A DNA stretch of 40,420 bases from Deltaproteobacteria bacterium (GTDB lineage: Bacteria; Desulfobacterota; Desulfomonilia; UBA1062): positions 1 through 40,420 of the forward strand of contig JAJFUP010000101.1 of the NCBI GenBank assembly GCA_021372395.1, given 5' to 3'. The notes under the pieces were generated by a model. That model did not search any database. It was not told where the DNA came from and saw nothing but the letters and a program-made list of their open reading frames with translations. Made by a program: the position numbers and the translations under genes. This document shows, one piece after another, positions 1 to 40,420 of the stretch (the first letter of the stretch is position 1; each line of letters opens with the position of its first letter).

Positions 1-36
1 AAAGATCAAGGATCCATCTAATAGATAGGAGATGAT

Positions 37-1281
37 ATGAACCTGGACAACGTAAAGAGGACCGATCCCCAAGTGTATGATGCCATCATGGATGAGCTCA
101 GAAGGCAGCAGAACAAGCTCGAGCTCATCGCCTCGGAAAACATCGTGAGCAAGGCGGTGCTCGAGGCCCAGGGCAGCGTCATGACGAATAAGTATGCGGA
201 AGGGTACCCCGGAAAGAGATATTATGGCGGCTGCGAATACGTGGACGTCGCGGAAGCCCTGGCCATCGAGCGGGCAAAGCAGCTCTTCGGCGCCGACCAT
301 GCCAATGTGCAGCCCCACTCGGGCTCACAGGCGAACATGGCGGTGTACTTCAGCGTCCTGGAGCCCGGAGACACCTACCTGGGCATGAGCCTCCCGCACG
401 GCGGCCACCTCTCCATGGGCTCCCCGGTGAACTTCTCGGGCAAGCTCTACAAGGTCGTGGCCTACGGGGTGCGCAAGGACACGCACCGAATCGACTATGA
501 CGAGGTGAGGGACCTTGCAAAGAAGCACTCTCCCAAGCTCATCATCGCAGGCGCCAGCGCCTACCCCAGGATCATCGAGTACCGGATTTTCAAGGAGATC
601 GCCGACGAAGTGGGTGCCCTTTTCATGGTGGACATGGCACACATAGCCGGTCTCGTTGCCGCAGGTCTGCACCCGAGCCCCGTGCCCCACGCCGATTTCG
701 TGACCACCACCACGCACAAGACGCTGCGCGGTCCCCGTGGCGGCATGATCCTCTGCAAGGAACAGCACGCCAAGACGCTCAATTCCCGTGTATTCCCCGG
801 GATGCAGGGCGGGCCGCTCATGCACGTGATCGCGGCCAAGGCGGTGGCGTTCAAGGAGGCCCTTGAGCCGTCATTCAAGGAATACCAGGCCCAGATTATC
901 CGGAACGCACAGGCCATGGCCGATGAGCTTCTCTCTCTCGGGTTTACCCTGGTCTCCGGAGGCACGGACAACCATCTCCTGCTCGTGGACCTCACGAACA
1001 AGGACATCACGGGCAAGGATGCACAGGAATTCCTTGACCAGGCATGGATTACGGCAAACAAGAACACCATTCCCTTCGAGACCAAGAGCCCCATGGTGAC
1101 TTCGGGCATTCGTCTCGGAACGCCTGCGCTGACCTCGCGTGGTATGAAGGAAAACGAGATGCGGATCGTGGCGCGCCTCATCGGGAAGGTGGTCGATTCC
1201 AAGGGTGCCCCGGAAGTGATCGAACAGGTGAGGAAAGAGGTCGGGGAACTCACGGACAGATTTCCCATCTACCAGGGGTAA
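37..1281 (+). CDS. glyA: Serine hydroxymethyltransferase
   Basis: PLP enzyme that interconverts serine + tetrahydrofolate and glycine + 5,10-methylene-THF in the cytoplasm. At 414 residues it has the normal family length. The PLP lysine is K228 in [14 protein letters not shown], and the N-terminal ELIASEN and [13 protein letters not shown] motifs are intact. The ATG at 37 is preceded by AGGAG at 27-31. It is the first gene seen of a tight plus-strand operon running through nrdR, the rib genes and nusB. The first 21 bases read as an open frame ending in TAA at 19-21, possibly the tail of an upstream gene in the same operon, but this is too short to identify. The glycine-cleavage genes and folD in this window use the same folate pool. 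Confidence 0.98.
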
Positions 1282-1287
1282 TCCTCC

Positions 1288-1752
1288 ATGCGGTGCCCAC
1301 GGTGTTCCGGGCTTGAAGACAAGGTGATACAGTCCAGGATCAGCCGGGACGGTACATCCATCAAGCGAAGGAGAGAGTGCACCAGCTGCTCTTACCGCTT
1401 CACCACCTACGAGCGGATCGAAGAGTTCCTGCCTGCGGTCATCAAGAAGGACGGCAGGAGGGAGCCCTTTGACCCGGCCAAAGTGGTTTCGGGGATCACC
1501 ACCGCCTGCGAGAAGAGGCCGGTGAGCATGGAGGATATCGAGTCCATGCGGAGTACCCTCATCCAGGACATCCAGGCCAAGTGGGACAAGGAAGTCCCGT
1601 CATCCTACATCGGCGAGAAGGTCATGGAGGCCCTCCACAAACTCGACCCCGTTGCCTATGTGCGGTTCGCCTCCGTCTACCGGGAATTCAAGGACGTGAA
1701 TGAATTCATGAAAGAGATCAAGGGGCTTCGCAAGGAAAAACATGGAAAGTGA
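1288..1752 (+). CDS. nrdR: Transcriptional repressor NrdR
   Basis: ATP/dATP-sensing repressor of ribonucleotide reductase genes. It has the usual 154-residue size. The N-terminal zinc ribbon shows C3/C6 and C31/C34 (MRCPRC and CTSC), with the signature RFTTYER directly after it. An ATP-cone occupies roughly residues 49-139, starting at [12 protein letters not shown]. It lies 6 bp after glyA and its last 11 bases overlap ribD, so the two are translationally coupled. nrdR next to glyA and ribD is a common arrangement. No NrdR box was searched for elsewhere in the window because no nrd genes are present. Confidence 0.97.
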
Positions 1753-2815
1753 CGTCAGCTTCATGCAGGAGGCCCTCTCGCTTGCAAGGAAGGGCCTCGG
1801 CAGGACAGCCCCGAACCCGCCGGTGGGAGCTGTCGTCGTGAAAGACTCCCGCATCGTGGGCCGGGGATTTCATCCCCGGGCAGGCATGCCCCATGCCGAG
1901 GTCTATGCGCTTGGGGCCGCCTACGATGAGGCGAAAGGGGGGACCCTGTACGTGACGCTGGAGCCGTGCAATCACCACGGCAGGACCCCTCCGTGCACAC
2001 AGGCTATCATCGAGGCAGGCATAAGCCGGGTGGTGGTGGGCACCATCGATCCGAACCCCAAAGTTGCAGGAAGAGGCATCGAGCGGCTTCGAGCGTCAGG
2101 GATAGTAGTGGACGTGGGGGTGTGCGAAGATGCATGCAAAGACCTTATCGCCTGGTACGCGACCTGGCTCGAGAAGGGGCGCCCCTATGTCATCCTGAAG
2201 GCGGCCATGACGCTGGACGGCAGGATCGCCACTGCCGGGGGAGACTCCCGCTGGATCAGCTCTGACGAGTCCCGCGCCCTCGTGCACGAGGTGCGTAACC
2301 ACGTGGACGCCGTCATCGTAGGCATCGGTACGATGATCAAGGATGACCCGCTGCTCACCTGCCGGATCGAGGCCGGCCGGGACCCGCTCAAGGTAATCCT
2401 GGATGCGGATTTCCAGGTCTCCCCGCAGGCGAAATGCCTCGGGCCGGGAACGGTCCTGTTCACTGCAAAGCCTTCTGACTCCAGGCCCGAGATCGTGGAG
2501 CAGGGGGTGCAGGTGGTCCGGCTCCAACCCGATGCCTCCGGTAGGCTCCCCTGGGAGCAGGTGCTCTCCCACCTGGGCGGCATGGGGTTGCATGCGGCCA
2601 TGGTGGAAGGCGGGAGCGGCGTGTACTCCAGCCTGCTCGCGAGCAGGTGCCTGGATTCCCTCATGGTTTTCATCGCCCCGAAGATCCTGGGCGGGGGCAT
2701 ACCCATGGTGGACATGGGATCGCCCGAGAGCATTGCGCAGTCCGTGAGACTCGTGATAACAGGGGTGAGGAGGACCGGGACGGATGTCCTCGTTACCGCG
2801 GTCCTGGAGGAGTAA
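1742..2815 (+). CDS. ribD: Bifunctional riboflavin biosynthesis deaminase/reductase
   Basis: Catalyses two consecutive steps from the GTP cyclohydrolase II product: deamination of the pyrimidine, then NADPH reduction of the ribosyl chain. The N-terminal cytidine-deaminase-like domain (about residues 1-145) has the zinc site H51-A-E53 and PC76...C85 ([11 protein letters not shown]). The C-terminal reductase domain (about 148-357) begins at [17 protein letters not shown]. At 357 residues it is full length. The ATG at 1742 lies inside nrdR. The stop codon abuts the ribE start, so ribD and ribE are coupled. Confidence 0.97.
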
Positions 2816-3460
2816 ATGTTCACAGGGATCATCGAGTCTGTGGGCCGTATCGTCTCACGGCGGCCGCTGGGGCAGGGGATCGAGTTCGAGATCGACACGG
2901 GCTTCGATCTTACGTCGGATGCCATCGGCGACAGCGTTGCCGTCGACGGGGTGTGCCTCACCATCACCAGGATTAAAGGCAGCATCTTCACGGCCGATGC
3001 ATCCTCCGAGACGCTGACCCGCACCACCCTCGGCCAGATGAGACCCGGAGGGAGGGTGAACATCGAGCGGGCCCTCACGCTTCAGACGCGCCTGGGAGGC
3101 CACCTGGTCCTCGGTCACGTGGACACGGTGGGAACGCTGCTCAGGAAAGAGTCTAAGGGCGAGTCGATCTCCCTTTCGGTGCGCTATGAAAGGGCCTTCT
3201 CCAAATATCTCGTAGAAAAAGGATCCATTGCCATCGACGGCGTCTCGCTGACCATAAACGAGGTGCCGCAGGATACTTTCACCGTGAACATCATACCGCA
3301 TACGGCCGTATCCACTTCCTTGACACTCAAATCCTCGGGTGATAGGGTGAACCTCGAATTTGACGTACTTGGAAAATACGTGGAAAACCTGCTGCACAAG
3401 GACAGAACCGGCAACCTGGAAGACCTTCTCAAAAAGCAGGGATTTTTCGCAAAGGAGTAG
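2816..3460 (+). CDS. ribE: Riboflavin synthase (alpha subunit)
   Basis: Dismutates two molecules of 6,7-dimethyl-8-ribityllumazine to riboflavin and the pyrimidine substrate of RibH. It is 214 residues with two tandem lumazine-binding barrels. The first opens with [10 protein letters not shown] and contains the GVCLT motif, and the second contains [12 protein letters not shown] and GVSLTIN. The ATG follows the ribD stop without a gap, and ribBA begins 5 bp after its stop. The gene is also called ribC in some nomenclatures. Confidence 0.97.
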
Positions 3461-3465
3461 CAGCT

Positions 3466-4668
3466 ATGCCGACGTGCACCGTGGAAGAAGCCGTAGAAGA
3501 CCTCAAGCAGGGAAAGATGATCATCCTCGTGGATGACGAGGATCGCGAAAACGAAGGAGATCTCACCATGGCTGCGGAGTTTATCACCCCCGAAGCCATT
3601 AATTTCATGGCCAGATATGGCAGAGGACTCGTGTGCCTCGCCCTTGAACCGGGCATCGTGGACAGGCTCGACCTGCCGATGATGGTCAGGGACAACACGA
3701 GCAAGTTCGGGACCGGCTTCACTGTTTCCGTCGAGGCCAAGAAGGGGGTCACCACCGGCATATCCGCAGCAGACAGGGCTGTAACCATCCGGACCGCCAT
3801 CGCCGAAGGGGCGAGAGCGGAAGACCTCGCCCGGCCCGGCCATGTCTTCCCAATCAGGGCCAAGGAAGGTGGCGTGCTGGTCCGGACCGGACAGACCGAA
3901 GGCTCCGTGGACATGTGCAAGATCGCGGGCTTACGGCCAGGCGCAGTGATCTGTGAGGTCATGAATGAAGACGGGACCATGGCGCGCAGGCCGCAGCTCG
4001 AAGCCTTTTCGAAAGAGCACGGGCTCAAGATCTGCACCATCGCCGATGTCATCGCCTACCGGATCAAGCACGAGATGCTGGTGCGCGAGGTGGTCCGTGC
4101 AAAGCTGCCTACGGCGTACGGGGTCTTTGACCTTGTCGGGTTCAACAACGACATCGATCACAAGGAGCACATCGCACTCGTCAAGGGAGACATCGACCCG
4201 GAAGTGCCTGTGCTGGCGCGGGTGCATTCCGAATGCCTCACCGGGGATCTCTTCCACTCGCTCCGATGCGACTGCGGCGATCAGCTTCTCCGGGCCATGG
4301 AGATGATCGAGGAAGAGGGCAGGGGGGTCATCGTCTACATGCGGCAGGAAGGCCGAGGCATTGGGCTGATCAACAAGCTCAAGGCCTATCACCTCCAGGA
4401 CAAGGGCAGGGATACGGTTGAGGCGAATATCGAACTCGGGTTTGCCCCGGACCTCAGGGACTACGGGATCGGTGCTCAGATACTCGTGTACCTGGGTGTA
4501 CGGAAGATGAAGCTCATGACGAACAACCCCAAGAAGATCATCGGGCTCGAGGGATACGGCCTCGAGATCGTCGAGCGGGTTCCGATCGAGATACCCCCTA
4601 CCAAGGAGAACCAGAGGTACCTGCGGACCAAGAAAGACAAGATGGGACACATTCTGGAGGTTGTATAA
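3466..4668 (+). CDS. ribBA: Bifunctional DHBP synthase / GTP cyclohydrolase II
   Basis: Provides both starting branches of riboflavin synthesis: ribulose-5-phosphate to 3,4-dihydroxy-2-butanone-4-phosphate (N-terminal half, about residues 1-200) and GTP to the diaminopyrimidine (C-terminal half, about 205-400). The RibB acidic motif [11 protein letters not shown] is near residues 23-33. The RibA zinc site is visible as [20 protein letters not shown], followed by RQEGRGIGL. At 400 residues it is the standard fusion length. The stop codon is directly followed by the ribH ATG. Confidence 0.97.
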
Positions 4669-5133
4669 ATGGCGCATGTCATTGAAGGCAAGTTAGTCGG
4701 CAAGAGCAGGAAGGTTTCGATCGTGGCCAGCAGGTTCAACGACTTCATCACCTCCCGGCTCATGGAAGGGGCGCTGGATGCGCTCACCAGGCATGGGGTT
4801 TCCGACAAGGACATCACCATCTACCGGGTCCCCGGCGCCTACGAGATCCCGTCGGTCGTCAAGAAGCTTGCATCCGGAGGGAACACCGACGGCATCATCG
4901 CCCTGGGCGCAGTCATCAGAGGCTCGACGCCACATTTCGACTACATAGCAGCCGAGGTGAGCAAGGGCATTGCCCAGGTGGCGATCGAAGCGAAGATCCC
5001 GGTGATCTTCGGCGTGCTCACTACCGACACCATCGAACAGGCCATCGAACGAGCGGGCACGAAATCCGGAAACAAGGGGTTCGATGCGGCCATGTCACTG
5101 CTTGAGATGATGGACCTTTACGCCCAGATCTGA
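4669..5133 (+). CDS. ribH: 6,7-dimethyl-8-ribityllumazine synthase
   Basis: Condenses the RibB and RibD products to lumazine, the substrate of riboflavin synthase. It has 154 residues, as usual for this capsid-forming enzyme. Family motifs are present in order: [31 protein letters not shown] with the active-site histidine, and [12 protein letters not shown]. It starts immediately after the ribBA stop and is followed 8 bp later by nusB, a very common pairing. Confidence 0.98.
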
Positions 5134-5141
5134 ACCCGTCC

Positions 5142-5564
5142 ATGAGACTCAGGACGCAAGCGCGAGAGGTAGCACTCCAGTACCTCTATCAGATCGACAT
5201 CACCAGCAGCCACAGCGACAAGACAGTAGGTGATTTTTTCAATCACTTCGTCGATGAAAAGGATCTCATTCCCTATGCCAGGGAGGTGATCGAAGGGGTG
5301 TGCAGGCACCTTTCCGAGATCGATTCCCTCATCGACGAGGCGTCGAAGAACTGGAAGGTGCGCCGCATGTCCAGCACCGATAGGAATATCCTGCGCATCT
5401 CCACCTACGAGATCGTCTTCCGGGATGACGTGCCGCACAAGGTGGCCATCAACGAGGGCATCGAGCTGGCGAAACGGTTCGGGTCCCCCAGGCTGCCATC
5501 CTTTGCCAACGGAGTGCTGGACCGCATCCGGAGCGAGCTCTCACCCCGTGAGCCGTCATCGTGA
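5142..5564 (+). CDS. nusB: Transcription antitermination factor NusB
   Basis: RNA-binding partner of NusE (S10) in rRNA antitermination complexes. It is 140 residues and all-helical in appearance. The typical start MRLRTQAREVALQYLYQID and C-terminal AINEGIELAKRFGSP...FANGVLDRI signatures are present. It is the last gene of the tightly packed rib block; the next gene starts 44 bp later. Confidence 0.97.
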   Translation: MRLRTQAREVALQYLYQIDITSSHSDKTVGDFFNHFVDEKDLIPYAREVIEGVCRHLSEIDSLIDEASKNWKVRRMSSTDRNILRISTYEIVFRDDVPHKVAINEGIELAKRFGSPRLPSFANGVLDRIRSELSPREPSS

Positions 5565-5608
5565 GGCTTCTTTTCTTGAAAATGCAGTGAACATGAACGG
5601 GTGGTACA

Positions 5609-6979
5609 ATGAGCGTACTCATCGTCGGGGCAGGCGAAGTCGGCTTCATGATCGCGAAAAGGCTCACCGAGGAAAGCATTGATGTCTACCTCGTGGAAAA
5701 GGATGAGGCGAAGGTAAACAAGCTCTCCAAGATGCTCGATGCCAAGGTCATCTGGGGCAGCGGCTCCAGCCTGAGAGACCTGAAAAAGGCTGACCTCGAG
5801 CATGCCGAGATGCTCATTGCCATCACCGACTCGGACGAGGTGAACCTCGTGGCTGCGTACATCGCCGGCAGTTTTTCCAGCATACCCACCAAGATCGTCA
5901 GGCTCAGGAACCCGGATTACGAGGCGGCGGGAAAGATATTCGAGAAGGAGCGCCTGGACATCGATCTCATCATCAATCCCGAGCTCGAGGCCACGGTCGC
6001 TATCGATAACCTCCTCTCCATTCCGGGATCCCAGGACACCGTGCAGGTGGCCGACGGACGGGTGAGGTTCGGGGGCTTCAAGGTCACCCCCGGGTCTCCG
6101 CTCATAAACAGAAACCTCATCGAGATCTCCCAGTCCAGCAACAGCATCAATCTTCTCATTGCAGCAATACTGAGAAAGGGCGAACTGCTCATCCCCCGCG
6201 GGAAGGACCAGATCCTCCTGGGAGACAGGGTTTACGTGGTGCTGGACCGGCAGGACAACCGGGAGATCCTCTCGTTTCTCAGGCAGACGGAAAGACCGTC
6301 GCGCAACGTGGTGATCTACGGCGGGAGCATGACCGGCGAGATGCTCGCCACCAGACTCGAGAAGAAGGACTGCAACGTAAAGCTCATCGAGCACTCCGAG
6401 GAGCGGTGCGTCGATCTCAGCGAGAAGCTCCTCAGGACCACGGTGCTGAACCTGCCGGCCATAAACAGGGATCTCCTCGAGGCGGAGCGTATCCCGCAGC
6501 ACGATGCCTTTGTCGCCGTTTCCGACGACGAGGAGGCAAATATCCTCTCCTCCCTGCTGGCCAAGCGCATGGGGTGCCCCCACGTGATCTCTGTCGTCAA
6601 CAACCTCGACTACATCTCCCTGGTGAGCGATATCGGCGTCGATGCCGTCGTGAACCCGAGAATGGTTGCCGTGGCGAAGATCCTCCAGTTCATCAGGAAA
6701 GGCAAGATCTTCTCGCTGACAAGCCTTTCGGATGTCGATGCAGAGGTCATCGAAGTGGAGGCCATGGAGACCTCCGACCTGGTGGAACACCCCATCAAGG
6801 ACATCAAGTGGCCGCGGGATGCCATCATTGCAGGGGTGATCGATGCAGAACGGGACAGTTTTACCGTTCCGCGTGGCGACACCAGGATAAATCCCGGGGA
6901 TCGGGTGATCATCTTTGCCAAAAGAGGGGCAATGCCCGCGGTGGAGAAGATCTTGAGCGTGAAGCTGAATTATTTTTAA
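5609..6979 (+). CDS. trkA: Trk potassium uptake regulatory protein TrkA
   Basis: Cytoplasmic NAD-binding gating subunit of the Trk/Ktr potassium channel. It is 456 residues with two RCK_N + RCK_C repeats. The first Rossmann motif is GAGEVGFMIAKRL at about residues 7-19, with an acidic residue at the end of strand 2 (YLVEKDE). The second begins near residue 230 (VVIYGGSMTGEML). Both RCK_C domains are readable (for example GSPLINRNLIEI). Its channel partner trkH starts 5 bp after its stop, so the two are one transcription unit, probably continuing the rib operon. Confidence 0.95.
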   Translation: MSVLIVGAGEVGFMIAKRLTEESIDVYLVEKDEAKVNKLSKMLDAKVIWGSGSSLRDLKKADLEHAEMLIAITDSDEVNLVAAYIAGSFSSIPTKIVRLRNPDYEAAGKIFEKERLDIDLIINPELEATVAIDNLLSIPGSQDTVQVADGRVRFGGFKVTPGSPLINRNLIEISQSSNSINLLIAAILRKGELLIPRGKDQILLGDRVYVVLDRQDNREILSFLRQTERPSRNVVIYGGSMTGEMLATRLEKKDCNVKLIEHSEERCVDLSEKLLRTTVLNLPAINRDLLEAERIPQHDAFVAVSDDEEANILSSLLAKRMGCPHVISVVNNLDYISLVSDIGVDAVVNPRMVAVAKILQFIRKGKIFSLTSLSDVDAEVIEVEAMETSDLVEHPIKDIKWPRDAIIAGVIDAERDSFTVPRGDTRINPGDRVIIFAKRGAMPAVEKILSVKLNYF

Positions 6980-6984
6980 ATGAC

Positions 6985-8427
6985 ATGAATATCCGCATGG
7001 TCGTGAATATCCTCGGAAAGGGGCTGTTTTTCATGTCCCTGTCACTGCTGATTCCCTTGTGTGCCTCCGTGTATTACCAGGAAGACGATCTTTCGTCGCT
7101 CGCGCTGGGCGCTCTGATCTGCGGTGTTGCCGGTGCGGTCATGGTTTTTCTGAGCCGCAGGCCCGAGGGGGAATTGAGGCACCGGGAGGGTTTTCTCGTT
7201 GTCACCCTTGCCTGGACTCTGGCAGGGCTTTTCGGTGCCATTCCTTTCCGCCTCTCCGGTTATTTCGCGAGCTACATCGATGCCGTGTTCGAGACCGTCT
7301 CGGGGTTCACCACCACAGGGGCGACCGTGCTCACCAACGTGGAGGTGCTTCCCCACGGGTTGCTCCTGTGGAGGGCGCTGACCCACTGGCTCGGCGGGAT
7401 GGGCATCATCGTGCTCACCATCGCCATCCTCCCGTACCTGGGCGTGGGCGGCATGCAGATATTCAATGCCGAATCGCCGGGGCCCACGGTGGACAAGCTG
7501 AAACCCAGGATAACGGAAACCGCGAAGCTGCTGTGGGGCATTTACGTGGGGCTCACGGTCCTCGAGGCAATACTCCTGCTGGCAGGAGGCATGGGCGCGT
7601 TCGATGCGGTGTGCCACTCCTTCGCCACCATGGCGACCGGCGGATTCTCCACGAAGAACGCGAGCATCGGGGCCTATGCAAGCCCCTACATCGATGCCGT
7701 GGTGACCGTGTTCATGCTCATTGCCGGGGCCAACTTCGCCCTGCACTATGCCGCCCTCACGGGGAACGTAAAGGCGTATCTCCATAGCCACGAGTTCCGG
7801 TGGTACCTGGCGATCTATTCCCTGGCATGTCTCTTCATCATGTGGAACACCAGAGATCTGTACCCCTCGTTTCTCCAGCTTCTTCGCTACGTGACCTTCC
7901 AGGTCTCATCGATTTTGACCACCACGGGCTTTGCCACCTACGACTTCATCAAGTGGCCTGTGGCGGCCCAGATCATGCTGGTCCTCCTCATGGTCATCGG
8001 CGGTTGCGCGGGGTCGACGTCCGGCGGAGTAAAGGTGATGAGGCTCGGTATCCTCATCAAGTTTGCCCATCGGGAGATCTTCAAGCTGGTCCACCCTCAT
8101 GCCGTGAAGTCCATCAAGTGGGACGGTCATACGGTTCAGCCAGACGTGCTTCAGTCCATCCTCGGGTTCTCCATCTTCTATGCCCTCATTCTTCTGGTCG
8201 GGACACTGCTCATCAGCATGCTGGGCATCGACTTCACCTCGTCGGTGTCCTCGGTCATTGCGTGCACGGGCAACGTGGGACCGGGGCTCGCCAGCGTAGG
8301 CCCCATGGGGAACTTCGCGCACATTCCCCCGGCTGGCAAGGTGATCCTGACGTTCTGCATGCTGGTGGGAAGGCTCGAGGTCTACACGATCCTCGTGGTC
8401 CTGAGCCCTGCGTTCTGGACCCGCTGA
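6985..8427 (+). CDS. trkH: Trk potassium uptake channel subunit TrkH
   Basis: Integral-membrane potassium channel subunit, 480 residues from the ATG at 6985 and close to the usual length. There are about ten hydrophobic segments. The pore-loop motifs recur as the family expects: VSGFTTTGAT, FATMATGGFSTKN, ILTTTGFATYDF and CTGNVGPGL. The open frame runs far upstream into trkA, but the coding sequence begins at 6985: the upstream part is out-of-frame trkA. It is followed by a convergent gene pair, so this is the end of the plus-strand unit. Confidence 0.95.
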   Translation: MNIRMVVNILGKGLFFMSLSLLIPLCASVYYQEDDLSSLALGALICGVAGAVMVFLSRRPEGELRHREGFLVVTLAWTLAGLFGAIPFRLSGYFASYIDAVFETVSGFTTTGATVLTNVEVLPHGLLLWRALTHWLGGMGIIVLTIAILPYLGVGGMQIFNAESPGPTVDKLKPRITETAKLLWGIYVGLTVLEAILLLAGGMGAFDAVCHSFATMATGGFSTKNASIGAYASPYIDAVVTVFMLIAGANFALHYAALTGNVKAYLHSHEFRWYLAIYSLACLFIMWNTRDLYPSFLQLLRYVTFQVSSILTTTGFATYDFIKWPVAAQIMLVLLMVIGGCAGSTSGGVKVMRLGILIKFAHREIFKLVHPHAVKSIKWDGHTVQPDVLQSILGFSIFYALILLVGTLLISMLGIDFTSSVSSVIACTGNVGPGLASVGPMGNFAHIPPAGKVILTFCMLVGRLEVYTILVVLSPAFWTR

Positions 8428-8455
8428 AGGCATGTGCGCACAGGACTCCTCTCGG

Positions 8456-8512
8456 GTCATTCCCGCCTGGTGAGGGACCGACGGAGACACACTCCTCTGC
8501 GTTCGGGATGAC
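8456..8512. repeat. Degenerate GTCATTCCCG-type inverted repeat
   Basis: The 57-bp intergenic segment between convergent trkH and the pentapeptide-repeat gene begins with GTCATTCCCG and ends with CGGGATGAC, imperfect inverted copies of each other. The outer word matches the 'GTCATTCCCGC' dispersed palindromic elements common in environmental proteobacterial genomes. A related shorter element lies at 38551-38576. It is noncoding. It may act as a bidirectional transcription stop, but it has no U-run, so that is inference. Confidence 0.4.
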
Positions 8513-8562
8513 AAAACATGAAAGTAGCCGGGTGGTTATTCTGAGGACACGTCTGAAATAAA

Positions 8563-9267
8563 TTACCGCGTGAGCCCGACGATCTTGGCCCGGTCCAGTG
8601 TTATGTTGCGCTGGGAGCTCCCCGTGATGTCGAGGTTCTGTGCCTTTATGAGGGTCAGATCCACCCGCTCGAGCACCGAGTTCAGGATCTGGACGTCCTC
8701 TAAGGCACTGCCGGTGAAGGAGGTGAGCGTGAGGTTGGCTTTGTCCAGGAGGGTCTTGCGGAAGCGGGAGAGCCCGAAGTTGGACCCGGTCAGGTCGCAC
8801 TCGCTTAAAGTACAGCACTCCATGAGGCAGAACAGTATCTTCATGTTCTCGAGTCTGGAGCCCGTCAGGTCGAGGTCCTTCAGGGTGCAGTAGATCAGCG
8901 AGGCCCCGGAGAGGTTCGCTTTTCTGAGATCCCCACCCAGGATGGAGACGTGCGTGAAGGAGCTGTTCACGGCCGTGATTCTGCTCAGGGTGCACGAGCT
9001 CAGGTCCACGTCCGTCAGGGTGACTTCCGACAGGTGTGCCCCGGTGAGGTTCGTGTTTTTCAGGGTTGCGCCCTCCAGAGTGACCCTGTCCAGGTGGGAC
9101 TCCTCGAGGTTGGTGTCCGTGAGGTTCGCGTTGTTGAGGTCCGAGCCCCTGAGGTTGGCGCCCCCCAGGTCGAGCCCCGAGAGGTCGAGGCCCCGCAGGT
9201 GTTCCCCCTCCACGGGGGTGCCCACGGAGATGGCGTCATAGAGGGATTGCCTGTCGTAGAGATCCAT
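8563..9267 (-). CDS. Pentapeptide-repeat protein
   Basis: It is about 234 residues, almost entirely A(N/D)LxX-type pentapeptides from about residue 24 onward (for example LDLSG-LDLGG-ANLRG-SDLNN-ANLTD), predicting a right-handed quadrilateral beta-helix. No enzymatic domain, signal peptide or membrane segment is visible. A TTG lies one codon upstream, but the ATG at 9267 shares one base with the fapA stop (TGATG), a classic coupled start. The pairing with FapA suggests a co-expressed cytoplasmic protein; the molecular role is unknown. Gyrase-protecting pentapeptide proteins such as Qnr share the fold, but nothing here shows that activity. Confidence 0.85.
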   Translation of the reverse strand: MDLYDRQSLYDAISVGTPVEGEHLRGLDLSGLDLGGANLRGSDLNNANLTDTNLEESHLDRVTLEGATLKNTNLTGAHLSEVTLTDVDLSSCTLSRITAVNSSFTHVSILGGDLRKANLSGASLIYCTLKDLDLTGSRLENMKILFCLMECCTLSECDLTGSNFGLSRFRKTLLDKANLTLTSFTGSALEDVQILNSVLERVDLTLIKAQNLDITGSSQRNITLDRAKIVGLTR

Positions 9268-10718
9268 CAATCCGACTCCAGAAATTTTCTGATCTCGGGT
9301 ATCATGACGAATTCCGACTCCACCATCTCCTTTTCCTGGAGAGAGAAGTGCACCGTTGCCCGGGCATGGGTGATCTTTCTGGATAACGGGCCGATGTCGA
9401 CGCTGGTTCCTTCGTTTATGATCCCCTCGATGTAGATGTTGCCCGCATAGGTCTTGTTGATCTTCTCCGTGATGTCCATGATCTGAGATTCGTGCTGGGC
9501 CAGGGTCGCTCCGATACTCTCGATGGTATCGAGTATCTTGTTGTAGAGGTTTTCCTGCTGCTGATTCATCTGCCCCATTGCCTTGAGGGTCCTGAGCTTC
9601 GAAAGAGAGGACTGGAGCTTGAGGAAGTCGTCGACCTTCCGGATGATCTCATCTTTGAGTCGCGAGCGTTCCTTGTTGAGCACCGGGCTGTGGCCGATGC
9701 TGAGATTCGTCGTTGCGGCAGAGGTCTCATACCCGATGGTGGGGCAGTAGATCCAGCGCTCCGAGGAGACGCTGCTCGTGTCTATCCACCCGTTCTGGTT
9801 TTTTACCGCCACGGGGCCCTCGGCAGATACCACGCTGTTGCGGATGTAGTCATCCACCAGGATGCCTCCGCCTGCCTTCACCTGGGCATCCTGGATGAAG
9901 CGGACGCGGATGTTCCCCTCTGCGGTGATGGTGCCGGTATCCTGGCCCAGGATGCCGCCTGCGATCCTGATGTTGCCCTTTGCGTTCAGCACCACCCGGC
10001 CCACGCTCATGGCAATGGTGATGTTCTCGCCTGCATGGATCTCGTAGCCGTCACCCACCTCTCCGTTGACCACGACAGACCCGTTGAACCGGATATTGCC
10101 GACATTCGCGTCCACCGTGTCCACCACGTAGACGGGGTCCACGATGATGGTGTTGTCCACCCAGGTGACCATGCCGTCGAGGGCAGAAAAAAGCCGGGAG
10201 TGGTCGGCCGATAAGGTCACATTCTGTCCCGGGGGCAGCTTTGACGGCGCCCCCGGCTTTCCGGGTATCTCCTCGCCCTTGACGGTCATGCCGCTCGCAC
10301 CCATCTCGGGGGGGATGACCTCGCAGAGGGTGTCCCCCTTCTTCACGTTCTGGATGAGGTTCAGGTCCCTGATGTTCACCCTGCCCGATGCGTCCTCCTG
10401 CAGCCTCGCCCGGGGGCCTTCGGTACTGAAGGAGAACTTGACGTAGCCGTCCCTGCCCTGGGAAGGCTCGGTCCCGCGTGCAATGGTCGCCCACGTGCCG
10501 GTGATCTTCTCCCGAACGATCTGCTCCACCACCTCGGGGAGGATGCCGTAGGTTATGCCTTCAGCCTGAAGGGCCGCCAGGAGGTCCTCGGTATTCAGTG
10601 CAGGAATTTCTTCCCCTGTGGGGACGATCCTCACGTCTGCTGCAAGGCCTCCCTTCGTGATGATGAACTCGATGCGAAAATCTTTCTCCACAGATTGACG
10701 GTTCGGATTGCAAGACAC
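9267..10718 (-). CDS. FapA family protein (DUF342)
   Basis: 483-residue DUF342/FapA protein. The N-terminal part (about 1-150) is the variable FapA_N region. A central beta-helix-like segment (about 150-330) is rich in G-N-I/V repeats such as VGNIRFNGSVVVNGEVGDG and AKGNIRIAGGILG. The C-terminal part (about 350-430) is a helical coiled-coil region (ERSRLKDEIIRKVDDFLKLQ). The family includes polar-flagellum assembly and cell-surface-signalling proteins, but no flagellar genes occur here. The GTG start at 10718 lacks a strong Shine-Dalgarno; an internal GTG at codon 10 is an alternative. It is translationally coupled to the pentapeptide gene. Confidence 0.85.
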   Translation of the reverse strand: MSCNPNRQSVEKDFRIEFIITKGGLAADVRIVPTGEEIPALNTEDLLAALQAEGITYGILPEVVEQIVREKITGTWATIARGTEPSQGRDGYVKFSFSTEGPRARLQEDASGRVNIRDLNLIQNVKKGDTLCEVIPPEMGASGMTVKGEEIPGKPGAPSKLPPGQNVTLSADHSRLFSALDGMVTWVDNTIIVDPVYVVDTVDANVGNIRFNGSVVVNGEVGDGYEIHAGENITIAMSVGRVVLNAKGNIRIAGGILGQDTGTITAEGNIRVRFIQDAQVKAGGGILVDDYIRNSVVSAEGPVAVKNQNGWIDTSSVSSERWIYCPTIGYETSAATTNLSIGHSPVLNKERSRLKDEIIRKVDDFLKLQSSLSKLRTLKAMGQMNQQQENLYNKILDTIESIGATLAQHESQIMDITEKINKTYAGNIYIEGIINEGTSVDIGPLSRKITHARATVHFSLQEKEMVESEFVMIPEIRKFLESD

Positions 10719-10869
10719 AAAACTTTACACATTCCGGAGCATTTCCGCGTCGCGGTCACAGCAGGGGATGAAACGGGCTGATGTCTGATATGAGGAGTCT
10801 TTTTCCTTGACTCGCGACCGTCCCTTACGTACTCCTGAGCAAAAGGTTTTTTTGACAGGCGGAGGAGAC

Positions 10870-11529
10870 ATGGATGTATCTCAGATCGATGCCCTTGAGG
10901 TGAAAGGGTTCCTCGATGCAGGCGAGGGAATGAAACTCTATGAACTCGCGCTGGGAGCGAGCAGGCTCGGCCCCATCCTCGAGATCGGAGGCTACTGCGG
11001 GAAGTCGACCCTCTACCTCGGCCTTGCATGCAGGGAGACCGGCGGGGTCCTCTATTCCATCGATCATCACCGGGGGTCCGAGGAGCAGCAGCCAGGCCAG
11101 GAATACTTCGATCCGGAGCTCTACGACGAGACCGAGGGGAGGGTGGACACCTTCCGGTTGTTCCGCAGGACCATCGAGGGTGCAGGCCTCCTCGATACCG
11201 TGGTCCCCATTGTGGCGTCCTCAGCACTTGCCGGCCGCATGTGGTGCACGCCGCTGAGCATGGTGTTCATCGACGGCGGGCATGCCTATGCGTCCGCGTT
11301 TGCAGACTACACCTCATGGTCGCCCCACATCGTCCCGGGGGGCATCCTTGCGATCCACGACCTGTTCTGCGACCCGGCAAAGGGCGGTCAGGCGCCGTAC
11401 TTTGTCTACAAGCTGGCCCTTGCGTCAGGGCTCTATGCAGAGATGCCCATGGTCGGGACGCTCGGGATCCTGCGGCGGCTTGCCGTCGGAGAAGTGCCCG
11501 AAGAGATCCGCTCAAGACGCGACTGGTAG
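10870..11529 (+). CDS. Class I SAM-dependent methyltransferase (Methyltransf_24-like)
   Basis: 219 residues from the ATG at 10870, chosen because GGAGGAG stands just upstream; an in-frame ATG-less extension to 10807 lacks a ribosome site. The SAM-binding motif I is ILEIGGYCGKSTLYLG (about residues 36-51). SIDHHRG follows as the acidic end of strand 2, and MVFIDGGHAY is the later aspartate motif typical of the family that includes cephalosporin hydroxylase-like and O-methyltransferases. The substrate is unknown. Its 3' end overlaps the 3' end of the convergent radical SAM gene by 18 bp, which suggests a long-standing association with that cluster. Confidence 0.85.
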   Translation: MDVSQIDALEVKGFLDAGEGMKLYELALGASRLGPILEIGGYCGKSTLYLGLACRETGGVLYSIDHHRGSEEQQPGQEYFDPELYDETEGRVDTFRLFRRTIEGAGLLDTVVPIVASSALAGRMWCTPLSMVFIDGGHAYASAFADYTSWSPHIVPGGILAIHDLFCDPAKGGQAPYFVYKLALASGLYAEMPMVGTLGILRRLAVGEVPEEIRSRRDW

Positions 11530-13104
11530 CCTGTCGATGGCCCGGTTGTGTGTCCAGTGGTACTGCAGGGTACCGCCGTTGAGCTCGTGCCTGAGAAAGC
11601 CCGCATCGAAGAAGCTTCTGATCACCTTGAGGGTGAAGGCCTTATCGGTGAGCGTCCTGTCGGCGATGGAAGCCGAAAGCAGCTCTACCGGGTCCAAGCC
11701 GTCCTTCGGCGTGCAGCAGGTCTCCTCAATGATGTCTTCGGACAGGACCTTGTAGACGAGGTTCATCTTCCGGCGGCCCAGCACGAGAAGGTACTCGTGA
11801 TCGGTGCAGGTGCCTTCCTGGACCCGTCTCTCCGTGTCCTCCCAGAGCTCGGTATGCATCCGGTCGTACTTGGCCACGAACGAGATCATCTCCTCCGGGG
11901 AAAGCTTCGAGGTTCTCACCACCGGACGGTTGGCGTCGTACTGCTTCCAGTCGTCGGTCAGGATGGTAAGGTCGTAGTTCTCGATCTCCTCTCTGGCCGT
12001 TGTGCCGGGGAAGGGGGCGAAGAAGTGGTAGCCGTACGAGATGTCCAAATCCTGAGCGAACCGGGACGTTTCCTCGAGTATCTCGGGTGAGTCTCCGGGC
12101 AGGCCCACCATGAAGGAGGCATGCGTGAGTATACCCGCATCCTTGCAGCACGCAACCGCCTTGCGAACCTGGTCTAAGGTGATGCCCTTCCTGACCCTTT
12201 TGAGCGTCTCGGGGTTGCCGGATTCGATGCCGAAGCTCACGCAGTCGCAGCCCGCATCCCTCATGACGGCAAGCATCTCTGAGTCCACGGTATTCACACG
12301 GGCAAAGGCGGTCCATCCGAAATTCACGTCTCTTCGCTTGATCTCTCCGCAGAGCTCTCTGACCCGCTCCTTGTTCGCCGTGAAGAGGTCGTCTGCGACG
12401 TTGATCCTGGTGAAACCCAGAGAGATGATGTGCTCGATCTCGTCCACCACAAGGGAGGCTTTTCTGAAGCGTCCCTTGTAGCCCACCATGCGCCTGCCGA
12501 GGCAGAAGATGCACTTGTTGGGGCACCCCCTGCTCGTGATGATGCTCACGGGATAGCCGAGCGCCTGGTAGCGGGAGATGGGCAGCAGGTGCCTGGCGGG
12601 AAGCGGCAGGCTGTCCAGGTCTTCTATGAGCTCCCTTTGATCGGTTGTCACGATCTCGTCACCATCACGGAAGGCGATGCCCTTGATGCTGCTCCATGCG
12701 TCCTTGTCCTTGATCACAGGGGCGAGCTCCAGCAGGGTCTGTTCTCCCTCGCCCACCACGATGAGGTCGAGCTCGGGGAGCACCCGGAAGGACCCTTCGA
12801 TGTCGAAGGACACGTGAGGTCCGCCCATCATGGTGATGAGGGAGGGCCGGTACTGCTTCGCATCCCGCAGGATACGGGCTGCATCGGGGAAGTTCATGGT
12901 TACGGGCCCGGCGCCAACCACATCCGGTTTGAAGGCATCGAGGGCGGCATGGAGCTTCTCGGGTGAATACTTGCTCACGATGTAGTCGAAGATGCGCACC
13001 GTTGCTCCTGCAGCCTCGCAAGCAGCCGCGGCGTATGTGAGCCCGAGCGGTGGTGAGGGCGCCTCTTCCAGGGGATATGGTGTGGCGATGAACGCGATTC
13101 TCAT
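11512..13104 (-). CDS. B12-binding-domain radical SAM protein
   Basis: 530 residues. The N-terminal Rossmann-like cobalamin-binding domain (about 1-140, starting MRIAFIATPYPLEEAPSPPLG) lacks the DxHxxG base-off motif: the equivalent stretch reads VGAGPVTMN. The radical SAM core (about 180-400) carries the cluster motif C194-x3-C198-x2-C201 (CPNKCIFC). A C-terminal extension of about 110 residues follows. Enzymes of this class methylate or rearrange unactivated carbons, or act in tetrapyrrole and lipid modification (BchE- and HpnP/HpnJ-like architecture). It is the last gene of a five-gene minus-strand operon with a glycosyltransferase, methyltransferase, barrel protein and acyltransferase. 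The substrate is not evident. Confidence 0.88.
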   Translation of the reverse strand: MRIAFIATPYPLEEAPSPPLGLTYAAAACEAAGATVRIFDYIVSKYSPEKLHAALDAFKPDVVGAGPVTMNFPDAARILRDAKQYRPSLITMMGGPHVSFDIEGSFRVLPELDLIVVGEGEQTLLELAPVIKDKDAWSSIKGIAFRDGDEIVTTDQRELIEDLDSLPLPARHLLPISRYQALGYPVSIITSRGCPNKCIFCLGRRMVGYKGRFRKASLVVDEIEHIISLGFTRINVADDLFTANKERVRELCGEIKRRDVNFGWTAFARVNTVDSEMLAVMRDAGCDCVSFGIESGNPETLKRVRKGITLDQVRKAVACCKDAGILTHASFMVGLPGDSPEILEETSRFAQDLDISYGYHFFAPFPGTTAREEIENYDLTILTDDWKQYDANRPVVRTSKLSPEEMISFVAKYDRMHTELWEDTERRVQEGTCTDHEYLLVLGRRKMNLVYKVLSEDIIEETCCTPKDGLDPVELLSASIADRTLTDKAFTLKVIRSFFDAGFLRHELNGGTLQYHWTHNRAIDRLPVAS

Positions 13105-13114
13105 GGGGGGTCCT

Positions 13115-13837
13115 TTAATTGCCTTTTCCGGGAAAGAATACGGATTTCAGCCATCCCGCAAACGTGTTGTCCTTGAGCATGTCCTTGTCAATCCCGATGA
13201 TGTCCGATTCGAGCTTTTCGGGATCCATGAACCACTCTGCCCGTGTCCTCATCGGGAGGTCGGGATCGAGCTCTCTGATCACCCTGGCAGGGTTGCCCGC
13301 GACGATCGAGTTTGCAGGGATGTCCCTGGGGACCACGGATCCTGCGCCGATGATGCTGTTGTCGCCGATGCGCACACCCTTGCAGACGATGGCGCTGTCT
13401 CCTATCCAGACATTGTTGCCTATCCGCACCGGCGCGCTGCTGCCGATGTAGTCGAGCCGGTCATAGATCCCGTGCCAGTCCGAGTCGGTTATGTAGACGC
13501 TGCTGGCCATCATGCAGCTGTCGCCGATGGTGATTTCGGTGGCGGCGCTGATCCTCACGCCGGGGCAGATCAGGCAGTATTTTCCGATGCTGATGAACCC
13601 CTCGCCTTGGGTGCGGCCCCACACGGTGAGCCTCACCCGGTGGTCCGGGGTGGTGATCACGTTGGCAAAGTCTCCCAGGTCGATGGGCCAGCCGAAGACC
13701 TGGACGTGCCAGGGCTTCATAAAGGTGCACCCCTTGCCCAGGTGCCTGAACTGGGGCTTCAGGAAGTGCTGCGCGTACCACTCGCGGAACGTAAGGTCGA
13801 GCCTCTTGATGTAGTAGGGCCGGTAGTCCTTTCTCAA
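13115..13837 (-). CDS. Hexapeptide-repeat acyltransferase
   Basis: 240 residues with a left-handed beta-helix of imperfect hexapeptides at about residues 85-195 ([36 protein letters not shown]). It ends with [24 protein letters not shown], the hallmark of the LacA/CysE/WbbJ acetyltransferase group. A likely catalytic histidine is in SDWHGIYD. The start is a TTG at 13837, five bases after the preceding gene's stop, with AGGA upstream. In this operon it probably O- or N-acylates the glycan or lipid product; the acyl donor and acceptor are unknown. Confidence 0.85.
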
Positions 13838-13841
13838 GGTG

Positions 13842-14969
13842 CTAGATCCTCATGTCCTTCGCGTCTGAATAGAATGCGTCCCTGATGTTGAAAACCGGGT
13901 GATACTTCTTGAGGAACCGGTACATGTGTGGTCTTGTCTTCTCGCCCACCTCCCAGAAGGAATGGTTGAAGAGCTGGGATGCAGGGGTGATGTGATAGAC
14001 GGCGTCGGCGGCCATCATCACCGCGGCGTTCGTCCAGGCGAGTTTCTCCTCTGTCCAGATGACCATGTCGGGGAAGGTGAAGCCGCACCAGAAGGTCCCG
14101 TCTTCGTGTCTCTTGTTGACGATCCAACCGAGAACGGTCCTGGCTTTTTCGTACTCGCCCATGGCAGCGAGCGTCAGGATGAGCTCCGAGGTCTCGGCGA
14201 TGGTCACCCACGGGTTGTCGGACACGCACCTCGTGCCGAGCCCTTCCACCATGAATCTGTTCCAGGAGCGATCCAGCCTCTTCTTTGCCTCCGCTCCCGT
14301 AATGGTGCCGCAGAGCACCGGGTAGAACCAGTCCATGGAGTAGCGGGACTTGGTCTTGTCGAAGAGGTGGGGGCGGTACCGGATGGCATCCCCGAGCCTC
14401 ATGAGGGCCTCCTGCCACGAAGGCTTGCTCTCGCCCAGGAGCAGTGCCAGGACCAGGGCGCATTTCAGGCTCATGAAGATGGAGCTGCACGCGGTGAGCA
14501 GGGCCACCGGATCCACCTGGCCGTGGGGGTTCTTGGCCCAGTAGATTTCGCCTCCCGGGGCCTGCAGGGAGGTCGTGAAGTCCATGGCCTTGCACACGGT
14601 GGGCCAGATGTGCTCGAGGAACGGCCTGTCCTGGGTGATGAGGTAGTGGTGAAAGACACCCACCGCGATGTAGGACGCCATGTTGGATTCCCTCGTGAGG
14701 TCCTCGGGCTTACCGTCACGGTAGGCCGAATACCAGCCTCCGTCCTCGAGCTGGGTTGATGCCAGCCATGCGAAGGCATTCCTCGCCTCTTCGTGGTATC
14801 CACCGATGGTGAGCCCGATGGCTGCCTCCACGTGATCCCACGGGTCTGTCTTCCCTCCCTCATGCCAGGGGATCTCTCCGGTGCTTCGCTGGGTTTTTGC
14901 GATGGATGCGGCAAGCAAATCGATATCTATGGGCAGGGAGAGCTTTGAGGGGGACATGTCACGTTCCAT
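13842..14969 (-). CDS. Alpha/alpha-barrel protein annotated in homologues as prenyltransferase-like
   Basis: 375 residues from the ATG at 14969 (AAAGG about 8 bases upstream; a GTG three codons earlier is possible). It is helical with repeating glycine/aromatic turns: [36 protein letters not shown] and [15 protein letters not shown]. The xDGG(W/F)-type turns resemble terpene cyclase, prenyltransferase-beta and six-hairpin glycosidase barrels. No DXDD or zinc-ligand set could be recognised, so catalysis is uncertain. It overlaps the upstream methyltransferase by 11 bp. From memory, similar proteins are named 'prenyltransferase' without biochemical support. In context it may bind or process a polyprenyl or oligosaccharide substrate. 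Confidence 0.6.
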
Positions 14970-15684
14970 ACTGATCACCTTTCTTGAGATAGAGTACGAT
15001 GCTCTTGGCTATGAGGGGGTTCAGGAGCCTGTCCAGCGTTCGTGTCAGCAGGGGTTTCTTGATGATGTCCCAGACGAGGAACTTATGATAGAGTTTTACC
15101 ACGGTGGAGTCTTCATTCTTGTGGCCCACCATGCACTTGATCCACCAGTAGGGGCTGTGCAGCGCATGGGCAAGGCCCGTGTCGATGCATTTCACGCCGG
15201 CCTTTTCCAGCAGGGAAATGAGTGCCTTCTTCCGGTAGATCCTGATGTGTCCGCCTTTTTCCATGTGATAGTCTTCGGAGAGAGCCCAGCAGATTCGCTC
15301 GGGCAGATACCGGGGCACGCTCACCACCAGCGATTTGCCCGGCTTGAGCACGCGGATGATCTCGGCCATGGCTTTTTTGTGGTCAGGGATGTGCTCGAGC
15401 ACCTCGGAGCAGATGACGATGTCAAACGACCCATCGTCGAAGGGCAGGCGCGTGATGTCGCTTACGAGCACGAGCGAGCCCCCCCCGCCGTCTTCGCCTT
15501 TATGGCGCATGATCTTCATGGTGTTGTGGGCCTTGAGCGCATCGGCCTTGCTGAGGTCGAAGCCCACGACGTGCACGCCTCTGGAGCGGAAGGCCTGACT
15601 CAGGTGTCTGCCGCCGCCGCATCCTGCGTCGAGAACCCGGGTGCCGGGCTTGAGGTCGAGCCTCTTGAAATCAACCGTGAGCAA
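14959..15684 (-). CDS. Class I SAM-dependent methyltransferase (Methyltransf_11/UbiE-like)
   Basis: 241 residues. Motif I is VLDAGCGGGRHLS (about residues 17-29), strand 2 ends in VVGFDLSKADAL, and the post-motif FDIVICSEVLEHI(P)D marks the Methyltransf_11 family. The start is TTG at 15684 inside the end of the glycosyltransferase gene (14-bp overlap), supported by GGGAGG six bases upstream. The C-terminal third contains a helical region with no recognised domain. The substrate is likely the glycosylated or lipid product of the operon, by inference. Confidence 0.87.
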   Translation of the reverse strand: MLTVDFKRLDLKPGTRVLDAGCGGGRHLSQAFRSRGVHVVGFDLSKADALKAHNTMKIMRHKGEDGGGGSLVLVSDITRLPFDDGSFDIVICSEVLEHIPDHKKAMAEIIRVLKPGKSLVVSVPRYLPERICWALSEDYHMEKGGHIRIYRKKALISLLEKAGVKCIDTGLAHALHSPYWWIKCMVGHKNEDSTVVKLYHKFLVWDIIKKPLLTRTLDRLLNPLIAKSIVLYLKKGDQYGT

Positions 15685-16966
15685 CGATGGCCTCCCGGTA
15701 TACCTCGACCACCTGTTTCGCGGTGCTGAGCCAGGTGAAGTTTTTCCTCACCCTTTCGTAACCGGCATCGGCAAGCCGGGTCCTCTTGTCCCGGTTGTCC
15801 AGAAGATCGAGGATGGCATGTTCGAGGGCCTTGGCATCTCCTGGCGGGACCAGCACGCCGGCATCGCCCACCACCTCGGGCAGCGCCCCTCCGGTGGTGC
15901 TGATCACCGGGACCTTGCAGGCCATGGCCTCCCCTGCAGGCAGCCCGAATCCCTCGTAGATGGAGGGCACCACGGCGATGGTGGTCAGGGCATAGTATCG
16001 GGCGAACTCGTCGTCCTCGATTCTGCCGGTGAAGGTGATGTAGTCGTGGGCATTCAGCGAGTTCACCAGTTTGTCTATGACGCCGTCGGTCTTGGGCGCA
16101 CCGATGACGGTAAGGTGGACGTCGCGCGTCCTGCGGATACTCGATACGGCCTCGATGAGGAAACGCAGCCCCTTGAGTGGGGTGTCGGCGCTGTTGGTCA
16201 CCATGATGCGGTTCTCGAGCCGTTCCACCTCCGGCATGGGGTGAAAGATATCCGTGTTGATGCCGTTGGCCACGACCCGGAACCGGTCGGCGGGGATGGA
16301 GAAGGCGCGGCCGATGTCGGCCTTGCTCGCTTCGGATACCGTGATGATGTGGGAGAGCTTCCGGGAGACACGGGCCTGCATCCCGAGGAAGGAGTACCAC
16401 CACCTCACCTTGAGCTTCCGCCAGAGGGGCTTCACCGAGGCCACCTCCACATCGCGGTCCACCGTGATGGGGTGGTGGATGGTTGCCACCGTCGGGATGC
16501 CCAGGGCCTTGATGCCGAGGATGCCGTACCCGAGGCACTGGTTGTCGTGGACCACGTCGTAGCGGTGCGCATTGTCCCGCATGAAGGCGAAGTACCGGAT
16601 GGAGTTGGTCAGCGGCTCGGGGAACCCGCCGCTGGACACGCCGAGCCACTCGAGGAGGTTCACGGGAGACTTGAGCTCGGTCAAGCTCGGGACCCGGAAG
16701 AGGTCGTCCGGGTTGTAGAGATCGAGGCTCGGGAGCCTGTGGAGCACGATGTCGTCGTCGATGATCGGGTACGGGGGGCCGGAGACCACCTCCACGTTGT
16801 GTCCCAGGTCTGTGAGCGCCCGGCTCAACCTCTTGATGTACACCCCCTGGCCGCCGCTGGTGGGCTTGCCCCGGTAGGTGTAGAGACAGATGTTGAGCGG
16901 GATGTCTTCGACGATCGTTCGTACCCCTGGTGTGAAAGTCGCCCTTGTCGCAGTCGTGGATGACAT
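15671..16966 (-). CDS. Glycosyltransferase family 4
   Basis: 431 residues with a GT-B fold. The N-terminal acceptor domain starts after about 22 residues at PLNICLYTYRGKPTSGGQGVYI, where the GGxxxY turn is typical of GT4. The C-terminal donor domain carries the E-x7-E motif in YEGFGLPAGEAMA, followed by CKVPVISTTGGALPEVVGDAG. There is no membrane segment, so it is probably a peripheral cytoplasmic enzyme using a nucleotide sugar. It is the first gene of the minus-strand operon down to 11512, with a good sigma-70-like promoter about 75 bp upstream. The ATG at 16966 has no clear ribosome site, so the start is less certain than the rest. Confidence 0.92.
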   Translation of the reverse strand: MSSTTATRATFTPGVRTIVEDIPLNICLYTYRGKPTSGGQGVYIKRLSRALTDLGHNVEVVSGPPYPIIDDDIVLHRLPSLDLYNPDDLFRVPSLTELKSPVNLLEWLGVSSGGFPEPLTNSIRYFAFMRDNAHRYDVVHDNQCLGYGILGIKALGIPTVATIHHPITVDRDVEVASVKPLWRKLKVRWWYSFLGMQARVSRKLSHIITVSEASKADIGRAFSIPADRFRVVANGINTDIFHPMPEVERLENRIMVTNSADTPLKGLRFLIEAVSSIRRTRDVHLTVIGAPKTDGVIDKLVNSLNAHDYITFTGRIEDDEFARYYALTTIAVVPSIYEGFGLPAGEAMACKVPVISTTGGALPEVVGDAGVLVPPGDAKALEHAILDLLDNRDKRTRLADAGYERVRKNFTWLSTAKQVVEVYREAIVAHG

Positions 16967-17042
16967 GGTATCAGTTTATCCCTCTCTCAAGAAAAATACC
17001 CGAACGTGTCAATCGGCCTGCCGTCCTGTAATGCAAAAAGAT

Positions 17043-17071
17043 ACATTACCAGTAAGACACCAATAAATCAA
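17043..17071 (-). promoter_or_regulatory. Sigma-70-like promoter for the glycosyltransferase operon
   Basis: On the minus strand TTGATT (17066-17071) and TAATGT (17043-17048) are spaced by 17 bp. The -10 lies about 76 bp before the glycosyltransferase ATG at 16966. It is the best promoter match in the 290-bp gap between the anti-sigma stop and this start. Confidence 0.5.
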
Positions 17072-17085
17072 GGAAATATCTCGAT

Positions 17086-17108
17086 CTCATGCCGTATACC
17101 GGCATGAG
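17086..17108 (-). terminator. Hairpin downstream of the sigma/anti-sigma genes
   Basis: A perfect 9-bp stem, CTCATGCCG / CGGCATGAG, with a 5-base loop lies between the anti-sigma stop (17257) and the promoter of the next minus-strand operon. There is no clean U-run after it, so it could be a weak or factor-assisted terminator or an operator for the adjoining promoter 15 bp away. Confidence 0.3.
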
Positions 17109-17256
17109 AAGCCGGTATTCACGGCACAGCATTCACCGGCAGCACTGCCCGTGCGGGCACGTCATCGGGGTGTCGGGTTCTCTTGAACGCGCGAAGACAC
17201 GTAGAGCGCTCCGGGATGGATCCGTAAAAGCAGTGCGCCCTGGCGGCTCTTCCCTG

Positions 17257-17496
17257 TCAGTGACTGGAGAAGAACCGCTGGAGCAGCATCGCCTTGAGCC
17301 GATCCATCGCCTCGGGGCTCACGCAGCAGGGCTGTTCAATCCTTCCGGACAGCTGTATGGTAAGTGAGTAGGTCTTGAAGCACACCCTGCATCTCTCGCA
17401 GAGCTCGATGTGACTGCGCAGCTCGTCCATCAGGTCCTGCGAGATCGTATTTTCCAGGTATTCCTGGAAGAGAGACGAACATATCCTGCAATTCAT
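17257..17496 (-). CDS. Zinc-finger anti-sigma factor (ZAS type, soluble)
   Basis: 79-residue protein with the anti-sigma zinc signature C3-x25-H29-x3-C33-x2-C36 (HIELCERC), plus a further C6. It lacks any transmembrane segment, so it would act as a cytoplasmic anti-sigma, possibly thiol/redox-responsive like RsrA/ChrR-type ZAS proteins; that is inference from cysteine content. Its ATG overlaps the stop of the ECF sigma gene by 4 bp (ATGA), the standard partner arrangement. A second cysteine pair, PCCVS, is near residues 56-60. Confidence 0.85.
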   Translation of the reverse strand: MNCRICSSLFQEYLENTISQDLMDELRSHIELCERCRVCFKTYSLTIQLSGRIEQPCCVSPEAMDRLKAMLLQRFFSSH

Positions 17497-18104
17497 GCAT
17501 CTTCCCCGGAAGGAACAGTGTATTTGCGGAAGTAATCGGAGAGCACATCCCTCAGGATGAGCCTTCCCCTGTGCAACCTGGACTTTACGGCGGGAACGCT
17601 CAGGCTTAAGGCCTGGGCGACCTCCTCGTTGGAGAAACCCTCCACGTCCTTCATTATGACCACCGCCCGCATGGTCTCGGGCAGGGAATCGATAGAGTCC
17701 TTCAGGATATTCCTGCTCTCCTCCGAGAGCAGGATGTCATCCGGCAGGTTCGACCAGTCGTGTTCGAACTCGATGGAGGGTTCCTGGTCGATCTCGTCGC
17801 TCACGGTCTGCTCCGAGAATTTCTTCTCCTTGCGGAGGAATCCGTAGGAGGCGTTCGTTGCGACACGGTAAAGCCAGGTGGAGAAGTACGAGTTGTGCTC
17901 GAGGGTGCCTATCTTGGATATTACGGTGAGGAATACCTCCTGCATGATCTCTTCGGCAGCAGATGCATCACGCGTCAGGTGATAAGCAAGATTGTATATC
18001 TTGTTGGAGTAACGCCTCACTATCTCCTCCATGGCCTTTTCTTCGCCATGCTTCAGAGAGGTTACAAGCATTCCATCGGTGATGTGATCTTTTCTTTTAC
18101 CCAT
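17493..18104 (-). CDS. ECF (RpoE-like) RNA polymerase sigma factor
   Basis: 203 residues. Region 2 occupies about residues 22-95 (MEEIVRRYSNKIYNLAYHLT and TWLYRVATNASYGFLRK). An acidic linker follows, then region 4 at about 133-185 (LPETMRAVVIMKDVEGFSNEEVAQALS and VKSRLHRGR). It starts 16 bp after gcvPB in the same direction and is coupled to the ZAS anti-sigma. The promoter it recognises cannot be told from here. Placement at the end of the glycine-cleavage operon means basal expression may follow glycine metabolism. Confidence 0.93.
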   Translation of the reverse strand: MGKRKDHITDGMLVTSLKHGEEKAMEEIVRRYSNKIYNLAYHLTRDASAAEEIMQEVFLTVISKIGTLEHNSYFSTWLYRVATNASYGFLRKEKKFSEQTVSDEIDQEPSIEFEHDWSNLPDDILLSEESRNILKDSIDSLPETMRAVVIMKDVEGFSNEEVAQALSLSVPAVKSRLHRGRLILRDVLSDYFRKYTVPSGEDA

Positions 18105-18120
18105 TTAGATACCCGTCTTC

Positions 18121-19593
18121 TCAGGATGGATTCAGATCGTTCCATGTCAGCACGAGGTTCCGGGCTGCCCAGACCTCGTCCACCCGGCCACAGGGCATCC
18201 CCCGCGGGGTCTCGTGCAGATCCTCCGGGCGTTTTCCGGCCGCCAGCGCGATGGCCTCCATGGCATCGGCGAATCTCGTGAGCTCGGAGACAGGCTCGCT
18301 TTCCGTGGGTTCTATCATGAGTGCGCCCTGTACCACGAGCGGAAAATATACGGTGGGAGGGTGGAAACCGAACTCCATGAGGGCCTTTGCGATGTCGAGC
18401 GTCGAGACTCCCTGTGGTTTCTGGTTTTTGTCGGTGAGCACGAACTCGTGCAGGGTCGGCGTTGCATACGGGAGGGCGAAGGTCTTTTTCAGCCTGTTCT
18501 TGAGGTAGTTCGCGTTCAGACAGGCCCGCACCGTCGCGTCTTTCAGTCCCTCTCCGCCGAGGCTCAGGATGTAGACGAGGGCCCTCACGAGGACTGCGAC
18601 ATTGCCCAGGAGAGAGTGGACTTGCCCGATGCTTTCGGGGCAATCTCCCATGAGGCTCACCTGACCCGACTCGTCCTGCACGATCCGGGGCCTGGGCAGG
18701 AACGGCTCCAGCTCCTTTTTCACCAGGACCGGACCGCTTCCCGGGCCTCCTCCGCCGTGGGGGGTGCCGAAGGTCTTGTGGAGGTTCAGATGCATGCAGT
18801 CCACCCCCATGTCGCCTGGCCGGGCGATACCCACGAGTGCGTTCATGTTCGCGCCGTCCATATAGAGGAAAGACCCGTTCTCGTGCAGCAGTCGTGCGAT
18901 CTCGGTGATCTCCTGTTCGAAGATCCCGAGCGTGTTGGGGTTCGTGATCATGAGTGCCGCCACATCGCTGTCGAGGAAGCCCTTGAGGTCACTGGCCAGG
19001 AGAAAGCCGTCTCTGCCCGAAGGGATGCTCGCCGTGGTGAACCCTGCAATGGTACACGACGAGGGGTTGGTGCCGTGGGCGGTGTCGGGGACGAGCACCT
19101 TCGTGCGTGTCTGCCCTCGTGCGCTGAGCGCCTCCTTGATGACGAGCATGCCGGTGAGTTCGCCGTGCGCCCCTGCAGCGGGCCACAGGCAGCACCCATC
19201 CATGCCGCAGATCTCCTGGAGGCAGGTCTTGAGCGTGAAGAGGTGCTTCAGGACAGGCGAGAAGGCCCTGCGGTCACAAGGGTGCACCGGAGCAAGACGG
19301 GAAGCGATCTCGTCGGCGATCTTGGGATTGTACTTCATGGTGCATGAGCCCAGCGGGTACATGCCCTGGTCAATGCCGAAATTGAGCCGGGAGAGCCTCG
19401 TGAAGTGGCGCACCGTCTCCACCTCGGAGACCTCCGGCAGAGCCGGCAGCAAGGAGGGGACATCGACGTCGGTGCACCGGGACACATCGAAAGGTGTCGG
19501 GACGAGCATCCCGTTTCTGCCGGGACCGCTCATCTCCGAAAGCAGGGGCTCCCGGAGCACGGGGAAGTTCACGACAGGGCTTCGATCAGACAT
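18121..19593 (-). CDS. gcvPB: Glycine dehydrogenase (decarboxylating) subunit 2
   Basis: PLP-bearing beta subunit of the split P-protein of the glycine cleavage system. It has 490 residues from the ATG at 19593. The PLP lysine is K273 in LNLHKTFGTPHGGGGPGSGP, and GMYPLGSCTMKYNP is a strong family signature. The frame stays open for 100 codons upstream, but that part is an out-of-frame reading of gcvPA with no homology, so 19593 is chosen. It overlaps gcvPA by 25 bp. Confidence 0.96.
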   Translation of the reverse strand: MSDRSPVVNFPVLREPLLSEMSGPGRNGMLVPTPFDVSRCTDVDVPSLLPALPEVSEVETVRHFTRLSRLNFGIDQGMYPLGSCTMKYNPKIADEIASRLAPVHPCDRRAFSPVLKHLFTLKTCLQEICGMDGCCLWPAAGAHGELTGMLVIKEALSARGQTRTKVLVPDTAHGTNPSSCTIAGFTTASIPSGRDGFLLASDLKGFLDSDVAALMITNPNTLGIFEQEITEIARLLHENGSFLYMDGANMNALVGIARPGDMGVDCMHLNLHKTFGTPHGGGGPGSGPVLVKKELEPFLPRPRIVQDESGQVSLMGDCPESIGQVHSLLGNVAVLVRALVYILSLGGEGLKDATVRACLNANYLKNRLKKTFALPYATPTLHEFVLTDKNQKPQGVSTLDIAKALMEFGFHPPTVYFPLVVQGALMIEPTESEPVSELTRFADAMEAIALAAGKRPEDLHETPRGMPCGRVDEVWAARNLVLTWNDLNPS

Positions 19594-20873
19594 CTGATAT
19601 CCTCGTTCGTGTTCATCTCGGTCACGGTCATGAGCAGGCCGTCGGGAACCTCCGGGTAGTGTTCGCCGATGGGGATGCCGGGTACGATGCCGGTATCCTC
19701 GAGGCGTTGCCGGGTACGTTCGTCCATCCTGACGACGAATTCGTTGAACACGGGTGCGGAAAAGACCGGGGCAATGCCCAGGTCTTTCAGGGCATCCGTG
19801 AGGGCATGAGCGCCTGAAGCGCACTGGAGAGCTACTTCCCGGAGCCCTCTGGGCCCCAGGGAGGAGAGATAGACGGCTGCCTTGAGCGCACACAGGCTCT
19901 GGTTTGAACAGATGTTGGACGTGGCCTTCTCCCTGCGGATGTGCTGCTCCCGGGTTGCGAGCGTCAGGCAGAACGCCCTTTCCCCCGCATTATCCCTGCT
20001 GAGGCCCACGATCCTGCCGGGCATCCGGCGGAGGTGCTCTTTCCTGGTGCAGAAGAACCCCAGCAGGGGCCCGCCTGCGTTTGCCTGGTTGCCCAACGAC
20101 TGCGCCTCGCCCGCCACCACGTCGCAGCCGTAGGTGCCCGGCGGTTTCAAGAGCCCCAGGGACATGGCCTCGCTTACCACAACGCCCCAGAAGGAGGCCT
20201 TCCGGGCGAAGCGGGATACGGCATCGAGGGGCTCCATGACCCCGAAGAAGTTGGGCTGCTGGATGAAGAACGCGGCATCCTCGGCCACGAGCTTTTCCAG
20301 CACCGGGAGGTCCACCTGCCCGGTCTCCCGGTCAAAGGGAGCCTCCACGACCTCGACGCCTTGACTGTTGCGGAAGTACGTCTTGAGCACGCCCCGGTAC
20401 GCAGGGTGCGTACCCCGGGTGATCACGATGCGGTGCAGGTCCTTGGCCCTCGTTGCCATGAGGGCTGCCTCCGCCAGCGAGGTGGCACCGTCGTACATCG
20501 AGGCGTTCGAGGCATCCATGCCGGTGAGAGAGGCCATCATGCTCTGAAACTCGAACATGGCCTGGAGCGTCCCCTGGCTGATTTCGGGCTGGTACGGGGT
20601 GTATGCCGTCAGGAATTCCTGCCGGGAGGTTATGGCATCGACGACGGAAGGGATGTAGTGGCGGTAGATCCCCCCTCCTGCGAAGACGACCCGGGAGGCG
20701 GCCATGGGGAAAAGGCTCCTCAGGGAATGTTCGTCCAGCGGACCCTCGACCTTCAGGGTGCCCCGGTACCGGGCGTGAGCAGGGATGCTCGCGAAGAGCT
20801 CCTCCTCGCCCGGTATGCCGATGGCCTCCAGCAGCCTCCGGCGATCTTCATCGCTGGTGGGAAGGAACGGCAT
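19569..20873 (-). CDS. gcvPA: Glycine dehydrogenase (decarboxylating) subunit 1
   Basis: Alpha subunit of the split P-protein, 434 residues, normal length. Typical signatures are MPFLPTSDEDRRRLLEAIG at the start, YTPYQPEISQGTLQAMFEFQ and MSLGLLKPPGTYGCDVVAGE. With GcvPB it decarboxylates glycine and loads the aminomethyl group on GcvH. Its ATG directly follows the gcvH stop. Confidence 0.96.
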   Translation of the reverse strand: MPFLPTSDEDRRRLLEAIGIPGEEELFASIPAHARYRGTLKVEGPLDEHSLRSLFPMAASRVVFAGGGIYRHYIPSVVDAITSRQEFLTAYTPYQPEISQGTLQAMFEFQSMMASLTGMDASNASMYDGATSLAEAALMATRAKDLHRIVITRGTHPAYRGVLKTYFRNSQGVEVVEAPFDRETGQVDLPVLEKLVAEDAAFFIQQPNFFGVMEPLDAVSRFARKASFWGVVVSEAMSLGLLKPPGTYGCDVVAGEAQSLGNQANAGGPLLGFFCTRKEHLRRMPGRIVGLSRDNAGERAFCLTLATREQHIRREKATSNICSNQSLCALKAAVYLSSLGPRGLREVALQCASGAHALTDALKDLGIAPVFSAPVFNEFVVRMDERTRQRLEDTGIVPGIPIGEHYPEVPDGLLMTVTEMNTNEDIRCLIEALS

Positions 20874-21263
20874 CTATTTTGCCTCGGCAGAGAGGTATTC
20901 CTCGTAGTCCTTCGCGTCCATGAGGGCCTCAAGATCCTGTGCATCCTCAAAGGCGATGACGACCATCCAGCCCTGCCCGTAGCTGTCCTGGTTCACGAGC
21001 TCGGGGCTCTGCTCCAGGGCCGCGTTCGTCTCGATGATCGTTCCGGAGACAGGCGCAAAGACCTCGGACACCGCCTTCACCGACTCCACGGTACCCACGG
21101 GATCACCCTTTTCCACCTTGGTGCCTGTCGGCTTGAGGTCCACGTAGACCACGTCGCCCATCTCGTGCTGCGCATAGTCAGTGATGCCTACCCGCAGGGT
21201 GTTGTCCTCGATCTTCGCCCACTCGTGATCTTTCGTGTACCGTAACTGCTCGGGTATGTTCAT
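20874..21263 (-). CDS. gcvH: Glycine cleavage system H protein
   Basis: 129-residue lipoyl carrier of the glycine cleavage complex. The lipoylation site is K63 in VGTVESVKAVSEV, with the downstream GWMVVIAF typical of the family. A good ribosome site (GAGGAG) precedes the ATG at 21263. It lies between gcvT and gcvPA. Confidence 0.97.
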   Translation of the reverse strand: MNIPEQLRYTKDHEWAKIEDNTLRVGITDYAQHEMGDVVYVDLKPTGTKVEKGDPVGTVESVKAVSEVFAPVSGTIIETNAALEQSPELVNQDSYGQGWMVVIAFEDAQDLEALMDAKDYEEYLSAEAK

Positions 21264-21294
21264 ATCTCTCCTCGCATCAATTGGGAATACGGTG

Positions 21295-22368
21295 CTACAG
21301 GGTCCCGCTGACGAACGGCGGCTTCTTCACGCGGGCCTTGAGGTGTTTTCCCCTCACATCGACACTGATGTCCTCTCCCTCCTTCACCGAGGCGTCCAGG
21401 TAGCCGAGCGCGATGCCCATGCCGGTGACCGGAGAGATGCTGCCCGACGTGACGATACCCACGACACTGTCGTGCTTCAGGCACAGGCAGCCTTCCCGGG
21501 GTACGCCCCTCTCGAGCACTTCCATGCCGGTGAGCCTCCGGGTCACCCCCCGCTGATGCTGCACCAGCAGGGCCTGTTTCCCGATGAAATCGGGTTTCTG
21601 AAGGTTTACGGCGAACCCAAGGCCTGCCTCCAGGGGCGTGGTGGTCTCGCTGAGGTCGTTGCCGTGCAGCGGGTAGCCCATCTCGAGCCGCAGGGTATCC
21701 CGGGCGCCGAGCCCGCAGGGTACGGCGCCCTCGGCGATGAATGCCTGCCAGAGGCCGGTGGCCCCATTGGGGGAGAGGAAGATCTCCACCCCGCCCGCGC
21801 CGGTGTACCCGGTACGCGAGATCAGGAACTCCCCGTACGCCGGGCTCGTGGCCATGCTGAAGTGGAAGGAACGGATGTCCTCCAGGTCGAACCCGAGGCA
21901 TGAATGAAGTATCGCCCCTGATGCCGGGCCCTGCAGGGCGAGCATGGCGAATGCGTCGCTGGCGTCCTCGATGACTGCGCCGAGACTGTTCTGCTCGTTC
22001 AGCCAGGCATAGTCCCTGTCTTTGTTGGACGAATTCACGCAGAGCATGAAGCGTCTTTTGGGCTCCAGGCAGTAGACGATGAGGTCGTCGATGATGCCGC
22101 CGGCATTGTTCAGGAGGAAGGTGTACAGGGCACCTCCCTGCTCCATGGAGGAGATATCCCTCGTGAGGACACGCTCGAGAAAAGGCAGGCTCTCATCGGC
22201 GCTCACGTAGATCTCGCCCATGTGGCAGATGTCGAACAGGCCAGCAGAGCGCCTGGTGGCCAGGTGCTCCTCCTTGATCCCGGTGTACCACACGGGCATC
22301 TCCCACCCATGAAAGTCCACTATCTTTGCATGCAGCTTTTCGTGCTCGTGAAAAAGCGGGGTTCTCAT
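21295..22368 (-). CDS. gcvT: Glycine cleavage system aminomethyltransferase (T protein)
   Basis: Releases ammonia from the aminomethyl-lipoyl arm and transfers the one-carbon unit to THF. It has 357 residues from the ATG at 22368, preferred over an ATG six codons upstream because GGAGAGG is correctly placed before it. Motifs are TPLFHEHEKLHAKIVDFHGWEMPV, DICHMGE, NNAGGIIDDLIVY with the catalytic aspartate, and GYTGAGGVEIF. It is the first gene of the gcv operon, with a candidate promoter just upstream. Confidence 0.96.
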   Translation of the reverse strand: MRTPLFHEHEKLHAKIVDFHGWEMPVWYTGIKEEHLATRRSAGLFDICHMGEIYVSADESLPFLERVLTRDISSMEQGGALYTFLLNNAGGIIDDLIVYCLEPKRRFMLCVNSSNKDRDYAWLNEQNSLGAVIEDASDAFAMLALQGPASGAILHSCLGFDLEDIRSFHFSMATSPAYGEFLISRTGYTGAGGVEIFLSPNGATGLWQAFIAEGAVPCGLGARDTLRLEMGYPLHGNDLSETTTPLEAGLGFAVNLQKPDFIGKQALLVQHQRGVTRRLTGMEVLERGVPREGCLCLKHDSVVGIVTSGSISPVTGMGIALGYLDASVKEGEDISVDVRGKHLKARVKKPPFVSGTL

Positions 22369-22414
22369 AGCAGCCTCTCCGGTCATTTCATCAGCGCAAA
22401 AGTCGAACGGGTTC

Positions 22415-22443
22415 TATGTATCATGCCGAGCCTGCTCGTGCAA
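22415..22443 (-). promoter_or_regulatory. Sigma-70-like promoter for the gcv operon
   Basis: Minus-strand TTGCAC (22438-22443), 17-bp spacer, TACATA (22415-22420), about 47 bp before the gcvT ATG. No glycine riboswitch consensus was found in the 204-bp gap between folD and gcvT. Confidence 0.45.
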
Positions 22444-22528
22444 TACCTTCGAGGCTGTCAGGAGACATCGCCAAGAGCGGGGATGGACGGGCCGATCACA
22501 CAGGGAAACGCAGTGCAAGGCGATATGT

Positions 22529-22561
22529 GCATCCCCCTGAGGAACCGCAAAACAGGGATGC
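22529..22561 (-). terminator. Hairpin after folD
   Basis: GCATCC / GGATGC arms extended by CTG / CAG with a two-base bulge form a hairpin 12 bases after the folD stop on the minus strand. No U-run follows. It could attenuate read-through from folD into gcvT; support is only the fold. Confidence 0.3.
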
Positions 22562-22572
22562 GGTACCCGCCA

Positions 22573-23421
22573 TCACGATACGTGGCTTTTTGCCGCGCGT
22601 AACGTGTTGTCCAGGAGCATGGTGATGGTCATGGGCCCCACGCCACCAGGCACGGGCGTGATGAGCGATGCGTGATTCTTCGCTTCCTCGAATTCCACAT
22701 CGCCCTTGAGGCCTGCATCGGTCCGGTTCATGCCCACGTCGATCACCACGGCGCCGTCCCTGATCCACGAGCCCCTGATCAGGTCCGGCTTGCCGATGGC
22801 CGCCACCACGATGTCCGCTGCCTTGACTTTCCTGTCCAGATCACGGGTGCGGGAATGGCAGATGGTGACCGTGGCATGTTCCATCATGAGCAGCAGTGCC
22901 ATGGGCTTGCCCACGATATTGCTCCTGCCCACCACCACGGCATCCTTGCCCTTGAGCTCGACCTGGTACTCCCTGAACATGCACATGATACCGGCAGGCG
23001 TGCAGGGTACGAGGGTTGGTTCTCCCGTGAGAAGGCGTCCCATGTTGTAAGGGTGGAACCCGTCCACGTCCTTGCCCGGATCGATGGCGAGCAGGATCTC
23101 CTGGCTGTCCAGGTGAGCAGGCAGGGGAAGCTGCACGAGGATGCCGTCCACCTCAGGGTCACCATTGAGCTGCTTCACCAGGCTCAGGAGCTCTTCCCGG
23201 CCGGTAGCCACATCGAGGTGATAATCGAAGGACCGTATCCCGGTGTTCTCGCATGCCTTCTTCTTGTTCCTCACGTATATGGCCGAGGCGGGGTCCTCGC
23301 CCACGAGCACGACGGCGAGGCCGGCGGGCCTGCTGTAGCGGGTCGCGAAAGATGCAGCCTGTTCCTTTATGTCCTCCCGTTTCTTCCGGGAAAGTTCGTT
23401 TCCGTCGATAATGATAGCCAC
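22573..23421 (-). CDS. folD: Methylenetetrahydrofolate dehydrogenase / methenyl-THF cyclohydrolase
   Basis: Interconverts 5,10-methylene-THF, methenyl-THF and 10-formyl-THF. It has 282 residues from the GTG at 23421, chosen because GAAAGGAGA stands just upstream and [10 protein letters not shown] is the family N-terminus; a longer frame adds 24 unrelated residues. The catalytic lysine motif is YVRNKKK (K53), and [18 protein letters not shown] and the NADP-binding [11 protein letters not shown] are intact. It lies 186 bp upstream of the gcv operon, matching the shared folate chemistry. Confidence 0.96.
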
Positions 23422-23443
23422 GGAAGTGTCTCCTTTCTTGCTC

Positions 23444-24508
23444 TCAGCTCTTGTACACCCATTTGACGGGCAACGGAGAGAAGGTGATCGCATTCATCTT
23501 GGGAAGAACCATTTCACTGTCGATCGCAAGCCAGGCATAGTCGGGCTTGAGGATCCTCAGCTTGCCGTCGGCAGGCGGCATTCCCCACTCGGGGTGCTCA
23601 TATCTCACGAACAGGATGACGTCAAACCGGTCCCCCGATTCCCCGAGCACATACCCCTTGCGGAAGTCTGCCTCGGTGAGGCGGTTGTTCTCCATGATGA
23701 GCCCTGCGTATTCCCTGTCGAGCTCGATGACGGCATACCTGCACATGCCCTTTTCCGAGTAGCTGGTGATGGTCTTGGTCTCGGCGCTGCTGACGTAGAC
23801 CGTGGTCAGGTAGGGGACGTTCTTGAAGTACTGGGCCGCGATCAGCGCTGCCGAGCGGCGGCCACCCGTTGCCTGGTGGTGACAGCCGTAGTACTCGAAG
23901 AGCTTCTGCTGGAGGATCTCCGCGTATCGCGGCCCTTTTTCATAGAGGCTCTTGGAAATGTACCTGAGCTCCTTTGCCAGGCTCTCGGCTGCGTCCGAGA
24001 TGGGCCAGTCGATCTTCACGTGGAAATGGGTGAGGCAGTAGCGGTTCTGTTTCCGGTACCGGCTGTCCCTCTGGATGAGGAGACTGTAGTCCACGTCCAG
24101 GAGCTGCTCGAGGAGTTCGAAGAACGAATCGCGCTGGAAGAAGCGCGCCGTGGAGTAGAAGGACCGGTGCAGCGTCAGGTCCGGGATCAGGGTCAGCGTG
24201 TCTTTCTTCACCCGGTTGGACTCCGAGAAGCGGATATATTTCTGGTGGGCATCGTCGATGGTGTCCTCGCAGAAGATGACGATGAACGGCCGGGACACCT
24301 CGGACTCCTTGAGGAATTCCTTCTTCTTCGGCCGCAGTTCTGCGGGCTCGACATAGGGATAGGGCACATTGTTTTCCAGGCAGACGTGGTAGGGGGTCTC
24401 CAGCGCGATGGACCTCAGCCTGCGCTCAAGCTCGTCCCGGAGATGGACGTAGATGGAGCGCCTGATCTTTTCCACGTGGCCTAGCTCGAATCTCGATTTC
24501 TTTTCCAT
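23444..24508 (-). CDS. Conserved-looking protein of unknown function (354 aa)
   Basis: 354 residues from the ATG at 24508 (a TTG directly precedes it; GGATCC upstream is a weak ribosome site). I do not recognise a family. It is soluble and charged, with no signal peptide or membrane helix. The N-terminal region is basic and helical ([21 protein letters not shown]), the middle is aromatic-rich ([25 protein letters not shown]), and the C-terminal half contains [14 protein letters not shown] and [15 protein letters not shown]. Codon use matches the core genes and the frame is uninterrupted, so it is a real gene. It lies 22 bp upstream of folD and just downstream of rnpB, both on the same strand; the position gives no functional hint. 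Confidence 0.7.
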
Positions 24509-24549
24509 CAAAGGATCCAGTACAATTCACATAGCAAAGGCTGAAATGG

Positions 24550-24930
24550 GCTGAAGCAGCGCATAAGCCGGGTTTTGTTCCCGGGGCGGGTTACCCTGCT
24601 CCGGGCGGTAATCATTCATCTAGGGCTGCAGTTGCCTGCAGCCTCGAGCGACCTACCCAGGGGCGGGACGGGCAGTCCTTGATAGCCCCTCTATTGGCCT
24701 TGCTCCGGGTGGGGTTTGCCTAGCTTCCCCGGTCACCCGGGGAACTGGTGAGCTCTTACCTCGCCGTTTCACCCTTACTACCGCTTACGGGTAGCGGTTT
24801 GTTTTCTGTGGCACTGTCCCTGGGGTCACCCCCGGTCGCCATTAACGACCACCCTTGCCCTGCGGAGCCCGGACTTTCCTCTCGTGCCATAAAGACACCA
24901 GCGATTACCTGCGCTCCTTCAACCCGTACT
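24550..24930 (-). ncRNA. rnpB: RNase P RNA, bacterial class A
   Basis: On the minus strand the universally conserved 5' element GAGGAAAGTCCGGGC and the 3' elements AGATGAATGATTACCGCC and CCCGGCTTAT are all present. P1 can be drawn between GAAGGAGCGCA (24910-24920) and TGCGCTGCTTC (24553-24563) with a single mismatch, giving about 370-380 nt, like E. coli M1 RNA. Ends are approximate (within about 10 nt). It is the catalytic subunit that matures tRNA 5' ends. A candidate promoter lies directly upstream. Confidence 0.95.
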
Positions 24931-24936
24931 CAAGGC

Positions 24937-24965
24937 TGTGTACCGTATGTATGATGCGAATTCAA
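24937..24965 (-). promoter_or_regulatory. Candidate promoter for rnpB
   Basis: Minus-strand TTGAAT (24960-24965), 17-bp spacer, TACACA (24937-24942). This would start transcription near 24930, consistent with the P1 position of the RNA. Confidence 0.45.
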
Positions 24966-25022
24966 GCGGGAAATACCCATGAACAGCCCTGCACAAGGCC
25001 CTCGATGACCTCATTTGTCTGT

Positions 25023-25051
25023 TTGTATTTGCCGATCTGTAGTACTATATT
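25023..25051 (+). promoter_or_regulatory. Sigma-70-like promoter for nadE
   Basis: TTGTAT (25023-25028), 17-bp spacer, TATATT (25046-25051), about 43 bp before the GTG start of nadE and divergent from the rnpB promoter. This is the only AT-rich patch in the 163-bp intergenic region. Confidence 0.5.
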
Positions 25052-25093
25052 GATAGCATTGATGATCACAGAAAGAATCCGAGGAGGATGACC

Positions 25094-27157
25094 GTGGACA
25101 AGGCTCCGGAATTTCTGAACCTGTATCGCCACGGCTTCGTGCGTCTCGCCGCGTGCATCCCCGAGCTGAAGGTGAGCGACCCGCAGCACAATGCGGAAAA
25201 GACTATCGAGCTCGCCCGCAGGGCTTACGCGCAGAATGCCGTGCTGGCGGTCTTCCCGGAGATGGGCATATCAGGCTATTCCAACGAGGACCTGTTCTTT
25301 CAGGACGCCTTGCAGCGCTCGGTACTCATCGGACTGGGAAAGGTTCTGGAAGCCACGTCGGCCTTTGACATGGCCGTGGTGGCGGGCGCGCCGCTCAAGA
25401 TCATGGACGCGCTGTTCAACTGTGCCGTGGTCATGCACCAAGGGGCTATCCTCGGCATCGCCGTCAAGAGCTTCCTGCCGAACTACCGGGAGTTTTACGA
25501 GCTGCGGCAGTTCAGGCCCGCCAGCGAGCTTCCCGTCGAGAGGGTGGACCTCCTGAGCCAGAGAGATATCCCCATTGGGGCCGACCTCATCTTCGAGGCG
25601 GAAAACATCCCGGGCTTCAGGCTGTTCTGCGAGATCTGCGAAGACCTCTGGACACCGATTCCCCCGTCGAGCCATGCCTGCCTGAACGGGGCCACCATCG
25701 TCGCGAACCTGTCGGCATCCAACATCACCATGGGCAAGGAAGAATACCGGCATGACCTCGCATCGAACCAGTCCGCCCGGTGCATCGCGGCGTACCTGTA
25801 CACGGCGGCCGGGCCGGGCGAGTCCACCACCGACCTTGCCTGGGACGGCCACGCCATCGTCTACGAAAACGGGGGCCTCATCGCCGAGTCGAAACGCTTC
25901 TCCTGGGAGCCCCAGGTGATCATCGCGGATATCGATCTCGGCAGGCTCGGCAAAGACCGCATGATCATGACGAGCTTTACCGGGAGCGGGTATGCATCCG
26001 AGCACCGCGGCCGTCCCTTCAGGAGGGTGAGGCTCCCCCTGAATCCCCCCTTGGGAAGGATCCTGCCTGTCCGCGAGATTCCCCGGTTCCCCTACGTCCC
26101 CGTGGACCCGGATCTCAGGGAGAGGCGGTGCTACGAGATCTACAACATCCAGGTCCAGGGGCTCGCCAAGAGGATGAAGGCAACGGGGCTCGAAAACCTC
26201 GTCATCGGGGTCTCGGGGGGGCTTGACTCCACCCATGCGCTCATCGTGTGCGCGAGGACCGTGGACATGCTGGGGCTGCCGAGGAAGAACATCAAGGCCT
26301 ACACGCTGCCCGGCTTCGCCACCTCGGAGAAGACCTATGCCAACGCAAACAACCTCATGGCCTCCCTCGGGGTGGATGCCTCCGAGATCGACATACGACC
26401 GAGCTGCACCCAGATGATGAAGGACATCGCCCACCCCTTTGCCGAGGGCAGGGAGGTCTACGATGTGACCTTCGAGAACGTCCAGGCCGGCCAGAGGACC
26501 TCGATCCTCTTCAGGCTCGCGAACCAGAGGCAGGCCATGGTGGTGGGCACCGGTGACCTGAGCGAGCTCGCACTCGGGTGGTGCACCTACGGGGTGGGCG
26601 ATCATATGTCCCACTACAGCGTGAACGCGAGCGTGCCCAAGACGCTCATCCAGTACATCATCCGCTGGGTGGCGTCCGGCAGGATCCTGGGCCCGGAGGT
26701 TTCCTCCTTTCTCGAAGACATCCTCGATACCGAGATCAGCCCCGAGCTCATCCCGGGGACGTACGGCGACCAGCCTGCCCAGAGCACCGAAGCCGTCATC
26801 GGGCCCTACGAGCTCCAGGACTTCAACACCTTCTACATCACGCGCTACGGGTACCTCCCGTCCAAGGTGGCATTCCTCGCCTGGTGTGCTTGGCAGGATG
26901 CAGGCAAGGGAAGCTGGCCCGACATCCCCTCTGGCAAGAGGCACCAGTATACTTTGTCCGAGATCAGACGCTGGCTTGCGGTCTTCATCCACCGCTTCTT
27001 CAAGCTCAGCCAGTACAAGCGGTCGTGCATCCCGAACGGTCCCAAGGTGGGCTCGGGCGGGTCGCTGTCTCCCCGGGGCGATTACCGGGCCCCCAGCGAC
27101 AGCGAGGAGGCACCCTGGATGGAGGATCTGCAGAACATCCCGGACAAAGCCATCTGA
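25094..27157 (+). CDS. nadE: Glutamine-dependent NAD(+) synthetase
   Basis: Amidates nicotinic acid adenine dinucleotide to NAD using glutamine. The frame opens with an ATG at 25088, but GAGGAGG occupies 25081-25087 with no spacer. The in-frame GTG at 25094 has a correct six-base spacing and is preferred (687 residues). The N-terminal nitrilase-type glutaminase domain (about 15-290) has E56 (FPEMGISGY), a lysine in [12 protein letters not shown] and C182 (ICEDLW). The C-terminal synthetase domain (about 335-680) has the ATP pyrophosphatase loop SGGLDS at 374-379. Length fits the large bacterial two-domain form, similar to the mycobacterial enzyme. An RNase Z-like gene follows after 12 bp. Confidence 0.95.
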
Positions 27158-27169
27158 CGGTGAGCCCTC

Positions 27170-28144
27170 ATGAGGCCCACCTTTCTCGCCAGGCTCGTCA
27201 ATGGCACGCTCTTCGATCCCGTCGTCTTCGTGCGCCTCTTGAACCAGGGACGCGCCATCCTCTTCGACTGCGGAAGGACCGGGGCTCTGTCCAACAGAGA
27301 GATCCTCTCGCTGGACGAGGTCTTCATCAGCCACCCCCACATGGACCATCTCATGGGCCTCGACCAGGTGCTGCGGGTCATCCTCCACCGCAGGCAGCCG
27401 ATGCACCTCTACGGTCCGGAGGGGATCACGGACAAGGTGATCTCCCGGCTCGCCTCCTACACGTGGAACCTCACCCGCGACTACAGTTTCGCGTTCGTCC
27501 TCCACGAGGTCAGGGAGCGGGAGATCCTCACGAGCACTGCGCGGGCCTGCGAGGGCTTCCAGCGATCGCAGGCGGTCATCTCGGTGCGCCATGGCGCCAC
27601 CATCGCGTCCCACCCGCGCTACAGTGTGGATGCGGTCATCCTCGACCACAACATAAAGTGTCTGGGCTTTGTGATCAGAGAGCCGTTTCACGTCAACATC
27701 AGGGGAGATGCCGTCTCAAAGCGGGGCTACCGGAAAGGGCCATGGATCTCCGAGCTCAAGGATTGCCTCATGAAGGGAGGCAGGGAGGGGCACCTCCTCG
27801 TCGAAACCCAAGCAGGGCCGAGGGAAATCGAGGTGAGCGAGCTTGCGGACGAGCTCGTGGTCACGTCTTCGGGCCAGAAGATCGCCTATGTCACGGATAT
27901 CCGGTACTCCGAGGAGAACATCGCGCGCATAGCGGGCATCGCCCAGGGCGCGGACGTCCTGTTCATCGAGGCCTACTACCTGAGTGAGAGGGAGGCTCAG
28001 GCGTACGAAAAGGCCCACCTCACGGCCCGCCAGGCAGGCTCGCTCGCTAGGATGCTGAGTGCGAAGAAGGTGGTTCCCATGCACATCTCGCCTCGGTACC
28101 ACGACCGGGCAGAGGAGGTTCTCCTGGAGCTGGAGGGCGTGTGA
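27170..28144 (+). CDS. RNase Z-like metallo-beta-lactamase-fold hydrolase
   Basis: 324 residues. The metal motif is H55-P-H57-M-D59-H60 (SHPHMDHLMGL). Further ligands are plausible at the aspartate in YVTDIRYS, at HLTARQAG and at MHISPRY near the C-terminus, the pattern seen in tRNA 3' processing endonucleases (RNase Z/ElaC). The usual SHxHxDH is read here as SHPHMDH. It is longer than the classical 300-residue enzyme and has a less typical N-terminus, so another phosphodiesterase activity is possible. It is probably co-transcribed with nadE. A 70-bp piece of this gene recurs, fused to rfbC sequence, at 32561. Confidence 0.82.
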   Translation: MRPTFLARLVNGTLFDPVVFVRLLNQGRAILFDCGRTGALSNREILSLDEVFISHPHMDHLMGLDQVLRVILHRRQPMHLYGPEGITDKVISRLASYTWNLTRDYSFAFVLHEVREREILTSTARACEGFQRSQAVISVRHGATIASHPRYSVDAVILDHNIKCLGFVIREPFHVNIRGDAVSKRGYRKGPWISELKDCLMKGGREGHLLVETQAGPREIEVSELADELVVTSSGQKIAYVTDIRYSEENIARIAGIAQGADVLFIEAYYLSEREAQAYEKAHLTARQAGSLARMLSAKKVVPMHISPRYHDRAEEVLLELEGV

Positions 28145-28227
28145 CGCCCGCTTCAGGCCACTGGGCTTGATCTCTTGCCTCCTTTTGAGGTACACAACCC
28201 AATAACCATGAACAGAAAGGAGGGTCC

Positions 28228-28773
28228 ATGAAGCTCATCCCCACCGATCTCGAGGGGGCATTCATCGTGGAGCAGACCCTCTACCGGGACAGCCGCGGGT
28301 CCTTCCTGGAGATCTTCAGTCAAAAGGCCTTCGCGGAATGCGGCATCCCCGTGGAGTTCGTCCAGGACAACAGCTCCTTTTCGAAGGACGCGGGCGTCAT
28401 CAGAGGACTGCATTTCCAGAATTCACCCCATGCGCAGGCCAAGCTTGTCTGGGTGGTCGCAGGCGCTGTCCGGGACGTGATCGTGGACCTGCGGGAAGGC
28501 TCTCAGAGCTTCGCGAAGTGGACAGCCGTCGAGCTCTCCAGCGATGAGCCCCGGATGCTCTTCGTGCCCCGGGGTTTTGCCCACGGGTTCTGCACCCTTG
28601 TGCCGCAGACACGGGTCTTCTACAAGGTGGATTCCCCGTACGCCCCCCAGGCCGAGGGCGGCGTCCGCTTCGACGACCCGGGCCTCGCCATCCCCTGGCC
28701 CACGGCCTCACCCGTCGTCTCCGACAAGGACAGGGCGTTGCCGCTGCTCAAGGACCTGGGAGTGAGAAGGTAG
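28228..28773 (+). CDS. rfbC: dTDP-4-dehydrorhamnose 3,5-epimerase
   Basis: Cupin-fold epimerase of dTDP-L-rhamnose synthesis, 181 residues, normal length. Catalytic H62 is in GVIRGLHFQ, and FVPRGFAHGF and a tyrosine in TRVFYKVDSPYAP are as in RmlC. AGGAGGG precedes the ATG. The other rml genes are not in the window. The 3' 60% of this gene and about 225 bp beyond it are duplicated at 32621-33162. The stop codon lies inside a terminator-like hairpin. Confidence 0.95.
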   Translation: MKLIPTDLEGAFIVEQTLYRDSRGSFLEIFSQKAFAECGIPVEFVQDNSSFSKDAGVIRGLHFQNSPHAQAKLVWVVAGAVRDVIVDLREGSQSFAKWTAVELSSDEPRMLFVPRGFAHGFCTLVPQTRVFYKVDSPYAPQAEGGVRFDDPGLAIPWPTASPVVSDKDRALPLLKDLGVRR

Positions 28774-28998
28774 GCATACCCGCCTTCTCATATTGTTTGC
28801 TCCACACTTCTCTTTATGTTTATCAGTAACTGCATTCTTTTCGGACTGATTCTGCGCCAGCCGATGTGGAGTGAGGCATGGTGCCGGTAGTCATCTTCGA
28901 GCTTTTTTTCAGGTTCGTGTTCATCCGTGCACGCATACACGGTTTTTGCAGGTTCAAGGTCGGGAACGGCCTTGCTGATTACGGAAAGCTTCCACCTG
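28457..28998 (+). repeat. Direct repeat copy A (rfbC 3' part plus flank)
   Basis: This 542-bp stretch is matched in the same orientation at 32621-33162 with a few percent substitutions and small indels. It covers codon 77 of rfbC to the stop and about 225 bp of noncoding flank. Homology ends at CTTCCACCTG in both copies. The two copies bracket about 3.6 kb (29.0-32.6 kb) carrying three minus-strand genes. Confidence 0.9.
28763..28800 (+). terminator. Terminator-like hairpin overlapping the rfbC stop
   Basis: TGAGAAGG (28763-28770) pairs with CCTTCTCA (28783-28790) and is followed by TATTGTTT. The rfbC TAG is in the loop. The same hairpin with loop changes is preserved in the second copy near 32929-32954, which suggests it matters. 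Confidence 0.5.
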
Positions 28999-29457
28999 TT
29001 CTTTGTCCTCGCGGCCCTGTATGTGTGGCTTGTCACCTGAATATGGGCATATGCAGTTGCGGCTGCTGCTGCCCGTGGGTACGTACACCATTCGAGGCAT
29101 GATCCATGGGTGGCCGAGTGAGGTACAGCTCGAATTTCAGACGCGTGAAGATGCTTCATGTCTGCCCTGCCAGGAAAAGTGACTCACCCGCACCGGTTGG
29201 CACATGCTGGAATGAACCGGATGATCTTGAGGATCGTTGTTCCTGATATTCAGTTTTCCAACACCCCGAAACCGAGAAGAAATCGCAGAAATAAATGGTT
29301 CATAATCTGGGACTGGGGCCAGCAATTTTTTGAAGAAATGATCAATATGGGCAAAGCGGAGATTTTGGCACGGGATCATCAGGCTGGAAGCCCACGGGGC
29401 CTCGATGGTGACGCTATGAAATCAGGTTGAGACGAACCTAAATAGTCACAGTTAGTC
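28774..29457. other. Gene-free region after rfbC with a dispersed-repeat-like element
   Basis: No gene supported over 684 bp. Bases up to 28998 are the duplicated flank. Around 28910-28945 the minus strand reads GCACGGATGAACACGAA, a word typical of the noncoding dispersed repeats rich in 'CGGATGAACACG' found in many environmental genomes. The open frames of 123 residues (minus, 28788-29159) and 90 residues (plus, 29158-29430) have no recognisable domains, no good ribosome sites and translate this repeat, so they are not called. Confidence 0.5.
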
Positions 29458-31497
29458 TTAGAAGACGTGCACTTCTCTTCCATGAAGCGCAGATACAACG
29501 ATCTGCAGGACATCCTCCGAAGATGTGACACTCAAGGCATCTCTGACGGTGACTTCCATCTGTTCGAGATTTATCTGCTGTAGAACGTGGCATACGCGTG
29601 AGGCATAAAATGGGTTCATGCTGAGAGCCCTGACACCCATTCCCACCAGCAGGCAAGCAGACACCGGATTTCCTGCCGCTTCTCCACATACAGTTAGACC
29701 TATCCCATGCTTCATGGTAGCCCGGACCACTAGCTCTGTCGCTCGCAAAACACATGGATGCAGGAACGAATGCACACTAGAAGAATTCTGTGATTGGCGG
29801 TCCGAGGCCAGTATAAAGTGGGCGAGATCGTTGGTCCCGATGGATACAAAATCTACAATCTTCACAATCTCATCGATATCAAACACTGCTGCAGGAGTCT
29901 CGATCATGGCCCCAATGGAAGGCCGCTTGGCGAGTTTCTCAGTTTTGACCACCTCGTCGACTATATTGCATGCTTCTTTCAGGTCGGCCACACCCATGAC
30001 CAGGGGAAACATGATCCGCACATCATCCTCTTGCGTAGCTCGGACGATCGCTTGAAGTTGGGTGCGAAACATCGTCTTTTCGGCCAGGGAAAAAGCTAAG
30101 CCACGTTTACCCAAACGTAGGGCCAGGTCGCTTTCTGCGTGATTGAAACATGGGATCTTGTCCCCGCCGAGATCCATAGTGCGAATAACAACGGGCCGTG
30201 GACTGAGTATTTTCGCCACAGCAGTATAGACCGTATACTGTGTATCCAGGTCCGGTGGTTGCTTGACATCTAGAAAGAGAAACTCAGACCTGAACAGGCC
30301 TACACCATCCAGCCCATACTCTAAGGCCAGGTGTGCTTCATCTGTTCTGCTGATATTCGCATATAACCCAATGTGGATACCATCCTCTGTAGTGCATTTC
30401 TGGGAAGCATCCAGTGCCCTTGCAGGCTCGATTGTGGCATATTGACTACTGCGCGCCGCGAAGCTCGCTGTCTGTACTTTGGTCGGTGCCACAGTAACCG
30501 TGCCGGCCTCTGCATCCACCAACAAACGGTCACCTGTCACCAGCAGCGAAGCAACATCTTTGACATCGCTTACCGAAGGAATGTGTTTGGTCCGCGCCAG
30601 GATTGCGACATGTGACGCAGGGCCGTTGCGCTCGGTTACCAGGGCTGCCAGATTGGTTTGATCCAATTGCAATAAATCTGACAGTAAGAGCTCCTTTGCG
30701 ACGAGAATCGTATTTGGTGGGAGAGACACCTGCTGGCCTGGAGACACCTGGCCGGAGTTCCTGATATTCCGCAAAACTCGACGGCCGATATCACGGATAT
30801 CAGCACTGTGTTCCCGCATGCTTTCCTGCTTTAATCCCTCCAGCATCGCCGCCAACTCCCGAACCTCTTCTGTAACCGCCTGCTCAACCTTGACCAGGTC
30901 CTTCCATACGCGCTGCTTGCATTTGCCCCAAAACTCGACGTCCTTGAGCATGGCCAGGTGCACATCCAGCAAAGAATGCTCCGTAGTAACTTTGTCACCT
31001 ATGAACTGTTTCTGAGCGTTTTCCAGTTCACTGATCGTTGCCGCCAGGGCACAATCGAGCCTGCTGATCTCTTCCTTCACTTCACTTTGTGCAATGGCCT
31101 GATGCCCGGAGGTCAATTCGTTTTCCGGCGACTGGTAGATCAGCGCCACTCCTTCAACCATTCCAGGGGAGATTCCCGTGCCTTGCAGTGGTATACTCGT
31201 ATTCTTGGCAAAGGCCCGCAGTCGGCTTATCTCCAGTTCCCTTGTTGCAATCGTTTTCTGTAACCGACTAACGCGCAGCAGAGAAATATACGTTATGATG
31301 ATAACGGCTAATGCAACGACAAGAATTGACGCAGTTTCCAGGATGTATTCCTGAGGCCTGTATGGTGTCGGTGGTGCTCCAAGCAAAAGGTAAGGAAGAT
31401 CAACAAACTCGTCAAACCATATGACTGCAGTGACAATGAAGAACAAGCCTGTTTCGCCTGCAATCAGCAGCCAGTCCCTAGTCCTTAATTTCTTCAC
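29458..31497 (-). CDS. Membrane-anchored enzyme I-like PEP-protein phosphotransferase
   Basis: 679 residues. Two N-terminal transmembrane helices (about 11-29 and 53-73) are followed by a short coiled stretch, then a complete PTS enzyme I layout. The N-terminal domain (about 103-225, GISPGMVEGVALIY) is followed by the phospho-histidine domain with H296 in GPASHVAILAR. The C-terminal PEP-binding barrel (about 365-650) has GVGLFRSEFLFLD, RTMDLGGDK, IGTNDLAHF and the catalytic cysteine C604 in VCGEAAGN. Standard enzyme I (575 aa) and PtsP are soluble, so the membrane anchor replacing the GAF domain is unusual. No HPr or sugar EII gene is nearby. GC content and codon use are lower than the core genes, suggesting transfer. 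Confidence 0.85.
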   Translation of the reverse strand: MKKLRTRDWLLIAGETGLFFIVTAVIWFDEFVDLPYLLLGAPPTPYRPQEYILETASILVVALAVIIITYISLLRVSRLQKTIATRELEISRLRAFAKNTSIPLQGTGISPGMVEGVALIYQSPENELTSGHQAIAQSEVKEEISRLDCALAATISELENAQKQFIGDKVTTEHSLLDVHLAMLKDVEFWGKCKQRVWKDLVKVEQAVTEEVRELAAMLEGLKQESMREHSADIRDIGRRVLRNIRNSGQVSPGQQVSLPPNTILVAKELLLSDLLQLDQTNLAALVTERNGPASHVAILARTKHIPSVSDVKDVASLLVTGDRLLVDAEAGTVTVAPTKVQTASFAARSSQYATIEPARALDASQKCTTEDGIHIGLYANISRTDEAHLALEYGLDGVGLFRSEFLFLDVKQPPDLDTQYTVYTAVAKILSPRPVVIRTMDLGGDKIPCFNHAESDLALRLGKRGLAFSLAEKTMFRTQLQAIVRATQEDDVRIMFPLVMGVADLKEACNIVDEVVKTEKLAKRPSIGAMIETPAAVFDIDEIVKIVDFVSIGTNDLAHFILASDRQSQNSSSVHSFLHPCVLRATELVVRATMKHGIGLTVCGEAAGNPVSACLLVGMGVRALSMNPFYASRVCHVLQQINLEQMEVTVRDALSVTSSEDVLQIVVSALHGREVHVF

Positions 31498-31588
31498 AAC
31501 AGGTCGTATTCCTCAATAATAGGCACGTGAACATTGGTCTGTGACTGGCCAAAATAAACGAGAAGGGCAGATCCAGCCCGTTGATGTC

Positions 31589-31969
31589 CTAGACCGGCTT
31601 TACGGATAGAGCTATCAGGAACCCTTCTTTGGATGTAATGTACTGCACCCTCACCATCCTATCCTTTGCCATCTTGCCGAGGGTTATGGCCTTCCACCCT
31701 GGGCCGTAAATTGTCGTGGTGGTCCCCACCAGAAAGGTGCAGTGCTTCCCGTCTTCGTAGATCAGGGCTATCTTAGGCCGGATGCCTTTGGTCGGTTCAG
31801 CGAGGATTACCGAATCCACCCTCCCTTTAACTTCCAGCGGGACCGCAGCCTTCCGAGGAAAAGCGGGATGGGGGGTTCTCCCTTTCTGCTGGGCCAGGAA
31901 CAGTTCCTGTCCGAAGCAGGCAGAGGACAGAACCCCCAAGGCACAAATCATGAGTGCAACCTTTTTCAT
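31589..31969 (-). CDS. Small exported protein of unknown function
   Basis: 126 residues with a signal peptide (MKKVALMICALGVLSSACFG, cleavage likely near residue 20; the cysteine at 18 is not in a good lipobox). The mature part has beta-rich segments (VKGRVDSVILAEPTKG; KIALIYEDGKHCTFLVG; ALSVKPV) suggesting a small OB- or DUF5666-like barrel; this is a visual impression. It lies 30 bp downstream of another small exported protein on the same strand. Confidence 0.6.
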   Translation of the reverse strand: MKKVALMICALGVLSSACFGQELFLAQQKGRTPHPAFPRKAAVPLEVKGRVDSVILAEPTKGIRPKIALIYEDGKHCTFLVGTTTTIYGPGWKAITLGKMAKDRMVRVQYITSKEGFLIALSVKPV

Positions 31970-31999
31970 CCCCCAGATACCCCTGTGGTGATTCCGGTC

Positions 32000-32395
32000 T
32001 TATTCAGCCTTCTTATCCGCCGGTTTCTCTTTGGCCTTCACTTCCTTCTTCACGATCTTCTTTGCTTTGATGATCTCGATCTTCTCGGCATTGTTGGTTC
32101 CGGTAGCCAGGGTAACCTTAACATTTTCACCTTTCTTCAACTTGGCGATCTCTCCTGCCTTCACAAGGATGGCCTTACCCTTTACCAAGATCTCACCTTT
32201 TGTGGTGTCAATCTTGGTGATCTTGCCAATGACGACATCGGCCTTGGCAGGCTCTGCCTTTGCCATTGCAGGTGCAGCTGCGGTTGCAGTTGTTGCGGGT
32301 TTAACGGCATCGGCCTTCGGTGCGCCGGAGGCAAATACCATCGTGGTAAAGCATACCAGGGCCAATACTGCTACAAAGCTGACAAGTTTCTTCAT
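32000..32395 (-). CDS. Small exported Ala/Lys-rich protein
   Basis: 131 residues from the ATG at 32395 (GGAGGAAAG just upstream). A signal peptide runs to about residue 22 (VCFTTMVFASGA), followed by an alanine/proline-rich linker (about 25-50). A small beta-rich domain (VVIGKITKIDTTKGEILVKGK...VKVTL) and a lysine/glutamate-rich tail end the protein. It resembles low-complexity periplasmic proteins with one OB-like domain. Together with the next small exported gene it may form a two-gene unit of envelope function; the role is unknown. Confidence 0.65.
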   Translation of the reverse strand: MKKLVSFVAVLALVCFTTMVFASGAPKADAVKPATTATAAAPAMAKAEPAKADVVIGKITKIDTTKGEILVKGKAILVKAGEIAKLKKGENVKVTLATGTNNAEKIEIIKAKKIVKKEVKAKEKPADKKAE

Positions 32396-32560
32396 GGTTC
32401 TTTCCTCCAAATGGTTATTTGATGATACGTCTATACACCGGGGAAGATTAGACTATGATTAGAACAAGGTTAAAAAATTCTCATGTTGTGCTTGTGGACG
32501 CTTCTGTCGGAGATTTTTGCTCCAGTGTGGGAGTACCCATTGGAAGGGGGATGAAGACGG

Positions 32561-32938
32561 TCGTCCCCCACGAGGTCAGGGAGCGGGAGATCCTCACGAG
32601 CACTGCGAGGGCTTCCAGCGGTCGCAGGCGCTGTCCGGGACGTGATCGTGGACCTGCGGGAAGGCTCTCAGAGCTTCGCGAAGTGGACGGCCGTCGAGCT
32701 CTCCGGCGATGAGCCCCGGATGCTCTTCGTGCCCCGGGGTTTTGCCCACGGGTTCTGCACCCTGGTGCCGCAGACACGGGTCTTCTACAAGGTGGATTCT
32801 CCCTATGCCCCCCAGGCCGAGGGCGGCGTCCGCTTCGACGACCCCGACCTCGCCATCCCCTGGCCCACGTCTTTGCCCATTGTCTCCGGCAAGGACAGGG
32901 CATTGCCGCTGCTCAAGGACCTGGGAGTGAGAAGGTAG
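32561..32938 (+). pseudogene. Broken fusion of RNase Z-like gene fragment to rfbC 3' end
   Basis: Bases 32561-32620 match the RNase Z-like gene around 27495-27564 (CCACGAGGTCAGGGAGCGGG and on), with a 10-bp deletion. From 32621 the sequence matches rfbC from 28457 to its stop (TAG 32936-32938). The join falls at the word TCGCAGGCG, present in both parent genes. An ATG-initiated frame from 32642 encodes 98 residues nearly identical to the C-terminus of RfbC but lacking the catalytic His-62 region, so it cannot be an active epimerase. A longer frame from 32491 reads through the junction but changes frame relative to rfbC. Confidence 0.85.
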
Positions 32939-33162
32939 GCATACCTGCCTTCTCGTATTGTTTGCTCCGCACTTCTCTTTATATTTACCAGGAACAGCAC
33001 TTGCTTCGGACCGATTATGCGCCAGCCGATGTGGAGTGAGGCATGGTGCCGGTAGTCGTCTTCGAGCTTTTTCTCAGGTTCGTGTTCATCCGTGCACGCA
33101 TACACGGTTTTGCAGGCTCAAGGTCGGGAACGGTCCTGCTGATTACGGAAAGCTTCCACCTG
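32621..33162 (+). repeat. Direct repeat copy B (rfbC 3' part plus flank)
   Basis: Second copy of 28457-28998. Within the coding part I count about 16 substitutions over 308 bp, about half of them silent. The terminator hairpin and the 'GGATGAACACGAA' element are retained. Homology ends at the same CTTCCACCTG word as copy A. Confidence 0.9.
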
Positions 33163-33216
33163 ATTTCCGGAATCCTATCAATGCTCAAACAATTTTATTG
33201 GCTTGAATCATACGTT

Positions 33217-33250
33217 TAAAAAGGCCGAGGTGAGTATGTAATCTCACCCC
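33217..33250 (-). terminator. Terminator of the exported nuclease-fold gene
   Basis: On the minus strand GGTGAG / CTCACC with an 8-base loop (33229-33248), flanked by further pairing G and C residues, is followed after 6 bases by TTTTT. It lies 22 bp after the stop of the minus-strand gene ending at 33272. Confidence 0.5.
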
Positions 33251-33271
33251 AGCCAACTCATTGTTAAATTG

Positions 33272-34486
33272 TTACTTGGGTACTTTAAATTGCATATCTG
33301 CTACTACGCCGGCATGATCAGACGGCCAGAGGTAATCACCAGCATAATCCCTCGGATAGGGATAGGTATTGAGAACCATGTCAGACACTTCATTACCCAC
33401 GACATCGCATTTAACTCTATCTACTCTTAGATCCAGTAGATTCAGGAAGATCAAATCGATGCGTGTATCAAGTAAAGCCGGGTCCGGGTCACTCACAAAC
33501 TCGTCAAAGCCGCTGGTATAGCCCTCATCATGTTTTTTGTTTTGCAGGAGCCATGAATCAAGGTATCCGGCATATACTGCTTCCAAATATGGCGGTATAT
33601 AGGGAGTGGGTTGAATTGGCCCTGTACCATCAGGATCATACGTACCTGGAACATCATCTGGGGCGCTATTGAAATCGCCGACCATGATAATTGGTTTAGG
33701 ATCAGAATCAGATAACGTAGCTAAAGTACCTAGTAATTCATACATCTGTGCTGACTGGACGACTCGAAAGACGCTACTCGTAGCGCTGCGCACTTCAAGA
33801 TGGGTGCAAGCTATACGGTAGTCTTCGCCCTTCACATTTACATCAACAACAAGATAACCCCTCTTGAAATTAACGGTAGTACCCCCAAGCGGCAATGACA
33901 AATATACGTCATAATTTTTCCCGAACACCTGAGCGGCAGCGTTATTTTTTCGCACCAGTATATAATCATGATCTACCATGCGCACATAAGACAGACCTGT
34001 TGGAGATGCTGGATCAACCATGGGCATTGTTATATCGGCATTGGTGACCGAAAACGCCTGGTAATCCATCCCACGTTCCTTCAAGGCGGCGTTAAGAATC
34101 GTATAGAAGTCAATGACAGTCGTTACCTGACCTGAAGATGTCAACTTGACGAAAGTTTCAACTTCATTCAGTCCAATCGCTTGCGGTTTATTGGCGGCGA
34201 TTTCGTCTGCAATGGCCTCGGCTCGCGCCGAGAAATTGGTTTCAAGCATTATCTGATACACCTGAGCAACCGCCATTGGAACAGCATAGGGGTTCGGATC
34301 CTGAGCCGCATCAACCACCCTGAAGATATCCGCTCCTAGGTACAGGTTGCGAGTCATAACTGTTACCTTAGAGTTTGCTGCAAACGCCGATGAGAGCGGT
34401 GCAGCAATGACCAGTACCCCTACAAAGATGCACAGAACGTTCAACATCTTGAATTCGCTGATGACTGATAATATTCCTCTTTTCAT
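33272..34486 (-). CDS. Exported endonuclease/exonuclease/phosphatase-family protein
   Basis: 404 residues with an N-terminal signal peptide ending near AFA-AN (about residue 36). The EEP (DNase I/exonuclease III/sphingomyelinase) fold is supported by ordered motifs: TRNLYLGAD, the metal glutamate in GLNEVETF, CTHLEV, GDFNSAP and the C-terminal SDHAGV. Such secreted proteins act on nucleic acids, phospholipids or inositol phosphates; the substrate here cannot be read. An AAGGAGG ribosome site supports the ATG at 34486. AT content is higher than in the core genes. Its promoter overlaps a perfect palindrome, suggesting dedicated control. Confidence 0.85.
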   Translation of the reverse strand: MKRGILSVISEFKMLNVLCIFVGVLVIAAPLSSAFAANSKVTVMTRNLYLGADIFRVVDAAQDPNPYAVPMAVAQVYQIMLETNFSARAEAIADEIAANKPQAIGLNEVETFVKLTSSGQVTTVIDFYTILNAALKERGMDYQAFSVTNADITMPMVDPASPTGLSYVRMVDHDYILVRKNNAAAQVFGKNYDVYLSLPLGGTTVNFKRGYLVVDVNVKGEDYRIACTHLEVRSATSSVFRVVQSAQMYELLGTLATLSDSDPKPIIMVGDFNSAPDDVPGTYDPDGTGPIQPTPYIPPYLEAVYAGYLDSWLLQNKKHDEGYTSGFDEFVSDPDPALLDTRIDLIFLNLLDLRVDRVKCDVVGNEVSDMVLNTYPYPRDYAGDYLWPSDHAGVVADMQFKVPK

Positions 34487-34507
34487 AAGTTAACCTCCTT
34501 GTAATTG

Positions 34508-34540
34508 ATTATACGCCTGACAATCGATAGGAATCGATTG
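34508..34540 (-). promoter_or_regulatory. -10 box and palindromic operator of the exported nuclease-fold gene
   Basis: A consensus TATAAT (minus strand, 34508-34513) lies 22 bp before the ATG. Directly upstream is the perfect 8-bp inverted repeat CAATCGAT-AGGA-ATCGATTG (34521-34540), occupying the -16 to -35 space. No good -35 hexamer is present, so the palindrome could be an activator or repressor site. Confidence 0.5.
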
Positions 34541-34998
34541 CTTTACCTCAACGTCATGAATAAACAATGAAATTATAGTAGGAGAGAATATCATTCATGA
34601 CACATCCATTTCTTTTCATCGTGCGTTCGTGGTGAGGTTACAGGTTCATCGTGATAAATTAAATATAATCGGTAAGTTCATAGAATCAATGTTTGCTGGA
34701 ATTCTTTCAAAGTATTTTGATATGTCACCTGACCAGTTAAAAAAAGTTTCCTTGCCATAGAGGTTTCTGCGATTTCTTATAGGTTGAAAATGCAGGAAAA
34801 CTCAAGATATTTGGCTGAAACATACGCAAGAGGACATGTCATATCAACGCGGGTCAAGTGGCACGCACATTACACAGAGGCATCATATTTCAAACTCCAC
34901 AGTTCGGCATGGAATCTACAGATTAGCCTCTCATGTACTGAATAGAGATTGCGCCCCTGAGCGAGCCACGAGCAATTAATTACGAAGCAGGAATATAC
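34541..34998. other. AT-rich gene-free intergenic region
   Basis: Over 458 bp no open frame with a ribosome site is seen on either strand. It contains a further TATAAT on the minus strand at 34572-34577 without a convincing -35. It separates the divergently transcribed nuclease-fold gene and marR and is markedly AT-richer than the core region. Confidence 0.5.
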
Positions 34999-35031
34999 TT
35001 TACAATATGGTACGTATCAGTATTATATGTA
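34999..35031 (+). promoter_or_regulatory. marR promoter with putative autoregulatory operator
   Basis: TTTACA (34999-35004), 16-bp spacer, TATTAT (35021-35026). An imperfect inverted repeat, TACAATATGGTAC / GTATTATATGTA, spans 35001-35031 and covers both boxes, as expected for an autorepressing MarR protein. The ATG at 35007 lies inside this element and is therefore unlikely to be a start. Confidence 0.45.
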
Positions 35032-35054
35032 TAAAACGAGAACGGAAAAAGGAA

Positions 35055-35552
35055 ATGAAAAAAGAAAAGACGTGCGATTATAAGTTCTTCACATCGAATC
35101 CCAAGGATTGCCCCTACTACCTGGTAACCCGTGTCTCTCTGGCAGCCACGTCCGTCTTCAAGAAGGTATTTGCCGAGGCCGGGCTCATGGAATTGAAGCC
35201 CGCATACCTCGGCACACTCATGAGCCTGTGGAACGAAGACGGACTGAAGGTCATCGAGCTGGGACGCAGGGCCGGACTGGAACCTTCCACCATGACCGGC
35301 CTCATCGACCGGATGGAGCGGGACGGCCTGGTGAAACGGTTCCCCGATCCGGAAGATCGGAGGGTGCTGAAGATCTTCCTCACTGATGCGGGACGCACCA
35401 TACAGGACACCGTGGCCTCGAAAGTCGATCATGTCATGGCTCAGATTCTCTCGGGGGTTGATGATAATGATGTCAGGCACCTGAAGGAAACCCTGCGCAA
35501 GGTGCTTGCCAATGTCCATGAGGAGAATATCGATGAGCAGTCTGAAAAATGA
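35055..35552 (+). CDS. MarR family transcriptional regulator
   Basis: 165 residues from the ATG at 35055 (AAGGA just before it, spacing short; an ATG at 35007 lies within the promoter). The winged-helix core is clear: MSLWNEDGLKVIELGRRAGL, then the recognition helix EPSTMTGLIDRMERDGLVKR and the wing PDPEDRRVLKIFLTDAG. It probably represses the Fe-S gene cassette that follows and itself; the ligand is unknown. It overlaps the next small gene by 20 bp, so they are one transcript. Confidence 0.9.
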   Translation: MKKEKTCDYKFFTSNPKDCPYYLVTRVSLAATSVFKKVFAEAGLMELKPAYLGTLMSLWNEDGLKVIELGRRAGLEPSTMTGLIDRMERDGLVKRFPDPEDRRVLKIFLTDAGRTIQDTVASKVDHVMAQILSGVDDNDVRHLKETLRKVLANVHEENIDEQSEK

Positions 35553-35793
35553 GATGATCGGGTATGCCCGTTCGCATACCCCGCTTGCGCTTCTTTGTGC
35601 GGCAAATTACCACCCGCACCGGAGGCGCCCTTTCACGGAGTGCCGGGACCGGGCAGAACTTCACCTCAACGACAACCTGTGCCCCCATGTGAAGCGTATC
35701 CTTGACCGGGCCATGGGTGACGACCTTTCGGAGCGTAAGGGGAGGATCTTCATGAGCAGCTGCGATGCCACAAGGAATGGAGGAATACGATGA
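35533..35793 (+). pseudogene. Truncated 2-hydroxyacyl-CoA dehydratase (HgdB/FldB-like) N-terminal fragment
   Basis: 86-codon frame with GAGGAG before its ATG. The pattern TPLALLCAANYHPHRR ... AELHLNDNLCPHVKRILDRAM ... GRIFMSSCDATRN follows the opening of 2-hydroxyacyl-CoA dehydratase D-component proteins, where a NLCPxV cysteine and an SCDAxR cysteine are cluster ligands. Full proteins are 350-430 residues; this one stops right after SCD. The stop (TGA) overlaps the next start (ATGA). It is either a deletion remnant fused to the next gene's ribosome site or a genuine miniature protein. Confidence 0.5.
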
Positions 35794-36578
35794 ACGAGGG
35801 AGCAAAGGATAAGATAAAGAATTTTGCATTGAACCTTGGCGTGGAGGATGTGGGCTTTGGTGCGGTTTCTGCTTATAACAGCCCGTTGTCCCCCAAGATT
35901 GAAACGATCTTCCCCAAGGCGAAGAGCCTCGTCGTCCTGGCCTTCAGGGAGCTGTCCAACTGCGAGAGTGAAAACAAGAGGATCGCCATGGGCGGCAGGC
36001 TCGACTCCATGGAATTCGCACGATCATGCATTTATAAGGTTTCACGGTTCATCGAGAAAGAGTTTGACACAAAGGCAATGTCCACACCTTTGTCATATCC
36101 CCTGAACATGAAGCCCGAGAACAGATTCGGCCTGATAGCCGATTTCTCCCAGCGGCATGCAGCCATTGCTGCGGGGTTGGGGAACTGGGGACGGCACAAT
36201 CTCGTGATCCATCCGCGATTGGGTTCCCGGGTGATCTTTTCCACAATCCTGACCGAACTGGAACTGCCGCCTGATCCTCCGGTCACCGAGGACCTCTGCA
36301 TTCACTGCAACATCTGTGTGGAGATCTGTCCCGGCCATGCCCTGGATGAAGAACGAAAGACCGATGAGTTCAAGTGCATGAAATACTCACAGCCGTATGG
36401 CCTCGGTGGAAACATCAAATTCTGGATGAAATTTATCACCAGCAGTCCTGAAGAGCAGAAACAGATGATGATCAGCCCTGATTACATGAGCCTGTATCAG
36501 GCGGCGTTCATCGGTTTCGAATACCACTGTTTCAAGTGTTACCTGTCGTGTCCCGTCGGCAGGGAACAGAACCAATGA
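35790..36578 (+). CDS. 4Fe-4S protein related to epoxyqueuosine reductase (QueG-like)
   Basis: 262 residues. The N-terminal half (about 1-160) resembles the QueG/reductive dehalogenase core: AKSLVVLAF, the FGLIADFSQRHAAIAAGLGNWGRHNL stretch and HPRLGSRV. A ferredoxin motif CIHCNICVEICPG lies at about 171-183, and the second cluster is probably built from KCMKY and CFKCYLSCPVG at the C-terminus. It is shorter than QueG (about 350 aa) and lacks its C-terminal HEAT region, so queuosine synthesis is unlikely; electron transfer or an uncharacterised reduction is more plausible. It is coupled to the upstream fragment by ATGA overlap. Confidence 0.8.
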   Translation: MNEGAKDKIKNFALNLGVEDVGFGAVSAYNSPLSPKIETIFPKAKSLVVLAFRELSNCESENKRIAMGGRLDSMEFARSCIYKVSRFIEKEFDTKAMSTPLSYPLNMKPENRFGLIADFSQRHAAIAAGLGNWGRHNLVIHPRLGSRVIFSTILTELELPPDPPVTEDLCIHCNICVEICPGHALDEERKTDEFKCMKYSQPYGLGGNIKFWMKFITSSPEEQKQMMISPDYMSLYQAAFIGFEYHCFKCYLSCPVGREQNQ

Positions 36579-36592
36579 AGGGGGGAAGCACA

Positions 36593-37048
36593 ATGAAAGA
36601 CAGACTCCGGCTTGCGGCACCCTGCGGACTTTACTGTGGAGCATGTGGGATTTATGCAGCCCACCGTGACAATGATCAGAAGCTCAAGGAAAAACTGGCT
36701 GCTGTTTACGGCTTGAACTCGGAAGATATCAGATGTGAGGGATGTCTGTCCGAGTCTGATCATGTTTTCTTCTATTGCCGGGTCTGTGCCATAAAGAATT
36801 GCACGAGAGAAAAGGGATTCGAGGGGTGTTATCAGTGCACGGAGTTCCCCTGTAAGATCATTGATGACTTTCCTGTCCCTGTTGGAAAGAAAGTGATGCT
36901 GCGGTCTGTTCCTGCCTGGCGTGAACTCGGTACCGAGAAATGGATGGATGAGGAAGAAAGAAGATACTCTTGCCCGCACTGCGGCGGAAAACTCTTCCGG
37001 GGTGCGAAGCGATGCAGGACCTGCAAGGAAGCAGTCGAGATGGATTGA
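36593..37048 (+). CDS. DUF3795 cysteine-rich zinc protein
   Basis: 151 residues from the ATG at 36593 (GGGGGAAG upstream; a longer frame into the previous gene is rejected). The opening APCGLYCGACGIYAAHRD is the DUF3795 signature. Further cysteines follow in CEGC, CRVCAIKNC, and CYQCTEFPC, and a C-terminal zinc ribbon reads CPHCGGKLFRGAKRCRTC. About sixteen cysteines suggest multiple zinc or Fe-S sites. The function of the family is unknown. It lies between two Fe-S proteins in one transcript. Confidence 0.85.
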   Translation: MKDRLRLAAPCGLYCGACGIYAAHRDNDQKLKEKLAAVYGLNSEDIRCEGCLSESDHVFFYCRVCAIKNCTREKGFEGCYQCTEFPCKIIDDFPVPVGKKVMLRSVPAWRELGTEKWMDEEERRYSCPHCGGKLFRGAKRCRTCKEAVEMD

Positions 37049-37092
37049 AAAAAGTAACCGGGCATCAGCTATCTCAAGGAAAGGGGCATCGT

Positions 37093-38160
37093 ATGGACAG
37101 AAAGATCCTCTATGAAAATCTTGCAAAGCATCTCCACCAGGGCATCATCGGGGCACCCATGTCTTTGTCCCTCAGGGGAATCCTGGAGATCATGTTCACG
37201 GAGGAGGAGGCAGCGATTGCATGCAGGCTCCCCTTTGAAAACAAGACGCTCGAAGATCTCAAAGGATTACTGCCGGAAAAGGCTGAATCCCTGGAATCCA
37301 TTCTCACTGCCATGGCAAAAAATGGTACCGTGTTTACCCAACAGAAACCAGGGAAGGAAAGGATATATCGTCTCTTACCAACGGTCGTAGGGTTTGCGGA
37401 AGCCCCTTACTGGGCAGGGATGGATACGGAAAAGGCCAGAAAGCTTGCGCCGCTCTGGATTGAATACCGGAATGAAGGCTTCGGGAAAGAGCTGGCCAGG
37501 AATATCCCGACGGTGAGGGTCATTCCCATTGATCATTCGCTCAAGAACAAGTCGGAGATCCTCCCGTTCGATCAGCTCAGAGAAAAGATGCTTACCCTGA
37601 AGTATTTTGCCGTGAGCAAATGCCCGTGCAGGCAGATGATGGCCTACGAGGGGAAGGGATGCAGCCACTCCATAGACAACTGTCTGCACTTCAACGACAT
37701 GGGACGTTACGTCGTGGAGCAGGGCATGGGAAGGGAGATCACGAAGGAAGAGGCAATAGCCATACTGGAGGAGGCGGACAAGGAAGGGCTTGTCCATGCC
37801 ATAGAAAACCTTGACGGATATCTATCCATGATCTGCAACTGCTGCGGGTGCTGCTGCGTATTCCTCCAGACACAGAAACTGCTGAAACTGAATATGATAT
37901 CTTCCTCAAACTATGTCTCGTGTGTCGATGAAGAAGTGTGCATCGGTTGTGGTACCTGTGAAGAAAGGTGCCCCATGGATGCGATTGCCGTAGGAGATGA
38001 CGAGAATGCCCATGTCGATCCGGCATGCTGCATCGGCTGCGGTATCTGTGTCCCGACCTGTCCGGCTACAGCCGTCGCTCTGGTTCTGCGAGAAACCATC
38101 ACACCGCCACCGAACATCAATGAGTTTTTTACGAAACGATACCTTGCGCCAGAGCCATGA
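37093..38160 (+). CDS. Dicluster 4Fe-4S ferredoxin-domain protein with cysteine-rich middle
   Basis: 355 residues from the ATG at 37093 (AAGGAAAGGGG upstream; the longer frame overlaps DUF3795 out of frame). The N-terminal helical winged-helix-like part (about 1-100) is followed by a cysteine-rich middle (SKCPCRQMM, GCSHSIDNC and the dense CNCCGCCC at about 250). Two C-terminal ferredoxin motifs follow, CIGCGTCEERCPM and CIGCGICVPTCPA. There is no signal peptide, so it is cytoplasmic. It probably shuttles electrons for a partner oxidoreductase such as its QueG-like neighbour. A frameshifted relative follows at 38242. Confidence 0.85.
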   Translation: MDRKILYENLAKHLHQGIIGAPMSLSLRGILEIMFTEEEAAIACRLPFENKTLEDLKGLLPEKAESLESILTAMAKNGTVFTQQKPGKERIYRLLPTVVGFAEAPYWAGMDTEKARKLAPLWIEYRNEGFGKELARNIPTVRVIPIDHSLKNKSEILPFDQLREKMLTLKYFAVSKCPCRQMMAYEGKGCSHSIDNCLHFNDMGRYVVEQGMGREITKEEAIAILEEADKEGLVHAIENLDGYLSMICNCCGCCCVFLQTQKLLKLNMISSSNYVSCVDEEVCIGCGTCEERCPMDAIAVGDDENAHVDPACCIGCGICVPTCPATAVALVLRETITPPPNINEFFTKRYLAPEP

Positions 38161-38241
38161 GGATATGCTTGGATGGTCTCATGATCCGAGTGAGGAGCTC
38201 TCGTTCTATTTTTTCATGATATCCAGTTGAAGGGGAATACT

Positions 38242-38480
38242 ATGGTTGGGATGAATGAGGAGAAGATATATCGCAGGTTGGGGCAGAAGATCGATGATCT
38301 CAGAGCCAAAGCCCCCTGGAGCGTGAGCTCTGCACCTTCTTGAAGGAGCTCTATACCCCCGAAGAAGCCGAATTGCTGGTCAAGATGCCCTACACACTCT
38401 CCACCATTGCTGCAAGTGTTGCTGGAATTCAGTTCATTGCCTCTGGCACATTACATATGATTTTAGCACCAACAAGATAA
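38242..38480 (+). pseudogene. Frameshifted, truncated paralogue of the dicluster ferredoxin protein
   Basis: From the ATG at 38242 (GGGGAA upstream) the frame reads MVGMNEEKIYRRLGQKIDDL... and stops at 38341-38343. A second frame from about 38316, offset by two bases, continues the same protein (ERELCTFLKELYTPEEAELLVK and on) to TAA at 38478-38480. Together they parallel the N-terminal winged-helix region of the intact neighbour (EEA-containing helix, LPF/MPY). The rest of the gene, including all ferredoxin motifs, is missing. Confidence 0.7.
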
Positions 38481-38550
38481 TCGAGGTATTTGCAAAAGTT
38501 TCGGTATGTCGTTCCTGCGGAAGATGGAACCCATTGAATATAATGTATTA

Positions 38551-38576
38551 TGGACCCCCGCTTTCGCGGGGTGACG
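38551..38576. repeat. REP-like palindrome
   Basis: TGGACCCCCGCTTTCGCGGG followed by GTGACG is a short perfect hairpin (CCCCGC-TTTC-GCGGGG) of the 'TGGATTCCCGCTTTCGCGGGAATGACG' dispersed type. It is followed by GTTTTT and may act as a terminator. It lies just after the decayed ferredoxin copy. Confidence 0.5.
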
Positions 38577-38986
38577 GTTTTTCGAGTTTTGCAATTGGCT
38601 CAAGTATAGTTATTGCAATAATAACGGTGGAGACCCAGTTTTCTTGCATGGTGGGTTATCTAAGAAATCTCCAGCAGATTAATAGCAACCATTCCACTTC
38701 CCTGAAGGGCCATCAATGTTTTTCCCACAATACATGGAATCATATAGCTGCCAAATCTGCCTTTGCTAAAGCTTCCTGTTTATGTGAAGCTGCAAATACA
38801 GGACGGTCGATAGGAGCTGTTTTTTCGTTGAAAATATCCCACGACCGTGAGGATATAACACATAATCATCCGGCAACCGAATGCCGATGAAATGTAACGA
38901 AGGTCCCTTTCCCGATGCATCCAAAAGGATTCCGGACCTTGATTGCATGAGACAGAAACCAACATCTAGAGGGAGGAGCAACGAAG
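38577..38986. other. Gene-free region before the lipoprotein
   Basis: No supported gene over 410 bp. A 118-residue plus-strand frame (38534-38890) starts inside the REP-like palindrome, has no ribosome site and shows no domain. Composition is AT-richer than the lipoprotein that follows, consistent with decayed sequence. Confidence 0.5.
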
Positions 38987-40285
38987 ATGAGAAACAGTCG
39001 TGCGTCTGTCTTGGGAATGTTTGTTGTTATCACTGCTGTTATTTTCAGCGGTTGCACCTCGACACGGTATACCAGCACTCTGAAACCTTCGGGAGACAAA
39101 GCACTGCAAATGGGCGACGTGCGCTTCAGCATCGTGACCCCGGGCGGCAAACCCGGCACGCCCGATCCCTTTGCAGAGCGGTCCCTGAAGCTCTATCCCA
39201 ACCTGTTTACCGACGACTGGACAGGTGTGCCGGTGCTGGTCAAGATCGATGTGAAAACGGATTCGACCGCAGGCACGTCGGCCTTTCTGACAGGCTTTTT
39301 CACCTTGGGGCTCATCCCCTTTCCCGGCTCGGAGAAGTCCATGTACGACGTGGAGACCAGCCTTGTAAATGCCCGGGGGGAACGTGTGCCGGCGGGAAAG
39401 ATCCCCTTCGAATTCGACAAGGTCAGCTGGACCACCGTGTCCAGCCCGCTGGGCCTTCTGCCGGTCGCCGGACCCTCGGATCTGCCGAGGGACTCCATAA
39501 GTATCCTCTCTGCAGATGTGGGAACTTTTCAGAAACAGATCAGCAAGACTTCCGACTACATCAACGACTGCCAGATCGAGGCGGTCGTACAGGCGCTGCG
39601 AACAGCCGATCAGGCCAGGCTGGCGGACGACTATCGGGCGCGCAAGGCGTATCTGCAGGAGGTCATGATCGACGGGAAACCCTGCTGGAGCTTTCTTGAC
39701 AGGGTGTTCTCCCTGAAGCAGGACCGGGTGGAAAGTTATATGGCGCTCATATATCAGGATTATCCCAAGCGGGGAGTGAAGCCGCTGGATCAGGTGGTGG
39801 TAGCCCGGACTGACGGGTCCGGCCGCTGGCATCCGGTGACCGGATATCTGCATCACACCCGTACGCTGACCTCCGTTAGCTCCCTGATGGACGGCGGTGT
39901 CCCTGCAAGGGTGGCGGTAAGAACCATTGAGACGCCGCCAATGGAGGATTTCATCGATACCCCGGATCTGACTTCCGAAGATGGAGCGGATGTCCTGCGG
40001 TGGAGCAACTCTGTGCTGCTGGAAGCCAAGAACCGGTCCATGGTCAAGATCCTGCAGGAGGAAAGCGGTAGTGAGCTGCTGGGCCTTGCAACCCGTATCG
40101 AGCGGTCGATCCTGGACCTGAACGAGCAGGCTGAGAAGGCCAAGGACCGCGCCCAGGCCAAGGTAGAGAAGGGCCAGGGCGACCCTGCGCCGGACAGGGA
40201 ACTGTCAGTCCTGTGCCGCCAGCGTATGGAGATACTCAAGCCCATCCTGGCGGCGGTGAAGCAGTCGGCAGCTGGAAAACAATAA
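38987..40285 (+). CDS. Lipoprotein of unknown function
   Basis: 432 residues. A type II signal peptide with lipobox FSGC (cysteine at residue 23) follows a hydrophobic stretch; GGGAGGAG precedes the ATG. The serine after the cysteine does not argue for inner-membrane retention, so outer-membrane location is likely. The mature part contains a glycine/hydrophobic patch (GTSAFLTGFFTLGLIPFPGS, typical of small lipoproteins that contact the membrane) and a C-terminal coiled-coil (about 370-432, LNEQAEKAKDRAQAKVEKG). I do not recognise a family. Its N-terminus resembles that of the next, truncated gene. Confidence 0.8.
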   Translation: MRNSRASVLGMFVVITAVIFSGCTSTRYTSTLKPSGDKALQMGDVRFSIVTPGGKPGTPDPFAERSLKLYPNLFTDDWTGVPVLVKIDVKTDSTAGTSAFLTGFFTLGLIPFPGSEKSMYDVETSLVNARGERVPAGKIPFEFDKVSWTTVSSPLGLLPVAGPSDLPRDSISILSADVGTFQKQISKTSDYINDCQIEAVVQALRTADQARLADDYRARKAYLQEVMIDGKPCWSFLDRVFSLKQDRVESYMALIYQDYPKRGVKPLDQVVVARTDGSGRWHPVTGYLHHTRTLTSVSSLMDGGVPARVAVRTIETPPMEDFIDTPDLTSEDGADVLRWSNSVLLEAKNRSMVKILQEESGSELLGLATRIERSILDLNEQAEKAKDRAQAKVEKGQGDPAPDRELSVLCRQRMEILKPILAAVKQSAAGKQ

Positions 40286-40322
40286 AAGACGATCAGGCTT
40301 CAGATGAAAGAGAGGAGCAGCG

Positions 40323-40420
40323 ATGAATAAATTTCGGGCATCTTTGCAATGGATGACAGTATGTCTGATGATCATGTTTTTGAGCGGGTGCGCTTCCGTG
40401 CGGACGGCAAGCACCCTGAA
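40323..40420 (+). CDS. Lipoprotein, N-terminal part (cut by window end)
   Basis: The ATG at 40323 with GAGAGGAG upstream starts a frame open to the window end (32 codons seen). MNKFRASL leads into a hydrophobic stretch and the lipobox LSGC. After the cysteine, ASVRTASTL parallels TSTRYTSTL of the preceding lipoprotein, so this is probably a tandem paralogue in the same operon. Confidence 0.7.
   Translation, partial: MNKFRASLQWMTVCLMIMFLSGCASVRTASTL

Follow-up and report, generated by a model that had tools for sequence, protein, structure and literature searches.

A truncated mosaic copy of rfbC beyond a predicted enzyme I gene cluster, probably the relic of a decayed partial duplication

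The rfbC locus and the genes between its two copies

The window, a stretch of 40,420 nucleotides, is the whole of one contig in a 306-contig, 2.99-Mb draft genome (98.7% complete). It contains an intact rfbC gene, preceded by a gene for an MBL-fold protein (Table 1). The 3' part of rfbC recurs in the same orientation on the far side of a minus-strand gene cluster. The original prediction placed these direct repeats of about 540 bp at 28457-28998 and 32621-33162, coordinates that hold to within 2 bp: BLASTN matched 28455-28998 to 32620-33162 in plus/plus orientation (E = 0). It also described the repeat as rfbC from codon 77 to the stop plus 225 bp beyond it, and proposed aligning the two copies. 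The alignment bears the description out: of its 546 columns, 511 are identical (93.6%) and five contain gaps, and the longest exact shared run is 69 bp. A search of the whole 3.0-Mb draft returned these two sites only and no third copy.

Table 1 Features of the rfbC locus and its surroundings (positions in the window)
Feature	Position	Strand	Basis
MBL-fold (RNase Z-like) gene, precedes rfbC	27170-28144	+	protein family search
Source, within the MBL-fold gene, of the left end of copy 2; has a 10-bp tandem repeat	27492-27574	+	self-BLASTN
Intact rfbC/rmlC	28228-28773	+	dTDP-4-dehydrorhamnose 3,5-epimerase: PF00908 2.9e-65, TIGR01221 5.8e-57
Copy 1: rfbC codon 77 to stop plus 225 bp of 3' flank	28455-28998	+	repeat search, BLASTN
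Segment between the copies: minus-strand gene cluster, preceded by about 0.46 kb in which no gene was recognised	28999-32557
PTS enzyme I-like protein, 679 aa	29458-31497	-	TIGR01417 1.6e-115, above cut-off; Pfam
Small exported-type protein, 126 aa, no family	31589-31969	-	paralogue on contig C58, 63% aa identity
Small exported-type Ala/Lys-rich protein, 136 aa, no family	32000-32410	-	N-terminus and upstream region matched on contig C58
Left part of copy 2: MBL-fold gene remnant, minus one 10-bp tandem unit, frameshift	32558-32630	+	BLASTN
Fusion point of the MBL and rfbC parts in copy 2, GGTCGCAGGCG	32620-32630	+
Right part of copy 2: 3' portion of rfbC (codons 77-181 and stop) plus 225 bp of flank	32620-33162	+	repeat search, BLASTN
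Lineage-specific DNA beyond copy 2, predicted to lead to the gsp operon (EEP-family protein, MarR, Fe-S proteins, lipoprotein paralogues)	33163-40420

Comparison with relatives identifies copy 1 as the ancestral locus, because the gene order NadE-MBL-rfbC is kept in 11 of the 12 relatives' loci fetched and each of these loci has a single rfbC; in the twelfth, no NadE match lies within the fetched stretch. The locus thus retains what a decayed duplication should leave behind, an intact parent gene in its ancestral order. The relatives compared belong to other species, in which the region beyond rfbC differs: 3' of rfbC they mostly carry a thiamine pyrophosphokinase gene (thiN), a PPIase-like gene, gspF and gspG, as read from open reading frames, and the PPIase gene follows rfbC at about 0.3-2.4 kb. 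One of the contigs (L044) stops too early to show the genes downstream of rfbC. The 225-bp flank was not found in any outgroup. We rejected the idea that it holds a remnant of thiN, its scores to the relatives' downstream DNA being no better than those of shuffled sequences. A minus-strand coding role was also rejected, as every such frame is interrupted within the flank in at least one copy.

The original prediction of a membrane-anchored enzyme I and two small exported proteins between the repeats, all on the minus strand, agrees with the hydropathy and family searches. The enzyme I-like protein scores above the TIGR01417 cut-off, contains all three expected domains (PF05524, PF00391 and PF02896) and has intact GPASHVA (phospho-His), GTNDL and CGEAAG motifs, the domain and active-site set by which a protein would be recognised as an enzyme I. 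Its N-terminus carries two hydrophobic stretches, at about residues 8-39 and 49-80. Over roughly its first 80 residues the protein is 61% identical to a 179-aa open frame of a congener, and weaker matches occur in frames of about 450-1080 aa, mostly long, in other relatives; alignment with the family's other enzyme I proteins starts only at about residue 80-105. Both small proteins have signal-peptide-like N-termini. Together with their upstream region (31589-32481, minus strand) they are paralogous to a pair in the same order elsewhere in the genome (contig C58, locus L057, 417-1231), where a TatA-like open reading frame follows.

The enzyme I cluster is missing from most relatives, and no close relatives of the enzyme I were found in GTDB genomes. 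We rejected a plasmid-borne origin of the cluster, the plasmid relatives all being below 60% identity, and likewise a virus-borne one, the exact rfbC pattern having no match in IMG/VR. Among the titles listed by a literature search, none was directly relevant to a membrane-anchored enzyme I, and this putative protein may merit separate attention.

Mosaic structure of copy 2

The left boundary of copy 2 is where the predicted extent of the repeat fails: the rfbC part and its flank were correctly delimited, but the copied DNA begins 62 bp further left, at 32558. Self-BLASTN traced 32558-32630 to 27492-27574 in the MBL-fold gene (E ~1e-20), and this copied fragment is directly fused to rfbC codon 77. 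The junction reads GGTCGCAGGCG in copy 2, GATCGCAGGCG at 27564-27574 in the MBL-fold gene and GGTCGCAGGCG at 28455-28465 in rfbC, a microhomology of 9-11 bp, of which 9 bp are exact. The 891 bp that separate the two parental sites are missing from copy 2. Among random deletions of comparable size in the same DNA, only 7 in 100,000 (7e-5) had junction homology of at least 9 bp.

Copy 2 has suffered a second loss. The stretch 27492-27574 contains a 10-bp imperfect tandem repeat, with units CTGCGCGGGC CTGCGAGGGC, and one unit is missing from copy 2. The MBL frame of copy 1 aligns to nine relatives without a gap and with its length unchanged, so the difference is a loss in copy 2 rather than a gain in copy 1, and the fused frame in copy 2 is therefore shifted. 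The rfbC part of copy 2 lacks the first 76 codons, and the open reading frame through the copy is frameshifted. RmlC enzymes carry their catalytic histidine in the RGLHFQ region; this region of the window's RmlC was aligned with a solved RmlC chain, and the motif with the expected catalytic histidine is missing from copy 2. Because an MBL fragment is fused to rfbC and both the 891 bp and the 10-bp unit are gone, we conclude that copy 2 is what remains, as a pseudogene, of a unit that measured at least 1.5 kb. Truncated and disrupted in this way, it matches the second copy of a decayed duplication and probably has no function.

The differences within the rfbC part carry further information. Ten of the 16 fall at third positions (p = 0.016), a pattern compatible with constraint on one copy and free change in the other. 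Those 16 differences change six residues, with derived states in both copies. Residue 152 is Gly in copy 1 and Asp both in copy 2 and in all 12 relatives, so that copy 1 itself has changed since the duplication or is otherwise not a plain image of the parent sequence. The differences are also clustered, with 3 in 178 bp followed by 13 in 141 bp (Fisher p = 0.003), an uneven spread that hints at partial gene conversion or at a donor from another strain.

Lineage-specific DNA beyond the repeats

The original prediction described a low-GC segment bracketed by the repeats. Its GC content is indeed lower (0.511, against 0.603 to the left), but the repeats do not bound the low-GC DNA: GC is 0.491 for 33163-38160, so that the low-GC region runs past copy 2 to at least 38160. 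The lineage-specific DNA also continues past copy 2 instead of ending there. The gsp operon is missing from the window and lies on another contig, C306 (GspF 78% identical). Read as its reverse complement, C306 opens with the 3' end of a lipoprotein gene that is 81% identical to the gene at 38987-40285, and the window ends in the start of a second paralogue of that same gene. Tandem lipoprotein paralogues (38987-40420 and C306) appear to bridge the right end of the window and the gsp contig. Because these paralogues match across both contig ends, C306 would lie to the right of the window, with roughly 0.9 kb missing between them, a placement made from sequence comparison. About 16 kb would then separate rfbC from the PPIase gene, and the 3.6 kb between the repeats would be only the first quarter of the lineage-specific DNA, which would extend to gsp. 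The repeats therefore mark the ends of neither the lineage-specific DNA nor the low-GC region.

The thiN gene usual between rfbC and gsp appears to have been lost at this locus; a diverged thiN-like gene (34% identical) lies on contig C84. The stretch at about 35.1-38.1 kb has a counterpart with the same order at another place in one congener (G001:C63). A dispersed, hairpin-like repeat with a CCCCGCTTTCGCGGGG core lies at 38477-38604; it has 74-98% matches on many contigs of the same genome and is REP-like. Two non-coding stretches, 34764-34866 and 29245-29295, match the same region of contig C11 (L058, 4447-5287) at 76-79% in opposite orientations and represent another dispersed repeat. No known RNA reached Rfam gathering scores in 27000-40420, and ARAGORN found no tRNA or tmRNA target in the window. 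No integrase, transposase or other mobility gene was found in or beside the segment among the main open reading frames searched, the far part of the block lying in an assembly gap.

Origin of copy 2 and comparison with known systems

We consider it likely that an illegitimate partial direct duplication, followed by decay, produced copy 2. This account rests on the fusion of the MBL fragment to rfbC at a microhomology rarely matched by random deletions, and on a second copy that is frameshifted and without rfbC residues 1-76; the genome holds no third copy. The duplicated unit would have spanned at least 27492-28998, from two-thirds of the MBL-fold gene (its 3' part) through the whole of rfbC to the end of the 225-bp flank, and its second copy, in direct orientation, would have been placed beyond the enzyme I cluster. 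Slippage would then have removed one 10-bp tandem unit from copy 2. The loss of 891 bp would have followed the duplication, at the 9-11-bp microhomology, or would have accompanied it through template switching. The copies would subsequently have drifted about 6% apart, copy 1 being kept as the rfbC of the conserved operon and copy 2 becoming a non-coding relic. The order of events and the exact mechanism that we infer leave room for two routes: a replication template switch could have generated the mosaic in one step, and a tandem duplication with later deletions is also possible.

The layout could, alternatively, reflect a Campbell-type single crossover at rfbC, in which a circle carrying the enzyme I cluster and an MBL-rfbC fragment from a related strain was integrated. 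Any such event gives exactly the present layout, a donor from another strain would fit both the 6% divergence and the uneven differences, and the absence of the cluster from most relatives is compatible with its acquisition. We nevertheless judge this origin unlikely. No replication, mobilisation, integrase or phage gene was recognised in the segment, the plasmid-encoded enzyme I relatives all fall below 60% identity, and the paralogous small-protein pair in the same genome suggests a resident cluster; moreover, a deletion within the fragment would still be required. Less probable still is an assembly artefact in which two strain variants were wrongly joined, as can happen with draft or metagenome data, even though the genome is a draft of 306 contigs and its copies diverge as strains might. 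Copy 2 carries two private deletions and lies between flanks that are both unique. Doubling of a single sequence cannot account for it, given these deletions, a divergence of about 6% and exact runs of at most 69 bp.

The original prediction further held that recombination between the repeats could excise or duplicate a bracketed segment. Direct repeats of 543 bp permit homologous exchange, and with 93.6% identity and exact runs of up to 69 bp such an event is physically possible; its predicted product is a deletion of 28999-32557. In principle, the enzyme I cluster could be excised or duplicated in this way. A discrete bracketed segment is unsupported, because copy 2 is internally deleted and reaches into the upstream gene, the low-GC, lineage-specific DNA continues beyond it and no mobility gene was found. 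It is least probable of all that the repeats actively serve as a recombination switch that deletes or amplifies the cluster. Their orientation and length would allow this, and in that case the gain and loss of an enzyme I with two anchor-like N-terminal helices might make a membrane-tethered phosphorelay variable within the population, an extension that we regard as highly improbable. Against a switch stand the truncation and 6% divergence of copy 2 and the absence of the layout from all 23 family relatives searched. No deletion variant was seen, and an exact pattern scan of a collection of genome contigs returned no genome of the same species. Most likely, copy 2 is an ordinary relic of a chance duplication, neither a mobile element nor a functional switch.

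Like a partial tandem duplication with pseudogene decay, the locus has direct, nearby copies, one intact in the ancestral operon and one truncated and frameshifted. It differs in that the copies are non-adjacent, with 3.56 kb of other genes between them; under tandem duplication, this spacing requires a further deletion or insertion step. With illegitimate duplication or deletion at microhomology it shares discontinuous pieces in direct orientation, microhomology at an internal junction and a lost tandem unit. RecA-independent deletion between short direct repeats is known (PMC5426353). Template-switch models such as MMBIR involve 2-5 bp of junction microhomology (PMC2621351), and the 9-11 bp at the internal junction here lie above that range. 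The main value of the analysis is a correction: what resembles an island-like direct repeat is a mosaic pseudogene inside a larger lineage-specific block, and neither a second rfbC nor a genomic island should be annotated at this locus. As in genomic islands flanked by the 3' ends of their target genes, a 3' gene end is repeated around lower-GC, lineage-specific genes. In contrast to such islands, which have a short att core, the locus has a 543-bp imperfect repeat with neither an integrase nor a tRNA, and its distal copy, which extends into a second gene, sits within the lineage-specific DNA and not at its end.
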